Origin: Desulfobulbaceae bacterium
GTDB taxonomy: Bacteria > Desulfobacterota > Desulfobulbia > Desulfobulbales > Desulfocapsaceae
Assembly: GCA_009773475.1 (NCBI GenBank)
Contig: WSXV01000011.1
Span: 1-64,000 of the forward strand
DNA: 64,000 nt
Direction of reading: 5' to 3'
Position 1 is the first letter of the stretch, and every line of letters begins with the position of its first letter. The position numbers and the translations under genes are program-made. The notes under the pieces are model-generated. The model had not been told where the DNA came from and did no database searches. It was given only the letters and a program-made list of their open reading frames with translations. Below are positions 1 through 64,000 of this stretch, piece by piece.

Positions 1-60
1 GGCCTTTTCAGTCCCGAAGCGTTTTTGCCATTCGACAAGAGAGATAACCGGCATTTTCAT
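1..60 (-). CDS. Transposase N-terminus, IS1595 (ISXO2-like) type, cut by window edge
   Basis: Only the first 20 codons are present, starting at the ATG complementary to 58-60 and running off the left edge. A GGAGG ribosome-binding site lies 7 nt upstream of it. The visible peptide contains ISLVEWQKRFGTEKA, which resembles the start of IS1595-family transposases, where it precedes the zinc-ribbon DNA-binding region. This is recognition from a short fragment, so the family call is tentative. The terminator at 150-174 separates it from the redox operon to its right, so it is its own transcription unit. No terminal inverted repeat could be identified in the first 150 bases. Confidence 0.5.
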   Translation of the reverse strand, partial: MKMPVISLVEWQKRFGTEKA

Positions 61-149
61 AGCAAGACCTCCAATATGGTAATATATTGATCTTGCAGTT
101 AAATATAATCATTCAGCTGAGTCTTGTTTAGAACCATTAAAAAGAAAAA

Positions 150-174
150 GGGGGCAGAATTGAATTCTGCCCCC
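150..174 (-). terminator. Rho-independent terminator of the cytochrome/NrfD/FeS operon
   Basis: Two perfect 12-base arms (150-161 and 163-174, GGGGGCAGAATT and its complement) form a very stable hairpin. Read on the minus strand it is followed by a T-rich tract (149 down to 135). It lies about 80 bases past the stop of the ferredoxin gene. Confidence 0.85.
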
Positions 175-254
175 CGGATGGAAGACGAAAGAAGAGACTC
201 AGCCCTTCAGGTCAGGTGCAACCTGAAGTCCTCAATCCTCGCTGGAAGGTGAAA

Positions 255-1076
255 TCAGCTTCCGCTTGGCCCTGAATAGATAAATTTCTGTCCTTTCAAT
301 ATGTTGTCCACGGACAGCATATTCCCCTTCATATAGAAGATATTGGGCTTGGTCCCGTCTTCCGGTCTCAGAACCCAGACGCTTTCTTCCAGTTGGTGCA
401 CCAGTTTAAAGACGATATTGTTGGGATCGGTGAGATTGCCGAATGTCCGGGCGCCGGTGGGGCAGGCGGATGAACAGCCGGTCTGGGTTTCACCCTTTGA
501 CAGGCGCTCTTCCCAGCAGAAATCGCACTTGTCCACGGCATGCCTCTCGGCGCTGAAATAGCGGGCGTCGTAAGGGCAGGCGAGCATACAGGTTTTGCAG
601 CCGATACATTTTTTACTGTTCATACGGACAATACCGGTAACCGCATCCTTGTAGGTGGCTTTGGTCGGGCAGGCCCGCACGCAGGGAGCGTCGTTGCAAT
701 GATTACAGAGGACAGGAATAAACTCGACCTTCTTGTCGAGTTGTCCTTGATATTTGCGGGTCAGAATACGGGTCCGATAGCCGTATTTGGGGACATGGTT
801 GGTCTTGTTGCAAGCATCGACGCATTTCTCGCAGTCGATGCACAGCGATTGCCGGATTACCATGCTGTAATGGGGGTTGTAAGGATATTTTTCGACAAAG
901 TCCGTGCCGGAGGCATGGGCGACGCCGAAGGTGGAAGATAATGAGAGGATCTTGCCGCCTGCATAGACCCCGGTAATGGCAAGCCCGAGTTTCAGGAAAT
1001 TCCGTCGTTCTTTGCTGGTGACGGTCGAGGTGCCCTCATTTTTTAGCCGTTCTAAATCAATTTTCAGAAAATTCAT
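255..1076 (-). CDS. Tat-exported ferredoxin-like subunit with four [4Fe-4S] clusters (DsrO/NrfC/QrcC type)
   Basis: Electron-transfer subunit of a membrane-bound quinone-linked redox complex, predicted to sit on the periplasmic face. The start at 1076 (MNFLKIDLERL) is chosen because AAAGGA lies just upstream; the frame is open further but without a better site. A twin-arginine motif (RRNFLKLGLA) near residue 25 marks Tat export of the folded protein. Four cysteine groups follow: CIDCEKCVDAC, CNHCNDAPCVRACP, CIGCKTCMLACP and CDFC...GCSSACP, giving 16 ligands for four [4Fe-4S] clusters. The 273-residue length fits the family. It is last in an operon with an NrfD-like membrane protein and a hexaheme cytochrome, a combination that shuttles electrons between periplasmic cytochromes and menaquinone. 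No molybdopterin or Rieske-like subunit is encoded alongside, so the exact partner reaction is not known. Confidence 0.88.
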   Translation of the reverse strand: MNFLKIDLERLKNEGTSTVTSKERRNFLKLGLAITGVYAGGKILSLSSTFGVAHASGTDFVEKYPYNPHYSMVIRQSLCIDCEKCVDACNKTNHVPKYGYRTRILTRKYQGQLDKKVEFIPVLCNHCNDAPCVRACPTKATYKDAVTGIVRMNSKKCIGCKTCMLACPYDARYFSAERHAVDKCDFCWEERLSKGETQTGCSSACPTGARTFGNLTDPNNIVFKLVHQLEESVWVLRPEDGTKPNIFYMKGNMLSVDNILKGQKFIYSGPSGS

Positions 1077-1117
1077 AGTCGTTGTTCCTTTCAAGGGATT
1101 CAGGTAACCACCTGTTA

Positions 1118-2425
1118 TTACCAAATGTTATGTTGACGCTTCATCGCATCCTGCTCAGACTCACCTTCCTGCATGAAATGGATGGCACCGCAGCCCGGGC
1201 AGATATAACCGCCCTCGGGGACAATCTCATGCTTCTCAAGTTGATGGCCGTTCAGCATCTTCTCTCCGGCTAAATAGGCAAAACCGATAAAGGAAAGGCC
1301 AAAAAGAGTGGCCATGATTTCATGGAATGAGGGTTTGTATTTAATGATCTCAAGTCCTTCTTCTACGCCCAGCGCGTGATAGACAGAGACCATCTGGCCT
1401 GGGATTACAATATCGTAACGCATGAAAAAGATGCCGATCATCATCAGGCCCGTGGCCCACAGGATCATGTTGTAGTTCGTTCCCCGTGACAGAAAGAGAA
1501 GAAAAAGAGGCAGTACCATGCCGAAAAAGATATCAAAAACCCAGAAATTGACCGAGTAATCACCATTGATCATGGACATGATGACCAGGGATTTGTCGTG
1601 CGATACCATGCCGGTAACGATCTTCCAGATGGTGAAGAAGATGATCGTGGAGATGAGAAAGATGGTGACCTGACAGACGGCCTTCATTGCCCGTTCCATG
1701 CGCAGATTCATGATGCTGGGGTTTATCTTCCATGCCAGAGTAGTCACAAACAGGATGGCGCAACCACCGGACATGCCAGCCGAAAAGATAAAATAAATGG
1801 GCAGATACGGCCCATACCAGAAGGGGCGGCCATGCAACATGCCAAAGACCGCGCCGAGATTACTATGCGCCGCGATCCCGACCACCAGCCCAAAGAAACC
1901 CATCAGTCGGGACAGGCTATGGTTTTGCTCGAGCAGAAAGTAATATTCTATGATCATGAAAACCAGATAGGCTCCATAGAGGGTTCCCATCCACCACATA
2001 TTTGAGCTCAGGTTGGGGGAGATGACATTGTAAATGGCCATTCTAAAAGGATTCTCAATGTCAAAGAAAATAATGCAGAATCCGCCCAGGATAAAGATAA
2101 TGGACATGAAGACGGCGCGTTTGGCGATGGGCATAAAGGCCTCACCGCCAAAGACATGGCCGATGGAGGAAATAATGCACAACCCGGTGGAGGTGACCAC
2201 GCAAAAGACATAGGCGGAGATTAAAATTCCCCAGGAAATTTCCCTGCTTACATTGTACACATGATGGTACCCGGTGATCATTCCGTGTACTCCGACGACT
2301 GCGCCAATCAGGGTAAGAAGGGCGAAGAATCCCATAATCATAAAATAGCCAGGGCTTGCTTTTTTCAGGGCGTCAATGCCGTGATAGCCCCATCTTTTAG
2401 CGATAGCAATTGTACTTCTATTCAT
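1118..2425 (-). CDS. NrfD/PsrC-family integral membrane protein with C-terminal CxxC ribbon
   Basis: A polytopic membrane protein of 435 residues whose hydrophobic helices fill roughly residues 25-390. Family members bind quinol in the membrane and exchange electrons with the partner ferredoxin, and some contribute to energy conservation. The start has AGGTGAAA upstream. After the last helix there is a cytoplasmic or periplasmic tail containing ICPGCGAIHF near residue 408, which looks like half a rubredoxin or zinc-ribbon knuckle; this is not a usual part of NrfD. The gene lies between the hexaheme cytochrome (75 bases upstream) and the ferredoxin (about 40 bases downstream), so the three are one operon. 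Confidence 0.85.
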   Translation of the reverse strand: MNRSTIAIAKRWGYHGIDALKKASPGYFMIMGFFALLTLIGAVVGVHGMITGYHHVYNVSREISWGILISAYVFCVVTSTGLCIISSIGHVFGGEAFMPIAKRAVFMSIIFILGGFCIIFFDIENPFRMAIYNVISPNLSSNMWWMGTLYGAYLVFMIIEYYFLLEQNHSLSRLMGFFGLVVGIAAHSNLGAVFGMLHGRPFWYGPYLPIYFIFSAGMSGGCAILFVTTLAWKINPSIMNLRMERAMKAVCQVTIFLISTIIFFTIWKIVTGMVSHDKSLVIMSMINGDYSVNFWVFDIFFGMVLPLFLLFLSRGTNYNMILWATGLMMIGIFFMRYDIVIPGQMVSVYHALGVEEGLEIIKYKPSFHEIMATLFGLSFIGFAYLAGEKMLNGHQLEKHEIVPEGGYICPGCGAIHFMQEGESEQDAMKRQHNIW

Positions 2426-2499
2426 CGTTTCACCTAAATGATTAGTTTGTTATTTATTAATAGGGAATCTGAAGATTATTTTTGGCAGTATCACGGTTT

Positions 2500-3222
2500 T
2501 CAATGATTGTTCTTGCCGGTGTCCTTGTCTTTTTTCAGGCTGCTACTCTGTTGAGCGTCGTATCCTTTGGCGCCGATATGGCAAACGGTACAGCGGGTCA
2601 GATAGCCAAAGGCCTGCGAAGAATCATGGCATGTGCCGCAGTATTTATTGTGGAGTTGCTCCAGGTGTTTCCTTTTGTCTCCGGCAGTAAGACCGGGCTG
2701 TTCAGCTCCTTCGATGGAACCCTTTTTCATGGCGAAGACTTCCTTATGGCAGGTCTCACATGCAACTTTTCCCTTTTGTAGATGGATGGAGTGATCAAAG
2801 GCAACAGCCTTGACGGGAGAGGTAAAGACGATGGGGGCTTCAGGGGCAAAATGGCAGGAACCGCACTGAGTGCTGCTTTCAAAGGCTGTGCTTCCATCAT
2901 GACAGGTCCCGCAATATTTTCCTTCCTTAAAGGATTTCATTGTGAAATCGCCATTTTTTGCAGTGCCGCCTTGCTCCATGGGAAAAATATCTTCATGGCA
3001 GCTATCACAGGCTAGGCCGGCATCCATGGTATGGGTTGTATGGGTGAATATTGCCTTGGTTGGGGTGGCCCAGATAATGGGTTCCTGCGGACCATACCTA
3101 TCAGCATCGTATGGTTCTGCCGCCATACTGATGTTTGCTGAAAAAAGAGCTGCCACAAGAGATGCCGAAAAAAATGTGGTCATCGCTGTTAAGCTTACAG
3201 TGGATGCTTTGTTTGTGATCAT
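2500..3222 (-). CDS. Periplasmic hexaheme c-type cytochrome (two c7-like triheme units)
   Basis: 240 residues with an N-terminal signal peptide (hydrophobic stretch ending near SMAAEP, about residue 35). Six CxxCH heme motifs are visible: CDSCH, CGTCH, CGSCH, CETCH, CGTCH and CTVCH. The pattern repeats twice: FxHxxH before CDSCH and again before CETCH, followed by CGTCHDxSxAF, so the protein is an internal duplication of a cytochrome c7 triheme unit. It is first in the operon, with AAGGAGG about 11 nt before the start. It would pass electrons between the periplasmic cytochrome pool and the NrfD/ferredoxin subunits. Composition recalls the Qrc complex (hexaheme QrcA, ferredoxin QrcC, NrfD-like QrcD), but the molybdopterin-like QrcB is absent and the gene order differs. 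Confidence 0.88.
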   Translation of the reverse strand: MITNKASTVSLTAMTTFFSASLVAALFSANISMAAEPYDADRYGPQEPIIWATPTKAIFTHTTHTMDAGLACDSCHEDIFPMEQGGTAKNGDFTMKSFKEGKYCGTCHDGSTAFESSTQCGSCHFAPEAPIVFTSPVKAVAFDHSIHLQKGKVACETCHKEVFAMKKGSIEGAEQPGLTAGDKRKHLEQLHNKYCGTCHDSSQAFGYLTRCTVCHIGAKGYDAQQSSSLKKDKDTGKNNH

Positions 3223-3373
3223 TGGTGTGCTTCTGCCTCCTTATATTTATTGAATTGTTTCCCGCCCCTTGATTATAGAGGAGGATCATTTAGTAATAAT
3301 CTTATTTCGTTAGATTCAGCTGGATGATTGATCATGGTAGCAAAAGGGGGAGGCACCAAGATATGTCAAATTT

Positions 3374-3397
3374 TAGATTTTTCAGCTGAAAAATCTA
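3374..3397. repeat. 24-base perfect palindrome, possible terminator
   Basis: A perfect 24-base palindrome centred on CAGCTG, with arms rich in A and T, sits 2 bases past the stop codon of the truncated sensor gene. There is no clean T-run after it on the minus strand, so it is a weak terminator or an mRNA 3'-end stabiliser. Confidence 0.5.
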
Positions 3398-3399
3398 GA

Positions 3400-4305
3400 T
3401 TAAAATTTTTTCAATATGGCTGCAATACGCTCCCCGGCAGAGATGATTTTTCCCAGAATTATTTTTTCTTCTGTGTCTTCGCTACTTTCCTCAAAAGAGT
3501 CGGAAAGCAGTTGTGCATAATTGATAATGCCATTGGACAGATTGGTTCCCTCATTAATAATGGCTGCAGTTTGTTGGTTATGTTTTATGAGAGACTCGCC
3601 TTTGTTTGTGTCTGGAAGTTGGTGATGTGACAATTCAATCAAGGTGTCAGTCAGTTTTTCAATTTCAGCACATGCGCTGCTGCTGACTTTAAAGTCCTGT
3701 GACTGAACACCCTCTGCGCTTACTTGATCAGCAAGGCGAAAAAGGGGAATCAGGGCCTTCTGGTAGAGCAGGATCAAGGTGACGCTGATGATGCAGATGA
3801 TCATGCCCAGTGAGCCTATCATGATGGTCTGAAAGTGAACCACCTTGGCGCGCATCTGGCTGACAATAATCCTGTCAAACTGGAGAAGATACTCTGCCAG
3901 GGTTCGCATCTGATTTTGCAGTTTGAGACTGTGGGCCACCTTGTCTTCAGTGGTGGTAATATTTCTGGAGGTTATGGCAAGCCCGGAAAGGTCAATCTGT
4001 TTTGCCATGTCAAGTTTATATTCCGGGGGGATGAGGTCGCTTTCCTGGAGGCGGACCAGCGTTGCATTCAGGTCTTTGAAGTCTTGGGAGGCAGCCGCAG
4101 CCTTGTCCCAATCATGGGTGATCAGGGATTCTGTGATCCGTTCGCGAATGGTGGAAAATTGAAAGATGGACTCCTCACTCTGGCGGATAATGGTGTTATA
4201 CTGTCCGGTAAGCAGATACTGACGAAATCCCAATAGTAGAACCACGATGAGAAGGATGGCAACCGCAACGAATGCCCGATATCCGGTTTTCTTTAGAGAG
4301 TGCAT
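3400..4305 (-). CDS. Membrane sensor ending in a degenerate histidine-kinase dimerisation domain
   Basis: 301 residues. Transmembrane segments near residues 11-30 and 160-182 bracket a helical extracytoplasmic sensor region; a HAMP-like stretch follows (about 183-225). The C-terminus reads like the dimerisation helices of a histidine kinase: GIINYAQLLSD and GERIAAILK match GIINFAQILLD and GERIASIIK of the kinase encoded at 9547-10686. The residue aligning with that kinase's His160 is Asn251, and the protein stops before any ATPase domain. No ATPase remnant lies in the 177 bases downstream. It therefore cannot be a normal kinase; a docking or scaffold role through the dimer interface is inferred. 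The start has GGAG 8 nt upstream and overlaps the end of the ftsH paralogue by 13 bases, so the two are translationally linked. Confidence 0.75.
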   Translation of the reverse strand: MHSLKKTGYRAFVAVAILLIVVLLLGFRQYLLTGQYNTIIRQSEESIFQFSTIRERITESLITHDWDKAAAASQDFKDLNATLVRLQESDLIPPEYKLDMAKQIDLSGLAITSRNITTTEDKVAHSLKLQNQMRTLAEYLLQFDRIIVSQMRAKVVHFQTIMIGSLGMIICIISVTLILLYQKALIPLFRLADQVSAEGVQSQDFKVSSSACAEIEKLTDTLIELSHHQLPDTNKGESLIKHNQQTAAIINEGTNLSNGIINYAQLLSDSFEESSEDTEEKIILGKIISAGERIAAILKKF

Positions 4306-6197
4306 GACGATGACTCCCCGATTTTGCTGTTGCTGCAGCCTTGACAGGCTGGACAGATATCGCAGTCAAGTTCTTCTGGACGGCCGGATTCAGCTTTCAT
4401 CTTGTTTGAACAGTTGAGAATGATCTCAAATTCTTCATTGTCGAGGGTTTCAACCTGAATAAGAATCTCGGTCAGATTTTTTAAAAGATCAATTTTTTGA
4501 TTGAGAATAGTTTTAGCTTCCTCATAGGAGCTGGCTAGGATCGCTTTGATTTCCAGGTCAATGGCCTTTGCGGTTTCATCGGCCATGGAAAGACGTTGAG
4601 ATGCCGAATCTAAAAATCCACTGTTGTCAAACATGAAGGCCTGGGGCCCCAGGTGTTCACTCATTCCCCATTTACAGATCATATTGGTTGCGATCTCGGT
4701 TGCCTGTAGAATATCGCCCTGGGCGCCGGTGGAACGTTGATTAAAGGCGATTTCCTCGGCGGCGCGGCCACCCATGAGAATGGTGATTTTATTTTTCAGG
4801 TAGGTATAGGAATAGGCGTGCCGGTCAAATAGGGCGAGTTGTTGTGTTTGACCAAGCGCCCTTCCTCTGGGAATGATGGTGATCTTATGGAGTGGGTCGG
4901 TTTCAGGCAGAGATTTTGCGATTATGGCATGCCCGGCTTCATGGTAGGCGAGAATGTTTCTCTCTTTCTCGGTCATGACCAAGCCTTTGCGCTCAACGCC
5001 CATCAAGATGCGATCACGGGCCAGCTCGAAATCCGTCTGGTCAACGGTCTTTTTACCACCCCTTGCAGCCATCAGGGCGGCTTCGTTGACTAGATTGGCA
5101 ATATCGGCTCCGGTAAAGCCAGGACACATCTGGGCTATCTCATGCATATCGAGTTCAGTGGCCATCTCTATTTTTGAGGTGTAGATCTGCAGGATTTTCT
5201 GGCGTCCATTCATGTCGGGGGGGAGGATGTTGATCTGACGATCAAAACGTCCGGGGCGACGTAGAGCGGGATCGAGAATATCCGGCCTGTTGGTGGCCGC
5301 CAAAACAATAATATTGTCGGTGGAACTGAATCCATCCATTTCAACCAGTAGGGCATTCAGGGTTTGACTCCGCTCGTCACTGCCACTGGCGGAACCGCCT
5401 CCGCTGCGACTGCCGCCCACCGCATCGATTTCATCAATAAAAACAATGCAGGGAGCGTTCTTTTTGGCCTCTTTGAACAGGTCGCGCACCCGTGAGGCAC
5501 CGACTCCAACAAACATCTCAACAAAATCAGAACCACTGAAGCTGTAAAATGGGACGCCCGCCTCCCCGGCAATGGCACGAGCAAGCAGCGTCTTTCCAGT
5601 TCCCGGGGGGCCTTGCAGCAAAACTCCCTTGGGGATGGTGGCCCCAACCTGGCTGAATTGATCTGGATTCACCAGAAAAAGGACAATTTCTCGAAGTTCT
5701 TCCATGGCTTCAGGGATGCCAGCCACATCTTTGAAGGTCACGATCTTGTGGCCGTCATTGGGAAGAATCAATTTGTCTGTGGCAAATCTGCTCTTCTCCT
5801 CTTCTTTTCGCATCTTACTGAGCGAAAGAACAATGACAAGAGTTAGGATTGCACCATAGAGAAGGCTAAGACTGTGGAGGATAAATGCAGAGTGGTCTTG
5901 GTTGAAGATGATGCGGATATTTTTGTCTTTGAGCTCCGCAATCAGCTCTTCAGGGTTGGGAATAGTAGTGATATAGGTGAATCCGGGATTAGTGCTGTTT
6001 TCTGCAGCCCTATGACTGACCACAACTCTGTTACCGGTGAAAATCATTTCGGAGATATCATGATGATTTAGGCAGTAACGAAATTCACTGTAATTTCTTT
6101 CAGGTAAACGATGCTCAACGGTCCATAAAACATAGAAACCAGCGGAAAAAACTGTAAAGAGGAAAAAGATAAAGAGATTTCTTGTAAGAATTGCCAT
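4293..6197 (-). CDS. ftsH: FtsH-family ATP-dependent zinc metalloprotease, paralogue with Cys-rich tail
   Basis: 634 residues of canonical FtsH layout: membrane segment 8-27, small periplasmic domain (about 30-105), second membrane segment (about 108-127), AAA+ module with Walker A GPPGTGKT (196-203), pore motif FVGVG (229-233), Walker B FIDEID (253-258) and [13 protein letters not shown]...RRPGRFDR. The protease active site HEAGH is at 419-423, with the third zinc ligand Asp in GAQGDIL. It degrades membrane and soluble proteins processively from the cytoplasmic face. The last 25 residues contain [10 protein letters not shown] plus a further Cys two residues from the end, which is not typical of FtsH and could bind a metal or cluster. 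It lies next to the peptide trio and overlaps the pseudokinase gene rather than the usual ftsH neighbours, so it is probably a specialised paralogue. Confidence 0.92.
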
Positions 6198-6318
6198 GAT
6201 AAAGAGTTCTGTGGGAATACAGGGATTGATAACAGGTACATTCTTGTGAAGTTAAAAGCAGATTCAATGGGTTTGTAGACATACAGAAGTTTTTGAATCA
6301 GCAATGAAAGAATATACC

Positions 6319-6359
6319 ATATAAAAAGCCGGCAAAACAGGAGAACCGACTTTTTATAT
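6319..6359 (-). terminator. Terminator of the small-peptide operon, probably bidirectional
   Basis: Arms 6319-6332 and 6346-6359 match at 13 of 14 positions (ATATAAAAAGCCGG against CCGACTTTTTATAT) around a 13-base loop. Read on the minus strand the GC core is followed by CTTTTTATAT. It separates the peptide genes from ftsH, so ftsH needs its own promoter in 6198-6318; I could not identify it with confidence. Confidence 0.75.
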
Positions 6360-6440
6360 GTGTTGGGCCTTGTATTTATTAGGAAATCTGAAAGGCAATT
6401 GCTTAGTCCTTTTTGGCGAAAGAGTTTGCTTGAAAAATGT

Positions 6441-6659
6441 TTAAATTCCCGTGATGGCAGAGAACATACTTTTTACAAGGGTTATGGGGCCGCCATTGGT
6501 CATCAGGGCGCTACATAAACATACAAGACTCCAAACCCCAATGCTTGCTGCAAAAACAGCGGTAATAACGGTTCCAACTTTATATAATTCGCTGTCAGTT
6601 CCGGCAGATTCGTGAGCGGTTGCTTTGGCTGGGCTTTTGGTGATCGCTGTATTTTCCAT
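6441..6659 (-). CDS. Small membrane peptide 1 of a tandem paralogous trio (72 aa)
   Basis: 72 residues: a polar N-terminus (about 1-25) followed by a hydrophobic segment (about 27-52) and a short amphipathic tail. It shares a pattern with the next two genes: K then a VxxxF block, GxW[AS][VL], then GG about 17 residues on, then L[VI]xxxFxA. Here these read IGVWSL, NGGP and LVKSMFSAITG. The start has AAGAGGA upstream. No family is recognised. Small size, a single membrane anchor and the nearby FtsH gene fit a membrane modulator or stress peptide, but function is not established. Confidence 0.7.
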   Translation of the reverse strand: MENTAITKSPAKATAHESAGTDSELYKVGTVITAVFAASIGVWSLVCLCSALMTNGGPITLVKSMFSAITGI

Positions 6660-6738
6660 AATGATAGTCCTCTTAATGATGGAAGGTCTTTTGTTAAGTC
6701 TCGTTTTAGTAACTTTTTTACGATTGAAAATATTTAAA

Positions 6739-6957
6739 TTATCCGTTGATTGCTATGAAGAGACTGTTCACAAGGTTTAACACGCCCCCGCTGTTTATGG
6801 TGCCGCTGATCATATTGGCTACAGCCCAGACACCGATAATTGCGGCCGTAAATCCTACCACTGTTAACGCTGTTTTGGAAATTTCAGAGCTGCTGGTAGT
6901 GGTGGTGGTTGAGGTTGCTTTAGATTTGCTTTGATCAATTTTACTTGCTGTTTTCAT
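6739..6957 (-). CDS. Small membrane peptide 2 of the trio (72 aa)
   Basis: 72 residues from the ATG at 6957, chosen because a strong AGGAGG lies just upstream; the frame is open 18 codons further without a ribosome site. The N-terminus is rich in Lys, Ser and Thr (a run of five Thr), followed by a membrane segment holding IIGVWAV, then NSGG and LVNSLFIAING. It is the best match to the shared pattern of the trio. It starts 50 bases after the preceding peptide gene and is co-transcribed with its neighbours. Function unknown. Confidence 0.72.
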   Translation of the reverse strand: MKTASKIDQSKSKATSTTTTTSSSEISKTALTVVGFTAAIIGVWAVANMISGTINSGGVLNLVNSLFIAING

Positions 6958-7007
6958 GGTAACCCCTCCTATTTGGCGACTCTTATATTTTAAAAAATCA
7001 GCGTGTA

Positions 7008-7229
7008 TCAACTCAGAGCACTAAAATATTGAAGGATCAGTCCTGCTGGTCCACCACAAGCAATCAGGCCGGCGGTCATACAGGCAACGGCCCAAGCACC
7101 GCAGAGGAGTGAGGCAAAACCAATAACCACGGTGCTGTTTTTTTGCAGTTCAGTAACAGCTTGGGTTTTATCGCTAGCAAGATATCCGGTTTTTATATCT
7201 GTCTTTGTTGTTGATGTCGCTGTTTTCAT
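7008..7229 (-). CDS. Small membrane peptide 3 of the trio, first in the operon (73 aa)
   Basis: 73 residues from the ATG at 7229, preceded by AGAGGG. An upstream ATG at 7289 is in frame but lies almost on the predicted transcription start, so it is unlikely to be used. Polar Lys/Thr-rich N-terminus, then a membrane segment with CGAWAVAC, then ACGGP and a shortened tail (LQYFSAL). It contains three Cys, partly shared with peptide 1. It is the promoter-proximal gene, about 67 bases downstream of the sigma-54 start site. Function unknown. Confidence 0.7.
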   Translation of the reverse strand: MKTATSTTKTDIKTGYLASDKTQAVTELQKNSTVVIGFASLLCGAWAVACMTAGLIACGGPAGLILQYFSALS

Positions 7230-7306
7230 GGCGTCCCTCTTAAGATTAAGTTGGAGATATAGCGTGCTGCGGGTTTTTCTCTCATTCATGTGTTTGACCT
7301 ATTCAT

Positions 7307-7322
7307 TGCATGCGGCATGCCA
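7307..7322 (-). promoter_or_regulatory. Sigma-54 (-24/-12) promoter of the peptide operon
   Basis: On the minus strand the site reads TGGCATGCCGCATGCA. GG and GC are separated by exactly 10 bases, as in the consensus TGGCAYR-N4-TTGCW; only the first T of the -12 box differs. Transcription would begin near 7296, giving a leader of about 67 bases to the first peptide gene. Sigma-54 promoters need an NtrC-type activator, and one is encoded just upstream at 7723-9543. Confidence 0.8.
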
Positions 7323-7491
7323 TAATGATGAAAAACTGATAATGAAGCTTTGACGTAGGCTTAACATCTTGTTTATTGATGGTTTTTTGTAAAATGCTAG
7401 CTGTGGCAGAGAGGGGATGAGGAGGTTCGGGAGAGCTTGAGCGGTTGTTGTAAAAGTGTTGCTGTATTGCAATGTTGTTGTTTTGTTGTTT

Positions 7492-7529
7492 CAATACTGT
7501 TGCATTCGCATGATTGTGCTACAGTATTG
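7492..7529. promoter_or_regulatory. Inverted repeat, candidate upstream activator site
   Basis: Arms CAATACTGTTGCA (7492-7504) and TGCTACAGTATTG (7517-7529) are complementary at 12 of 13 positions around a 12-base spacer. The repeat lies roughly 200 bases upstream of the predicted sigma-54 start, a usual place for an NtrC-family enhancer site. It has no T-run, so it is not an obvious terminator of the regulator gene. A partial extra half-site (TGCTGTATTG) lies at about 7460-7470. Binding by the adjacent activator is inferred. Confidence 0.55.
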
Positions 7530-7722
7530 AGAGTCGAACCACCTTGGAGAAATTGATATAAATTGGGTGAAAAGGGATATTTGTTAGGGGAAGAAAGTCT
7601 TCTCGGAGATTTTTTGATTTCGGCAGTGAAGTGCAGGAGGATGTTTTGTTGATAGGTATGAATAAGAATTGCTTCAACCAGTTTTGATGTACATCGGTGA
7701 GTCAGGATTTTCGTGATGAGAC

Positions 7723-9543
7723 TTATTCAATAAAGTCATCGGCATGAATGTTGTGACGCTGCATCTTTCGGTACAGGGTGCTGCGATCCACACCGAGCAT
7801 GCGGGCAGCCTTGGATTTGTTACCTCTTGCGCGTTTCAGGATGTCAATAAGCTCATTTTTTTCACTGATGTAAGGAGGATATGTGGGATTTACTGCGAAT
7901 GTTGGCTGGGGAGCAGGATGTGCCGAGCTTGGAATTGATTTCTCAACTGCCGAGGCATTTCTTGGCAGTTGCGGTGAACGGATTTCTTCTGGGAAGTGTT
8001 CCTGTGAAATTGTCTGGCTTTCACACAGAACGCAAGCACGCTCAATGACATGACGGAGTTCCCTGACGTTTCCGGGCCAGGCATAAAGGGAGAGTAGCTT
8101 CATGGCCTGATCAGAAATCCCATGAATGTTTCTCTTCAACTGTTCCCGGAACAAAGAGAGGAAGTGATACGCCAGTATGGGGATGTCTCCTTGCCGGAGA
8201 CGAAGGGGCGGTAGCTTAATCTCCACTACCTTCAGCCTGTAGTAAAGATCTTCGCGGAAGTTTCCGGCCCGGACTTTTTCAATAAGATTGACATTGGTGG
8301 CAGCAATGATCCGGACATCAACCTTGACCGGGCTATCCTGGCCCACTGGTGTAAAGGTCTTTTCCTGAAGAAAGCGGAGGAGGCGCAGTTGCGTTCGTGG
8401 AGAAATATCACCGATCTCATCAAGGAATAGGGTGCCATGATCAGCCTGTAAAAGCCATCCTGGCCGGTCACGATCAGCGCCGGTGAACGAGCCTTTTTTA
8501 TGTCCGAAAAGTTCACTTTCCAGAAGATCTTCAGGGATAGCAGCACAATCAACCTTAATAAGAGGCATGTCTTTTCGCCTACTTTCAAGGTGCAGTGATT
8601 CTGCTGCCAGTTCTTTGCCGGTACCAGATTCTCCTGTGATCAGGACGGCAGTGTCAACTTTCCCCACATTTTCAGTGAGTTTGTAAACGTCCTGCAGCAA
8701 CTGGCTTGCCCCGACAAAGCCGTGGAAATGATTTCGAAGAGAGCTGTTTGCATCAGGCTCCGGCAGGGTGATGTCTCTTGCGACGATGACAACGCCGCCA
8801 AATTCATCTTGGCCGTCCTGGAGTGGTGAGGCATTCAGGCTTATGATTCGGATGTTGCCGTCGGGCTCTTGACATTCAATCTGATGTTCCCGAACCTCCT
8901 TCCCGTTGCTCAATACCTGGAAGGCATCCTGAAGACAAACTCGACTCATTTCATTTGGGAGGGATTTTATTGTGGTTGGCATGGCATCATCATCGAAGGA
9001 CAACCATTTTTTGGCTGTATTGTTGATCTGGATGATATTCATGTCATTGTCAATGGTGATAATGGCGTCGCGAACAGAACTGAGGATAGCTTCTAAACAG
9101 CGTTTATACTTTTCATTTTCCTTGCGGAGTTGTTTCTTTTCCTTTTCCAGTTGCCAGTGCTGGAGTGCTTGACGGACAAATTTCAGTAGGGTTTCCTTGT
9201 TGACGGGTTTGGAGATGTAATCAAAGGCCCTGTAACGAACTGCCTCGGACGCAGAGTTAAGATTAGGAAAGCCGGTAATCATGACCACTGGGCATTCAAT
9301 CCCGTTTTTTCGAATCTTGCGGAGAAAATCTGTGCCGCGTCCCCCTTCCAGGACTATGTCACTGATAATCAGATCAAATTCATGGGCCTCGATGGCCACT
9401 AATGCCTCGTCCAGATTTGTAACCGTGGTGACGGGGCCATAGCCTTCCCGTGTCAGAAACATCTCAAAGGTCATGCGTATACTTGCCTCGTCATCGACGA
9501 TAAGGATGCGCGCGTTTTTGTCGATTGTATCAACGTATTCCAT
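7723..9543 (-). CDS. NtrC-family sigma-54 response regulator (receiver-PAS-AAA+-HTH)
   Basis: 606 residues. An N-terminal receiver (about 10-125) carries the acidic pair DDE at 17-19, phospho-acceptor Asp62 in LIISDI, and the conserved Thr and Lys (SKPVNKE). A PAS domain follows (about 145-260), then the sigma-54 AAA+ domain with GESGTGK (304-310), the sigma-contact loop GSFTGA (351-356, Ala to Ser variant of GAFTGA) and FLDEIGD. A Fis-type helix-turn-helix (DRSTLYRKM) ends the protein. It would activate sigma-54 promoters when phosphorylated, and the PAS domain may add a second input. It starts 3 bases after the stop of the cognate kinase gene. Its downstream neighbour is the sigma-54 promoter of the peptide operon, the most likely target. 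Confidence 0.93.
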   Translation of the reverse strand: MEYVDTIDKNARILIVDDEASIRMTFEMFLTREGYGPVTTVTNLDEALVAIEAHEFDLIISDIVLEGGRGTDFLRKIRKNGIECPVVMITGFPNLNSASEAVRYRAFDYISKPVNKETLLKFVRQALQHWQLEKEKKQLRKENEKYKRCLEAILSSVRDAIITIDNDMNIIQINNTAKKWLSFDDDAMPTTIKSLPNEMSRVCLQDAFQVLSNGKEVREHQIECQEPDGNIRIISLNASPLQDGQDEFGGVVIVARDITLPEPDANSSLRNHFHGFVGASQLLQDVYKLTENVGKVDTAVLITGESGTGKELAAESLHLESRRKDMPLIKVDCAAIPEDLLESELFGHKKGSFTGADRDRPGWLLQADHGTLFLDEIGDISPRTQLRLLRFLQEKTFTPVGQDSPVKVDVRIIAATNVNLIEKVRAGNFREDLYYRLKVVEIKLPPLRLRQGDIPILAYHFLSLFREQLKRNIHGISDQAMKLLSLYAWPGNVRELRHVIERACVLCESQTISQEHFPEEIRSPQLPRNASAVEKSIPSSAHPAPQPTFAVNPTYPPYISEKNELIDILKRARGNKSKAARMLGVDRSTLYRKMQRHNIHADDFIE

Positions 9544-9546
9544 GGC

Positions 9547-10686
9547 TTATACGCTGGACGAAGGAATTTGAACAAGCATTTCGGTGAATTGGTGCATGAT
9601 CGAATTGACTTTGATGGAACCGGCATGGTCCTGGATGATCCCGAAACTGATACTGAGGCCAAGGCCGGTTCCCTGGCCGGCAGGTTTGGTGGTGAAGAAT
9701 GGATCAAAGAGTCGGTCAAGAATACCCTGGGGAATCCCGGTGCCGTTATCACGGAGGCTGGTTTGGATCCAGGCTCGACCGTCTTCCAGGGTGATGGGCC
9801 GGCAGGAGATCAAAATCTTCTTTTCTGGCGCGGGAATGGGGTAGCGTTCATTCAAGGCAAATCGGCTGTTGCTCAGGAGATTGAGAATGACCTGCTGCAA
9901 CTGGCGAAAATTACCATTGATAGGACAGGGGCCGTCGAAAAAGTCTGTGCTGATCTGGATTCCGTCATTTTTGCATTGATGCTCAACCAGTGACAAGCTG
10001 GTCTTGATGACATCAACCATGTCAATGGGTTCAATTTCCTGGTCGCCTTCTCTAGCGAAGGAGAGCAGATTTTTAATAATGGAGGCAATTCGTTCGCCTT
10101 CATTGATGATTCGGGTAAGGAGTTCTTCTTCGAGGGAGTTCTTTTTGCTGTCATCCAGAAGAATCTGGGCGAAATTAATAATGCCGGTGATGGGATTGTT
10201 CACCTCATGGGCAACACCTGCGGCCAGCTCGCCGATGGCAGCCAGTTGCGCTGTCCGCATGGAGTCGACTTTGCGGACTTCCTCGGAGGTCAATGCACGG
10301 GCGATTAATAGTATTTTTCTGACAAGCCCGTCATTCTCCTTGATCGGCGAGATGTTGAGCAGATACTCTCCAAAAAGACCGGGCAGTCTGGTCTCCTCCA
10401 CTCGGGGAGTACAAGTCTGTAGAAAGGATTCCAGCGGGCATTGGAGGTGGGGAGAGCTGCCGCCATGAATAATCTTACAGATTCCCATGCCGATAATCTG
10501 ATCTTTTGTCTTGTGGGCAGCGGCGATGGCGGCCGGATTCGCATCGAGGATGATCCCTTCAGGGCTGACAACCAGTACCGGGTCCTGGATGGTGTCGAAA
10601 AGCAGTTTGCCGGTTCCTGCAGGAGAAAAGCTTTTCTGATACCTTTCGGGGCTGCGCTCTGTGTTTTTCTGCCGGGAGGAAGGCAT
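9547..10686 (-). CDS. PAS-domain histidine kinase, cognate to the NtrC-type regulator
   Basis: 379 residues without a membrane segment, so cytosolic. A PAS domain spans about 28-140 and includes Cys residues (C70, C83, C92) that could sense redox or ligand. The dimerisation domain has the H-box GVAHEVNNP with His160. The ATPase domain shows DNGTGIP and the glycine-rich GQGTGLGLS. It would autophosphorylate and transfer to Asp62 of the regulator encoded immediately downstream (3-base gap). Upstream, 11 bases separate it from the YqeY-domain gene, so the three form one operon. Its DHp helices are closely similar to the truncated sensor at 3400-4305. Confidence 0.93.
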   Translation of the reverse strand: MPSSRQKNTERSPERYQKSFSPAGTGKLLFDTIQDPVLVVSPEGIILDANPAAIAAAHKTKDQIIGMGICKIIHGGSSPHLQCPLESFLQTCTPRVEETRLPGLFGEYLLNISPIKENDGLVRKILLIARALTSEEVRKVDSMRTAQLAAIGELAAGVAHEVNNPITGIINFAQILLDDSKKNSLEEELLTRIINEGERIASIIKNLLSFAREGDQEIEPIDMVDVIKTSLSLVEHQCKNDGIQISTDFFDGPCPINGNFRQLQQVILNLLSNSRFALNERYPIPAPEKKILISCRPITLEDGRAWIQTSLRDNGTGIPQGILDRLFDPFFTTKPAGQGTGLGLSISFGIIQDHAGSIKVNSIMHQFTEMLVQIPSSSV

Positions 10687-10697
10687 GGGATTTGTAC

Positions 10698-11342
10698 TTA
10701 TCCGGCCAGCGAGTTGAGAACTTTTTTGACCATATTGCCGTCTGCGCCTTTACCAAAATGTTTCATGATGGTCCCCATGGCCTGCATTGGGGTTTTGAAC
10801 TGGGAAAGATCGATATTCGCTTTGGTCCAGGCCAGGATTTCATCTTCGTCGGCTATTCTGGGCAGATACGATTCAAGAACCTGCAGATACTCGGAAGTTG
10901 TCTGCTTGGCGAATTCCAGGGTTTGTTTTTCAGACTTGCACAGCCCCATGATCACGGAGATGATTTCATCGTGGGTAATTTCATCATCGCGCTTGGGACG
11001 GCTGCTTTTTTTGCCGCTTTCAAGGGTGATGGGTAGAGTTATTCTGGTGGGGAATTCGCTGATGATAATGCGGATGGCGCCCTTGACTGCTTCATTTCTG
11101 CTCAACATGGCAGCTTTCAGATCACTGCGCAGTTTGGTGAGCAGGGGAATGCCGGATGTTTCGCTCCAGCCATATTCATTCAGTTCGCTCATTGATGTGC
11201 TCATGGGGGTAAAGGTTTGGATGGACGCGGTTCGCCCGCGTCCTGTTAGTTCCGTATACTGTTTCATTGATTGAATTCCATCTGTGACTACTGTGAATCC
11301 GCTTGTGTATTGGCGAATTTTAATTCTCTCAAGTATCTTCAT
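10698..11342 (-). CDS. GatB/YqeY-domain protein
   Basis: The C-terminal 150 or so residues match the YqeY family (about 150 aa), which resembles the tail domain of the GatB/GatE amidotransferase subunits and is thought to bind tRNA; its cellular role is poorly defined. Recognisable blocks are LRSDLKAAMLSRNE near the start, QTLEFAKQT, LPRIADEDEI and the C-terminal MGTIMKHFGKGADGN. The start is uncertain: 11342 gives 214 residues with a 50-60 residue extension, while 11204 (MSTSMSELN) fits the family length better; neither has a strong ribosome site. First gene of the kinase/regulator operon. Confidence 0.75.
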   Translation of the reverse strand: MKILERIKIRQYTSGFTVVTDGIQSMKQYTELTGRGRTASIQTFTPMSTSMSELNEYGWSETSGIPLLTKLRSDLKAAMLSRNEAVKGAIRIIISEFPTRITLPITLESGKKSSRPKRDDEITHDEIISVIMGLCKSEKQTLEFAKQTTSEYLQVLESYLPRIADEDEILAWTKANIDLSQFKTPMQAMGTIMKHFGKGADGNMVKKVLNSLAG

Positions 11343-11498
11343 ATCGGAATCCAGTAATACGTGTCAAGGGAAAAAGCCGGAACAGGTTGGACCGTGCTGA
11401 AGATCTTCCAAGCGCTGGAAACAGTTGGTTCTGCTAGCTTTTCCTTTGGATTTATGCTATTTAGTAAGCAATATGTGGAGAGGTTTCTTTAAACTGGC

Positions 11499-13985
11499 AT
11501 GGGTCAAACGGATACGATGCGGCAGGGTGTGATCGAAGAGAGGCTTCAGGGGATTGTCGAGCGGGTCACCTATCATAATACTGAGACTGGCTGGTCGGTG
11601 CTCCGAGTTAAGTGTTTTCAGGAACACGAGCCGGTGACGGTGACCGTGCATCAGACCCGCGTTTTTGCAGGAGCCACCATGAAGTTTTTCGGCTCTTGGG
11701 CCGTTCATCCTGGGTATGGCCGCCAGTTCAAAGCCCTGCGTGCCGAGGAGCAGAAACCGGCCACTGCCGCCGGGCTGGAGAAGTATCTGGGCTCCGGTCT
11801 GATCAAAGGGGTGGGGCCGAAGACGGCCCGCAGGATCGTCACTCATTTCGGCAAAGACACCCTCGATATCTTTGAAGGTCGGATTGAAGACCTGCTCCTG
11901 GTGCCGGGCATTGCCCATAAAAAACTTGCCGGCATCAAGTCGGCCTGGGAAGAACACCGGGCCGTGCGTGAGGTGATGCTCTTTCTTCAGGGGCATGGTA
12001 TCTCGACCCTGTTTGCGGTACGCATCTACAAAAAATATGGGGATCAGGCCGTTGCTCTGGTGCGGGAGAACCCATACCGGCTAGCAGACGATTTCTATGG
12101 GATCGGCTTCTTCTCTGCCGACAAGGTGGCGCTTTCTTTAGGTATTCCTCTGGACTCAGCACTCAGGATTATGGCTGCCATTCGTCATATCCTGGCTGCC
12201 TCCCGGGAACAAGGTCATTGCTTTCTGACCACCAGCCAGATCCAAATGCAGATCAAGGAACTTTTGGAGATGGACCTGGGAGATGGACTTGCGGTTTATC
12301 TCCAGACCATGGAACGGGAGAATCATCTTAAGACCCGTCTTCTTGCCATCGATGACACTACTCCTGTTTCCTGTTACTATTCCAAAACCCTCTATTACGA
12401 CGAGAAGAATTGCGCTGAATGGCTCAAGAAGATGTGTTCCCCCCTTGCCGTTGATGTCAAACGAGTGGAACATTGGCTGTCAGCCTACAGCGCCACCCAG
12501 AATTTACAGCTCAGTGCCGAACAGTATGGGGCAGTGGCTGGTATTGCCGCATGTCGCTGCGCGATCTTGACCGGTGGGCCGGGCTGCGGCAAGACCACTA
12601 CCACCAAGACCCTGGTCATGCTGTTGCAGGCCATGAAGCTGCGTGTGGTTCTGGCTGCACCGACGGGACGGGCCGCCCAGCGCATGGGTGAGGTGATTGG
12701 CGTTGAAGCCTTGACCATTCATCGTCTGCTGGAATATCAGGGGGGCGGGTTCAAACGAAACCAGGAGCTGCCTTTGGAGCTTGACTGCCTCATCGTTGAT
12801 GAGTGCTCCATGCTTGATATCAGCCTGACGGCCTCTCTTTTGGCAGCCATACCCGAAGGGGCGCGCCTGGTTCTGATTGGAGATGCCGACCAGCTGCCTT
12901 CGGTGGGCGCCGGCAATGTGCTGGCGGATTTGATTGCCTCCGGAGTGGTCCCCCTCTTCACCTTAAATAAGGTATTTCGGCAGGCCGGGGAATCCTCGAT
13001 TATACGGTATGCCCATGCCATCAACACCGGTGAGATTCCCCGCATTCCGTCTCCCTTTAAAGAACCGGGACTGTGGAAAGAAAAGGTGGATTGCCTTTTT
13101 CTTGATTCCAACGAGGCGACCCAGGAGCAGCTGCGGGTGATCGCCAGGGTCCGAGATCATTTCAAGTTGTCGGGCCGTGAGGTCGAGGCTCAACTAAGCC
13201 AAGAGCAGCTCTACACCGGGGCTGATGAAGAGTTGCCGGCTCCAGGATTGAGGACGAAGCTCGATCTCCCGGATCAATACCGTCATATCAATTTTGGTCT
13301 GCTTCAGACGGCGGAAAATAGTGCCGATGAACTGCGGGCGGTGCTAAAAAAGGTGCATCCCTGGTCGTCCCTCTATTATGGTCTGACCGCCCAGGAGGTG
13401 ATTGTCAGATTGTATACTGAATGGATTCCGAAATATTTTGGGAAAGGGTGTGAAATCCAGGTGCTTTCCCCCATGACCCGTGCCAGTCTGGGAACGGGCA
13501 CCCTGAATCGGACCCTCCAACAGGCGGTGAATCCCGGTTCGGATGACAAGGGGCAGCTTATTCTTGGGGAACGGATCTTCCGAGTGGGGGACAGGGTTAT
13601 CCATCGCCGCAATAATTATGTGCTTGGGGTTTTTAATGGTGATATCGGGGTAATCGAGGGGGTAAACGCCCTTGACTTGACCTGCAGGGTGCGTTTCTTT
13701 GCAGGGGACCGGGAAGTTGAATACCAAAAAGATGAAATCAGTGAACTGGAGCTGGCCTACGCGATTACCATTCACAAATCACAGGGCAGCGAGTTTGATT
13801 GTGTGATTATCCCCATCGTCAGTCAGCATTTTAAGATGTTGTTTCGTAATCTCATCTACACAGGTTTGACCCGGGCGAAGAAACTGGCGGTTTTCGTCGG
13901 TACCAGACAGGCCTTTTCCATGGCGGTTCAGAATGAAGATACGGCAAAGCGGCAGACGGCACTGGCGGAGCTGTTGCGGGGGTAA
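11499..13985 (+). CDS. recD2: RecD2-type SF1 DNA helicase
   Basis: 828 residues. The N-terminal OB-like region is followed by tandem helix-hairpin-helix motifs (KGVGPKTARRI near 108 and LLVPGIAHKKLAGI near 140), typical of RecD2, which works without RecBC. The helicase core has Walker A GGPGCGKTTT near 357, motif II DECS, and the C-terminal motifs YAITIHKSQGSEFD and YTGLTRAKK. It unwinds DNA 5'-3' in replication and repair. The segment around residues 530-620 (with QLSQEQLYTGADEE) is not one I recognise as conserved and may be a lineage insertion. Divergent from the YqeY operon, with 156 bases between them. Confidence 0.92.
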   Translation: MGQTDTMRQGVIEERLQGIVERVTYHNTETGWSVLRVKCFQEHEPVTVTVHQTRVFAGATMKFFGSWAVHPGYGRQFKALRAEEQKPATAAGLEKYLGSGLIKGVGPKTARRIVTHFGKDTLDIFEGRIEDLLLVPGIAHKKLAGIKSAWEEHRAVREVMLFLQGHGISTLFAVRIYKKYGDQAVALVRENPYRLADDFYGIGFFSADKVALSLGIPLDSALRIMAAIRHILAASREQGHCFLTTSQIQMQIKELLEMDLGDGLAVYLQTMERENHLKTRLLAIDDTTPVSCYYSKTLYYDEKNCAEWLKKMCSPLAVDVKRVEHWLSAYSATQNLQLSAEQYGAVAGIAACRCAILTGGPGCGKTTTTKTLVMLLQAMKLRVVLAAPTGRAAQRMGEVIGVEALTIHRLLEYQGGGFKRNQELPLELDCLIVDECSMLDISLTASLLAAIPEGARLVLIGDADQLPSVGAGNVLADLIASGVVPLFTLNKVFRQAGESSIIRYAHAINTGEIPRIPSPFKEPGLWKEKVDCLFLDSNEATQEQLRVIARVRDHFKLSGREVEAQLSQEQLYTGADEELPAPGLRTKLDLPDQYRHINFGLLQTAENSADELRAVLKKVHPWSSLYYGLTAQEVIVRLYTEWIPKYFGKGCEIQVLSPMTRASLGTGTLNRTLQQAVNPGSDDKGQLILGERIFRVGDRVIHRRNNYVLGVFNGDIGVIEGVNALDLTCRVRFFAGDREVEYQKDEISELELAYAITIHKSQGSEFDCVIIPIVSQHFKMLFRNLIYTGLTRAKKLAVFVGTRQAFSMAVQNEDTAKRQTALAELLRG

Positions 13986-14064
13986 GACAGCGAGGGAGAA
14001 ATGTTCCGGGCAGTGCAGGCGTTGAGGTGTAATGTATTTTGAGCGTCAAAACCAGGGAGGAAAA

Positions 14065-14508
14065 ATGGAATATCAAACAGGAGCAATGGGACGGGTGATC
14101 ATGGCCCGTTTTGATCAGGGTGATGATCTGCTGATGGGATTGCAGGAGCTGATTGTTAAAGAAAATCTTCGATGTGGCTGGTTCCAGATCCTGGGAGGAT
14201 TGCGTCAGGCCGGGGTTGTGACCGGGCCTAAGGAACCGACCATGCCACCTGATCCGGTATGGGCTGAGGTCGATGGAGCCCGCGAAGTTGTGGGCAGCGG
14301 ATCCGTCTTCTGGGAGGGTGAAGAACCGCGTATTCACCTCCATGCCGCCATGGGCCATCATGGGGAGACTATGACGGCATGTGTCCGCCGAAACACCAAG
14401 GTTTATCTGATTTTGGAAGTTATTCTCTTTGAACTGCTGGGGGTTGTTGCGACCCGGCCTTTTTACCCCGAGGGTGGATTTAATCGGCTCACCTTTGGAA
14501 AAGTGTAA
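14065..14508 (+). CDS. PPC/DUF296 domain protein
   Basis: About 147 residues. The start at 14065 follows GGGAGG directly; an earlier in-frame ATG at 14032 has no such site. The sequence follows the PCC/DUF296 pattern: MARFDQGDDLL near the start, an LGGLRQAG turn, HLHAAMGHHGETMTACV (metal-coordinating His cluster) and a C-terminal LGVVATRPF. Plant members are AT-hook DNA-binding proteins; bacterial stand-alone members are trimeric metal-binding proteins of unknown function. Follows recD2 by 79 bases on the same strand. Confidence 0.82.
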   Translation: MEYQTGAMGRVIMARFDQGDDLLMGLQELIVKENLRCGWFQILGGLRQAGVVTGPKEPTMPPDPVWAEVDGAREVVGSGSVFWEGEEPRIHLHAAMGHHGETMTACVRRNTKVYLILEVILFELLGVVATRPFYPEGGFNRLTFGKV

Positions 14509-14566
14509 CGCACAGGTTTTTTTACATAACGTTAGTTAATGAACGGATGAAACAGGATGATATTTT

Positions 14567-15136
14567 ATGGATGAGACAATAAGCAGATCTGAACTGAAAC
14601 GAAGATTTAAGCAGATTGAGGACGTGGCGCAAGAATTGACTGAACTCACTGACAAAGATCTGAAAAAATTTCCAGGCGATGAGCTTGTCTGCGCAGAAAT
14701 CAAGATTATTCGAGCCTTAAGCGGCGGCGCCCGGAAACGGCAGGTGAAACATCTCGCCAAGATCCTCCGGCAGGGGTCGGATCTGGATGCCGTCTATGAT
14801 TTTTTGAGTAACAGAAAAGGCTCTCAGCTCAAGGTGAAAACCCAGCTGCACGAGGCGGAGCATCTGCGCGATGCCCTGATCAATGAGGCCATGGCGGATT
14901 TTCAGCATTGCCGATCTCTCCAGAGGGCATGGGAGCCGGACTGGAAGAGCGAGATCTTTGGACCGGCCTTGGCCAAATATCAGGGACTCGACGAAGACGC
15001 CCTGCGGAAAACCGTGTATCAGTACGTCAAAAGCCATAATCGGCTCTACTATCGAGAACTGTTCCGGATGGTCAAAGCGGCCATTGACAACTATGAGCAA
15101 AGCCGTCGGATTGACGCCTCGAAAGAAGGAGCTTAA
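14567..15136 (+). CDS. darP: DarP/YjgA-like ribosome-associated protein (DUF615)
   Basis: 189 residues starting ETISRSELKRRFKQIEDVAQ, followed by LTELTDKDLKKFPGDEL, a close match to the DUF615 family. The E. coli member (YjgA/DarP) binds late 50S assembly intermediates and assists peptidyl-transferase-centre maturation. The helical arrangement and length (E. coli 183 aa) agree. An upstream ribosome site is weak. Stands between the DUF296 gene and a porin-like gene. Confidence 0.87.
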   Translation: MDETISRSELKRRFKQIEDVAQELTELTDKDLKKFPGDELVCAEIKIIRALSGGARKRQVKHLAKILRQGSDLDAVYDFLSNRKGSQLKVKTQLHEAEHLRDALINEAMADFQHCRSLQRAWEPDWKSEIFGPALAKYQGLDEDALRKTVYQYVKSHNRLYYRELFRMVKAAIDNYEQSRRIDASKEGA

Positions 15137-15198
15137 TGCTTTTCTTGATTATGGTTTGCCGCTGCCGCCATAAATCAAAGGAGTTCCAACAATGACAG

Positions 15199-15223
15199 GC
15201 CCTTGCCCCATGGGGGTAAGGGC
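15199..15223. repeat. Short GC-rich hairpin downstream of darP
   Basis: GCCCTT and AAGGGC arms with an inner CCCCA/TGGGG stem form a stable hairpin about 60 bases past the darP stop. It is followed by six A rather than T on the plus strand, so it is not a standard terminator for darP. Confidence 0.4.
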
Positions 15224-15334
15224 AAAAAATGATATGACAAAATGAAAGAAATTTAGTATCTGTAACATCCGTTATTCACACCACTAATTTGATAACCTGC
15301 TGGATAAGCGGAAGAAACAGGGGGGAGTGCTTGG

Positions 15335-15363
15335 TTGACATCGGTAAATTTCCCTTTTAATCA
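15335..15363 (+). promoter_or_regulatory. Possible sigma-70 promoter for the outer-membrane protein gene
   Basis: A perfect TTGACA at 15335-15340 is followed after 17 bases by TAATCA, a weak -10. It lies 35-60 bases upstream of the chosen start at 15398. Confidence 0.35.
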
Positions 15364-15397
15364 TTATGACGTTGATGTGCCTGAGAGGAGAAAGAGG

Positions 15398-16354
15398 ATG
15401 GAAAAATGTTTTAAGGTAGGAGCCCTGGCGCTGGCAGCGGCGAGTTTACTTTGCGGGGGCCAGGATGCTCAGGCAGGGGGCGGCGGCAGCTACCCCAACG
15501 GTGCTGAGTCTTTTCTTTCCGGAGCGGTTCCACCTCCCGGGTTTTACTACCTGAACTATTCCTATTACTATACCGCCGATTCCCTGAAGGATAATAACGG
15601 CCATGATGTCGGCGTCTTTGATGAAATCACGGCCGTGGCTAATGTCTCCCGATTTTTGTGGATGAGCGATATCACCCTGTTCGGCGGCAACTATGGTCAG
15701 CATCTCTTTGTGCCGTATCTGGATGTGAGCCTCGACTTTAAAGCCCCGGTAGGATCTGGCAACTCGATGGGCTATGATGACAGTTCAGTCCCTTATCTTA
15801 TCTATAGCCCCATGGTTCTTGCCTACCATCTGATGGAAGGAAAGCTGCATGTGGCGGTTTCGCCCATTGATCTCTATATCCCCACCGGTCAGGAAGATGA
15901 CAATTTGGCTGCCACCGGCCATAATTTCTGGACCTTTGAGCCGGTCGTCGCCGTCACTTACATGCCCAATAACTGGGAATTTTCAGCGAAGTTCATGTAT
16001 GACTTCAATACGACCCAGGATGATTATGCGCATCCATCGGGCTTGCAGGTGGATCGGACACCCGGACAGGAGTTCCATTTTGACTATTCCTGTTCCTATG
16101 CCCTGAATCCCAGCTGGCGGGTCGGGGTGAACGGGTACTATTATGTGCAGACCACCGATGACAACTTCAAGGGGCCTAATGCCGCTCTGTTAGAGGGAGA
16201 GGAGGGAAACCACAGCACGGTGCTGGCTGTTGGTCCAGGTGTTTGGTATAACTACCAGAATATGTTTTTTGTGTTACGTACCCAGTACGAAACCATGGCC
16301 AAGAACAAGACCGAGGGAAATAACGTCTGGTTCACCTTTACCTACGCCTTTTGA
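15398..16354 (+). CDS. Outer-membrane beta-barrel protein, MetA/SphA-type transporter family
   Basis: 318 residues. The start at 15398 has an AGGAGAAAGAGG ribosome site. A signal peptide (KVGALALAAASLLCGG, cleavage near AQA) is followed by alternating aromatic/polar beta strands and a C-terminal aromatic residue (FTFTYAF) typical of outer-membrane insertion. The pattern YLNYSYYYTADS at the mature N-terminus, IDLYIPTGQ and VGVNGYYYVQTTDDNF resemble the 'phenol MetA degradation' family (PF13557), members of which are putative outer-membrane channels for hydrophobic compounds. Substrate cannot be told from sequence. A strong terminator follows at 16399-16435. Confidence 0.8.
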   Translation: MEKCFKVGALALAAASLLCGGQDAQAGGGGSYPNGAESFLSGAVPPPGFYYLNYSYYYTADSLKDNNGHDVGVFDEITAVANVSRFLWMSDITLFGGNYGQHLFVPYLDVSLDFKAPVGSGNSMGYDDSSVPYLIYSPMVLAYHLMEGKLHVAVSPIDLYIPTGQEDDNLAATGHNFWTFEPVVAVTYMPNNWEFSAKFMYDFNTTQDDYAHPSGLQVDRTPGQEFHFDYSCSYALNPSWRVGVNGYYYVQTTDDNFKGPNAALLEGEEGNHSTVLAVGPGVWYNYQNMFFVLRTQYETMAKNKTEGNNVWFTFTYAF

Positions 16355-16398
16355 TTTAGCTGGTCGGTCATCTCCGGTTTTTTAAGCCGGAGATTAAC

Positions 16399-16435
16399 AA
16401 AAAAGGGAAGCCCTGATGAAGGGCTTCCCTTTTTT
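16399..16435. terminator. Strong bidirectional terminator
   Basis: Perfect 16-base arms (16399-16414 and 16420-16435; AAAAAAGGGAAGCCCT and complement) around a 5-base loop, with A-run and T-run flanks built in. It serves the plus-strand porin gene and the converging folE2 gene. A smaller CTCCGG/CCGGAG hairpin lies just before it. Confidence 0.9.
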
Positions 16436-16516
16436 GTTTGTTTTGATTGAGAAAATCTGGTCACCGATGCTGGGGATCAGATTTTTTTCGGAGAAATCGT
16501 TGATTTGTTTTTTACA

Positions 16517-17272
16517 TCAGTTGATGTCTTCACTGTCCACATAGGCATAGGCGCTGTGTTTATGGATGGACTCAAAGCTCTCCACTCCAGCGGAAAACCA
16601 GAGGACATCAGGATGGGCAAGGGCTGCGACCGCCACCTTGCGCACTACGTCCTCGACAAACATGGGGTTATTGTATGCCTGTTCGGTGACAAATTTTTCG
16701 TCAGGTCGTTTGAGCAGGGCGTAGACCGGGCAGGATGCCGATTGTTCGACCATGGTAATCAGATCCTCCATCCAGATAAACTTCCTGAATTTTACATTGA
16801 GACTGACTTCGGCCCGCTGATTATGGGCGCCAGCACTACTGATCTCTTTTGAACAGGGGCAAAGGGTGGTGATGGGCACCAGCACCGAAAGAGTAAAATC
16901 TTCTTTCTTGCCGGCGCCATTGATGCTGCCGGTGAAGGTGCAGTTGTACTCCATAAGGCTGGGGGTCCCGGTGACCGGGGCTTTTTTCTCAATAAAAAAG
17001 GGGAAGGACATGATGATGCTGGCAGATTCGGCATTGAGTGCCCCTCTGATTTCCTCCAGCAGGGTCGAAAAGATGGTGACGCTCATCTCGTCCATGTAGC
17101 GATTCAGGGAGGTGGTAAAGACGCTCACGCAGCTTTCGCGATGGATCCCCGGCATGCGAGCCTGCATGCTGACCGTGGCCACGGTGTTCTGCAGGCCGCC
17201 ATTTTTTTCAAGGATGCGTACCGGAAGCTGGATATCCTTGATGCCGACCGCTTCGATGTTGATGGCGACCAT
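16517..17272 (-). CDS. folE2: GTP cyclohydrolase FolE2 (type IB)
   Basis: 251 residues. Converts GTP to 7,8-dihydroneopterin triphosphate, the first step of folate synthesis and also used for queuosine. Diagnostic motif: TTLCPCSKEIS followed by SAGAHNQRAEV, holding the metal-binding Cys and His of the T-fold enzyme. FolE2 can use metals other than zinc, which suits zinc-poor or anoxic settings. AGGGAA precedes the start. It follows metF by only 4 bases, so two one-carbon/folate genes form an operon. Confidence 0.94.
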   Translation of the reverse strand: MVAINIEAVGIKDIQLPVRILEKNGGLQNTVATVSMQARMPGIHRESCVSVFTTSLNRYMDEMSVTIFSTLLEEIRGALNAESASIIMSFPFFIEKKAPVTGTPSLMEYNCTFTGSINGAGKKEDFTLSVLVPITTLCPCSKEISSAGAHNQRAEVSLNVKFRKFIWMEDLITMVEQSASCPVYALLKRPDEKFVTEQAYNNPMFVEDVVRKVAVAALAHPDVLWFSAGVESFESIHKHSAYAYVDSEDIN

Positions 17273-17276
17273 CTGC

Positions 17277-18179
17277 TTATTCCCTGAGCTGCTTGGAGTT
17301 GCTGACCCCTAGAGAGGTATAGATCTCCTGAGTGGCAGTGGAAGAGTTCAGGGTGAAAAACTGAACCCCGCGTACGTCATGGTCGATGAGATCGCGAATT
17401 TGCTCGGTTGCCCAATGGATCCCGACTTTTTCCACATAGGAGTCGTTTTCTGCCCGGAAAACGGCCTTTAACAGGCGAGCCGGGATATTGGTGCCGCCAG
17501 CCAGTTCGGCGGTGCGGATCAATCCTTTGCGGGTGGTCACCGGCATGATCCCGGCGATATTGGGGACACGGATGCCGGCCAGTTCGCAGCGTTCGCAGTA
17601 GTCATAAAAAACACGGTTATCAAAGAAGAGCTGGGTGACAATATAGTCGGCCCCGGCATCGACCTTGGCCTTCAGATGGTCAATCTCCAACAGACGATTG
17701 GGCGTTGCCGGATGCCCCTCGGGGAATCCGGCAACGCCGACACACATCTCCGGAAAATGCTTCTTGATGTAGGTCACGAGCTCAACGGCATGGTTAAATC
17801 CGTTTTCCGGCTGGACAAAATCAGTCACGCCCTTGGGCGGATCGCCGCGCAGAGCCAAAATATTAAGAATTCCAATTTCTTTATATCGTTCCAGGATCTC
17901 GTGGATCTCCTTCTTGCTTGAGCCGACACAGGTCAAATGGGAAACCACGGTGATATTTGTTTCCTGTTTGATTCTGACCACCAGATCACGAGTCCGATGG
18001 CGTGAGGAGCCGCCGGCACCATAAGTGACACTCACATAGGATGGGGCAAGGGGCATGAGATTTTTAATGGTGGCAAGGATACGATCGGCGGCTGCATCTT
18101 CAGCAATTCCAGGTCTGGGCGGGAAAAATTCAAAACTGAAGGTAGTCTTGTGTCGATCAAAGATATCTTTTACGAGCAT
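17277..18179 (-). CDS. metF: Methylenetetrahydrofolate reductase
   Basis: 300 residues from MLVKDIFDRHK; AGGAATT precedes this start, and the 21 upstream in-frame codons lack a site. TIM-barrel flavoprotein motifs: TFSFEFFPPRPG, YVSVTYGAGGSSR, HLTCVGSSK, NILALRGDPPKG and DYIVTQLFFDN. It interconverts 5,10-methylene- and 5-methyl-tetrahydrofolate, serving methionine synthesis and, in acetyl-CoA-pathway organisms, C1 oxidation or reduction. First gene of the metF-folE2 operon, divergent from hslR across about 290 bases. Confidence 0.95.
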   Translation of the reverse strand: MLVKDIFDRHKTTFSFEFFPPRPGIAEDAAADRILATIKNLMPLAPSYVSVTYGAGGSSRHRTRDLVVRIKQETNITVVSHLTCVGSSKKEIHEILERYKEIGILNILALRGDPPKGVTDFVQPENGFNHAVELVTYIKKHFPEMCVGVAGFPEGHPATPNRLLEIDHLKAKVDAGADYIVTQLFFDNRVFYDYCERCELAGIRVPNIAGIMPVTTRKGLIRTAELAGGTNIPARLLKAVFRAENDSYVEKVGIHWATEQIRDLIDHDVRGVQFFTLNSSTATQEIYTSLGVSNSKQLRE

Positions 18180-18465
18180 GGGAATTCCTGATTGGAGAAA
18201 TTGAGAGGAGAGATGAGTGCTCTCTAAATATAGGCAACACAATAAGGCAACAAAATTTTTTCTGTTTACTCTTTTTTTACGGGTTCGACAATGCTGAAGT
18301 TCGATGGAATTCAGAGATTGATGCTGTCTTTTTTTGTGCGTTTCCCATGGATTCAGTGTAAATTTATTCCCTTAAAAGGTGCATGAAGATCAGAATCTAC
18401 CGACCTGATCTGATTTCATCGCCAACCGACGTGTTTTTTGTGGATCATTCCCGGATGATAGAGCA

Positions 18466-18888
18466 ATGAGTGAAGGAAAGCCAGTCGCCAACCAGGTGCG
18501 CATTGATAAATGGCTCTGGGCGGCCCGATTTTTCAAGACCAGATCTCTGGCAGTGCACGCGGTCAGCGGCGGTAAGGTTCAGGTAAATGGTAATCGGGTT
18601 AGATCTGCACGGATTATCCAGATTGGTGAAATCCTGCGGATCAGACGCGGTGAAGAGGAGTTCACCATCACGGTTCTTGGGCTTTCCGTGGTTCGGCGAC
18701 CTGCAGTAGAGGCGCGTTTGCTCTATGAAGAGTCGGAGGAGTCCATGCGCTTGCGCCAGGAATCAGCCCGGATGCGGGCCTTGCTTGCTGCCGGTCAGTC
18801 CATGCCCGCTAAAAGACCTGACAAACGGGATCGTCGGAAAATCAGGGAGTTTACCAGGAAAGATGATGATGATTCTGATAATAAATAA
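18466..18888 (+). CDS. hslR: S4-domain RNA-binding protein, Hsp15/HslR family
   Basis: 140 residues. An S4 domain fills about residues 9-70 (RIDKWLWAARFFKTRS, GGKVQVNGNRV), followed by a charged C-terminal tail (KRPDKRDRRKIREFTRK). Hsp15 recognises aborted 50S subunits carrying peptidyl-tRNA. Length and layout match E. coli HslR (133 aa). It leads a plus-strand cluster with purH 23 bases downstream. Confidence 0.9.
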   Translation: MSEGKPVANQVRIDKWLWAARFFKTRSLAVHAVSGGKVQVNGNRVRSARIIQIGEILRIRRGEEEFTITVLGLSVVRRPAVEARLLYEESEESMRLRQESARMRALLAAGQSMPAKRPDKRDRRKIREFTRKDDDDSDNK

Positions 18889-18911
18889 AAAAATGAGAGA
18901 AGAGGGTTGTT

Positions 18912-19532
18912 ATGAATAAAATTACGCGAGCGTTGATCAGTTTGACCGATAAATCAGGCATTGAGGGGTTTGCCCGGGATCTTGCGGAGCTTGGAGTGGA
19001 GCTGCTTTCCACCGGCGGCACCGCCAAGAAGATTCGTGAGGCCGGGATACCGGTCAAGGATGTGTCCGAGTTCACCGGTTTCCCGGAGATGCTGGATGGT
19101 CGGGTCAAGACCCTGCATCCCAAGGTGCATGGCGGCATTCTCAATCAACGGGACAACGCCGAGCATCAGCAGCAATGCCTGGAACATGGGCTGAAACCCA
19201 TCGACCTGATTGCCGTCAACCTCTATGCCTTTGAAAAAACGGTGGCTGATCCCAGTTGCCTGCTTGCCGATGCCATTGAGAACATTGATATCGGCGGCCC
19301 CACCATGCTGCGGGCTGCGGCCAAAAATTTTCACGATGTGACCGTTATTGTTGACCCCGCTGATTATCCTCAGGTAATAAAAGAGATCCGGGAACAGGGG
19401 AATACGACCCTGAAAACCAGATTCCGTTTAGCCGCTAAGGTCTTTGCCCTGACCGCAAAGTATGACACCGCCATTTCTGCCTGGCTTGATCAGGTGGATG
19501 TGGAAAATAACCCCTATTTTGCCGGCAGGTAG
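18912..19532 (+). CDS. purH: IMP cyclohydrolase, single-domain PurH
   Basis: 206 residues matching only the N-terminal (MGS-like) half of bifunctional PurH (about 520 aa). Motifs: [48 protein letters not shown] and [17 protein letters not shown]. It closes the purine ring, FAICAR to IMP. The AICAR transformylase half is absent; the frame ends in a clean stop after NPYFAGR, and no transformylase sequence follows. A separate transformylase must be encoded elsewhere. The next gene is purN, after 140 apparently empty bases. Confidence 0.93.
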
Positions 19533-19672
19533 GCGAAAGCTGCTGTAAAAAAAATAAGAAGATTGAACGAAAGGCCAGAGTCACATTCGGGGCCGTAAAG
19601 AAATGGGCATCACAGAGGACGTGATTTCTGAGCAGCGCCTGATGAAGCCATTGTCATTGTAAGGAGCAGTAG

Positions 19673-20254
19673 ATGTTGAAGATTGCAGTTCTTTTATCCG
19701 GAAGCGGCAGGACTCTGGATAATTTTCATGAACGTATTCAGGTGGGAAGCCTGCATGCCGGCATTCAAGTAGTCATTTCCAATGTCCGTGATGCGTTGGG
19801 CCTCCAGAAGGCTGAGAGGTATGGTTATCCTGCCTTTCACGCAGTCGGCAATGAGGGGATCAACACCATTCTGCAGGACTACTCCATAGATATTATCTGT
19901 CTGGCCGGGTTCCTTAAGCTGTATGAGCCTCCGCCAAAACTGGCCAGGTCGGTTGTTAATATCCATCCTTCACTGATCCCGGCATTTTGCGGAGACGGAT
20001 TTTACGGATCGCGGGTGCATCGGGCGGTCAAGGCTCGTGGCTGTCTTGTCAGCGGCTGTACAGTTCACTTTGCAAGCGAGGTGTATGATGAGGGCCCGAT
20101 CATCGTCCAGAAATGCGTTCAGCTTGCTTATGATGACACCGTAGAATCCATTGCCGGCAAGGTTTTTGGCGCCGAATGTGAGGCCTTTCCGGAGGCCCTT
20201 AACCTGGTCAATGAAAAAGGGCCTGATTTTTTTTGGGAGCGGGTGCAAGTATGA
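19673..20254 (+). CDS. purN: Phosphoribosylglycinamide formyltransferase-like protein PurN
   Basis: 193 residues. Transfers formyl from 10-formyl-THF to GAR in purine synthesis. The N-terminal nucleotide fold has AVLLSGSGRTLDNF and the active-site block VNIHPSLIPAFCG carries the catalytic His. The catalytic Asp lies in VYDEGPIIVQK. The usual GxGMYG..VH is altered to CGDGFYGSRVH, so this may be a divergent PurN. AAGGAGCAGTAG precedes the start. Its stop overlaps the pyrR start (ATGA). Confidence 0.88.
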   Translation: MLKIAVLLSGSGRTLDNFHERIQVGSLHAGIQVVISNVRDALGLQKAERYGYPAFHAVGNEGINTILQDYSIDIICLAGFLKLYEPPPKLARSVVNIHPSLIPAFCGDGFYGSRVHRAVKARGCLVSGCTVHFASEVYDEGPIIVQKCVQLAYDDTVESIAGKVFGAECEAFPEALNLVNEKGPDFFWERVQV

Positions 20255-20793
20255 GCAATGAATCACGGAGTATCCTTACCGCTCAGGAAATGGAGCTGGC
20301 CCTGAAGAGAATAGCCCTGCAGATTCTGGAACGAAATCATTCCGTCGATGATCTGGCCATCGTCGGGATTCATACCTGCGGCGTTGATCTGGCAGTGCGG
20401 ATCAGGAAGATTATCCAGGAACAGGCCGGGGTTGAGATTCCCTCCGGCAGCCTGGACATCACCCTGTACCGCGACGACTGGAGTTTGATCTCGCAGAATC
20501 CGGTGGTGCGTACCACCGACCTTTCATTTATCGTCGAGGGCACTCGTTTGATTCTGGTGGACGATGTCCTGTTCACCGGTCGCACCATCCGCGCCGCCAT
20601 GGACGCCATCATGGATTACGGCCGTCCACACTCCATTCAGCTGGCGGTTCTGGTGGATCGCAGTGGCCGTGAGCTGCCCATTCAAGCCGATTATGTCGGC
20701 ATGCAGACGACAGTGCTGCCCCATGAACGCATTGGCGTCCTGCTCAAGGAGCACGGCGGCAACGATGAGGTGGTCATTCTGAAGAATGACTGA
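20251..20793 (+). CDS. pyrR: Bifunctional pyrimidine regulator / uracil phosphoribosyltransferase PyrR
   Basis: 180 residues from the ATG at 20251 that overlaps the purN stop. The PRPP loop VDDVLFTGRTIRAAMDA is clear, with IPSGSLDITLYRDD upstream and LVDRSGRELPI downstream. PyrR binds pyr mRNA in response to UMP and has weak uracil phosphoribosyltransferase activity. No pyr attenuator is visible nearby, so any target lies elsewhere. Confidence 0.94.
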   Translation: MSNESRSILTAQEMELALKRIALQILERNHSVDDLAIVGIHTCGVDLAVRIRKIIQEQAGVEIPSGSLDITLYRDDWSLISQNPVVRTTDLSFIVEGTRLILVDDVLFTGRTIRAAMDAIMDYGRPHSIQLAVLVDRSGRELPIQADYVGMQTTVLPHERIGVLLKEHGGNDEVVILKND

Positions 20794-20975
20794 TGGCCTT
20801 ATCCTCAGGTTATAGCTCACGTTTCGGGTGCGTTAATCCCCTGCCTTTTCTTTCTTGTGGCGCACAGGCGTGCCCGCACGCTTCGGTCTTTTAACCCTTG
20901 TTCTTGCCTTTTTCTTTGTGCCTTGTGCCGTTGAGTCTGCGCGCATGGCCATTCACTTTACCCTCGAAAAATCCC

Positions 20976-23315
20976 ATGGAATTACTCGCCCCTGCCGGCA
21001 ATATGGAGTCCTTTCGCGCCGGTGTACAGGCTGGTGCCGATGCCGTTTATGTCGGCGCACCGGCACTGAATGCCCGCAATCTCGCCCGAGACCTTCGTCT
21101 GGAAGAGATCGCCGCGATGATTCATTACTGCCGTGAACATGGACTAAAGTTCTATCTTGCCGCCAACAGTCTGGTGCGTGAACAGGATCTGCCCCAGGTG
21201 GTTGAGACCCTGGCAATTTTAGAAGAGCTTCAGCCTGATGCCCTGATTGTCCAGGATCTGGGGGTAATCAAGCTGGTGCGCGACTATTTTCCAAGACTCA
21301 CTCTCCACGCATCTACCTTGATGGCCGCCCATAATTCAGAGGTAGTGCATGCCTTCAGCGATATGGGCATGGCGCGTGTGGTCCTTGCCCGTGAGTTGAC
21401 GATCAAGGAGATCAGCGCCATCTGCAAGAAGAGTGCAGTGGAGATTGAGGTCTTTGTCCATGGCGCCATGTGTTTTTCCTACTCCGGGCTCTGTCTTTTT
21501 TCCTCATTTTTAGGGGGTAAGAGTGGCTTGCGTGGCCGCTGTGTGCAGCCTTGCCGACGTCAGTACAACTGGGAGGGAAAGAGTGAAAACCGCAGTGCAG
21601 TCAAAATCGGGGTGAAGAGCGGAAAAAAAGAACCTCGCGAGTTCTCCGGTAGCAAAGGAAGCCCTAAAGGAGGAAAAGGGGCATATCTCTTCTCCATGGA
21701 TGATCTGGGCGGGCTTGAAGCCGTGCCCTTGCTTGCCGAGGCCGGTGTTGCCTCGTTGAAGATCGAGGGGCGGCTGCGCACGGCCCACTACGTTTCCCAT
21801 GTTGTTCAGGCCTACCGGATGGTCATGGATGAAGTGGAACGCGCTCGAGCAGCTGATGCCAATGGGGATGGGAAGATTCACGATATTGATGCCGGCAGTT
21901 TAGCCATGGTGATGCAACAGGCTAGGCAACTGGTCGAAAAAGCAATGAGCCGGAAGGTTGGGCCTGGCTATTTCCTCTCTCCGCAACCCTTGACGGCGAT
22001 CACTCCTTATCATTCCGGCAATGCCGGGCTTCATCTTGGTCGTCTCGAGGGAGTGCGGCAGGTGAAAGATGGAATTCAGGGCAGCCTGACCCTGAAGGAC
22101 GAGCTGGAGGTGGGAGACCGCCTGCGTCTGCATTTGGAGTCAACCGGTGAACGGCACAGCTTTACCTTGCAGGAGATGGTGAAAGATCGCAAGCCGGTGG
22201 AGCAGGGCCGGGCCGGGGACACCGTATGGATAGGCCTGCCCGTTGAAGGCGTCCGGCCAGGGACAAAAATGATCGATCTGTATAAGGTGGACGTCCGCAG
22301 TCGTCCGCAGGTGACCGATGAGGCATTTGGCCTGCCCGAGAGTCGAAAGATGAAAGAGCTTGTTGTCGGGATTCAGGACGACCGACGGGGAGGGATTGCA
22401 GCGGTTCGGCGAGAAGTCTGCCTGCCGGAAGGCAAGGCGGAAATTCCGCAGCTCCAAAGCCACAAAGGAAAAGGGGTTGGCACGTCGCGAGCCACGCAAC
22501 GAAAGACGACAGGGCCGCCCAAAGTTCAGCTGCCTCTGGAATGGTGGCTGAAAACCGATTCCCTGAAACTCTTGCAGGATCGACTGCCCTTTACGCCTGA
22601 TCGTTTTCTGATTTCCGTGGATAAAACAACGGTCAGTCAGGTTGGGCAGATCAAGCGCTCTGTGGGGGTCGGGACTCGCAACATTACCTGGTGCCTGCCG
22701 CCCATCCTTTTTGAGGCGGAGCTGGCCCAGATGCAAAAACAGCTCACGCTTCTCATCCGTTCCGGCTTCAAAAGCTTTCAGATAGGACATATCAGCCAGG
22801 CCTGGATGTTTAAAGGGGCGAGGGTGCATCTCTCCTGTGATTATACCATCAGCCTGATGAACAATCAGGCCCTGGCTGCGGTTGCGCACCTGGGGGCGGA
22901 GGCGGCTCAGATTTCCATCGAGGCCGATCGCGCCTTGATTGCCGATCTTCTCAAGGGGAGCCGTGTCAATAAACAGCATATCCGCAAGGGGCTCACGGTC
23001 TATGGTGCGCCAGCCCTGTTCACCGCCCGTCTGGCGGCCAAGCACTTTCAGTATGATCGGGTCTTGACCAGCCCCAAGGGGGAATCGTTCACCATGCACA
23101 AGAAAGACGGGTTGGTCAAGACCGTGCCCTGCCGTCCATTTTCACTGTTGCCCTATCTGGGAGAGCTTCGGGATATGGGCCTTGATTATGTGGTGGTGGA
23201 TCTCTGTCATCTCTCCACCAGTGCCAATGATCTGCAGGCCCTGGCCGAGCGGCTCAGCGGGGCAGGGCGGATCTATAAACTGCCCACCTTTAATTATCTC
23301 GGAACCTTGGAATAA
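20976..23315 (+). CDS. U32 peptidase-family protein, RlhA-like (DUF3656)
   Basis: About 779 residues from MELLAPAGNMESFRAGV, where family similarity begins; an upstream in-frame ATG at 20898 adds an unconvincing extension. U32 proteins, long called peptidases, include the tRNA/rRNA hydroxylation factors TrhP and RlhA. Family signatures: GADAVYVGAP, EVFVHGAMCFSYSG, GLRGRCVQPCRRQY (Cys ligands) and KIEGRLRTAHYV. The length and C-terminal region fit the long RlhA/YdcP type linked to 23S rRNA C2501 hydroxylation. Two basic low-complexity stretches (about residues 208-235 and 490-515) interrupt it and may be insertions. Confidence 0.85.
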   Translation: MELLAPAGNMESFRAGVQAGADAVYVGAPALNARNLARDLRLEEIAAMIHYCREHGLKFYLAANSLVREQDLPQVVETLAILEELQPDALIVQDLGVIKLVRDYFPRLTLHASTLMAAHNSEVVHAFSDMGMARVVLARELTIKEISAICKKSAVEIEVFVHGAMCFSYSGLCLFSSFLGGKSGLRGRCVQPCRRQYNWEGKSENRSAVKIGVKSGKKEPREFSGSKGSPKGGKGAYLFSMDDLGGLEAVPLLAEAGVASLKIEGRLRTAHYVSHVVQAYRMVMDEVERARAADANGDGKIHDIDAGSLAMVMQQARQLVEKAMSRKVGPGYFLSPQPLTAITPYHSGNAGLHLGRLEGVRQVKDGIQGSLTLKDELEVGDRLRLHLESTGERHSFTLQEMVKDRKPVEQGRAGDTVWIGLPVEGVRPGTKMIDLYKVDVRSRPQVTDEAFGLPESRKMKELVVGIQDDRRGGIAAVRREVCLPEGKAEIPQLQSHKGKGVGTSRATQRKTTGPPKVQLPLEWWLKTDSLKLLQDRLPFTPDRFLISVDKTTVSQVGQIKRSVGVGTRNITWCLPPILFEAELAQMQKQLTLLIRSGFKSFQIGHISQAWMFKGARVHLSCDYTISLMNNQALAAVAHLGAEAAQISIEADRALIADLLKGSRVNKQHIRKGLTVYGAPALFTARLAAKHFQYDRVLTSPKGESFTMHKKDGLVKTVPCRPFSLLPYLGELRDMGLDYVVVDLCHLSTSANDLQALAERLSGAGRIYKLPTFNYLGTLE

Positions 23316-23390
23316 AAGCGGTGTTGTGTAAAGCGTGTGAGAGGGATGGAGTCTGGTGACAGGCGGGGATGGAGGGGAGAGTAAAGCTTC

Positions 23391-23425
23391 AACGGGGTAT
23401 CCATGCATTGCATGGATACCCCGTT
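23391..23425. terminator. Terminator between converging genes
   Basis: Perfect 17-base arms (23391-23407 and 23409-23425) beginning AACGGGGTATCC, with a loop nominally one base (the innermost pairs open in practice). Followed by a moderately T-rich tract (GTTCTTTC). It lies between the U32 gene and the convergent porin gene and can serve both. Confidence 0.7.
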
Positions 23426-23518
23426 GTTCTTTCACCAGAACATCCCTTCGGCAGCCCATAGTACTGGATAGTTGCCTGAGTGGATCCTGCTCCGAGATTC
23501 AGAGATAAGGAAATAAAA

Positions 23519-24310
23519 TTAGAACGTCATGGTGACTGATACTCCACCATAGATAAAGTTGTCGTCGTCGCCTTGTTTGCTAAGATTGCTTATAACATCT
23601 TCGGCGTCATTGGACAGGGCGAATGAATATACGAGTTTTGGATTGATCGTCGCGTAGCTGCAGAGGGGGATGGTGAAGCCAACTGACAATACGCCATCAT
23701 GAAAATCGCTGTAGGCATCATCGGGTGAATCTGAAACAGCAAAGGTTGAGGCGTCATCTGCTGACAGGTAGCTGACCTGGGCGCCCAGATCCAGGGTGAT
23801 GTCATTGTGAACAGGGATAGAATGGGAGACTCCCAGGGTAACATACCAGCCTTGATAAGAGTCAATATCACGGTAAATGGTCAGGGTTGGCTTTAAGATG
23901 GTTTTCAGGGCGGCGCTGGCATAAAATTCCTGGCTGTCATCCACTGAATCGAGGCCGTAATAGATGTAACCAACGGAAAAGGCTACGGGGTCCATGTCCC
24001 AGGCGTAGGCCAGGGTTAAATCGGTTTCAGTCCAGTTGTTGGACGCATTGTCATCCATTACATATGGATCGGTGTCAAGGTTTCCCCACATATTTGCAGA
24101 AAAGCCCTTGTAGGCCACGGTCATGGAGGGTTGAATGACGATGCTGTCCTTGCTCATCTCAAATCCACGCCAGATATACTGGCTAAATGCGCCTACGGTC
24201 AGGTTGGCAGTGGGCTTCTCTTCTTCGGCAGAGGCCATCCCGGAAAACATGGTGAAACAGGCTCCGGTAGCGGCTACACCAACCAGCAATTTCTTTGTGA
24301 TTTTATTCAT
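23519..24310 (-). CDS. Outer-membrane porin, TorF/Gcw_chp family
   Basis: 263 residues with a clear signal peptide (KKLLVGVAATGACFTMFSG, cleaved after ASA). The mature N-terminus LTVGAFSQYIWRGFEMSKD is the hallmark of the Gcw_chp/TorF family of putative porins; YIWRG is its best-known motif. Alternating strands continue to a C-terminal Phe (VSVTMTF) as needed for barrel assembly. Substrate is unknown. The start is preceded by AGGAGAAAAGAG. A sigma-54-like site lies 76 bases upstream of the start. Confidence 0.85.
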   Translation of the reverse strand: MNKITKKLLVGVAATGACFTMFSGMASAEEEKPTANLTVGAFSQYIWRGFEMSKDSIVIQPSMTVAYKGFSANMWGNLDTDPYVMDDNASNNWTETDLTLAYAWDMDPVAFSVGYIYYGLDSVDDSQEFYASAALKTILKPTLTIYRDIDSYQGWYVTLGVSHSIPVHNDITLDLGAQVSYLSADDASTFAVSDSPDDAYSDFHDGVLSVGFTIPLCSYATINPKLVYSFALSNDAEDVISNLSKQGDDDNFIYGGVSVTMTF

Positions 24311-24385
24311 CTCTTTTCTCCTTTATTCTAACATGTGAAATATAGCTGCATGGACCCAATGCCCATCTTTTACTTTTATTGTAAA

Positions 24386-24401
24386 TACAAGTTTCATGCC
24401 A
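24386..24401 (-). promoter_or_regulatory. Sigma-54-like promoter for the TorF-family porin
   Basis: On the minus strand TGGCATGAAACTTGTA matches the -24 box fully, with 10-base spacing, but has GT instead of GC at -12. The region is AT-rich with several ATTGTAAATAC-like repeats. The departure from GC makes the call weak. Confidence 0.35.
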
Positions 24402-24586
24402 AATGTAAAATAAGGCTGATTGAATGTGTAAGTATCTAAAATAAAATACATAATCAATTTTTGCCTATTGTATTTAAAATTACAATTTTGAATTATGCGT
24501 AGCGCTGAAATGACATTTTTGTGCAGTTTGCGTTTAGTTTCAGGGGGTCAGGGTGTTATTCATTTGTACGCAGAAGGTCGTGCCAA

Positions 24587-25258
24587 CTAATGTTCTTTCC
24601 TCCCTTGTAGGGCCCAGGCTTGGGAATAGAGTGTATTTAGTCTTTTCTCCAGTTCCAAACGGTACTCCTCCAGTTCATGGTCTTTCAAATCTGGCGGCAC
24701 TTGCAAGGGGTCACCATAAAAAAAATCAATTTTGGAAAAGGGGTGGGGCAGGGCCGTCCCGTCCCAAGAACCAAAGCGTTTGTAGCTGCTGCATGACCAG
24801 GCCATGGGCAGCACCGGAACCCCTGTGTGCGAGGCCAGCATTAGAGAACCGGCTTGCACAACCCTGGCAGGTCCCTGAGAGCCGTCAGCAACGAGGATGG
24901 CATTGTGGCCGGCACGCACCGCCCGAATCAGCTTGATGATTGCCTGCATTCCACCCTTCTTACGGGAACCACGCACGGTCTGGTTGCCCAGTCTCTCCAC
25001 TATCCGACTGATGTATTCGCCGTCACGGCTGGCGCTCACCATGGCCACCCCCGACTCTCCACGGAAAAAATAGAGGATATAGAGTACCCCATAATGCCAG
25101 AAGCTGCCGATGGCAGGGATTCCGGCTGCCTTGATGCGATCCATATGTTCTTGGCCATGGATGGTCAGTCGACAGGTGCCAAACCAGAGTCTGATCAGCC
25201 AGACAAAGATAAAAGGCACCGCCCGCAGGGAAAACTTGTACCAGAATCCGTCTTTCAT
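24587..25258 (-). CDS. DUF374 lysophospholipid acyltransferase-family protein
   Basis: 223 residues. An N-terminal membrane-associated segment is followed by the family's acyltransferase blocks: FWHYGVLY (in place of HxxxxD), SRDGEYISRIVERLG, VRGSRKKGG, ILVADGSQGPARVVQAG and GVPVLPMAWS. DUF374 proteins are related to LpxL/PlsC acyltransferases and are often near lipid A genes; here lptF lies 2 kb away. The specific acyl acceptor is unknown. 110 bases separate it from the uvrB stop. Confidence 0.87.
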   Translation of the reverse strand: MKDGFWYKFSLRAVPFIFVWLIRLWFGTCRLTIHGQEHMDRIKAAGIPAIGSFWHYGVLYILYFFRGESGVAMVSASRDGEYISRIVERLGNQTVRGSRKKGGMQAIIKLIRAVRAGHNAILVADGSQGPARVVQAGSLMLASHTGVPVLPMAWSCSSYKRFGSWDGTALPHPFSKIDFFYGDPLQVPPDLKDHELEEYRLELEKRLNTLYSQAWALQGRKEH

Positions 25259-25368
25259 CGTTGTTGTTTCTCTCCCATTTCTGGTCTACGCTCGCGCTTT
25301 TGCCATCGCTGGCTCGCACGAGAGACTTGGAATTTCGCTTTCATCTCGTTTACCTGGCTTTCCATGGC

Positions 25369-27387
25369 TTACGCAATCTCGATTTCAAGTTTGCGCAGGG
25401 CCTTAATCCGGTCACGCAGGGCCGCTGCCTGTTCAAAGGCAAGTTCCTTGGCGGCAGTCTGCATCTCCTTCTCCAGTTTCTTGATTTCCTTTTCAAGGTC
25501 ACGAATACTGTTGAACACAGGAAGGTTTTCCGCTGCCTGCAAAATTGCCGTCTGATAATCATCGGGCAGGTATCCACTGTCGGCTAGATGTTGATTGAGA
25601 CTGTCCTTGACCCGTGAACAGATGGTCCGGGGAGTGATGTTATGATCCCGGTTGTACTGCTCCTGAATTTTTCGCCGTCTCAAGGTCTCATCCATGGTCC
25701 GCTGCATGGAGCCGGTGATGGTGTCGGCATAGAGGATAACCGTGCCCTCTGAGTTTCTCGCTGCCCGCCCGCAGGTCTGGGTAAGGGAGCGTTCCGATCG
25801 GAGAAAGCCCTCCTTGTCGGCATCCAGTACCGCCACCAGGGACACCTCGGGGATATCCAACCCCTCGCGCAGGAGATTGATCCCCACCAGGACATTGAAC
25901 TCGCCTTTACGAAGATCCCGGATCAGCTCCATCCGTTGAATCGTCTTGATGTCGGAGTGAAGATAGCGCACCTTGACCCCTAACTTCTCATAATAATCGG
26001 TCAGGTCTTCGGACATCCGTTTGGTCAAAGTGGTCACCAGCACCGCCTCATTGCGCGCGACCCGCAGTCGGATCTCTTCCAGCAGATCGTCCACCTGGTT
26101 CGTTGCAGGACGCACTTCGATGGCCGGATCAAGTAGGCCGGTGGGTCGAATGATTTGCTCCACAATCCGTCCCTCGACCTGGGCCAGCTCATAAGGGCCT
26201 GGGGTTGCCGACACATAGATGACCTGATTGATGCGGGCGTTGAACTCCTCAAAGCGCAGGGGCCGGTTGTCAAGGGCCGAGGGCAGGCGAAATCCAAAAT
26301 CAACCAGGGTCTCCTTACGGGAGCGATCGCCGTTGTACATGCCGTTGAGCTGGGGAACCCCGATATGGGACTCATCGAGAAAGAGGAGGAAGTCCTCGGG
26401 AAAATAGTCGATCAGGTTGGGCGGGGCAACCCCCGGTTCCTTGCCGGTCAAGTGCCGGCTGTAATTTTCGATGCCGCTGCAATAGCCCAGCTCCTGGATC
26501 ATCTCCAGGTCAAACATCGTGCGCTGCTCCAGACGCTGCAGTTCAACCAGGCGATTTTTTTGCTGATACCAGGCCAGTCGGTCCTTCAGTTCTTCTTTGA
26601 TCGCGGCCATGGCAATCTGCAGGCGGTCACGTGAGGTGACAAAGTGACTGGCCGGAAAGACGGTGTACTCATCCAGTTGCTGGAGAACCTTGCCGCGTAA
26701 GGGGTCGATGATCGAGATCTTCTCCACCGTATCGCCAAAAAACTCCAGCCGGATGGCAATCTCTTCTTCATAAGCCGGGAAGATATCGATAACATCGCCG
26801 CGCACCCGAAAGGTACCGCGATGAAAGGAGATGTCGTTGCGTTCATAGAGCATGTAGACCAGACGTCGCTGCACCTTATCCATGGCGAAGTCCTCATCAC
26901 AACGGAGAAAGAGGTGCATGTTTTTATACTCTTCCGGTGAACCGAGGCCATAGATGCAGGAAACCGAGGCGACAATCAGCACGTCTTGTCGGGTCAGCAG
27001 GGAGCGCGTGGCAGAGTGGCGCATCTTGTCGATGGCGTCATTGATGGCGGAATCTTTTTCGATGAAGGTGTCCGAGGCGGGGATATAGGCCTCCGGTTGA
27101 TAATAGTCGTAATAGGAAACAAAATATTCCACTGCGTTATGGGGAAACAGCTCCTTGAATTCGCCAAAAAGCTGGGCCGCCAGAGTTTTGTTGGGGGCTA
27201 TGACCAGGGTGGGCCGCTGGACCTGGGCCACGACATGGGCCATGGTAAAGGTCTTGCCGGAACCGGTGACTCCCAGGAGCATTTGACTGGGCGCCCCGTT
27301 TTTCAGACCGCGCACCAGTGTGGCTATGGCCTGCGGCTGATCGCCGGAGGGAGAAAAGGTGCTGACAAGTTCAAAGGGACGATCCAT
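25369..27387 (-). CDS. uvrB: Excinuclease ABC subunit B
   Basis: 672 residues, full length for UvrB. Landmarks: [17 protein letters not shown] at the start, Walker A GVTGSGKT, the beta-hairpin [17 protein letters not shown] used for damage verification, helicase motif [13 protein letters not shown] motif VI, and the C-terminal UVR domain ([19 protein letters not shown]) that contacts UvrC. Acts in nucleotide excision repair. Divergent from lptF across 113 bases. Confidence 0.97.
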
Positions 27388-27404
27388 GGTGCCGATACTC
27401 TTTT

Positions 27405-27480
27405 AAGTTTTAAGTTTCAGGGCTTAGATGGTAAGATGCACCCAGATTTTCAGCGATTAAAATTTTCAATCTTAAAACTT
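27405..27480. repeat. Spaced inverted repeat in the uvrB-lptF intergenic region
   Basis: AAGTTTTAAG (27405-27414) and CTTAAAACTT (27471-27480) are 10-base arms 56 bases apart, each followed outward by further AT-rich similarity. It overlaps the divergent promoter region. A regulatory or dispersed-repeat role is possible; nothing more is visible. Confidence 0.35.
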
Positions 27481-27500
27481 AAACCCTTATTTCTCAAGTA

Positions 27501-29036
27501 ATGAATCGTTTTCCCCGACTTCCCCTGCTCCTTTACAGCTATCTGACGGCCGAGATCCTTGGACCGTTTTTTGCCAGTTTCCTTATTTTAAACGCGGTTT
27601 TTTTTCTCGTTAAACTGATTCCGTTTTTGAATGTAGTGCTGGAACTGAGTATTGGATTTACTGATTTTGTCCGTCTTTTTTCCTATATCTTTCCAAATAT
27701 GTTCCTCTACTCCATTCCCATGGCGGCCATGATGGGGATGATCGTCGCCTTTAGCCGACTCACCGTCGATCGTGAGATCCTCGCCTTAAAGGCCAACGGC
27801 ATCAGTGTCTATACCATCCTCCCTCCTGTTCTCCTTATCTCTTTGCTCATTGCCGGCATCACCGGATATTTTTCGGTGAGACTCATCCCCAGTGGTGAAA
27901 TCGCTATGAAGCAGCTCATGTTTCAACTGGCCAAAGAGAAAATTGATAAGGGGATTAAGGAAAACGCCTTTACCGAAGCCTTGGGTGATGTGGTGGTTTA
28001 TGTCCAATCCATTGACCAGGCCACGGGATCCTGGCGCAATGTCTGGGTTTCGGACATGCGTGGCCAGACCGTTCCCTCCATTACCATGGCTCAAACAGGT
28101 TCGATGGTTGGGGATACCCAGCAGATGCAGGTGACCATTGTTCTTGAAAACGGCAGCCTCAATCGGCCGGACGGAGCCTATGCCCAGACTGTTTCCTTTG
28201 ATCGCTATAAGATCAATATTCCCCTGCATATTCCAAGCGTTATCGACGGCGAAGATCTCGCCCGTCAATCCATGGGTTCAATGACCATGGAACAGTTGGA
28301 GCAAGCCGCGCTTCTCTTCGGCAGCACCTCCGAAAAGGGCCGGGATGCCCTTGTCCACTATCATAAAAGACTTGCTCTACCAGTGGGTTGTTTTATCCTC
28401 AGCCTGCTGGGGCTTCCCCTTGGGCTTCAGGCGCGAGTGGGCAGAAGCGCCATCGGTATCCCCCTTGGGTTAGGATTTTTCATCCTCTATTATATTCTGT
28501 TCACCCTTGGTAAAAATACAGCACAGGATACCTCGGTTCCCGTTGCCATAGCCATGTGGCTTCCCGATCTTTTCTTTTTTGTTTTGACCCTGATTCTTGT
28601 GCGCCAGAGTGCCAACGAAAGGCCACTCCTCCCGCGCGTGCTCAGCAATGCCGCTGCAGTCCTGAATGCTGAATATGTCTTGCCGATTGCAGCTAAGGTT
28701 GCCGCAAGGTTGCGAGTTCTATTCCGGATGACTGCAAAGCAGACCCCCGATAAATCGAGCCCGGATCAACACCCATATATCCAGGGAAGTGATATAAACC
28801 TTGGCCCTGGGCATCTCAGTGAAGGCACTGTGCATGGTGATGTACATAGCAAACAATGCCATATCCATGGATGTGCCTCGTATACTTGTCTTCACTGTAC
28901 CATTGAATTCAAGAATTTAGAGATAGCTGTGCAGGCAGGCTTTACCCCTTGTGAAGCCTGCCAGGTTATTCTGCTGAAACAGGGCGCCTACTTGAGGAAA
29001 ACCGGCAATGAATCTGGAACAGAAGGCAGCTTATAG
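27501..29036 (+). CDS. lptF: LPS export permease LptF with C-terminal Ada-like metal-binding tail
   Basis: 511 residues. Residues 1-370 form the usual YjgP/YjgQ permease: membrane helices at about 14-40, 55-85, 103-125, then a periplasmic beta-jellyroll (130-245) and three helices (290-368). LptF with LptG and LptB2 extracts LPS from the inner membrane. The remaining 140 residues are extra: after a linker comes a Cys/His block with C453, C458, C463, C466, C484 and C487. Its layout (HGDVHSKQCHIHGC, CLHCTIEFKN, AVQAGFTPCEAC) resembles the Ada/nuclease-type zinc-binding module. No frameshift is needed, so it is a fusion. No lptG follows. Confidence 0.88.
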   Translation: MNRFPRLPLLLYSYLTAEILGPFFASFLILNAVFFLVKLIPFLNVVLELSIGFTDFVRLFSYIFPNMFLYSIPMAAMMGMIVAFSRLTVDREILALKANGISVYTILPPVLLISLLIAGITGYFSVRLIPSGEIAMKQLMFQLAKEKIDKGIKENAFTEALGDVVVYVQSIDQATGSWRNVWVSDMRGQTVPSITMAQTGSMVGDTQQMQVTIVLENGSLNRPDGAYAQTVSFDRYKINIPLHIPSVIDGEDLARQSMGSMTMEQLEQAALLFGSTSEKGRDALVHYHKRLALPVGCFILSLLGLPLGLQARVGRSAIGIPLGLGFFILYYILFTLGKNTAQDTSVPVAIAMWLPDLFFFVLTLILVRQSANERPLLPRVLSNAAAVLNAEYVLPIAAKVAARLRVLFRMTAKQTPDKSSPDQHPYIQGSDINLGPGHLSEGTVHGDVHSKQCHIHGCASYTCLHCTIEFKNLEIAVQAGFTPCEACQVILLKQGAYLRKTGNESGTEGSL

Positions 29037-29322
29037 CAGTGATCCCAGAGTATGCAGGCTGTGATTGAAGACGGTAAGCGAACGGGAGCTTGGTGAGAAG
29101 GGGCAGCGAAACCGTGTCTCCATTCAATCAAGGGGTGGCCTAAAGATGCATTGGATCCGTCAAGATCCTGTTTCACGGGGAACTCACCATGCCTTCAGCT
29201 TGTCGGGTTCATCCTTGACACTGGCATTTTAGCCATATAAGCTGTTATCAAAACCTCAAATGGGCGGAATCGACTCAGGTTGACGAATTTGTTCTCCCTT
29301 TTTAACCTTCTGAAGAACTGCT

Positions 29323-30924
29323 ATGATGATACTTCCTTTTGCCAGTGAAATGCGTGAACTCGACCGGCAAGCCATAGAGGAATTCGGCATCCCCGGGATG
29401 GTTCTTATGGAAAATGCCGGACTGGGCACTGTCTTGATGATGGAGCAGGAATTGGGTCCGGCCAACAACAGCTTCGCCTTGATCCTCATCGGGCCCGGGA
29501 ATAATGGCGGGGATGGGTTGGTGATTGGCCGGCACCTCCATCAGCGCGGCTGCGAGCCGGTTTTTATCTTTCTGGCACCGCCCGAACAACTGAAAGGGGA
29601 TGCCGCCGGCAATCTTCATATCATCAACAAGCTGGGATTTCCTCTTCATCTGTTGACCACATTGGCAACTGTCCAGACCCTGCATAGACTGTATCAGCAG
29701 CAGATTCTATTGGGCAGATCCTGTTATGCCATTGTCGATGCCATATTCGGCACCGGCTTGACCAGAGAGATTGACGGGTATGTGGCGGAGCTGATCGAGC
29801 TCATCAATACTGAACCATGGGCCGCCTCCATTCCTCGCATTGCCGTGGATATTCCCTCCGGGCTGCACGCCGATACCGGCAAGGTTTTGGGAGCCTGCAT
29901 TGGCGCCGATCATACGGCCACCTACGGCTGCGCCAAAGCCGGACAGCTCATGGAGCAGGGGGCTGAGGTCTGTGGCCGGCTCCATATCATTGATATCGGC
30001 ATTCCGTCGGCAGCCTTCACCACCCTTGGAATTCAGCAGAGAGCAGTCAATGCTGAGGAGACAAGTCGGATTCTGGCTGGGATAAAACGGAAGAAATCCT
30101 CCCACAAGGGGAGCCATGGACATTTGCTGGTTCTGGCTGGGTCCATCGGTATGACCGGGGCGGCGATTCTCACTGTCAGAGGGGCCTTGCGCAGCGGTTG
30201 CGGCCTTGTCAGTCTCTGCTGTCCCCAGGATTTGGATGCGATCTTTGAGGCCAGCTTTGTCGAAGCCATGACCATTCCCCTTGGAGCGTCCCACTCTTGT
30301 ATCGGCATGGAGGATCTCGCCACCATTGAGCAACACCTGCAGGGCAAACAGGCACTGGTCATAGGGCCGGGGCTGGGCACGGCAGAATCCACCGCCGAAC
30401 TTGTGCTCCATCTCTATCGTACCGTGCAAATTCCCATGGTGATTGACGCCGATGCCATTAATATTCTGGCGCAGGCGAGACATCAACTTCAGGCCCCGCC
30501 GGGCCCTCGGGTGTTTACCCCCCATCCCGGTGAAATCGCCAGAATCCTTGGAATCTCCATCGTCGAAGTTCAGGAAGACCGGATACGGGCAGCCAGAGCG
30601 GCCTGTCAGTTTCTGGACCAGTCAGCCGGGCAGTGTACCGTCATCCTCAAGGGAGTGGGGACGGTTATAGCCTCCCATGATTCTCAGGTATGGATCAATA
30701 CCACCGGCAATCCCGGCATGGCCACGGCCGGCATGGGAGATGTGCTGAGCGGTGTTGTCGGCGCATTGATCTGTCAGGGCCTCTGTCCCCAGGAGGCTGC
30801 ACGGGCGGCTGTGTATTTGCATGGCCGGGCTGGAGATCTTTTATTAAAAACCATCGGCATTGGGTATATCGCAACCGAAGTGGCAGACAGCTTGCCCCAA
30901 GCCATCAAACTAATGAATCCATAA
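29323..30924 (+). CDS. nnr: Bifunctional NAD(P)HX epimerase/dehydratase
   Basis: 533 residues. N-terminal epimerase (YjeF-N, about 1-225): MRELDRQAIEEFGIPGMVLMENAG, GPGNNGGDGLV and VDAIFGTGL. C-terminal ADP-dependent dehydratase (about 240-530): GSHGHLLVLAGSIGMTGAA, PHPGEIARIL, and GNPGMATAGMGDVLSG with the catalytic Asp. It repairs hydrated NADH/NADPH. The 286 bases before it contain no recognisable gene or riboswitch. It is followed by a CBS gene whose ribosome site overlaps the stop. Confidence 0.95.
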   Translation: MMILPFASEMRELDRQAIEEFGIPGMVLMENAGLGTVLMMEQELGPANNSFALILIGPGNNGGDGLVIGRHLHQRGCEPVFIFLAPPEQLKGDAAGNLHIINKLGFPLHLLTTLATVQTLHRLYQQQILLGRSCYAIVDAIFGTGLTREIDGYVAELIELINTEPWAASIPRIAVDIPSGLHADTGKVLGACIGADHTATYGCAKAGQLMEQGAEVCGRLHIIDIGIPSAAFTTLGIQQRAVNAEETSRILAGIKRKKSSHKGSHGHLLVLAGSIGMTGAAILTVRGALRSGCGLVSLCCPQDLDAIFEASFVEAMTIPLGASHSCIGMEDLATIEQHLQGKQALVIGPGLGTAESTAELVLHLYRTVQIPMVIDADAINILAQARHQLQAPPGPRVFTPHPGEIARILGISIVEVQEDRIRAARAACQFLDQSAGQCTVILKGVGTVIASHDSQVWINTTGNPGMATAGMGDVLSGVVGALICQGLCPQEAARAAVYLHGRAGDLLLKTIGIGYIATEVADSLPQAIKLMNP

Positions 30925-30935
30925 GGAGTATATGT

Positions 30936-31385
30936 ATGTTAATTGCCCGTGATATTATGTCCCAAGAGGTCATCACTGTAACTGAGGATGCAAGCGTCAA
31001 AGAGCTGGCCAGGGTTCTCGCGATCCACCAGATAAGCGGGGTGCCGGTCATCAATGAAGAGGGGAAATTGGTTGGAGTTGTGACCGAGAGTGATCTGATC
31101 TTTCAGACCAAAAAAGTTCATATCCCCACGGTTATCACCATCCTTGACTCGGTATTTTATCTGGAAAATCCCCATAAAATGGGCGACGAACTGAAAAAAA
31201 TGGCTGGGCTTCTGGTCAAAGATATCCTGACCGGTTCTCCGGTCACCGTTGAGGAAGAGACCTCCCTGGAAGAGATTGCTACGATCATGTCGGAAAAGAA
31301 TATGCACACCCTGCCGGTGATGAACAACGGGGTTATCGTCGGGGTGATCGGCAAGAAAGATATTATCAGAACGCTGATTGATTAG
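30936..31385 (+). CDS. Tandem CBS-domain protein
   Basis: 149 residues from MLIARDIMSQEVITV, with AAGGAG 7 nt upstream. Two CBS motifs: DIMSQEVITVTEDASVKEL..GVPVINEEG..GVVTESDL, and VKDILTGSPVTVEEETSLEE..LPVMNNG..GVIGKKDI. CBS pairs bind adenine nucleotides and act as energy sensors; the stand-alone form has no attached effector, so the partner is unknown. A 50-residue linker sits between the two, as in similar two-CBS proteins with an inserted helix. Downstream lies a terminator. Confidence 0.88.
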   Translation: MLIARDIMSQEVITVTEDASVKELARVLAIHQISGVPVINEEGKLVGVVTESDLIFQTKKVHIPTVITILDSVFYLENPHKMGDELKKMAGLLVKDILTGSPVTVEEETSLEEIATIMSEKNMHTLPVMNNGVIVGVIGKKDIIRTLID

Positions 31386-31430
31386 TCTGGTTCAGCTGCC
31401 CACGATGCCAGGGCATTGTTGAAAAGAGAT

Positions 31431-31464
31431 GGGGACTTCGGTTTTTGATAATGCCGAAGTCCCC
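31431..31464 (-). terminator. Terminator between converging CBS and cbiA genes
   Basis: Perfect 11-base arms GGGGACTTCGG (31431-31441) and complement (31454-31464). Read on the minus strand it is followed by ATCTCTTTTC, so it mainly serves cbiA; it may also stop the CBS gene. Confidence 0.7.
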
Positions 31465-31476
31465 GTGTGCTTTGAG

Positions 31477-32934
31477 TCAGTCAGATCTCTTTTTTTCCTG
31501 AATCTGTTTGATAAAATGATAAAAAGCAGAAACCGCAGGTTCAGCCCGGCCAAAGTGGAGATGGAGATAACCGCCTACCGTATTACCGATTCTGAACCCT
31601 TCGCTCCGTCCGTCTTCCAGTTGGTACAGGGTCTCAACCTCCGGGGCCATTTGCACGATGCGCGAATAATGAAACTCATGGCCGTGCAAAATCTCTCCCT
31701 TTTTCCCCCACAGGCAGTCTCTTTTCAAGATTGCCTGACGATACCCAAGACGGGATAGTCGGCTCTGCATTTGAACCGTTGCAGGGAAAACCCCGGCCAT
31801 GGCGTGCGCCTTTCCTTCCAGATCGATTAATTCCTCGCACAGGTACATAAATCCGCCGCACTCGGCATACACCACGCCGCCACTGGCTGCCCAGGCAGCA
31901 ATGGACGCCCGCATGGAAAGGTTCCGACTGAGGGTGGCGGCGTGCAACTCAGGATATCCACCGCCCAGATAGAGGGCATCTATTCCTTCCGGCAACTGCT
32001 GATCGTGCAGAGGGCTAAATGGGAGCAAATCAAAACCGGTCTTCTCGAGAATGGTCAGATTGTCTTCATAATAAAAGCAGAAGGGCAGGTCACGGGCCAC
32101 TGCCAGTTTAAGGGGCTGGGCATGTACTCTGGGGCACGATGCAGGCCGTTGCGAAAGCTCCCTGTTATTGACCGGTTGACTGGTTCTGCCGGCGGCCAGA
32201 GAGAGAACGCCATCCAGGTCAATGTGGGTCTCTATGGTGGCGGCAAGTTCTCGCAGCTGTCCGTCATTGAGCGGTAATTCCTCCCCCATGTGCAGCCCAA
32301 GATGGCGGTCTGGAATCTCAAAGTGAATATTGCGGGGAAAAAATCCCAGGATCTTTATCTGACTGGACTGTTCCACAGCCTTCCGGATCAATGCTTGATG
32401 CGTTGCAGAGTCCACCCGGTTAAAAATCACTCCTTTGATCTGCAGGCGCGGATCAAACAACTCAAATCCTTTGAGCACCGCCGCCGCGCTTTCAGCTGCG
32501 GATCCCGCTTCAATGACCAGTACCACGGGCAAGTCCAGGGCCAGGGCCAGGGCCGCTGAACTTGCATGGCCTCCGTCAAAAAGACCCATCACTCCTTCCA
32601 CCACGGCCACCGTTTCGCCTATGGAACCACCATGGTCGATCATTCGCTGCTGAAAAATCGCCCGGCAAAAGTCCTCCCCACACATGCAAAGATCAAGGTT
32701 GGAGGAGATCTCGCCGGTGACCATCCGGTGCAGGCTGGGGTCAATAAAATCCGGGCCGCACTTGAATGGCTGGACGGTTAAACCGCGAACTTTTAACGCA
32801 GCCATAATCCCTAGGGTAATGGTGGTTTTGCCGCATCCACTGGCTGTGCCGCCAATCATGAAGGCCGGGAAAACGTGATCTGGCGAGAAAGGGCCGGGAG
32901 TGGGGGATGAGGTGGTGATCTCTGGGGAAGTCAT
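31477..32934 (-). CDS. cbiA: Cobyrinate a,c-diamide synthase
   Basis: 485 residues. ATP- and glutamine-dependent amidation of the a and c side chains of cobyrinate. The N-terminal P-loop is visible in IGGTASGCGKTTITLGI, followed by FKCGPDFIDPSLH. The C-terminal class-I-like amidotransferase domain carries the nucleophile block YAECGGFMYLCEEL and the later HGHEFHYSR. It starts 8 bases after the stop of cbiB, so the two form one operon. No cobalamin riboswitch motif is visible upstream of the pair. Confidence 0.95.
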   Translation of the reverse strand: MTSPEITTSSPTPGPFSPDHVFPAFMIGGTASGCGKTTITLGIMAALKVRGLTVQPFKCGPDFIDPSLHRMVTGEISSNLDLCMCGEDFCRAIFQQRMIDHGGSIGETVAVVEGVMGLFDGGHASSAALALALDLPVVLVIEAGSAAESAAAVLKGFELFDPRLQIKGVIFNRVDSATHQALIRKAVEQSSQIKILGFFPRNIHFEIPDRHLGLHMGEELPLNDGQLRELAATIETHIDLDGVLSLAAGRTSQPVNNRELSQRPASCPRVHAQPLKLAVARDLPFCFYYEDNLTILEKTGFDLLPFSPLHDQQLPEGIDALYLGGGYPELHAATLSRNLSMRASIAAWAASGGVVYAECGGFMYLCEELIDLEGKAHAMAGVFPATVQMQSRLSRLGYRQAILKRDCLWGKKGEILHGHEFHYSRIVQMAPEVETLYQLEDGRSEGFRIGNTVGGYLHLHFGRAEPAVSAFYHFIKQIQEKKRSD

Positions 32935-32941
32935 TATCGCA

Positions 32942-33946
32942 TTATAAAAATATTCGTCTGCATAGCAGGAGAAAAAGAATAACCAGCGCAGAGCCGGTCA
33001 AGATCAGTCGATTTGTGATCAGGATATCGGTATCGACAAGGGCACGCGTCTGATCTCCCATGGTTGGTTTGGCGACAGTGCGGCCGAAATAGATAGCGTC
33101 GCCGCCCAGCTGCACCCCCAGGGCTCCCGCCACCGCTGCCTCCGAATGACCGGAATTGGGGCTGGCGTGGCACAAGCGGTCCCGGAAGAAAATCCGAAAG
33201 GATTTCTTCCAGCCAAGACCAAGGGGAAATGAGGCTGCTGCCAGGAAGAGTCCGCACAGACGTGCCGGAATAAAATTACAGATATCATCGAGCCTGGCTG
33301 CCGCCCAGCCAAAGTCGAGATAGCGTTCATTCTTGTAGCCGAACATGGAATCCATGGTATTCACCGCCTTGTAGCCCAAAGCAGCCAAGGCTGCTCCCAC
33401 AATGGGGCTGCAACCGAAGATCGGTCCCATCATCGCTCCTGCAATGGCGAAAAAAAGCGGGGCACAGATTCCATCCACCATATTTTCTGCAACGGTTTCG
33501 ACGGTGGCGCGAATGACTCCGTTCCGGTCCAGGGCCGCCGTGTCCCGTCCGACAATCATTGATACCGCTTGTCGTCCGGCCTGAAGCCCCAACTCTCCCT
33601 CTGTTTGCAAGGCAATAAAAACCGCGCGGCTATGGCGGACGAGATCCCGGGCGGCAACGGAGGTGTACAGTAAAAAGACTGCCAGGCCATCAGCGAGGAG
33701 TGGAGAGATTTGTTTAACCGTGAGCAGCAGCCCTGCAAGCAGGGAAAGGGTGGTGATGATAACGGCAAGGACGGTCATGAATCCGGCAATTCGCATAGTA
33801 ACGAAAAATTTTCGAAAGAGGGATTCGGCGCGGACACAGAGCCAGCCGATAATCCTGACTGGATGAGGAAACCAGCGGGGATCACCCCAAGCCATATCTA
33901 AGGTGAGGGCAATTAATAATTGCAATTCAAAAACATGCACCAGCAT
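32942..33946 (-). CDS. cbiB: Adenosylcobinamide-phosphate synthase
   Basis: 334 residues with several membrane helices. It attaches the aminopropanol (phosphate) linker to adenosylcobyric acid. Family motifs: DMAWGDPRWFPHPVRIIG, VETVAENMVDGI, AALGYKAVNTMDSMFGYKN, CHASPNSGHSEAAVAGALGVQLGG. The overlapping upstream GGAGG supports the chosen start. Called CobD in the aerobic nomenclature. Confidence 0.94.
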   Translation of the reverse strand: MLVHVFELQLLIALTLDMAWGDPRWFPHPVRIIGWLCVRAESLFRKFFVTMRIAGFMTVLAVIITTLSLLAGLLLTVKQISPLLADGLAVFLLYTSVAARDLVRHSRAVFIALQTEGELGLQAGRQAVSMIVGRDTAALDRNGVIRATVETVAENMVDGICAPLFFAIAGAMMGPIFGCSPIVGAALAALGYKAVNTMDSMFGYKNERYLDFGWAAARLDDICNFIPARLCGLFLAAASFPLGLGWKKSFRIFFRDRLCHASPNSGHSEAAVAGALGVQLGGDAIYFGRTVAKPTMGDQTRALVDTDILITNRLILTGSALVILFLLLCRRIFL

Positions 33947-34081
33947 CCTCCAGGGACAGTAAAATGAAGGGAATAAAAATGATGCATACCATGTTTTGCT
34001 GGTCGACAGGATGAAAAAGGGAATGGGCCAAGAGGATTTATTGAGAAGGGGAGAAGGTAGACCTTTACCGGTACTTGCAGA

Positions 34082-35968
34082 TCAGTCCTCACTTCTTCTG
34101 CATTTGCGTTGTTCTTTGATGGCATACATGGCGGCGTCAGCCTTGGACAACATCTGTTCCAGGCTGTTTTGTGATCCGGGGTGGTAGGTGTCTGAGCCAA
34201 TGCTCATCGCTAGAGTGTAGGGACGTTTGTTGGCCTGACAGACCCGGTAGGCATGTTCGTCCAGTCGTTTAGCGAGCATGGGGACAATCGGGACGCCCTG
34301 GCTTGGGGTAAAAAGAATGACGAATTCATCCCCGCCAATGCGACTGATAATGTCATCCTGACGAAAAACAGTACGTAGCACAATGGCCATATCCTTGAGG
34401 GCCTGGTCGCCGACCTTGTGACCCAGGGTGTCGTTGATGTTTTTCATTCCGTCCAGATCGACATATAAAAGGGTCATCTCGCGTTGGTTAATTTCAGCAC
34501 TATCAATGGCGGCAGACGCCTTTTCCATAAAGCCACGACGATTCAACAGCCCGGTCAGTTCGTCGGTGATGGAAATAATCCGAAGCTGATTCTCCAGGGA
34601 TTTACGGAGGCTGATATCGCGGAAGATCCCACGCACTATAGGGGTTTGTTCCTCTTCATTCAGCTGGATGCTTACCGTTCCTTCCACCTCAATTTCTTTG
34701 CCACGGGCGGTGCGGAATATGGTTTCAATTTTATTCTGCCTGGATGCATTGCTCAGGATCTTATGAAATGTTTGCTGGCAATGGGTCAAATAGTCAGGAT
34801 GACAGATGTCCTGGAAGTCAAGATTGGTTATCTGGTTAGTCTGATAGCCAAGGGCTTCCTGTAAGGCCTGATTGGCAAAGAGGATGGTTCCGTCCAGAGA
34901 AAAGGTCAAGATCAAGTCACTGGAATTCTCGATAATGCTCCGGTACCGCTCTTCACTGAAGGTTAACGCCTGTTCGGTCTTGGCCCGTTCGGTGATGTCG
35001 AGAATGGCCTTGATCAACCCCAGTGGTCTGCCCGTTTGATCCCTTTTTACCGTGGTTTTGATAAGATAGCGTCGGATCTCGTTGCCCACCTGCAGGTCTT
35101 TTTCCTGATCGAAGTATGGGGCATCGTTTTCGTTCAAGGGTTGGTTGGAGAGAACACGTTGGAGTATGCACTGGTCGGTCATGCAGGTGGGGCTGGGCCA
35201 GATTTCATGGCAGAACTCACCAATTAAATCTTCTTTGTTTTTGTTTACGATTTGGCAAAAGGCTTGGTTTACATTGAGAATTCTGTGGTCAAGGCCGATG
35301 ACCTGAAGGGGAACAGCAGATTCAAAAATCTGGTTCAGTTCATTGCGGCTATTAGAAATCTCTTTTTGAAGCTCATGCTCTGCGGTGATATCCTGGAACG
35401 TAACCACAAGGACATATTCTTTTTGGGTGATGTGATTGATAATCAATGGGGCTTGCAGTCTTGCCCCCCGCATTTGCAGAATCCGGTTTTTATGGTGTAC
35501 GGGAAGACAGATGCATTCCAGGGATTTCTGTTCCGGATTTTTGAAGAATGCACGGAAGCGACCAAGAAAAAGGTCTTTGGAATCATTGGTCAGCAGTTCA
35601 TGGACAGGGAGCCCAGTGAGATCAAGAGCAGATTTCGCCAGCATGATGGCAAGGGTTTCGTTTACTTTCTCCAGTATGCCATTTTCACTGATGATTGCCA
35701 GTCCGATGGGACAATGCTGGAAAAGCTGGACATAGCCTGATTTTGAGTCTTCCAGAAGTCGTTGGGTCTGCTGGAGTTCTTCATTTTGAATCTCCAGTTC
35801 GATCTGGTAAACGCGCAGTTTCTGGATGAGAGAACGAATATCGTCTTCGATCTGGTCGTCACTGCTGTCAAACCGTCCAGCCAGAAATCGTTCTGCTTTT
35901 TCCAGAAGTTCTTTTTCCTTTGGAGTGTTAACAAATTGGGCGCAAATGATGTCGGTTTTAAATGTCAT
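34082..35968 (-). CDS. Multi-PAS diguanylate cyclase
   Basis: About 628 residues from MTFKTDIICAQF; the frame is open to 36094, but the added residues are the shifted reading of a CheB remnant, so 35968 is preferred. A coiled coil with LRVYQIELEIQNEELQQTQ leads into three PAS domains (about 75-195, 205-330, 335-460; one with ITERAKTEQAL). The GGDEF domain closes the protein, with DELTGLLNRRGF and the intact active site RIGGDEF. It should make cyclic di-GMP. No EAL domain or obvious RxxD inhibitory site is seen. Its start overlaps the remnant's stop (ATGACATTTAA), suggesting translational coupling. Confidence 0.9.
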   Translation of the reverse strand: MTFKTDIICAQFVNTPKEKELLEKAERFLAGRFDSSDDQIEDDIRSLIQKLRVYQIELEIQNEELQQTQRLLEDSKSGYVQLFQHCPIGLAIISENGILEKVNETLAIMLAKSALDLTGLPVHELLTNDSKDLFLGRFRAFFKNPEQKSLECICLPVHHKNRILQMRGARLQAPLIINHITQKEYVLVVTFQDITAEHELQKEISNSRNELNQIFESAVPLQVIGLDHRILNVNQAFCQIVNKNKEDLIGEFCHEIWPSPTCMTDQCILQRVLSNQPLNENDAPYFDQEKDLQVGNEIRRYLIKTTVKRDQTGRPLGLIKAILDITERAKTEQALTFSEERYRSIIENSSDLILTFSLDGTILFANQALQEALGYQTNQITNLDFQDICHPDYLTHCQQTFHKILSNASRQNKIETIFRTARGKEIEVEGTVSIQLNEEEQTPIVRGIFRDISLRKSLENQLRIISITDELTGLLNRRGFMEKASAAIDSAEINQREMTLLYVDLDGMKNINDTLGHKVGDQALKDMAIVLRTVFRQDDIISRIGGDEFVILFTPSQGVPIVPMLAKRLDEHAYRVCQANKRPYTLAMSIGSDTYHPGSQNSLEQMLSKADAAMYAIKEQRKCRRSED

Positions 35969-36104
35969 GGCGGTGAGCGGTGGCGGTGGCGAAAAAACGT
36001 TCAATCGCTTCAAGTCCGTCGGCAGAAGCTCCGATGCCAACGAAATAAATCGGCGGGGATTTCTCAACATTGACCAGGGGGGTGTTATCCGCATTCATGG
36101 TCAT
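35958..36104 (-). pseudogene. Remnant of a CheB-type methylesterase N-terminus (48 codons)
   Basis: A short frame read +1 relative to the diguanylate cyclase encodes IYFVGIGASADGLEAIERFF, the first strand and nucleophile turn (GAS) of the CheB methylesterase domain. It then leaves the family and stops at 35958-35960. CheB-CheR-PAS fusion proteins begin this way, so the simplest reading is an internal deletion that removed the CheB and CheR domains and left the start in front of the PAS-GGDEF part. Whether the 48-codon frame is still translated as a leader is unknown; no good ribosome site precedes 36104. Confidence 0.6.
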
Positions 36105-36346
36105 TTCACAATGTTTTACAAGAACCTCATGCAGAAGAAGGAGAGATCCTTGACTTTTACCACGATAGAGCCTTGCTTATGCCGGAGGATAACGACAGTA
36201 TGGCAAGGTTGGTTCGTGGAAATCAATTTCAGGTGAACTACTTAGAGTTACAGATAAAAATGTATCAATAATCCTTAAACATTTAAAACATACAGGGTTG
36301 AATTGCAAGATTCATCTGACAATCATTTGAGAAAAGCTATCATTCT

Positions 36347-36823
36347 TCAGGCAGTCATTGTTTTGTAGGAATGCATAACAAGTTCATTAACCTGCTGGAA
36401 TCTGCTCACCAGGATATAGCGCTCAACCAGAATCTCAATCAAGGCTGAGGACGAATCAAGGGCGAAGGCTTCAAGCTCAGGGTGTCTGGCAAGAAAGAGC
36501 TTTTGCAAGCTGCTCTTTTCCGCTCCATGTTGTTCGATGGCCCTGCCAAGAACGGTCACGGCGAGGGCGGTCTGGAAATCGCCAGCCTGGTTGGTACGGT
36601 TGTCGATGAGCATCGACACCTGGCTGTTGGTCACAATATTGTTGAATTTCCGGGTATTGCGACTGGTAAAGAAAATCAGCCGCCTGAGATCCTCGGTTGC
36701 GACAAAGGCAATAAGGCTGACATAGGGCTCTGCGACTGCCGAGCCGGTATTTGTGGCCAACACCCCCAGGAGCTGCTGCTGAAAAAGCTCTCTTACCTGA
36801 CGTTCAAGCAGGACGTGATTCAT
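36347..36823 (-). CDS. Pyridoxamine 5'-phosphate oxidase-like flavoprotein
   Basis: 158 residues with the split-barrel FMN-binding pattern: LLGVLATNTGSAVAEPYVSLIAFV, RLIFFTSRNTRKFNNI, SQVSMLIDNRTN and a C-terminal VSRFQQVNELVMH. Such small proteins bind FMN, F420 or heme; true PdxH function is unlikely because pyridoxine-binding residues and the dimer tail are not evident. About 240 bases upstream of the diguanylate cyclase remnant and 90 bases from the Grx-FTR gene. Confidence 0.8.
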   Translation of the reverse strand: MNHVLLERQVRELFQQQLLGVLATNTGSAVAEPYVSLIAFVATEDLRRLIFFTSRNTRKFNNIVTNSQVSMLIDNRTNQAGDFQTALAVTVLGRAIEQHGAEKSSLQKLFLARHPELEAFALDSSSALIEILVERYILVSRFQQVNELVMHSYKTMTA

Positions 36824-36911
36824 CGTTATATCCTTATTTATGCTTCATGCACTCTGTTAAAGAAGTTTTCTTTGACTTTGAATCTATGCGAAAAATGATT
36901 TATTTTGTCAT

Positions 36912-37490
36912 TCACCGATTGGGCACGCGGCGCTCAGGCACGACGGCATGAGGAGTGATGTCTTCATTCCACTTTGCCGACACATAGAGCTGGCAATAGC
37001 ACGAGCCGAATTCCTTGACATCTGCTTCTCGGTAGACACAGGGGCAGATGATGTCCTGATCCCTTTCGCGGTTGCCTGACGCCAGTCTGCAGGGGCAGGA
37101 CATATATCCATAGCGGTCCTTATTGGTCAGCAGACCGCGCAAGAGATCAAAATCTCTCTCCTTGTCCCGGTTGAAGAAATAGCCTTTTGGCTCCTGGATT
37201 TTCTTCAGCGCATCGTACAGTTCGTCAACCTGAGTGCGGATTCCAATGGCCTCTTTGATTTCCTGCACCTTAAAGCCGGTAATGGTCTGCCCGTCAATGG
37301 TGATTGTGGGGAAAGAACAGCTGGGATTGACCTGACGCAACTCTTCAAGCATCTCCTCTCTTTCGCCACCAAAAAGCAGGTCCGCATCGACGAATTCATA
37401 GGCAACGCCGAGGTCCTTGAGCATTTTCTTAATGGCTTGACAGAAGGCGCAGGTTGTAATGCTGTAGAGTTTAATTTTTTTGTTTTCCAT
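36912..37490 (-). CDS. Glutaredoxin-ferredoxin:thioredoxin reductase catalytic-subunit fusion
   Basis: 192 residues. Residues 1-80 form a glutaredoxin/NrdH-like domain with active site CAFC (14-17) and the SFPTITIDG cis-Pro segment. Residues 100-192 are the FTR catalytic beta subunit: CPC at 132-134, CPC at 149-151 and CYC at 164-166 supply the four [4Fe-4S] ligands and the redox disulfide. The fusion would let reduced ferredoxin drive a tethered glutaredoxin directly, bypassing NADPH. No FTR variable chain is present, as usual for non-photosynthetic members. The gene stands alone with AGGAACC upstream. Confidence 0.9.
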   Translation of the reverse strand: MENKKIKLYSITTCAFCQAIKKMLKDLGVAYEFVDADLLFGGEREEMLEELRQVNPSCSFPTITIDGQTITGFKVQEIKEAIGIRTQVDELYDALKKIQEPKGYFFNRDKERDFDLLRGLLTNKDRYGYMSCPCRLASGNRERDQDIICPCVYREADVKEFGSCYCQLYVSAKWNEDITPHAVVPERRVPNR

Positions 37491-37724
37491 AGGGTTCCTT
37501 TGTCCGATTTAAATTTGAGAGTACCCTGCATCTGCAAATCATTGCAGATGGCCTTGCTGCCGTAACTGTTGCTCGTCAGAATGATTCTGATAAATATTAT
37601 TATCAAAGTAGGGAGTCTCGTGCGGCATGTCCAGAAGTATATGTTTGGTCAATAGAGAAAAACATTTTTTCAGGTGTTACTCCCAGGGAGGGGAGGAGCC
37701 GGAAAATCCGAGTTCATACCAGCA

Positions 37725-38159
37725 TTAAAACCATGGGGACAACATCCTCGAGCTTTTCTGGTAGAGAGTGTAGTCGGGGAAATGCTCAAGGAGGAGTCGC
37801 TCTTCGATCCTGAGTTTGAGATAGAGGACAAGCCATAAGGCAGAGAAGCCGGCCAGGCGCAGCCAGCTGCAGGAAATAACGAGCAGGCCAAGCACTGCAA
37901 GGAGGAGGCTGGCATACATCGGGTGCCTGATATAGCGGTACGGGCCGTGTGTTATCAGAAGGGCTCCGTCCTTGATTGTCGGGCGGATGTTGAAATGACC
38001 CAGTCGCATGACCTTTACGGACCAACCGGACAGTAGCAGCGAGGCAATGAAAAAGGGCAGGGCCAGGGGGTGAAATTCGCGCCACCGAGTACTTGCAGCT
38101 AATAGAATAATGAGGATGAATTGACAGACAACAAGAATGGTTCCGGTCTCATTTTTCAC
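37725..38159 (-). CDS. Small ICMT/PEMT-type membrane methyltransferase
   Basis: 144 residues with about four membrane helices. The C-terminal signature THGPYRYIRHPMYASLLL plus the later RIEERLLLEHFPDYTLY is that of the isoprenylcysteine carboxyl/phospholipid methyltransferase superfamily, where it binds S-adenosylmethionine. Bacterial members methylate varied lipids or proteins, and the substrate cannot be inferred here. About 107 bases after the thiD stop. Confidence 0.82.
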   Translation of the reverse strand: MKNETGTILVVCQFILIILLAASTRWREFHPLALPFFIASLLLSGWSVKVMRLGHFNIRPTIKDGALLITHGPYRYIRHPMYASLLLAVLGLLVISCSWLRLAGFSALWLVLYLKLRIEERLLLEHFPDYTLYQKSSRMLSPWF

Positions 38160-38266
38160 TGTCCGACCTTCCGTTGGGTTTAAAATTTACTAATCTGGAG
38201 AGCACGAAGACCTGAGTGGGGCGAGTCTCGTGCCTTTCCCGTATGCAGATCCTAAAATCAAATTTT

Positions 38267-39100
38267 TTATGGCCTTTGCAAAGCATGAAAAAGGGGTCCG
38301 TTACTGCCGCTCTTGATAAAATTAACGGTGCTGCTTTTGCAAATGACCTGGTCCATAAAGGCGGCGGTGCGGAAGAATGCCGTGTTGTAGTCCCGTTCTT
38401 GGCAATGATAGGCAGCAAAAGCGGAGGCATAGGTGCAACCGGTTCCGTGCAGATTTATGCTGTTGATGCGCGGTCGTTTGCTGACGACTACTTCTTTGTT
38501 TCTTTCGATTAAGTAATCGTGGATTGCAGCGCTGTCTTGCTCCAAGTGGCCCCCCTTAACGATCACCGCCCGCAGATGTGCATGCCGGGTCAGGAGGTGT
38601 TCTGCGCAATGAATAGCATCCTCCGGTCTTGCGGTCTTCTGCCGACAGAGTCGTGCCAGCTCGTCTCCGTTGGGGGTGAGGACAGTCACCTTGCTGATAA
38701 GATGGCTGCTCAGCTCGCTTAATTTTTCACCACTGAGCAGGGATTGGCCGGTGGTTGACGCCAGGACCGGATCGTAGATCACCTCGCCCTGGAAGTCATC
38801 AAGAAGGTTTCCAAGGGCTGCGGCGATCTCAATGGCGCCGATCATGCCAATCTTGATATGGGTAACCTTATGATCGGTCAGAACGGCTTCAACCTGCCTG
38901 ACCACCAGTCCAGGATCAAGGGGAATGGATTCGGTGACGCCCAGTGAATTTTGCACGGTGATGCAAGTGATTGCTGCAGCGCCATAAACGCCAATGGTGG
39001 TCATGGTCTTCAGGTCAGCCTGGATGCCGGCGCCGCCGGTGGGGTCTGAGCCGGCGATGGACAACACGGTGGGCGATAGTTGAGATGGCGATTGATTCAT
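38267..39100 (-). CDS. thiD: Hydroxymethylpyrimidine/phosphomethylpyrimidine kinase
   Basis: 277 residues. Phosphorylates HMP and HMP-P in thiamine synthesis. Ribokinase-fold signatures: SIAGSDPTGGAGIQADLKT, GVYGAAAITCITVQNSLGV, VYDPVLASTTGQSLL, LTPNGDELARLC and HGTGCTYASAFAAY with the catalytic Cys/Asp-region turn. No TPP riboswitch is visible in the 125 bases upstream. Confidence 0.95.
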   Translation of the reverse strand: MNQSPSQLSPTVLSIAGSDPTGGAGIQADLKTMTTIGVYGAAAITCITVQNSLGVTESIPLDPGLVVRQVEAVLTDHKVTHIKIGMIGAIEIAAALGNLLDDFQGEVIYDPVLASTTGQSLLSGEKLSELSSHLISKVTVLTPNGDELARLCRQKTARPEDAIHCAEHLLTRHAHLRAVIVKGGHLEQDSAAIHDYLIERNKEVVVSKRPRINSINLHGTGCTYASAFAAYHCQERDYNTAFFRTAAFMDQVICKSSTVNFIKSGSNGPLFHALQRP

Positions 39101-39261
39101 AAAAAAAGTGGCGGTGGATTGTGAAGGTTTTCCGTTGTTGGGTGGGATTCAGCATTTCTGCCATCAGAGTTGATTAATATAATGAAATACAATAGTATTG
39201 CAAGGCTTCAATCCAGGGCTGGAAAATGCCCCTCACAATACATCATGCAGAAACTAAGATT

Positions 39262-41100
39262 ATGACTGTATCACCTCACGATTACGACGAAAGTAAGATC
39301 AAGACCCTCAGCTCCTTGGAGCATATCCGCAAGCGGCCCGGCATGTACATCGGCCGTCTTGGCAATGGCAGCCATCCCGATGACGGCATCTATATCCTGC
39401 TCAAGGAGGTGGTGGATAACGCCGTGGATGAATATATCATGGGGGCGGGAAAGCGGATCAATATTCATCTCGGCAGTGAGGGGATGGTGACCGTTCGCGA
39501 CTTTGGCCGGGGGATTCCGCTGGGCAAGATTGTGGACTGCGTCTCCACCATCAATACCGGGGCCAAGTACAACACCGAAGTGTTTCAGTTCTCTGTCGGC
39601 CTCAATGGGGTGGGGACCAAGGCAGTGAACGCCATGTCCTCCCATTTCAAGGTCACCGCTTTTCGCGATGGGAAATTTGCCTGCGCCATTTTTACCAAAG
39701 GGGAGTTGCTCAGTTGCGAGGATGGGGAGACCACCGAGGCCAACGGCACCCTGGTGGAATTTATCCCGGATCGGGAGATGTTTCAGGACTACGCCTTTGA
39801 TTCCGGTTTTGTCGAAGCGCGACTGTGGCGGTACGCCTATCTCAATGCCGGTTTGAAGCTCTATCTGGACAAGACCTGTTTCTATTCCGCTGGCGGCCTG
39901 CTCGATCTGCTGGCCAAAGAGCTGGATGACCAGAATATCTATGAGCCCATCTATTACCGTGACGCCACCCTTGAGTTTGCCTTTTCCCATACCGACGGCT
40001 ATGGAGACACCTATTATTCCTTTGTTAACGGCACTTATACCAGCGAGGGGGGCACCCATCTTTCCGCCTTTCGCGAGGGCATTCTGAAGGGGGTCAATGA
40101 GTTTTCCAAAAAAAGTTTCGTGGGTCAGGATGTGCGGGATGGCCTGGTCGGCACCCTGGCGATTAAGATCAAGGACCCGCTTTTTGAGTCGCAGACCAAA
40201 AATAAACTGGGCAACAGCGATATCCGCTCCTGGATTGTCAACAAGGTAAAAGACGCAGTCTCCAGTGCCCTCTACAAGAACACCGAGGCTGCGGAAAGAC
40301 TGCTGGAGAAGATCCAGCGCAATGAAAAGGTGCGAAAGGAGTTGCAGAGCGTACGTCAGGAGGCCAAGGCGAAATCCAAGAAGGTGGCCTTCAAGATCCC
40401 CCAGTTAAAGGACTGCAAACATCATCCCACCCGAAAAAAGGCCTCCCCGCAGGGCCAGGGCAATATGGTCTTTATCACCGAGGGCCAATCTGCCGCCGGT
40501 TCCATTGTCTCATCCCGCGATCCGTTGACCCAGGCCGTCTTTTCCCTGAAGGGCAAGCCCATGAATGTGCTTGGGCAGAAGTTGGCGATTCTCTATAAAA
40601 ATGAAGAGATGTATTCCCTTATGCGGGCCCTTGATATTGAGGAGTCCATTGCCGATCTGCGCTACGATAAGGTGATCCTTGCCACCGATGCCGATGTGGA
40701 CGGACTCCATATCCGGAACCTGCTTCTCACCTTTTTCCTCCATTATTTTGAGCCTCTGGTCAAGCTGGGCTATGTCTATATCCTTGAAACCCCGTTGTTC
40801 CGGGTGCGCAATAAGCAGGAGACCCATTACTGTTACTCGGAAAAGGAAAAGCAGGTCGCGGTTAAAAAGCTGCAAGGCACAGCCGCTAAGGCCGGGAACG
40901 TGGAAATGACCCGGTTTAAGGGTTTGGGCGAGATTTCCCCCAAGGAATTCAAGCAGTTTATCGGCCCGGATATCCGCTTGCAGCAGGTGAATATGGGAAG
41001 CGTCAGTGAAGTCAGCAAGATTCTTTCTTTCTACATGGGGAAAAACACCCCTGAACGCAAAAATTATATCATGGAACATCTGGTGGTCACTGAGGGGTAA
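39262..41100 (+). CDS. parE: Type IIA topoisomerase B subunit, ParE-like
   Basis: About 612 residues from MTVSPHDYDESKIKTL; an alternative ATG at 39226 adds 12 residues and neither has a clear ribosome site. GHKL ATPase: EHIRKRPGMYIGR, DNAVDEYIMG, GRGIPLGK, GLNGVGTKAVNAMS. The Toprim region shows FITEGQSAAG and DADVDGLHIRNLLLTFF. The closing KGLGEISPKEF block is present. The form resembles the topoisomerase IV-like subunits that coexist with GyrB. It is followed after 50 bases by its A subunit. Confidence 0.92.
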   Translation: MTVSPHDYDESKIKTLSSLEHIRKRPGMYIGRLGNGSHPDDGIYILLKEVVDNAVDEYIMGAGKRINIHLGSEGMVTVRDFGRGIPLGKIVDCVSTINTGAKYNTEVFQFSVGLNGVGTKAVNAMSSHFKVTAFRDGKFACAIFTKGELLSCEDGETTEANGTLVEFIPDREMFQDYAFDSGFVEARLWRYAYLNAGLKLYLDKTCFYSAGGLLDLLAKELDDQNIYEPIYYRDATLEFAFSHTDGYGDTYYSFVNGTYTSEGGTHLSAFREGILKGVNEFSKKSFVGQDVRDGLVGTLAIKIKDPLFESQTKNKLGNSDIRSWIVNKVKDAVSSALYKNTEAAERLLEKIQRNEKVRKELQSVRQEAKAKSKKVAFKIPQLKDCKHHPTRKKASPQGQGNMVFITEGQSAAGSIVSSRDPLTQAVFSLKGKPMNVLGQKLAILYKNEEMYSLMRALDIEESIADLRYDKVILATDADVDGLHIRNLLLTFFLHYFEPLVKLGYVYILETPLFRVRNKQETHYCYSEKEKQVAVKKLQGTAAKAGNVEMTRFKGLGEISPKEFKQFIGPDIRLQQVNMGSVSEVSKILSFYMGKNTPERKNYIMEHLVVTEG

Positions 41101-41150
41101 CGTCTCTCCGCTCCTTTAAACATCCAGCATCCTGCCAATTTGATCTTATT

Positions 41151-43196
41151 ATGAACTCACAGTACGGTAGACTTCAGCAGCTTTTTGAGCAGAATTTTCT
41201 TGAGTACTCCTCCTATGTCATCAGGGAGCGGGCCATTCCCGATATTCACGATGGCCTGAAACCGGTGCAGCGCCGGATTCTGCAGACCCTGTTCAACATG
41301 GAAGACGGTCGTTTTCACAAGGTCGCCAATGTGGTTGGGGAGACGATGAAGCTCCATCCGCACGGCGATGCCTCCATCTTTGCCGCCCTCGTCAATCTTG
41401 CCAACAAGGAATATCTGATTGAGCGACAGGGAAACTTCGGCAATATCTACACCGGCGACCAAGCCTCGGCGGCTCGGTATATCGAGTGCCGGTTGACCCC
41501 GCTTGCCAAAGAGATCCTGTTCAACAAGGATCTCACCGACTTTGTCGAATCCTATGACGGCCGGATGCTGGAGCCGGTTACCTTACCGGCCAAAATACCC
41601 CTTCTTCTGCTGCTCGGGGCGGATGGCATTGCCGTCGGTATGGCCACCAAGATCATGCCCCATAATTTCTGTGAACTGTTGACGGCCCAGATCCAGCTGC
41701 TGCGCAATGAACCCATTGTTATCTATCCAGATTTTCAGAAGAAAGGGCTGGTCGATATAACCCATTATGATCATGGGAACGGCCGGATTCGCTGTCGGGC
41801 CCGTATCGAGGAGAGTAACGAAAAGACGATTCTGATCAAGGATATTCCCTATGGCACAACCACCCAGTCGCTCATAGAATCCGTTGAGAAGGCTGCCAAG
41901 TCCGGAAAAATAAAGATCCTCTCGATCAATGATTATACCGCCGAAGAGGTGGAAATCGAGATCAATCTGGCCCGCGGCGTGTATGCTAAAGAGACCATTG
42001 AGGCCCTTTACGCCTTCACCGACTGTGAGATTGCCATTACCCCCAATCTTACCCTGATTAAAAACAACACCCCGCTGACCTGTACCGTTGAGGAGGTTCT
42101 TGAGCATAATACCCAGAAGCTGGTGCACGATCTGACCAGGGAGCTGGAGATTGACCTGGGACGACTTCAGGAAAAACTGCACGCCAGATTACTGGAGCAG
42201 ATCTTTATCGAGGAGCGGCTCTATAAAGAAATCGAAGAGGAGACCAGCTACAAGGCAGTGGTCAAGCGGGTTGGTATTTCCCTGCAGCCCTTTACCGGCG
42301 AGCTTTTGCGGGCTGTCACCAATGACGATATCGAACGGCTGCTGGAAATTAAAATCAAACGCATCTCTCGCTATGACATTAACCGGCAGCAGAAAGAGGT
42401 CCGGGAGATCCGTGCTGAAATCAAGACCATTGTCAATCATCTCAAGGATATGGTGGGCTATACCATCAATTTCCTGAACGGTCTGCTGAAAAAATACGGC
42501 CCCAATTTCCCCCGCCAGACCAAGCTCTGTGAGTTCGAGGAGGTCAGTGTTCGCAGTGTGGCCATGGCCAATCTGGTGGTTGGGTATCAGCGCGGTTCCG
42601 GCTTTCTTGGGCATACCATCAAGGCCGAGGATGAAAAGCAGGACTTGTCCCTGAATTGCTCGGAATATGATCGCCTTTTGTTGATCTATAATGACGGGAT
42701 GTACAAGGTGATTCCGGCGGTGGACAAGCTCTTCGTCGGCCATGATCTGGCCTGGGTTGGGGTGGTTGAGGATGGGTTGATTTTCAATATTCTCTACCGA
42801 GATGGCCAGGAAAATCTTATCTACGCCAAACGCTTCACCACCCCAAAATTCATCTTGGAGAAGGAATACCGTCTGTTTGCCGAGGACAAACGCTCAAAGA
42901 TCATGCTCCTGCTGATGGGGGCGGGGGCCAGCGCCCACGTCAGTCTGGCTCCTTCCGCGCGTGCCAAGAGCAATATCATGGAGGTCTATTTTGATGAGTA
43001 TCTGCTCAAGAACCCCAATGCCAAAGGGAAGCGGATTGCCGCCAGGGTGGTGCGAAAGATCGTGGATTCCACCGGCAAGGCCGCGCCAAGGCCGAAGCCT
43101 CAGAATATGACCCTGCTTGATTTGGTGGCGCCGGACAAAGAAGACGGCGCTCTCGAGAAAAAGGGAGAAGAAGACGAAGGGAAGGTGGAGGAATAA
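41151..43196 (+). CDS. parC: Type IIA topoisomerase A subunit, ParC-like
   Basis: 681 residues. The breakage-reunion domain has YVIRERAIPDIHDGLKPVQRRIL, KLHPHGDASI and the catalytic tyrosine in ASAARYIEC. The C-terminal third has a short, partial beta-pinwheel rather than the six-blade GyrA form, and no GyrA box is seen, supporting a ParC assignment. The tail is acidic/lysine-rich (EKKGEEDEGKVEE). It pairs with the B subunit directly upstream for decatenation or relaxation. Confidence 0.92.
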   Translation: MNSQYGRLQQLFEQNFLEYSSYVIRERAIPDIHDGLKPVQRRILQTLFNMEDGRFHKVANVVGETMKLHPHGDASIFAALVNLANKEYLIERQGNFGNIYTGDQASAARYIECRLTPLAKEILFNKDLTDFVESYDGRMLEPVTLPAKIPLLLLLGADGIAVGMATKIMPHNFCELLTAQIQLLRNEPIVIYPDFQKKGLVDITHYDHGNGRIRCRARIEESNEKTILIKDIPYGTTTQSLIESVEKAAKSGKIKILSINDYTAEEVEIEINLARGVYAKETIEALYAFTDCEIAITPNLTLIKNNTPLTCTVEEVLEHNTQKLVHDLTRELEIDLGRLQEKLHARLLEQIFIEERLYKEIEEETSYKAVVKRVGISLQPFTGELLRAVTNDDIERLLEIKIKRISRYDINRQQKEVREIRAEIKTIVNHLKDMVGYTINFLNGLLKKYGPNFPRQTKLCEFEEVSVRSVAMANLVVGYQRGSGFLGHTIKAEDEKQDLSLNCSEYDRLLLIYNDGMYKVIPAVDKLFVGHDLAWVGVVEDGLIFNILYRDGQENLIYAKRFTTPKFILEKEYRLFAEDKRSKIMLLLMGAGASAHVSLAPSARAKSNIMEVYFDEYLLKNPNAKGKRIAARVVRKIVDSTGKAAPRPKPQNMTLLDLVAPDKEDGALEKKGEEDEGKVEE

Positions 43197-43355
43197 TCAG
43201 TTTTTTTCAGGTCAACAGGCTGAAGGACAGGCAACAAAAGGCAGATCATTATAGAGAAATCGGCAACAGAAGAGCCTTTTACAAAATGACGAACTTGACT
43301 TAATTTATGTCATTCCCGCCCATACGGAAATAAATACCATGCAGAATTCTCGAAA

Positions 43356-43391
43356 CCGTTATTCCCGACTAAAAGCACCCGGGAATAACGG
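43356..43391. repeat. 12-bp inverted repeat in the parC-PHP gap
   Basis: CCGTTATTCCCG (43356-43367) and CGGGAATAACGG (43380-43391) are perfect arms around a 12-base loop. A GTCATTCCCGCC string lies 45 bases upstream and a second small hairpin (GAGACT/AGTCTC) at about 43422-43438. The CATTCCCG core is typical of REP-like dispersed repeats in many Proteobacteria. It may act as a terminator for the converging genes. Confidence 0.55.
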
Positions 43392-43463
43392 CAGGTTTGT
43401 TTGGCAGGTAAGCGAGTGCGCGAGACTCCGAGAGTCTCATCAATTACAAATGGCCTTGTTCTT

Positions 43464-44120
43464 TTACCTGATGATAGCTAAACCATCGACAAACCCATTC
43501 ATGTTCAACTGGATCTGCTTGTAATCCTCCTCGCTCAGTCCCGCACCCAGGGCCACCAAGCGCGCCATTTCCGCCGTCAGAAAATCTCCCGGGGTATGGG
43601 CATCGGCATTCACCACCATTTTGGTGCCGGCTTTCAGCGCCATCTTCGCCACATGGCCATTGGTCAGACAATGGCCTTTGCGGCCTGTGATTTCAATCAT
43701 CACTCCCATTCGGGCAGCCAGAAGCGCCTCTTCTTCACTCAAAAAACCGGGATGGGAGAGGACGTCAACCCCAGCCTCAATGGCGGCCAAATTAGTGCCG
43801 GGAGCCACGGGCTCAACGATGGTCTCTCCGTGCACGACAACAACCTGCGCCCCCAGTTCACGGGCCTTGCGGGTCAGCTGGCCAATTAATTCAGGGGGAA
43901 CATGGGTCAGCTCAATTCCCGGCAGCAGCCTGGTTTTCGAGTGAGGATTGAGATCTTTTGCCGCCTGAATCATGCGGGGAATAATGAAATCCATGTTGGA
44001 GCTGTCGGCGTGATCGGTAATGGCTACCGCCTTGTAGCCCAGCACCTCAACGCGCCGCAGATGCTCGGCAGGCACCAGGGCCCCGTCACTGAAAAAAGTA
44101 TGGGTATGAAGATCGATCAT
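43464..44120 (-). CDS. PHP-domain phosphoesterase (histidinol-phosphatase family)
   Basis: 218 residues. Metal-binding motifs of the PHP fold: DLHTHTFFSDG at the start, AITDHADSSN, PGIELTHV, VVHGE, DVLSHPG, IEITGRKGHC and VVNADAHTPGD. The set is complete for a trinuclear metal site. It belongs to the small PHP group often annotated as histidinol phosphatase, but no his genes are nearby, so the substrate is open. Its start overlaps the miaB stop by 4 bases, showing coupling. Confidence 0.88.
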   Translation of the reverse strand: MIDLHTHTFFSDGALVPAEHLRRVEVLGYKAVAITDHADSSNMDFIIPRMIQAAKDLNPHSKTRLLPGIELTHVPPELIGQLTRKARELGAQVVVVHGETIVEPVAPGTNLAAIEAGVDVLSHPGFLSEEEALLAARMGVMIEITGRKGHCLTNGHVAKMALKAGTKMVVNADAHTPGDFLTAEMARLVALGAGLSEEDYKQIQLNMNGFVDGLAIIR

Positions 44121-45532
44121 GCTGCACCTTTCTGCTGAGTAGAGTTGAGCCTGCCGTTCAATGAATGCCGCCCGGCGTGGTGGATGGTGACACTCGTGAT
44201 ATCCCCAGGAATACAGGCAATTTTCCCCTCAATATGGACAATGTGGTTAGACTCGGTGCGTCCCACCATGCCATCTTGGGTAAGTTTTTCAATCATGACC
44301 GGCAGAACTTTTCCCACATACAGCAGGTTTTGTTCCAGGCAGATTTCGTCCTGCCGATGTTGAAAGCGGGTTAATCGCTCTGATTTCACCAGTTCCTCGA
44401 CCTTGTCTGCAAAATCAGCGGATCTGGTGCCTGGACGATCTGAATATTTGAAGGAGAATGAGCTGTGAAAGCGAACCTCCTCCAGAAGCTCCATGGTCTG
44501 CTCAAAGTCCGCATCGGATTCTCCTGGGAAGCCGACAATCACATCGGTACTGAGGGCAATGTCCGGGCGGAATGATCGCAGCTCTTTCACCTGTTGCAGG
44601 TACAACTCTCTGGTGTATTTTCGGTTCATTCGACTCAGCACTGCATTGGAGCCGGATTGCACCGGAAGATGAAACTGGGGACAAAGGATGGCAATCTCGC
44701 CAAAGCAACGCATAAGCTCGGAAGAAAGATCTTTGGGATTGGAGGTGGTGAACCGCAACCTCTTCAACCCTTGAATGGCAGCAACTTCTCGTAACAGTTG
44801 GGAGAAGGAGTAGCTGCCACCATCTGGTGTCACCGAATTGGTACGACCATAGGAATTCACATTCTGTCCAAGCAGGGTGATCTCAGATATTCCAGCATCA
44901 ACCAAAGCATGAGCTTCGTCGAGGATGTCTTTGACTTTCCGCGACACTTCTCTTCCTCTGGTGTATGGAACAACGCAATAAGTGCAGAAGTTATTGCATC
45001 CCTGCATGATGGTTAGGAATTTTCTGAAGGGATGGGAAGCAGGAGCGGGATTTGAGTCGATCTGGTCAACAGAATATTCTCGAATAGCTGGAAGAGTCGG
45101 GATAAAGGCTGGAATCTCGTAGGCGTCTGACAAAGTGATCGCAACTTTTTGCGTCCCGTCCAAATTCTTGAGCAGGTCGGCCAACGCATAAAGATTCTGG
45201 GTGCCAAGCACCAGATCCACATGGGACATGCGTTCGCACAATTCCAACCCTTCCTGCTGAGCCACGCATCCAGCCACACAAATCCGCATCCCCGGCCGAC
45301 TTTTCTTGGCCTTGCGTAAGGCGCCAAGCAGACTCATGGCCTTCTGCTCCGCCTTGGCCCGAATGGAACAGGTGTTGACGATTACCACGTCGGCATCTTC
45401 TATTTCCATGGACTCGACATACCCCTGTTCGGCAAGCAGCTGCCCCATAATCTCGGAATCACGGTCGTTCATCTGGCAGCCAAAGGTCCTGATATGAAAT
45501 GAAGGCTGTTTTTTGTTATCTATAATTGACAT
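44117..45532 (-). CDS. miaB: tRNA-2-methylthio-N6-dimethylallyladenosine synthase
   Basis: 471 residues. UPF0004 domain: FHIRTFGCQMNDRDSE, NTCSIRAKAEQK, VAGCVAQQEG. Radical SAM cluster CNNFCTYC with VVPYTRGREVS. C-terminal TRAM domain near 400-455. It adds the 2-methylthio group to i6A37 of tRNAs reading U. miaA, which makes the substrate, is 4 kb away in the same direction. Coupled to the PHP gene. Confidence 0.97.
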   Translation of the reverse strand: MSIIDNKKQPSFHIRTFGCQMNDRDSEIMGQLLAEQGYVESMEIEDADVVIVNTCSIRAKAEQKAMSLLGALRKAKKSRPGMRICVAGCVAQQEGLELCERMSHVDLVLGTQNLYALADLLKNLDGTQKVAITLSDAYEIPAFIPTLPAIREYSVDQIDSNPAPASHPFRKFLTIMQGCNNFCTYCVVPYTRGREVSRKVKDILDEAHALVDAGISEITLLGQNVNSYGRTNSVTPDGGSYSFSQLLREVAAIQGLKRLRFTTSNPKDLSSELMRCFGEIAILCPQFHLPVQSGSNAVLSRMNRKYTRELYLQQVKELRSFRPDIALSTDVIVGFPGESDADFEQTMELLEEVRFHSSFSFKYSDRPGTRSADFADKVEELVKSERLTRFQHRQDEICLEQNLLYVGKVLPVMIEKLTQDGMVGRTESNHIVHIEGKIACIPGDITSVTIHHAGRHSLNGRLNSTQQKGAA

Positions 45533-45793
45533 TATTATTTACGTTTATCTACATGATGTTAAATAATTGTTTTGATAAATTAAAATTTTTGGCCATATTT
45601 AGCGTATAAAGCTCAAAAAATGATGCCTAATTGGATTTACAAGCTCGCAAGAGAAATAAGTTGGCCACATTAAGCAGATTGTAAACGATAATATATTCAA
45701 AGATTCAAAGATAGCTGTGGAATCTCTTGGTGGGGCAATGTAGCAAGAGACCTCACTGCTAACAAGTAATAACCATAAAAAGTACTTGAATAT

Positions 45794-46015
45794 TTAGGAA
45801 TATCTACTTATTTTTCCAGCTAAATTAGAAAGCAGTTCAAAGAGAATCCTTTCAGACTCCGCAGGATAGCGCAGGCAGACAATGCCTGATTTTCCATTGA
45901 CACTGGAAAGCATGGTCAGTCCGTCATATCCCTCAAGGATAAACTTGAGGAAATGGAACCTGCTTGGTGCTATTCCGAGATAGAGTTCCTTGAAACAATT
46001 TTCGTTATCTTTCAT
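45794..46015 (-). CDS. DUF4911-domain protein
   Basis: 73 residues, FLKFILEGYDGLTMLSSV and GIVCLRYPAESERILFELLSNL matching the small DUF4911 family found mainly in Desulfobacterota. It looks like a ferredoxin-like or ACT-like alpha/beta fold. Function unknown. It lies 11 bases after purB, so it is probably the second gene of that operon. The 261 bases between it and miaB are AT-rich and hold nothing I recognise. Confidence 0.75.
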   Translation of the reverse strand: MKDNENCFKELYLGIAPSRFHFLKFILEGYDGLTMLSSVNGKSGIVCLRYPAESERILFELLSNLAGKISRYS

Positions 46016-46026
46016 CTTTAGGCTAA

Positions 46027-47472
46027 TCAGACTGAAAGAGAAGAGTCTATAGCGCCCATCTGATCCCTGCGGGAAGAGAGAAGGGGGGTGATAACTTCAT
46101 GTATGTACTCACTTGTCTGGGCGGCAGCCCGTCCGGTAAACTGAGTGTAGTCACCAACTAAGGCCTGTAGTTCATCCTCAGCAAAAGGGATGCGTGGATC
46201 GTTGCCTAATCGTTGCAATAAGTCATTGTCTCCACCATCTTCTTTTACAACCCTGCCGGCGGCAAGGGAATGTTCCTTGATGACCTCATGCATCTCCTGA
46301 CGACTTTCTCCTTTTTCTACAGCCTCCATAAGAATTTTTTCGGTGGACATAAAAGGGAGTTCCATGCGAAGATGGCGCTCAATCTGCTTTGGAAATACAA
46401 CCATTTGCGATGTGATGTTAACGTAAAGTTTAAGGATGGCATCGGTAAGCAGAAAGGCCTGTGGGATGTCCATACGGCGAATGGCGGAATCATCAAGGGT
46501 GCGCTCAAACCACTGATTGGCAAAAGTGGCGGAAAAGTCAGCAGGGAGCCCCATGAGCTTGCGGGCTAGACCGGTCATCCGTTCCGAGCGCATCGGGTTT
46601 CTTTTGTAGGCCATGGCTGAAGAGCCGGTTTGATTTTTGGCAAAGGGCTCTTCCTGCACCTTGAGATTTGAAAGTAACCTCAAGTCAACCGCGAACTTAT
46701 GTGCAGAAGCTCCTATTCCAGCGAGTGTTTCGGCTAGCTTCATGTCAAGTTTCCGAGGGTAGGTTTGGCCTGTCACCGCGAATACATGGTCAAAGCCAAG
46801 CTTTTTGGCCACCAAAAGATCAAGGTCCCTTACTTTTTGGTTATCACCTTTGAAAAGTTCAATAAAGGTGGCCTGAGTGCCAACCGTTCCTTTGGCGCCT
46901 CTGGCCTTGAGTTGAGCCAGAAACGCATCAATATATTCCAGATCCATGACAAGATCCTGAATATACAGAGTATTCCTCTTACCAACAGTGGTTGGCTGGG
47001 CGGGTTGGTAGTGAGTAAAGCCTAGGGTTGGCAGGTCTTTGTATTTTATTGAGAAATCCGCAAGATTTTGAATAACCTGGAGCAGGGCGCTTCTGACAAG
47101 AGTGAAGGCCTTTTTCTGCACTATCAGGTCGGTATTGCAGACGACAAACTGGGATGTGGCTCCCAGGTGAATAATCCCTTCGGCAGTTGGGCATTTTGTG
47201 CCAAACTCATAAACATGGGCCATGACGTCATGGCGAATTTCCTTTTCCTTGGCGGCGGCTAGATCGTAGTCGATGTTCTCGATATTTGCCCGCATCTGGT
47301 CAAGCATTTCCGGTTTTACGATATCCGTCAGCCCAAGTTCATACTGGGCTTCCGCAAGAGCAACCCAGCATTTCCGCCAGGTGGTGAACTTGGTCTTTTC
47401 TGAAAAAAGCTCCTGCATGTTGCGACTGGTGTAGCGACTGACAAGTGGTTCCTGGTAAATCTCACGATTCAT
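46027..47472 (-). CDS. purB: Adenylosuccinate lyase
   Basis: 481 residues from the ATG at 47472, which has TTGGAGC upstream; an in-frame TTG lies four codons before it, inside the ribosome site. Fumarase-superfamily motifs: RHDVMAHVYEF, HLGATSQFVVCNTDL, TLGFTHYQPAQPTT and the signature GSSAMAYKRNPMRSERM. It acts twice in purine synthesis (SAICAR to AICAR, adenylosuccinate to AMP). Note purH and purN lie 27 kb away, so purine genes are dispersed. Confidence 0.96.
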   Translation of the reverse strand: MNREIYQEPLVSRYTSRNMQELFSEKTKFTTWRKCWVALAEAQYELGLTDIVKPEMLDQMRANIENIDYDLAAAKEKEIRHDVMAHVYEFGTKCPTAEGIIHLGATSQFVVCNTDLIVQKKAFTLVRSALLQVIQNLADFSIKYKDLPTLGFTHYQPAQPTTVGKRNTLYIQDLVMDLEYIDAFLAQLKARGAKGTVGTQATFIELFKGDNQKVRDLDLLVAKKLGFDHVFAVTGQTYPRKLDMKLAETLAGIGASAHKFAVDLRLLSNLKVQEEPFAKNQTGSSAMAYKRNPMRSERMTGLARKLMGLPADFSATFANQWFERTLDDSAIRRMDIPQAFLLTDAILKLYVNITSQMVVFPKQIERHLRMELPFMSTEKILMEAVEKGESRQEMHEVIKEHSLAAGRVVKEDGGDNDLLQRLGNDPRIPFAEDELQALVGDYTQFTGRAAAQTSEYIHEVITPLLSSRRDQMGAIDSSLSV

Positions 47473-47515
47473 GGCGTGCTCCAATATATAAATTAAGATC
47501 AGTGTTGGTTAAGTT

Positions 47516-47547
47516 TCATAAAATGAACGAAAAAATTCATTTTATGA
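47516..47547. repeat. AT-rich inverted repeat between recJ and purB
   Basis: TCATAAAATGAA (47516-47527) and complement (47536-47547) around an 8-base loop. The stem is nearly all A-T pairs, with no T-run outside it, so terminator activity is doubtful. Confidence 0.35.
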
Positions 47548-47708
47548 GGAAGGCTAGCATTGATACCATAAAATGGGCAAAAAAGGAAAGATATCAAGCA
47601 TTACTCAGCAAGCTCCCGGTCCTGCTAAATACATAAAAAAACGCATTCTTAAACAATGTCGCATAATGTGTATTATGTTTAGTTATATATTAATACGGAA
47701 CATCAGCA

Positions 47709-49565
47709 TTATATTGATACTCCCTGTATCTCATTATTGCTTTCTTCTTCAATGGGCTCTCCCCTCTTAGGTTGAGGCTGAATTCCCAGCACCTTTGCTT
47801 CCCAGGTAAGTTTGTCGCGAAAACGATTGGCCATAGGGCTATAGGCAATCATTGGATTTTTATCCGCGCGGAGATGGGTTAAATGTGCTCCCATCTTAAA
47901 TGCTATTCCTTTCCACTTTAGTCCATTTCTCTCAAGGGTAAGTTTTAGATGAAGGTTTTCTGCTCCCATGGTTTTTACGTCAATTGTTGTAGATTTTGTA
48001 GCCAAAAACACTGGGCTGGAGTTTCCTGGCCCGAAAGGTTCCATGAGTTGGAGTTGCAATCCGCAATTCATCGAAGCAAGTTCGTCAATTTCGACTTCCA
48101 TGTCTATCGTTAATAATCTCGTAAAATTATTGATATGCATCTGTTTGCCGATTTCTTTATTCATGTTTTCACGGAACACTTCAAGTTCATTCATGTTAAG
48201 GGTTAGGCCGGCAGCCATTGCGTGCCCACCATATCGTGCCAATAGTTCCGAGCATTGTTCCAGGGCGGCATGCAGATCAACACCCGGGACAGAGCGTCCG
48301 GACCCTTTGAGTATGGTTTGTCCTGCGCTATTTTTTTCTTCGCTAAAAAGGATGACGGGGATTCCAAGGGTTTCAACTAACCTGGAAGCAACAATTCCGA
48401 TAACACCGTGGTGAAATTCTCCGCTCAAAATATAACACTTGTTCGATACGTTATGCTTTGAATGCATGGCCAGCGCCTGTGTATAGACTTCCTGCCCAAT
48501 GGATTTTCTTGTTGAATTTAAATCCAGCAACTTTTGGGCTAGCACCATTGATTCTTGACTGTTTTGGCTCAGTAGTAGTTGAACTGCAAGACCGGCGTCC
48601 GCAAGTCTTCCGGCGGCATTAATCATCGGAGCAAGGAGAAATCCAATGTCTTCGGTCCTGATGTTGCCGTTTATTTTCTTTTGACTATCAAGCAGTCCGC
48701 ATAACCCCAACATGGCACGTATTCCGGTTCTTTTAAGTTGTTCAATCTTTTGCAGCCCCTCTTTCACCAGAACCCTGTTTATGCGTCCTAGCGGAACCAT
48801 GTCAGCGATGGTTCCAAGGGCTACCAGGTCAAGGAGGTCACGTACATCCGGCTCAACTTTTTTTCCATTAAAAAATCCAAGTTCCCGTAATGATTGTCGA
48901 ACTCCGCAAGCCAGGTAAAATGCAACCCCAACTCCGGCCAGTTCTTCTGTGGGGAATTCGCAAGATATCTGCTTAGGGTTCAGTATGGCCTCAGCCGGGC
49001 AAATCTCTTGAGGAGGTTCGTGGTGGTCTGTCACTATGACCTGGTAACCCATTTCCTGGGCCGCAAGGATTTCCTCATGGGCTGATATGCCACAATCAAC
49101 CGTTATCAGGAGTTTTTCCCCGACAATTCTGGTGGTCGCTGAAGATCTTAATAGATCTGTGTGCAGTCCGTATCCATGGGTTATGCGATTGGGGACAACA
49201 TATTGAGCCTCAATGCCAAGGGCTCGAAAAAACGTAACAAGCAGCGCAGTGCCGGTGGCTCCATCCACATCATAGTCGCCCCATATCAAAATTGGCGTCT
49301 TTTTCATCACGGCCTGACTTGCAATCGCAGCTGCCTCGGTCATCCCCTTCATATCTAAGGGATTAGGGAGATTCGCAAGTTTTGGCTCCAGGAAATCTTC
49401 GATATCTTTTTTCTTCTGATAACCTCGTTGAGCGAGCAGTTTGACTGTGATGGGATGCAGATTTTTTTCTTTCGCAATTTGCTGCAATTCAGGGCTTGCA
49501 TCAATTAATGGCAAAACTCTCCACTGCACAGTATCCGTAATATTACATTTAGCTATAATTGACAT
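47709..49565 (-). CDS. recJ: Single-stranded-DNA exonuclease RecJ
   Basis: 618 residues. DHH domain: WGDYDVDGATGTALLV, TVDCGIS, VTDHHEPP (metal-binding Asp/His). DHHA1 and OB-like C-terminal domains follow: GGHAMAAGLT and QLMEPFGPGNSSPVF. It degrades ssDNA 5'-3' in recombination and repair. Slightly longer than E. coli RecJ, with an extended tail. 47 bases separate it from the miaA stop. Confidence 0.95.
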   Translation of the reverse strand: MSIIAKCNITDTVQWRVLPLIDASPELQQIAKEKNLHPITVKLLAQRGYQKKKDIEDFLEPKLANLPNPLDMKGMTEAAAIASQAVMKKTPILIWGDYDVDGATGTALLVTFFRALGIEAQYVVPNRITHGYGLHTDLLRSSATTRIVGEKLLITVDCGISAHEEILAAQEMGYQVIVTDHHEPPQEICPAEAILNPKQISCEFPTEELAGVGVAFYLACGVRQSLRELGFFNGKKVEPDVRDLLDLVALGTIADMVPLGRINRVLVKEGLQKIEQLKRTGIRAMLGLCGLLDSQKKINGNIRTEDIGFLLAPMINAAGRLADAGLAVQLLLSQNSQESMVLAQKLLDLNSTRKSIGQEVYTQALAMHSKHNVSNKCYILSGEFHHGVIGIVASRLVETLGIPVILFSEEKNSAGQTILKGSGRSVPGVDLHAALEQCSELLARYGGHAMAAGLTLNMNELEVFRENMNKEIGKQMHINNFTRLLTIDMEVEIDELASMNCGLQLQLMEPFGPGNSSPVFLATKSTTIDVKTMGAENLHLKLTLERNGLKWKGIAFKMGAHLTHLRADKNPMIAYSPMANRFRDKLTWEAKVLGIQPQPKRGEPIEEESNNEIQGVSI

Positions 49566-49612
49566 TAACTATAATCTTTTAATTGGTATTTTTTGGTATT
49601 TTTATTAAATTG

Positions 49613-50551
49613 CTAGTTTAGCCACAGCTCGATTTTATCGAGAATTAAATCTTGATCCTGAACATCAAACCATTGCAGATCGGTAATTCCATTAAACCAG
49701 GTGTATTGCCGCTTGGCGTAATGCCTGGTGTCGCGCGCGAGGACCCGTTCCGCTTCTGCCATATCCCAGAGATTGTTGATATAGTTGTTCATGTGCCGGT
49801 ATCCGATCGATTGCATGGACTTTAACTCAGGTCCATATCCTCGAGTAAGCAGGTCTCGCACCTCCTGCTCAAAGCCACTTTGTAGCATCAGTCTGGCTCG
49901 CAGGTCAATCCGTTGATAAAGAATTTTTCGATCACAGGTCAGGCCGACCTGCAATATATTGGAAAATTGGGTTTTTTTTAACAGTTGATGGTCTGCGATG
50001 TGTTCCGACCAAGGCTTTCCCGTACCTTGAAAGATTTCCAAGGCACGGATGAGTCTGTGAGAGTCGTTCACACTAATTCTTAGTGCGGAAGAACGGTCTT
50101 TAATGAGCAATTCTTCATGTAGTTTTTGAGGCCCATCGGCGAGCAATCGTTGTTGCAAACTGTCCCGGATTTCTGGGAAATGGCCAATCTCTGAAAAAAG
50201 GCCGTCAATCAACGAGCGCAGATAGAGGCCTGTTCCGCCGGTTAGCAACGGGATCTTTCCCCGATGATGAATGTCTTCGATGACTTGAAGGGCGTCACGC
50301 ACAAAACTTGCGGCATCATACTCCGTGTCCGGGTCAACTATATCAATGAGGTGATGCGCAATCCTTGCCCGTTCTTCAGGGCTGACCTTTGCGGTTCCAA
50401 TATCCATGAAGCGATAAACCTGCATGGAATCTACACTGATGATTTCACCGTTGAAACGTTCTGCAAGGAGTAAGGATAAAGCCGTCTTTCCAATGGCAGT
50501 GGGCCCAACCAGGGCTAGCACCGGCTTGTCAATGGATGGCGGAATACTCAT
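49613..50551 (-). CDS. miaA: tRNA dimethylallyltransferase
   Basis: 312 residues. P-loop GPTAIGKTALSLLLAERF, SVDSMQVYRFMDIGTAKVS, HHLIDIVDPDTEYDAASF, LTGGTGLYLRSLIDG and QSIGYRHMNNYI. It prenylates A37 of tRNAs, the substrate for MiaB. Its start overlaps the stop of the ComEA-like gene by 4 bases. A possible upstream operon is cimA-comEA-like-miaA-recJ. Confidence 0.97.
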   Translation of the reverse strand: MSIPPSIDKPVLALVGPTAIGKTALSLLLAERFNGEIISVDSMQVYRFMDIGTAKVSPEERARIAHHLIDIVDPDTEYDAASFVRDALQVIEDIHHRGKIPLLTGGTGLYLRSLIDGLFSEIGHFPEIRDSLQQRLLADGPQKLHEELLIKDRSSALRISVNDSHRLIRALEIFQGTGKPWSEHIADHQLLKKTQFSNILQVGLTCDRKILYQRIDLRARLMLQSGFEQEVRDLLTRGYGPELKSMQSIGYRHMNNYINNLWDMAEAERVLARDTRHYAKRQYTWFNGITDLQWFDVQDQDLILDKIELWLN

Positions 50552-51042
50552 GGGATCTGCACAAAAGAAAGTTGGGGCGCAAACTGCTTCATCCTGGATG
50601 GCCCAATCCCGGAAACCATAAGCAGATCCTCTGGTTTTGAAAAATAGCCTTTGGTGTTACGCGTCGTAATGATACGATCCGCAAGCTCCGGGCCTATCCC
50701 TGAAATGGTGGTGAGAAGTTCAGCATTGGCAAGATTAACCGGGATTGGTTGAAAAAAGAACGGCGTTATGGCCGCAGGAACGTCTGGAAGCTTTTCATTG
50801 GCTCCATCAATGATCTGTTGATTTGAAATTGATTGGAGCTTGCTTCCATTCCAGAATAAGGTCAGGGCGTTTTGAGATTGAGAGGAGCGCTCGTTTGAAA
50901 ATGTCAGCATCAACAGCCAGCACCAAAAAATAATGCCCAGGAAGAGGAGTACCTCAACCCGGGCATCAGGATTATGTTCAAGAACATCTTTGTTGTGAGT
51001 TGGATGCAAGGAAGATGTTTTACATTTTTTGTCGCAGTTCAT
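50548..51042 (-). CDS. ComEA-like helix-hairpin-helix protein
   Basis: 164 residues. A membrane anchor (about residues 30-48, LLFLGIIFWCWLLMLTF) is followed by a linker and a C-terminal pair of HhH motifs: VNLANAELLTTISGIGPELADRII and LLMVSGIGPSRMKQF. ComEA proteins bind DNA at the membrane during uptake, but many non-competent bacteria have similar small proteins. Start overlaps the end of cimA by 23 bases. Confidence 0.82.
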   Translation of the reverse strand: MNCDKKCKTSSLHPTHNKDVLEHNPDARVEVLLFLGIIFWCWLLMLTFSNERSSQSQNALTLFWNGSKLQSISNQQIIDGANEKLPDVPAAITPFFFQPIPVNLANAELLTTISGIGPELADRIITTRNTKGYFSKPEDLLMVSGIGPSRMKQFAPQLSFVQIP

Positions 51043-52618
51043 CTCGCATCAGTTTGTAATTCATGGAATCAACAAGGGCCTGCCAGGATGCCTCAATAAT
51101 ATTCAACGAGACCCCTACCGTCCCCCACTGCTCATGTTGATCGCGCGATTCGATCAACACCCGCACCTTGGCCCCGGTGCCATGTTCGCCGGAGAGAACC
51201 CGCACCTTGTAGTCGATCAGCTCGACCTCTTGCAAATTAGGGTAGAAATGGATTAAAGCCTTACGCAATGCGCCATCCAAGGCGTTGACCGGGCCATTTC
51301 CCATGGCAACGGTATGAACTTCTTCGCCACCGACCTCGAGGCGGATTGTAGCCTCGGTCTCAGACGGTTGGTCCATGGCGCGTTTACTGTTAAAGGCTCG
51401 AAATCCCTTCAATTGAAAGTAATTTCTTTGGGTGCCAAGGGCACGGCGCATAAGGAGTTCGAATGAGGCCTCAGCCCCTTCGTATTGGAAGCCTTGATTT
51501 TCAAGTTCTTTCAATTCCTTGACGATTGAGGCAATGATGGGGCTGTTATCCTCAAGATTGATTCCAAATTTTCTGGCCTTGAATAGGACGTTGCTTTTTC
51601 CTGATTGATCAGAGATGAGAATGCGGCGGATATTGCCAACCTTCTCCGGCTCAATATGCTCATAGGTAAGCGGGTTCCGCTTCACTGCCGAAACATGAAC
51701 CCCGCCCTTATGGGCAAAGGCAGAGCGACCCACATAAGCCTGATATTTATTGGATGGCAGATTGGCCAGTTCGTCCACCAGTCGAGAGGTTTCGGTAAGT
51801 TTGCCGACCCTCCGGAGCGCCTCGCTGTCGCAGTCCATCTTCAGAGCCAAGGCAGGAATAATGGAAGTCAGATTGCCATTTCCACAGCGCTCACCATATC
51901 CGTTAATGGTCCCCTGGACCTGTCGAACCCCAAGGCTTATGGCCAAAAGCGAGTTGGCCACTGCCGTTTCGGAATCATTGTGGGCATGGATACCAAGATG
52001 GATCTTAGATCCCCGTTCTTTCAGGAAAAGCTGGACCCGTTCAATAATTGGCTGAACCTCATGGGGCAGCATGCCGCCATTGGTGTCACACATGATCAGG
52101 CAGTCGGCGCCTCCGTCAATGGCCTTGCCGAGGGTTGCCAGGGCGTATTCGGGATTTTTTTTGAACCCGTCAAAAAAATGTTCTGCATCATAGAAAAGCT
52201 GGGCCGCATGGGGCCGCAGATAGCGCAATGATTCCTCGATGATGAGCAGGTTGTCGGCAAGCTCAATGCGCAGGGCGTCATAGACATGAATATCCCAGGA
52301 CTTTCCAAAGATGGTAATGACCGGTGTTTTGGCATCGATCAAGGCTTGAAGGTTGGCGTCCTTATCAGCAGCGTTGGCAAACATTCGGGTGGAGCCGAAG
52401 GCCGACAATCGCGCATGCTTGAGGGTTTGGCCCTGCATAGTCTTGAAGAATTCAACGGCCTGGGGGTTGGAGCCGGGCCATCCGCCTTCGATAAAATCAA
52501 TTCCCATCTCATCCAGCTGGCGGCTGATTCGAACCTTGTCGTTTACCGACAGGTTGAAGTTCTCGGCCTGGGTTCCATCACGAAGGGTGGTATCGTATAT
52601 CTCAACTTGTCTAGACAT
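51020..52618 (-). CDS. cimA: (R)-citramalate synthase
   Basis: 532 residues. DRE-TIM family: VEIYDTTLRDGTQAENFNLS at the start, IHAHNDSETAVANSL (metal-binding HxH) and GTINGYGERCGNGN. The C-terminal LeuA-like regulatory domain (about 400-520) is present, where isoleucine feedback acts. It condenses pyruvate and acetyl-CoA for threonine-independent isoleucine synthesis. A homocitrate or isopropylmalate synthase reading is less likely given the NGYGERCGN form. Confidence 0.92.
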   Translation of the reverse strand: MSRQVEIYDTTLRDGTQAENFNLSVNDKVRISRQLDEMGIDFIEGGWPGSNPQAVEFFKTMQGQTLKHARLSAFGSTRMFANAADKDANLQALIDAKTPVITIFGKSWDIHVYDALRIELADNLLIIEESLRYLRPHAAQLFYDAEHFFDGFKKNPEYALATLGKAIDGGADCLIMCDTNGGMLPHEVQPIIERVQLFLKERGSKIHLGIHAHNDSETAVANSLLAISLGVRQVQGTINGYGERCGNGNLTSIIPALALKMDCDSEALRRVGKLTETSRLVDELANLPSNKYQAYVGRSAFAHKGGVHVSAVKRNPLTYEHIEPEKVGNIRRILISDQSGKSNVLFKARKFGINLEDNSPIIASIVKELKELENQGFQYEGAEASFELLMRRALGTQRNYFQLKGFRAFNSKRAMDQPSETEATIRLEVGGEEVHTVAMGNGPVNALDGALRKALIHFYPNLQEVELIDYKVRVLSGEHGTGAKVRVLIESRDQHEQWGTVGVSLNIIEASWQALVDSMNYKLMRDELRQKM

Positions 52619-52767
52619 GGGGGTGGTTTTCGTAATAAATTTTGAGTGATTTTTGGAATGGAGCTTAGCGCTATTTCAAGGAGATCATGATTTAATCAAT
52701 ATTGCAAACAAAACAATCTAACTGATTGTTACAAGGTGTTTTTGACAAAAAAATGAAAGCCTTTATC

Positions 52768-54009
52768 CTACGCTTCTTCAGTGGGAAGATTGACTTTATC
52801 AAGCTCAAAGGCATCATGCAGGGCCCTGATGGCAAGCTCGGTATATTTTTCTTCAATAACACAGGAGACTTTAATCTCAGAGGTAGAGATCATGGAAATG
52901 TTAATCCCCTCTTTGGCGAGGACGCTGAACATAGTGGCGGCAATGCCGGAGTGATTGCGCATCCCCACGCCGACGATGGATATTTTGGTGATGTTGGTGT
53001 CACCCTGTACCTGCTCGGCTCCAATCTTGGAAACAACGTCTTGCAGCAGTTTGAGGGTACGCTCGTAATCGGTGCGCATCACTGTAAAGGTCATGTCTGC
53101 CTTGCCCCGCCCTGCATCCTGATTCTGGATAATCATGTCTACAATGATATCAGCATCGGAGATCGGGGTGAAGATCTTGGCGGCAAGACCGGGCTGGTTC
53201 GGGACTCCAGAAACCGTGATTCTGGCCTCATTTTTGTTGTAGGTAACACCTGAGACGATCATTCCTTCCATTTGTTTATCCTCCTCAACAACCCATGTGC
53301 CTTCTGTTTCAGTGAATGTGGAACGCACGTGAATTGGAACGTTATAACGTTTGGCAAAAGTTACGGACCTAATATCAAGCACTTTTGCTCCCAGACTGGC
53401 AAGCTCCAGCATCTCATCATAGGAAATTCGATCAATTTTGCGGGCCTTGGAACAGATATTGGGATCTGTGGTGTACACGCCTTCTACATCGGTAAAAATT
53501 TCACAGGAGTCGGCCTTTAGTGATGCCGCAAGGGCCACGGCAGTGGTGTCGGATCCTCCCCTGCCCAGGGTGGTGATGTCTCCCAGCTCATTCACCCCTT
53601 GAAAGCCGGCGATGATGACCACCCTGCCCTGCTCTAACTCGGCCAGGATTTTCTCCGAATCAATGGACTCAATACGGGCCTTGGTGTGCACCGAGTCGGT
53701 GAGGATCTTCACCTGATCGCCCAGAAAAGATATGGCATCCCCCCCGGCATGCTTGATGGCCATGGCAAATAGAGCGATGGTCACCTGTTCGCCGGTGGAC
53801 AGCAACATATCCATCTCCCGGGTATCCGGGAATTCCTGCATCTGCGAGGCAAGGGCTACGAGACGGTTCGTCTCTCCTGACATGGCCGACAGAACAACGA
53901 CCATCTGATTTCCCTGGGATTTATATCTGAGCACCCGCTCCGCAACAGCTTTGATCTTCTCTGGACTGCCCACAGAAGTACCGCCAAACTTTTGTACAAT
54001 TAAGGCCAT
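52768..54009 (-). CDS. lysC: Aspartate kinase
   Basis: 413 residues from [19 protein letters not shown] lies about 11 nt upstream, while the open frame beyond is a hydrophobic run without family similarity. Kinase motifs: [37 protein letters not shown]. Two ACT domains follow (about 265-410), so it is feedback-controlled, probably by lysine and/or threonine. No lysine riboswitch is recognised upstream. It starts the large minus-strand block ending at cimA and beyond; 149 bases separate it from cimA. Confidence 0.94.
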
Positions 54010-54114
54010 TATCTTTTTTTGCTCCTGTTTTCGGGGAAGATCAAGGGGTAAAACAATGAAATAAAATACGAAAAACCAAAATAAGAGAAGGAAGGCTAAC
54101 CCAATGCCCCCCAT

Positions 54115-54440
54115 TTAAGATTATTATTAAAATGAGGAATTATTTTAAACGTAACCATTAAAATTGCAAGATTTTTTGTGACATGGAGAATGTTGAGTTC
54201 TACTTTCAAGAAGGCTATAGGCCTGATGATTCCAGAGTTGTGTGGCTTGAGTACAACAGGTATGCATTGTGTGCGACTTGTATTATTGGAAGTGATCAGA
54301 TGTGGTGCACGGAATTTGCAAAAGCCTTTAAATCGAGAATATTTTGGTTTGGCATGAACCAATCCGACAGTTCCTGCCAATACGATAAATCATTTTCAGG
54401 CTCCCCCAATATTTATTCTAAATATTAATTCGCAAGCATT
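54115..54440. other. Gene-poor spacer with two overlapping, unconvincing frames
   Basis: The 400 or so bases between the lysC leader and the TetR promoter carry an 81-codon frame on plus (54183-54428) and a 94-codon frame on minus (54096-54380) covering the same DNA. Neither has a ribosome site or a family I recognise. It may be a decayed element. Confidence 0.3.
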
Positions 54441-54478
54441 TTTTTCTTCTTGACTGTTTTGCTGCAATATAATACTAA

Positions 54479-54496
54479 CTGACTGGACAGTCAGTA
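54479..54496. promoter_or_regulatory. TetR-type operator
   Basis: ACTGACTGGACAGTCAGT is a perfect palindrome apart from its central GA, with the TGACTG-N2-CAGTCA layout usual for TetR-family repressors. It lies 26 bases before the repressor's start and just after a TATAAT at 54469-54474, so binding would block transcription of the whole operon, including the repressor's own gene. Confidence 0.8.
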
Positions 54497-54521
54497 TCGA
54501 GTAATTAACACAACGGGCATA

Positions 54522-55124
54522 ATGCAGATGGTAAAGAAATCAAAAAAATCCGAAATTATAGATACTGCCACGATTTTATTTGCCACAAAAGGCTTCACCG
54601 ACACCTCAATGACCGAGGTGGCAAGCCTCACTGGAGTCGTTGGCGCAACTATTTTTTATCACTTTAAAACAAAGGAAGAGCTGTTTATCTCCGTCCTTGA
54701 AAATCTGAAAACAGGTTTGGTGGAAGCATTCACCTTATTTTTTCAGGAAGAACACTTCCCATTAGGGCTGGATATGCTGCTTGGCGCGGTTTCGTATCAC
54801 CTTCATCTTTCGGAAGAAAAAAAGGAGTGGTTTCTCCTGCTTCGTCACCACTACACCCATGAGCTCGCCGTGGCTAATCCAGTTTGCCGCAGGTACCTTG
54901 TCGATATTTACAGCTGTCTGGTCGAGATCTTTGAAAAACCCTTAACCATAGGTCAACAGGATGGTTCGATACGAACGTTGTCAACCAATAAAACCGCCTT
55001 GATTATCTTTGCCATGGTTGACGGAGTCATCCAGCTAGATGATAACAACTTATATAATGCAGGAACTCTTTATAGGGAACTCTTGATCTCCTGCAAAAAC
55101 ATGGTGCAAGCCAGTAACGAATAG
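54522..55124 (+). CDS. TetR/AcrR-family repressor of the SulP-phosphorelay operon
   Basis: 200 residues. N-terminal HTH (about 12-55): IIDTATILFATKGFTDTSMTEVA, VVGATIFYHFKTKEELF. The C-terminal ligand-binding domain is not assignable to a sub-family. Its stop overlaps the ribosome site of the SulP gene (AATAGGTGATG), showing co-transcription. The operator at 54479-54496 suggests autoregulation. The inducer is unknown; in context it may be the transported anion or a metabolite of it. Confidence 0.88.
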   Translation: MQMVKKSKKSEIIDTATILFATKGFTDTSMTEVASLTGVVGATIFYHFKTKEELFISVLENLKTGLVEAFTLFFQEEHFPLGLDMLLGAVSYHLHLSEEKKEWFLLLRHHYTHELAVANPVCRRYLVDIYSCLVEIFEKPLTIGQQDGSIRTLSTNKTALIIFAMVDGVIQLDDNNLYNAGTLYRELLISCKNMVQASNE

Positions 55125-55133
55125 GTGATGTGT

Positions 55134-57263
55134 ATGTTAGCAAAAGTCTTTCCATTTTTAGGTTGGGTTAAAGGGTATAATGGCACGAGTTTCCGGCAGG
55201 ATTTCATCGCTGGATTGACGGTTGCCCTGGTATTGATTCCACAGTCCATGGCCTATGCCCAACTTGCCGGCATGCCGTCCTATTACGGCCTGTACGCGGC
55301 TTTCCTTCCGCCGATGATTGCTGCGCTGTTTGGTTCCAGCCGCCAGTTGGCCACAGGTCCGGTGGCGGTGGTCTCGCTGATGACTGCAGCATCACTTGCC
55401 CCTCTCGCAACGGCTGGAAGTGAGGGATATATCGCTTACGCCTTGCTGCTCTCCCTCATCGTCGGCACCTTCCAGTTCCTCCTCGGCGTTCTCCGCCTGG
55501 GCCTCGTCGTGAACTTTCTTTCCCATCCTGTGGTCAATGGTTTTACTAATGCCGGGGCGATTATCATCGCCACATCCCAACTTGAAAAAATGTTCGGAGT
55601 CTATGTCGACGGCAAAGCACACCATTACGAAACCATCATCGAGGTGTGCAAGAGTGCCGTTCATTACACTCATTGGCCCACATTGATCATCGGTGCGGGC
55701 GCCTTTATCCTGATGTTCGTTTTGAAGAAATTTGCTCCGAAAATTCCCAATGTACTTGTCGCGGTTGCACTGGCCACGGTCATTTCATGGGGGATCAATT
55801 TTCAAAATGATGTCAAGGTGGACAGTGCAAGTTTCAAGTCCGATAAGGTCAAGGAATTGATTGCTTCTTTCAATGGAGCGGTTAAAGCCAAACCGGAAAT
55901 GGAAGTGAAACTGACTGAAGCCAATAAGGTTGTGGATGAAACACGAAAAACCCACGACAATCTGGCGGTTCTCCAAGCCGACCAGGAAGTTAAAATCATC
56001 CAGCTTGGCATTGCTGATCTCAACCAAAAGGCCTCAGTATATCGTAAGGAAATACGGGACATCCTTCTTCAGGGAGTGGTCCTTGAAAATGGCAGGCTTG
56101 ACTTTTACTTGGTTGAAGATCTGCCCAAAGGACTCGCCACCGATGGTCGAACCTGGCGAATCAAAATAGGCAACAAGCCCCTCAAAATGGAAGAAATAGT
56201 CGTGATGGGTGGCGGTGCGGTGGTCGGGGAAATTCCCAAAGGGCTGCCATCTGTTTCTATTCCGCCCCTTGATATGCGGGCGATATCCCACCTGCTGGGT
56301 AGTGCAGTCATCATTGCCTTGCTCGGTTTTATGGAAGCGATCTCCATTGCCAAGGCAATGGCCGCAAAAACCGGCCAACGCCTTGACCCGAACCAGGAGC
56401 TTATCGGCCAAGGTTTGGCAAACATCTTAGGCTCCTTCACCAGTGCCTATCCAGCTTCAGGATCTTTTTCACGCTCGGCGGTGAATCTTCAGGCCGGTGC
56501 TGTCAGTGGTTTTTCCAGCCTCTTTACCAGTCTCACCGTTGGCCTGGTCCTGCTGTTTTTCACTCCACTTCTCTATCATTTGCCGCAATCCGTCCTCGCT
56601 GCTGTCATTATGATGGCGGTCATTGGCCTGATCAACGCATCAGGCTTTATCCATGCATGGCGGGCGCAAAAATATGACGGGATTATCTCCATCACCTCTT
56701 TTCTATTGACCCTTGTTTTTGCCCCCCATCTTGACAAAGGCATTATGATAGGAGTTGGTCTTTCGCTCGCGGTGTTCCTCTATAAATCCATGCGCCCCAA
56801 TGTCTCAACCCTTTCCAGGCATGCAGATGAGTCCCTGAAAAATTCCGTGGCTCATGGCCTGAAAGAATGTCAGTATATCGACATGATTCGCTTTGAGGGA
56901 CCGCTCTTTTTTGCCAACGCAAGTTTTCTCGAAGATCAGATCACCGATCGAATACTAAACAAAAAAAGCCTTAAGCATATTATTATCGTTGCCGACGGTA
57001 TGAATGATATAGATGCTTCAGGGGAAGAAGTGTTATCATTAGTGGTGTCAACTGTGCGAAGTGCCGGACTGGACATCTCTTTTAGTGGCGTCAATGAATC
57101 GGTCATGGCGGTATTGGAACGAACCCACCTTATTGAAAAAATCGGCCGGAATCATATCTATTCGACTATGGAAAAAGCGGTCTGCGCGGTCCACGAAAAT
57201 TCTCACAGAAATTCACCGGAAGAGCAGTGTCCGCTTACCAATGTTTGCTATATATCCAAATAA
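55134..57263 (+). CDS. SulP-family anion transporter with large insertion and STAS domain
   Basis: 709 residues from the ATG at 55134, which has AGGTGATG upstream. SulP signature PQSMAYAQLAGMPSYYGLYAAF, ATGPVAVVSL, and GFTNAGAII in the first half; GLANILGSFTSAYPASGSFSRSAVN in the second. A STAS domain ends the protein (about 575-680). Between helices, residues about 226-370 form an extra 145-residue, coiled-coil-like hydrophilic block absent from ordinary SulP proteins. Substrates in the family include sulfate, bicarbonate and dicarboxylates; which applies is not visible. Following genes encode signalling proteins, unusual for SulP. Confidence 0.92.
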   Translation: MLAKVFPFLGWVKGYNGTSFRQDFIAGLTVALVLIPQSMAYAQLAGMPSYYGLYAAFLPPMIAALFGSSRQLATGPVAVVSLMTAASLAPLATAGSEGYIAYALLLSLIVGTFQFLLGVLRLGLVVNFLSHPVVNGFTNAGAIIIATSQLEKMFGVYVDGKAHHYETIIEVCKSAVHYTHWPTLIIGAGAFILMFVLKKFAPKIPNVLVAVALATVISWGINFQNDVKVDSASFKSDKVKELIASFNGAVKAKPEMEVKLTEANKVVDETRKTHDNLAVLQADQEVKIIQLGIADLNQKASVYRKEIRDILLQGVVLENGRLDFYLVEDLPKGLATDGRTWRIKIGNKPLKMEEIVVMGGGAVVGEIPKGLPSVSIPPLDMRAISHLLGSAVIIALLGFMEAISIAKAMAAKTGQRLDPNQELIGQGLANILGSFTSAYPASGSFSRSAVNLQAGAVSGFSSLFTSLTVGLVLLFFTPLLYHLPQSVLAAVIMMAVIGLINASGFIHAWRAQKYDGIISITSFLLTLVFAPHLDKGIMIGVGLSLAVFLYKSMRPNVSTLSRHADESLKNSVAHGLKECQYIDMIRFEGPLFFANASFLEDQITDRILNKKSLKHIIIVADGMNDIDASGEEVLSLVVSTVRSAGLDISFSGVNESVMAVLERTHLIEKIGRNHIYSTMEKAVCAVHENSHRNSPEEQCPLTNVCYISK

Positions 57264-57287
57264 TGATGCAATAAAGGAGACTTGTCT

Positions 57288-58505
57288 ATGTCTGTTATAA
57301 CAATCGTCGGTGCAGCCTTCAGCAACAAATCATCGGTCATTCAGGAGCTGGCGAATTCATCACAATACCGAGTCCTTGCCATAAATGACATAGTTTCAAA
57401 GGCAGTAGCTACCTCTGGTATGGCTGAAAGCAAAATCGTCGGCGCGTTCTCGTCTAAAACCTCGGTTTTTAATCGTTTCACCCACGAAAAGGAACGGTCC
57501 GTTGCTCATCTCCGTTTGGCTCTCGCCAGCCTTATAACCGACGACTTCCTTCTGATTCCCGGGCCTGTCGGTTTCCTGATCCCGGAAAAAATCAGCCATG
57601 TCCTGCGGGTTTGTCTGGTTGGAGAACTGAAATTCAGAATCAGTGAGGCGATGAGCCGCGAAGGAATTGCCGAGAAAAATGCCTTGCAACAAATCAAGCA
57701 GCAGGACGAAGACCTTGCCGCCTGGCTGAAAATGCTGAACAAAGGGGAAGACCCATGGACGGCAAACCTTTATGATATTGTCATCCCCATGGATAAAACC
57801 ACTGTCGCCGAAGCAACATCGCTGATTCTAAGCAAGGCGGCAAGTGACGTGGTTGCCAAAACCGCTCACTCAGATGCGTCCCTTGCCGACTTTCTGCTGG
57901 CCGCCCAGGTTGATGTGAAACTGGTACAGGAAGGTCATAACGTTCTGGTCGATGCCCACAAGGGGGCCATTACTCTCACCATCAACAAGAATGTCCTGAT
58001 GCTTGCACGCTTGGAGGAAGATCTGAAATCAATTGTCGAGAAAGTGGCTGGAGTCACCTCCGTATCCACGAAGATCGGCGAGGGTTTTTATCAGTCTGAC
58101 ATTTATCGGCGACATGACTTTGAGATGCCATCAAAGGTGCTCCTCGTTGACGACGAGCGTGACTTCGTCCAGACCCTGTCGGAACGCCTTATTATGCGGG
58201 ATATGGGTTCTGCCGTTGCCTATGACGGCGAATCTGCACTGAGCATGATCAAGGATGAAGAGCCGGAGGTGATGATTCTCGACCTGCGGATGCCCGGAAT
58301 TGACGGCATCGAGGTGCTGCGCCAAGTCAAGAAAACGAATCCTGATATCGAAGTCATCGTCCTCACTGGCCACGGCACGGAAAAAGACAAAGATCTCTGC
58401 ATGGAACTGGGCGCTTTTGCCTTCCTGCAAAAACCAGTTGATATTCAGGTGCTCAGCAAGACTCTGATGAGCGCCAACGAGAAAGTTCGAAGCAATAAAA
58501 TTTGA
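57288..58505 (+). CDS. Cytidylate-kinase-like/BON-like/receiver hybrid protein
   Basis: 405 residues from the ATG at 57288 (AAGGAG 8 nt before). Residues about 1-190 resemble the cytidylate-kinase-like fold seen in some signalling proteins, but the P-loop is degenerate: GAAFSNKSSV has Asn where the Walker A Gly should be. A BON-like stretch (about 200-275) follows. Residues 285-400 are a complete receiver with DDERDF, phospho-acceptor Asp in MILDLRMPG, TGH and LQKPVD. It has no DNA-binding output. It may link nucleotide or ligand binding to the phosphorelay encoded next. Confidence 0.78.
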   Translation: MSVITIVGAAFSNKSSVIQELANSSQYRVLAINDIVSKAVATSGMAESKIVGAFSSKTSVFNRFTHEKERSVAHLRLALASLITDDFLLIPGPVGFLIPEKISHVLRVCLVGELKFRISEAMSREGIAEKNALQQIKQQDEDLAAWLKMLNKGEDPWTANLYDIVIPMDKTTVAEATSLILSKAASDVVAKTAHSDASLADFLLAAQVDVKLVQEGHNVLVDAHKGAITLTINKNVLMLARLEEDLKSIVEKVAGVTSVSTKIGEGFYQSDIYRRHDFEMPSKVLLVDDERDFVQTLSERLIMRDMGSAVAYDGESALSMIKDEEPEVMILDLRMPGIDGIEVLRQVKKTNPDIEVIVLTGHGTEKDKDLCMELGAFAFLQKPVDIQVLSKTLMSANEKVRSNKI

Positions 58506-58511
58506 TTTTTA

Positions 58512-58556
58512 CGTGATAGGGTTCCCTGACTCCCAGTCAGAGAGAACCCTATCACG
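58512..58556 (+). repeat. Large intercistronic hairpin
   Basis: Perfect 13-base arms CGTGATAGGGTTC (58512-58524) and complement (58544-58556) enclose a second stem CTGACT/AGTCAG. It sits between the receiver hybrid and the kinase, 17 bases before the latter's start. No T-run follows, so it is more likely an mRNA processing or stability element than a terminator. Confidence 0.6.
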
Positions 58557-58572
58557 CCTTCGAGGTAAGAAA

Positions 58573-60312
58573 ATGTCGTTTCTAATCCAGTTCAAGCCAG
58601 ATTTCTTGCAGACAACTCCGACGTCGGACGGACCTTATCGTCACGCCTTAGATTTCCGCTCTATATGGAAAAAGGCCATTCTCACAGCCTTACTGGTAAG
58701 CTTATGTCCTCTAATTATTATCACGACCATCGATTATAATTACACGCAGAATTCAATTCAGTCGGAAAACCTGCTCCGCACCCTGCGGGTTGGGTCAAAC
58801 GCCAGACGCTCCATATCGTTCTTTCTCAGTGAACGACTCTCTGCCCTCTCCTTTATTGTGCGTGATAACACCATCGAAGAACTCAAGGACCCGGAAAAGC
58901 TGCAGGCTATTCTAAAAAATCTCCTGGCAAGTTTTAATTGTTTCGTGGATATTGGGCTCATCGACCAGAATGGCGTACAGATCAATTATGTGGGCCCATA
59001 TCCACTTGAAGGAAAGGACTACAGTAACCAGGCATGGTTCCAACAAGCAAAAGATACAAATTTTTCCATAAGCGAGGTTTTTTTTGGTTATCGCAATGTC
59101 CCTCATTTTATTCTTGCGGCTAAATACCTGATGCCGGATGGTTCATTCTTTATCTTGAGAACTGCGATTGATGCCGTTCGCTTCGAAGACTTGCTGGGTG
59201 ACTTGCAACTGAGTGGACGGGGCGATGCCTTTCTTATCAACAATAGTGGAATTATTCAAACGCCGACGCTCTATCATGGCAATTTATTGGAACAATTTCC
59301 TTATCCAGTACCAAAGTACTCAAACAATACCGAAATTCGGGAAGAGATCGATAAGGGCGGCAACGAACTGATTATCTGCTCCGCTTACATTCCTGAATCT
59401 CCATACATTCTTGTTATCATCAAACAAAAAGATGAGCTGATGAAACCCTGGCGAGACACCCGCCTCAAACTCATCGGTTTTCTAGTGATCAGCGTCTCGT
59501 TGATACTGCTGGTCATTTTTGGGCTCGTGACCTACATGGTAAACAAAATGTATCTCCTTGATCAGCGTCGGCTCAGTTCAGTCCACAAAATGGAGTACTC
59601 CAACAAACTCGCCTCCATCGGCAGGCTGGCGGCAGGAGTCGCCCATGAAATCAATAATCCCCTGGCCATTATTAACGAAAAAGCCGGCCTGATTAAAGAT
59701 ATCCTTACCTACTCAGAAACCCCTGTACAAAACCCGAGGGTGATTGACTTGATTGATTCGGTACTCAGCTCGGTTGAGCGATGCGGGACTATAACAAAAC
59801 GTTTACTCGGTTTTGCCCGGCATATGGACAGCACCTTTGAGACAATTAATCTGCCGGATGTAATCCATGATGTCCTCGGCTTTCTCCACAAGGAGGCGGA
59901 ATATCGCAACATAGTTATCACCATTGATTTAGCCGACGATATCCCGAAATTTAAAAGTGACCGGGGTAAACTCCAACAGATCTTTTTAAATATTATCAAC
60001 AATGCGTTCTCTGCCATGAAAACAGATGGACGCCTCAACATCGTCGTTCGGCATCATAGCGATGAAAAAACGATTGTCGCCACCATCAGTGACAATGGTT
60101 GCGGGATATCCGAAGGCGATATGGGCAAGATCTTCGAGCCGTTCTTTTCCACCAAGACACGACAGGGCGGCACCGGGCTCGGTCTTTCCATCACCTACGG
60201 GTTGGCCATGGAACTTGGAGGGAAAATAAATGTTACAAGTAAACTTGGCGAAGGAACCAGTTTTTTTATTACCCTACCCCTCAACCCTCCTCAGCAGAAA
60301 ACGGAGAAATAA
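58573..60312 (+). CDS. Membrane histidine kinase with Cache-type sensor domain
   Basis: 579 residues from MSFLIQFKPD, with AGGTAAG upstream. TM helices at about 34-52 and 300-322 flank an extracytoplasmic dCache-like domain (YSNQAWFQQAKDTNFSISEVF is the typical middle). The H-box RLAAGVAHEINNP puts the phosphorylated His at 358. The ATPase domain is complete: DNGCGIS, FEPFFSTKTRQGGTGLGLS. It is the only fully equipped kinase in this operon. Its receiver partner starts 3 bases after its stop. Confidence 0.93.
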   Translation: MSFLIQFKPDFLQTTPTSDGPYRHALDFRSIWKKAILTALLVSLCPLIIITTIDYNYTQNSIQSENLLRTLRVGSNARRSISFFLSERLSALSFIVRDNTIEELKDPEKLQAILKNLLASFNCFVDIGLIDQNGVQINYVGPYPLEGKDYSNQAWFQQAKDTNFSISEVFFGYRNVPHFILAAKYLMPDGSFFILRTAIDAVRFEDLLGDLQLSGRGDAFLINNSGIIQTPTLYHGNLLEQFPYPVPKYSNNTEIREEIDKGGNELIICSAYIPESPYILVIIKQKDELMKPWRDTRLKLIGFLVISVSLILLVIFGLVTYMVNKMYLLDQRRLSSVHKMEYSNKLASIGRLAAGVAHEINNPLAIINEKAGLIKDILTYSETPVQNPRVIDLIDSVLSSVERCGTITKRLLGFARHMDSTFETINLPDVIHDVLGFLHKEAEYRNIVITIDLADDIPKFKSDRGKLQQIFLNIINNAFSAMKTDGRLNIVVRHHSDEKTIVATISDNGCGISEGDMGKIFEPFFSTKTRQGGTGLGLSITYGLAMELGGKINVTSKLGEGTSFFITLPLNPPQQKTEK

Positions 60313-60315
60313 GTA

Positions 60316-60675
60316 ATGCGTTTACTCTTAGTCGATGACGAAAAAGAATTTGTCACAACTCTTGCAGAAAGACTCATCATCCGCGGTTTTGATGTGGAAT
60401 ACGCAACCAAGGCCCTTGACGCACTTGATCTTGTCAAGGAAAACCACTTCGATCTGGTCATTTTGGATATGAAAATGCCAGGAACCAGCGGACTTGAGTT
60501 GAAAGACCTTCTTGAAAAGATCCGTCCAAACATGAAATATATCTTTCTGACAGGCCATGGCTCGGAGGAAGATTATAGCGCTGGTTTGCAACAGGCAACC
60601 CATTATCTCGTTAAACCCGTCAATATTTCAATACTTATCAACAAGATCAATGAGGCGGTTAATATCCATGAATAA
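60316..60675 (+). CDS. Single-domain response regulator (receiver 1)
   Basis: 119 residues, receiver only: LLVDDEKEF, phospho-acceptor in VILDMKMPG, LTGHGS, LVKPVN. Without an output domain, it should relay phosphate, CheY- or Spo0F-like. It starts 3 bases after the kinase and overlaps the next gene by 8 bases. The DDExxF...ERLIIR pattern matches the other two receivers of the operon. Confidence 0.92.
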   Translation: MRLLLVDDEKEFVTTLAERLIIRGFDVEYATKALDALDLVKENHFDLVILDMKMPGTSGLELKDLLEKIRPNMKYIFLTGHGSEEDYSAGLQQATHYLVKPVNISILINKINEAVNIHE

Positions 60676-61336
60676 ACCTGACACGAACAGTCAGTATGGT
60701 CCCATCGGCGAAAATGGGCTTCAGTTTTTTGGCAAGGTCAGTGCCTCCATCAGCCATGAAATTAAAAATGTCCTGGCGATAATCAATGAAAATGCCGGAC
60801 TGCTTGAAGACCTGTCGATTGCTGCCCAGCGTGGCGCAGCAATCGACCCGGAACGTCTGAACAGGGCCTGCCAGCAGTTCAGTAAACAAATCCGTCGGGC
60901 CGATGTCATCATTAAAAACATGAATCAGTTTGCTCATAGTGTCGACCAGTTTGCCGCACCGGTTGATCTCTATAACACCACGGAACTGGTTTCTAATCTG
61001 GCAGGACGTTTGGCCGCCATGCGGAAAGTCACCCTGCAGGTCATTCCTCCACTCTCACCGGTGGTGATTGACAGCAATCCCTTTCTTCTTGAAAACCTTA
61101 TTTGGTTGGTGCTCGAATATGCTTTAGACAGCACCTCGGAAGCACTTACCCTGACCCTGGCCCCAGAAAAGAACGATTCCGGAACCAGACTGAGAATATG
61201 CGGAATCGATGGTCTAAGCGAGGACTTCACCAGCAAATTGCCGGTAGGATGCAAAGATCTTTTATGCGCTTCGAACGCTTATCTAGCTGTCGATATGACA
61301 GGCAAGGCACTCATTATTCACCTGACTGAAATTTGA
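60668..61336 (+). CDS. Soluble histidine kinase-like protein with decayed ATPase domain
   Basis: 222 residues from MNKPDTNSQYGP, overlapping the receiver 1 stop. The H-box SASISHEIKNVLAIINENAGL is intact (His30) and nearly identical in its second half to the operon's membrane kinase (LAIINEKAGL). The following region lacks the DxGxG and GTGLGL ATP-binding motifs; only a vestige (CGIDGLSEDF) is visible. It is therefore more likely a phosphotransferase like Spo0B than a kinase. It would pass phosphate between receivers 1 and 2. Confidence 0.82.
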   Translation: MNKPDTNSQYGPIGENGLQFFGKVSASISHEIKNVLAIINENAGLLEDLSIAAQRGAAIDPERLNRACQQFSKQIRRADVIIKNMNQFAHSVDQFAAPVDLYNTTELVSNLAGRLAAMRKVTLQVIPPLSPVVIDSNPFLLENLIWLVLEYALDSTSEALTLTLAPEKNDSGTRLRICGIDGLSEDFTSKLPVGCKDLLCASNAYLAVDMTGKALIIHLTEI

Positions 61337-61381
61337 TTTTCAGCCACATAAACACCTAAACCCTTAACAAAGGAGAACACC

Positions 61382-61810
61382 ATGTCAGAAAGAATATTAC
61401 TCATCGATGATGAACAGGATTTCCTCAACATTATGGCCGAACGAATGGAAGCGCGAGACATGACGGTATCCACCGCCTCTTCGGCCAAGGAAGGTTTGGA
61501 AAAAGCTGCTGCCGGCAACTTTGACGCCGTCATTCTCGACCTTCGGATGCCGGAAATGGATGGTATGGAGGCCCTTAAGATCTTAAAGGAGAAAAATCCG
61601 GATCTCGAAGTCATTCTGCTTACTGGTCATGCCACCCTCAAAGACGGAGTCGAGGCCATGAAGCTTGGGGCACTTGATCTTCTCGAAAAACCGGCGGACA
61701 TCAACACCCTGACCGAGCGAATCCAATCCGCCCATGCAAAAAAGCTGGTCTTCTTTGAGAAGAAAAACGAGGAAATGATCAAAAATATCATGGGCACCAA
61801 AGGCTGGTAA
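61382..61810 (+). CDS. Single-domain response regulator (receiver 2)
   Basis: 142 residues. Receiver with LLIDDEQDF, phospho-acceptor in VILDLRMPEMDG, TGHATL and LEKPADI, followed by a 25-residue charged helical tail (FFEKKNEEMIKNIMG). AAAGGAG precedes the start. No output domain; the tail may bind a target such as the SulP STAS or insertion domain, which is inference. Last gene of the operon. Confidence 0.9.
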   Translation: MSERILLIDDEQDFLNIMAERMEARDMTVSTASSAKEGLEKAAAGNFDAVILDLRMPEMDGMEALKILKEKNPDLEVILLTGHATLKDGVEAMKLGALDLLEKPADINTLTERIQSAHAKKLVFFEKKNEEMIKNIMGTKGW

Positions 61811-61872
61811 GCGCTCACCGTTGGCCATGCTCATTGCCGGGCATCGTTTTTTTGCTGTCAGGATCACAACTC

Positions 61873-61917
61873 CTGCTTGAGACTGGAGAGATACTGTTAT
61901 CTCTCCAACTCAAGCAG
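61873..61917. terminator. Hairpin after receiver 2, possible terminator
   Basis: CTGCTTGAG (61873-61881) pairs with CTCAAGCAG (61909-61917), enclosing GGAGAGAT/ATCTCTCC. The structure is strong, but lacks a T-run. It lies between converging genes. A TTTTTTT at about 61849-61855 follows a weak ATGC/GCAT stem, an alternative end. The other 190 bases of this spacer hold nothing recognised. Confidence 0.45.
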
Positions 61918-62106
61918 CCAAGCTATGAGGTTTGGGTTTAAAAAGAAAACACTGATGACGTTTGAACAGGCTGCGCGAAAATTGCAGAGTTTCCAATTAA
62001 AAAACGTGAAATACTGTTCAATCGATCGGAGCCACCTTTCTTGAAAACTTGATGGAAACGCAGCCCATGGCTAATCAGCAACAGGCTCACATTCAGAACG
62101 GTCTTC

Positions 62107-63342
62107 TCAGATTGCGGCCATGGCTCGCAACCTCTGCAAAAGCGGTGGGTGCGAGTAGTGAAAAAATACATAGAGCGGATGCGGGGTGAGATTGCTGAGG
62201 TTGTTGACTGACAGCTTTTTCAAGGCCGATCCCAGGGATGCGGCGTTAAAATGGCGGGCGGCAAAACGGTCTGCTTCATACTCATTCCTGCGGGATAAGC
62301 TGTTCATGGCCAGGCCCATAACCGTGGACAGCGGCGAGTAGAGAAGAGAAAAGCTGATCAGGGCCAGATGGAAGCTGTGGATGTTGGCTCCGAGTGCCTT
62401 AGACAGCAGCGGGTTGGCGATAAACAAGGACAGGATGTAGAGCATGATGCCGGTCTGACAGAGCGCGGCGATAATCCCTTTGATGGTGTGTTTTTTCTTG
62501 TAATGGCCAATCTCATGGGCCAGCACCGCCACCAACTCCTCCACCTCCAGGTCTTTAATCAAGGTGTCATAGAGAACGATACGCTTTTTAGCACCCAGGC
62601 CTGCGAAATAGGCATTGGCCTTGGTGGAGCGACGAGAGCCGTCAATGACAAAGACATTATCCAGCTGAAAACCGGCCTTGACGCTGAAGGCCTCGATTGC
62701 ATCGCGCAGCTCACCCTGCTCCAGCGGTGTCTGCTTGTTAAAGAGGGGCACGATAAGGGTGGAGTAGAACATCGCCATAAAGATCATAAAACCACTCATC
62801 AACAGCCAGGTATAAATCCAGAAGGAGTCTTGGGTGACCTGATAAAACCAGATCACCGCCGAAAGCAAAGGCCCGCCGAGAACGACGATAAGGAACCAGC
62901 TTTTGAGCTTGTCGGTGATAAAGGTGAGCCAGGTGGTCTTGTTAAAGGCAAAGCGCTCCTCAAGGACAAAGGTGTGATAGAGGGTAAATGGCAGAAAGAG
63001 AATCTCTGAACCAAAAAAAAGCACAGCAAAAAAGAGCAGCGAGACCAGTAATTCCCCCTGCACCATCCCCCGAACAAGCCCGTCGATAGCGGCAAAGCCG
63101 CCACCCACAAGCAAGCCCAGAAGGATCACCACCTTCAGACCGCCCGTGACCAGCTCAAACCGGCAGTTTGCCCGCTTGTACTCCTGCGACTGTTGATACT
63201 TCTCCTCGCTGTAAATCCCCCTCACCTCATCCGGCAGCTTCGTGGCGATACTGCGGCAGTTGAGAAAGCTGAGCCAGCTTTCCAGGAGGTAGTCGGCAAG
63301 AACGATGGCGATGATGGCAGAAAGAATGGTTGTGGCGGTCAT
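62107..63342 (-). CDS. M48-family (Ste24-like) membrane metalloprotease
   Basis: 411 residues. Multiple membrane helices, with the catalytic motif HEIGHYKKKHTIKGI (HExxH) near 278 and the later third-ligand region NEYEADRFAARH. The CAAX-protease N-terminal domain (M48_N) with FxxxTW is present. Ste24/HtpX-type enzymes process or remove membrane proteins. Monocistronic; the spacer to its left holds the phosphorelay end. Confidence 0.92.
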   Translation of the reverse strand: MTATTILSAIIAIVLADYLLESWLSFLNCRSIATKLPDEVRGIYSEEKYQQSQEYKRANCRFELVTGGLKVVILLGLLVGGGFAAIDGLVRGMVQGELLVSLLFFAVLFFGSEILFLPFTLYHTFVLEERFAFNKTTWLTFITDKLKSWFLIVVLGGPLLSAVIWFYQVTQDSFWIYTWLLMSGFMIFMAMFYSTLIVPLFNKQTPLEQGELRDAIEAFSVKAGFQLDNVFVIDGSRRSTKANAYFAGLGAKKRIVLYDTLIKDLEVEELVAVLAHEIGHYKKKHTIKGIIAALCQTGIMLYILSLFIANPLLSKALGANIHSFHLALISFSLLYSPLSTVMGLAMNSLSRRNEYEADRFAARHFNAASLGSALKKLSVNNLSNLTPHPLYVFFHYSHPPLLQRLRAMAAI

Positions 63343-63555
63343 GGTTTGTTTTTAAAAAATTCAAGTTGTTAGCTGTGCATGACCCCGGATTACAAATCCT
63401 GTCAAGACGGTGAGGGAAGAGCGTTTAGCATTGTTTGAAAAAGGCCGGATTTAGACTTCTGTATTATGCCCCCCGTAATTTATTCCCTACCTGATTTTCC
63501 TGAGCAGAAAAAAAAACGAACTAAGTCTTTGCTTGGCCCGAGGGAATATTGCAGG

Positions 63556-64000
63556 TTACCTGGCTTTTCTCCTAAGCCATTCATATTCGTCTAGTCCAAC
63601 ACTTCCGACTCTAGCAGAAAGCTCATCTGCGATTTTCTGGGCCATAGAATCCTTCAAATCTGCTACCCAGAAAAATTTGTTGTTTTCTTTATCTTGAAAT
63701 ATAAACTTTCCACCTTCCTCGCTGGCTTCTATGGTGTCCTCTGTAATGCTCGTGAACCTAAAAACAACTTGGTTTCTTGGCTTCGGTTCATAAAACAGCT
63801 TTTTATCAGTCGGCTTGTCATCTTTATCAAAACACTTGGCCACAATATTAAGCTTGCTGCTGGCTTTTTCCAAAACTAAAAAAGGGAAATTCCAGACCTT
63901 GTCCTTTTCTAGTCTTACACTGTCGCATCTGGGTTGCAGGCACAAGAAAAACCGATCTCCATCGCTATCGCGAAGCTGCAGTATGGTTCCGAGAGTTAGG
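63556..64000 (-). CDS. C-terminal part of an unidentified protein, cut by window edge
   Basis: The frame runs open to the right edge (visible residues start TLGTILQLRDSDGDRFFLCLQ), so this is the last 147 or so codons of a longer gene; an internal ATG at 63945 is not a convincing start. The pattern LQLRDxDGDRFFLCLQPRCDSVRL followed by ...WLRRKAR at the end faintly recalls the C-termini of large 'response receiver domain' proteins found near defence loci. This is recollection only, and the family is not established. Confidence 0.5.
   Translation of the reverse strand, partial: LTLGTILQLRDSDGDRFFLCLQPRCDSVRLEKDKVWNFPFLVLEKASSKLNIVAKCFDKDDKPTDKKLFYEPKPRNQVVFRFTSITEDTIEASEEGGKFIFQDKENNKFFWVADLKDSMAQKIADELSARVGSVGLDEYEWLRRKAR

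Follow-up and report, generated by a model that had tools for sequence, protein, structure and literature searches.

The small protein CIII of phage lambda is a modulator of FtsH, and the sigma-54 envelope-stress regulons include PspF-Psp (phage shock) and ZraSR-ZraP. The FtsH modulators SpoVM of Bacillus (cited in PMC11364881) and YqgP (cited in PMC13039401) likewise bring together a small or membrane protein and FtsH. The locus type described here, found in a stretch of 64,000 nucleotides of a Desulfobulbaceae genome (the window), is unlike SpoVM, YqgP and CIII in having two to six paralogous transmembrane (TM) peptides, sigma-54 two-component control and an FtsH paralogue of its own, which the peptides would presumably contact. 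It shares with PspF-Psp and ZraSR-ZraP a bEBP that would drive small membrane or envelope proteins and a dedicated sensor nearby; PspA, PspB, PspC and ZraP were not found among the 10 window proteins covered by each of two family scans, the neighbours in other loci having only been sampled. One window protein (3400-4305) resembles the NarQ-type sensors in its sensor fold, with no kinase domain and a HisKA-like region that has Asn for His, and the redox neighbours in the window belong to the same superfamilies (NrfD, Fe-S and cytochrome) as complexes of the DsrMKJOP, Qrc and HybAB type, the genes of one further locus (L131) having been read by eye.

The titles and abstract openings returned by literature searches hold no description of this peptide/FtsH system, and no NrfD/Fe-S/cytochrome complex with these peptides was found among the papers listed. 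The main text of a paper on the D. vulgaris sigma-54 regulome (PMC4641369) contains neither 'FtsH' nor 'small membrane', and PMC4464133, which mentions both FtsH and NrfD, concerns hflC in YcdY chaperone operons. The novelty claimed is that of a peptide family and a gene system, not of a new biochemical activity. The explanation tentatively preferred is a conserved, probably signal-induced membrane-microprotein system in which the peptides would act with or on a dedicated FtsH, adjusting membrane redox complexes.

Three paralogous membrane peptides in tandem

The peptides are encoded on the minus strand as P1 (7008-7229, 73 aa, ATG at 7229), P2 (6739-6957, 72 aa, ATG at 6957) and P3 (6441-6659, 72 aa, ATG at 6659), each a predicted single-span membrane peptide, and their ATGs are preceded by the purine-rich ribosome sites AAGAGGGA, AGGAGGGG and AAGAGGA. 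This bears out the three adjacent frames of 72-73 residues, each with a ribosome site, that a preliminary description of this DNA had listed as paralogous, and alignment gives identities to P3 of 35% (P2) and 31% (P1). Of the shared pattern proposed there, the GxW[AS] motif (within GAWAV, GVWAV and GVWSL), the later GG and the ensuing L(I/V)xxxFxA hold for all three peptides, but the GG starts 13 residues past the Trp and not about 17. P1 and P2 are the sole further matches to P3 (E 1.1e-7 and 2.6e-5) up to E 10 in a tblastn search of the genome, which is 91% complete at 3.03 Mb. The NG86 omega of 0.04-0.36 over nine orthologue pairs, six of which include window peptides, indicates that the P1, P2 and P3 frames are coding and under purifying selection.

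Peptide anatomy was assessed in 113 peptides, those of the window and of the 40 loci fetched first (L041-L080), which are largely the best P3 matches; two more frames were left out for want of a usable Met. The best 21-residue hydrophobic window is preceded by a mean of 31 residues, K/R residues are richer before this window than after it in 111 of the 113 peptides (a tie in the other two), and the C-terminal segment has a mean hydrophobic moment of 0.31 vs 0.22 for shuffled segments (110 scorable peptides). An AF2 peptide model, of low confidence (pLDDT 66) and silent on partners, has a disordered start, a helix at residues 13-55, a break at the GG and a second helix at 58-70. An N-in topology is probable for the family.

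Seventy-one peptides of the window and L041-L060 were placed in a tree, based on a short alignment for which the program warns that many forks are unresolvable. In it the P1, P2 and P3 of the genus form separate groups, P1 with 13 rows (ultrafast bootstrap 96), P2 with 17 (97) and P3 with 26 (100), and family members are included in the last of these. The whole triplet is present twice in four relatives (L042, L043, L048 and L052), the second copy lying behind its own sigma-54 element. The separate groups and the duplication of the triplet as a block with its promoter suggest that P1, P2 and P3 may work together. A peptide relative of 86-110 aa, which has a second hydrophobic stretch and a GxW-like motif succeeded by D(F/Y)YTHIKGxEYLI, often follows a peptide (L131 1824-2123 and 16256-16627; also L062, L111, L120, L124, L136, L138, L139, L166 and L167); the two examples scanned had no Pfam match.

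No family in Pfam, NCBIfam, PHROGs or PADLOC is matched above its curated cut-off or consistently by 31 members of the peptide family, the most that share a match being three. The most-matched family is phrog_10090 (at most 3 of 31 members, best E 0.0033), the best single match is NF004749 (a polyprenyltransferase; 1 of 31 members, E 4.3e-5), and the best PDB match of the peptides has an E of 0.86; a PDB match to Rnf subunit D (E 0.97) was dismissed as chance. Defence genes were set aside on the PADLOC result (0 of the 31 peptides). A phage or plasmid origin was rejected too, with no P3 relative in viral_contigs (one scan, which reaches close relatives only), no P3 match among plasmids up to E 1 by tblastn, and PHROGs matches that are scattered and weak.

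The peptides are small, hydrophobic and in tandem, contain a GG pair and include one (P1) with a weak Sublancin match (E 0.0057; 17.2 bits vs a cut-off of 26.9), and could on these grounds be secreted or membrane-active antimicrobials of the class II bacteriocin type, with FtsH serving clearance or immunity. The GG, however, lies near the C-terminus and not at the end of a leader, the Sublancin match is confined to 1 of the 31 members with none in PADLOC, P1, P2 and P3 are kept apart across the genus, and no exporter is constantly linked: one ABC-ATPase cluster occurs in 10 of 41 loci and, in several, adjoins a cluster whose one scanned member is PBP-like. With the GG at the wrong end, no constant exporter and only scattered weak matches, a bacteriocin-type peptide was rejected as highly improbable.

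Promoter, upstream repeats and terminator of the peptide unit

Upstream of P1 lies a -24/-12 element, TGGCATGCCGCATGC (7308-7322, minus strand), in which the GG, the GC and the spacing are exact and kept in relatives, but with two departures from TGGCACG-N4-TTGC its earlier characterization as near-perfect was generous. The anticipated transcription start near 7296 is consistent with the position of this element and would leave about 7 nt before an alternative ATG at 7289, so that the ATG at 7229 is the likely start of P1. A genome scan for TGGCACG-N4-TTGC with at most one mismatch returned 51 sites, vs 28 for the reversed pattern, and the window element is absent from the 51; the element by itself thus proves little. 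Its position says more: none of 300 mononucleotide shuffles of the upstream 300 nt reached as good a score.

Conservation of the element was scored in the window and L041-L080 at a cut-off of at least 12.5 of 14.5 within 250 nt upstream, excluding two peptides with gaps of <15 nt. An element precedes 35 of 42 leading peptides (in 100 shuffles of this set, 0.18 on average and never more than 2), five of eight peptides that follow a gap of >250 nt, and none of the 61 inner peptides. The seven leading peptides that lack it belong to L054, L060, L062, L066, L073, L077 and L079; those of L060 and L073 are found at contig ends, and that of L062 borders on the limit of the fetched sequence. Across 39 further loci (L107-L126, L129-L144 and L165-L177), 17 of 40 leading peptides, fewer than half, reach the cut-off (0.3 in shuffles) and 27 score at least 12. 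Of the nine loci outside the window's order, L107-L115 (L109 and L110 represent one genome), only L108 reaches the cut-off. This lower frequency in the further loci speaks against the preferred explanation. With start codons that are approximate, no element at the cut-off was found upstream of the genes for FtsH (0/35), the pseudokinase (0/29), the response regulator (RR; 0/33), the histidine kinase (HK; 0/27), the Fe-S protein (0/25) or the cytochrome (0/24), and placement of FtsH under the same promoter type was rejected on its 35 cases. The peptide unit combines a GG-N10-GC spacing kept in relatives with a GSFTGA bEBP encoded nearby, and the peptides are apparently turned on as a block by their own signal-dependent promoter.

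Farther upstream, TGTAGCACAATCATGCGAATGCAACA (7498-7523) is a candidate activator-binding palindrome. A pattern taken from the palindrome itself, TGTNGCAN12TGCNACA, has its sole perfect genome match in the window and one other match with one mismatch. Of 28 RR-peptide intergenic regions, 22 have TGCAACA, in either orientation, farther upstream than the promoter, compared with 0.8 expected from mononucleotide shuffles; the heptamer came from a ranking of k-mers and is thus post hoc. A wider regulon in the genome was rejected for lack of a second perfect palindrome site, as judged with one pattern of a motif that varies between loci.

The terminator that had been said to close the unit is an intrinsic hairpin at 6316-6363 (minus strand; -21.3 kcal/mol, z -4.4), missed by a simple terminator scan whose loop limit is 8 nt, the loop of this hairpin being 11 nt. 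Of 24 loci inspected, 22 have a hairpin with a T-rich tail between the last peptide and FtsH, a count with no shuffle control for the relatives; the hairpins of L045 and L061 are unconvincing. Rfam gave no match at gathering score in 3000-11500.

FtsH, signalling and redox neighbours

The FtsH paralogue noted in the neighbourhood by the preliminary description lies at 4293-6197 (minus strand), scores 707 bits against TIGR01241 (cut-off 600) and possesses both the Walker A motif (GPPGTGKT) and the HEXXH motif (HEAGH); its C-terminus is a Cys-rich tail. One other FtsH was found in the genome, with 50% identity across residues 79-594. A tree of 77 FtsH rows, constructed with a quick method, puts 61 on one side of a branch (SH-aLRT 99), and of these 53 scored as peptide-linked within 6 kb and eight did not; the other 16 rows are 2-kb pieces chosen as housekeeping or other FtsH, for which the absence of peptides was assumed. 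Four of the eight unlinked rows (L159-L162) came without flanks and, once these are read (L165-L168), show a peptide no more than 8 kb away, the second FtsH of L057 has a peptide just past the fetched stretch (G091:C74:21335), and the peptide of L111 is 6.1 kb off. The FtsH of L134 and L137 have no peptide, nor is there one in another 10 kb of flank (L171 and L170, respectively). On this tree, the peptide-linked FtsH is a subfamily apart from the housekeeping FtsH. According to passages of PMC13039401, which also tests the sufficiency of membrane determinants alone, FtsH typically needs an unstructured cytosolic tail of ~10-20 aa, and the peptide tails are long enough by this measure (mean, 31 residues before the hydrophobic window).

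Two signalling proteins reported next door, an NtrC-type activator and its kinase, are present and look intact in their domains. The sigma-54 response regulator (7723-9543, minus strand) has a receiver, a PAS domain, an AAA+ domain with GSFTGA and a Fis HTH, and falls below the AtoC, NtrC, ZraR and PspF equivalog cut-offs, and the PAS histidine kinase (9547-10686, minus strand) has an intact H-box (AHEVNN) and a HATPase domain. The kinase gene is preceded by that of a YqeY-like domain protein (10698-11342; E 8e-9), which is found within 5 kb of the peptides in 10 of 61 loci, all from the window's genus. Two genus members have other genes between regulator and peptides: a Pfam scan of L050 gave JetD_C/DUF3322, DUF3375 and SbcC-like matches (Wadjet-type defence) at 2354-9168, and L051 has genes that cluster with these copies.

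The protein of 301 aa at 3400-4305 (minus strand) is a NarQ-like membrane sensor with a degenerate DHp. Its AF2 model (pLDDT 69) has NarQ sensor fragments as the best PDB match (TM-score ~0.5, Foldseek probability 1.00, E 0.058) and no PDB match at E <= 0.001. A 55-residue stretch of its C-terminus aligns (42%) with the DHp of the adjacent kinase and has Asn in place of the phospho-acceptor His (AAIINEGTN vs AGVAHEVNN). This Asn is invariant in 12 of 12 aligned sequences, and there is no HATPase match; the protein does not qualify as an active histidine kinase, and the pseudokinase label first given to it is apt. By eye, the homologues in L065 (4976-6970) and L068 (1-1519) are full kinases that keep the His and, further on, the motifs DWGGG and GTGLGL; loss of the catalytic part from such a kinase is therefore the best reading of the window protein. 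Intact and degenerate forms of this homologue coexist among the relatives. Pseudokinase and kinase may pair via their DHp helices.

Conserved co-occurrence, which the preliminary description had made the mark of a system, is seen across 61 peptide-centred loci (window included), in which genes within 5 kb of a peptide encode FtsH in 42 (on the same strand in 39; the 42 include L119, a 26%-identical AAA protein that is probably not FtsH), HK in 39 (eight of them at <=30% identity), RR in 35, the pseudokinase in 34, NrfD in 22 and the cytochrome in 20. These loci are not independent, as 20 are of the window type from the genus and its near kin. FtsH or pseudokinase matches served to fetch 29 more stretches, three as flank extensions only and 26 as centred loci; 19 of the 26 hold a peptide and seven have no detectable peptide (L134, L137, L140, L169, L172, L173 and L176). 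The FtsH of L173 and L176 lies beside NapC-type cytochrome genes. L140, an FtsH/redox locus of the third arrangement described below, has no peptide in the 20 kb read, and similar peptides occur elsewhere in its genome (G037; L062). The 80 peptide loci have FtsH (at least 45% identity) within 8 kb in 62 cases, a share inflated by the 19 loci fetched via FtsH or pseudokinase, along with RR in 51, HK in 48 and any redox gene in 57.

In 18 of the 80 peptide loci, a few of them at contig ends, no FtsH lies within 8 kb, so some peptides may work without a neighbouring FtsH, and a second use of the peptide family is likely. The same loci would suit general envelope or proton-motive-force stress proteins that stabilise the bilayer, akin to the phage-shock or Zra responses, with FtsH as a parallel output or mere neighbour, and so would a sigma-54 activator beside small membrane proteins and a NarQ-like membrane sensor. 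The linked FtsH, however, forms a separate subfamily that is mostly found beside a peptide, unlike a chance neighbour, and neither Pfam nor NCBIfam holds a matching small-protein family; a stress-protein role for the peptides is judged decidedly unlikely. FtsH may nonetheless be a mere neighbour that degrades other proteins.

Beyond the pseudokinase gene, the window encodes a redox module on the minus strand, composed of a c7-type multihaem cytochrome (2500-3222), an NrfD-family membrane subunit (1118-2425) and an NrfC/DsrO-like Fe-S protein (255-1124) that is below both equivalog cut-offs and whose exact start is uncertain. A redox gene lies within 8 kb in 53 of the 62 loci with FtsH, vs 4 of the 18 without FtsH. 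The 3.03-Mb genome has six Fe-S subunit homologues, which puts chance proximity within 8 kb at a few per cent by our estimate. Three gene orders recur: HK-RR-peptides-FtsH-pseudokinase-cytochrome-NrfD-FeS (the window type); HK-RR-peptide-FtsH-pseudokinase-NapC-type cytochrome-FeS-NrfD (L125 and L126); and kinase-RR-FtsH-cytochrome-FeS-NrfD-peptides (L129-L133, L141, L142, L144 and L166-L168), in which a sensor kinase may or may not precede the peptides and some loci have gaps.

Small subunits such as CydX and CcoQ serve oxidases, and the peptides could by the same token be accessory or assembly subunits of NrfD-type quinone/cytochrome complexes, FtsH being the quality control of the same complex. 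Redox genes near 57 of 80 peptide loci, when the genome has only six Fe-S homologues, and the combination of peptides, FtsH, Fe-S protein, NrfD and cytochrome in differently ordered locus types are as such a role would have it. The peptide unit, however, has its own promoter and terminator while the redox genes are without such a box, a stoichiometric subunit would hardly be expected in two to six diverged tandem copies, and 9 of 62 loci pair peptides with FtsH in the absence of any redox gene within 8 kb, such that the redox linkage may be partly an inherited neighbourhood. A subunit role is considered rather unlikely.

Family distribution and proposed role

Homologues extend beyond the strain, on which the first account of the peptides as a system had depended, with P3 relatives in 69 of 97 related genomes (own included; tblastn, E <= 0.1). 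A 31-sequence profile matched 13 of 297 phylum-wide genomes at E <= 0.001 (own included), five in the window's order (own included) and eight outside it, and all peptide profile searches were conducted within the phylum. A named-genome scan with a single P3-orthologue pattern, which reaches close relatives only, returned 24 loci with P3-type orthologues, most titled Desulfocapsa, Desulfocapsaceae or Desulfobulbaceae, one Desulfoarculaceae and the remainder less precisely named proteobacterial MAGs; several of the 24 are the same contigs as in the other genome sets. Four features go beyond the preliminary description: linkage to redox genes, an FtsH subfamily of its own, a palindrome upstream of the promoter and duplication of the triplet as a unit.

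The tentatively preferred explanation, a signal-induced system of peptides acting with or on a dedicated FtsH, can be set out as a sequence of steps. The pseudokinase and the kinase would pair through their DHp helices, so that an envelope or redox signal sets the phosphorylation of the activator, which would bind the TGTTGCA/TGCAACA repeats and strongly switch on the peptides, while FtsH, past the terminator and without a sigma-54 box, would stay at a basal level. The peptides would insert N-in with an unstructured cytoplasmic tail of ~30 residues, a TM helix with many small residues and, past the GG(P) hinge, a short amphipathic helix, and would probably assemble as P1/P2/P3 hetero-oligomers. 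In this form they may act on the dedicated FtsH, whether as adaptors, as competitors or as regulated clients, and so direct the protease towards quinone-linked redox complexes or keep it from them, in a remodelling response of the respiratory membrane.

A more specific proposal, which is correspondingly doubtful, is a new class of respiratory-membrane control, distributed among sulfur-cycling bacteria of the Desulfobulbales type, in which sigma-54-induced P1/P2/P3 hetero-oligomers would dock on the dedicated FtsH subfamily and turn it towards the exchange of NrfD-type quinone/cytochrome complexes. Control would lie with a split sensor whose NarQ-like pseudokinase lends its input to a soluble kinase.

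None of the libraries searched has a family for the peptides, yet they are frequent companions of a whole FtsH subfamily, and their recurrence beside a distinct FtsH and electron-transfer genes in sulfur-cycling bacteria suggests an undescribed form of respiratory-membrane remodelling. If true, this would add a further example of FtsH specificity set by small proteins and an example of a histidine-kinase relative that keeps only its sensing and dimerising half. The carriers are relatives of sulfur disproportionators and sulfate reducers, organisms whose membrane energetics are poorly understood and, if the link holds, a named protease, a set of inducible peptides and a pseudokinase sensor would offer a handle on how these anaerobes adjust their respiratory complexes.
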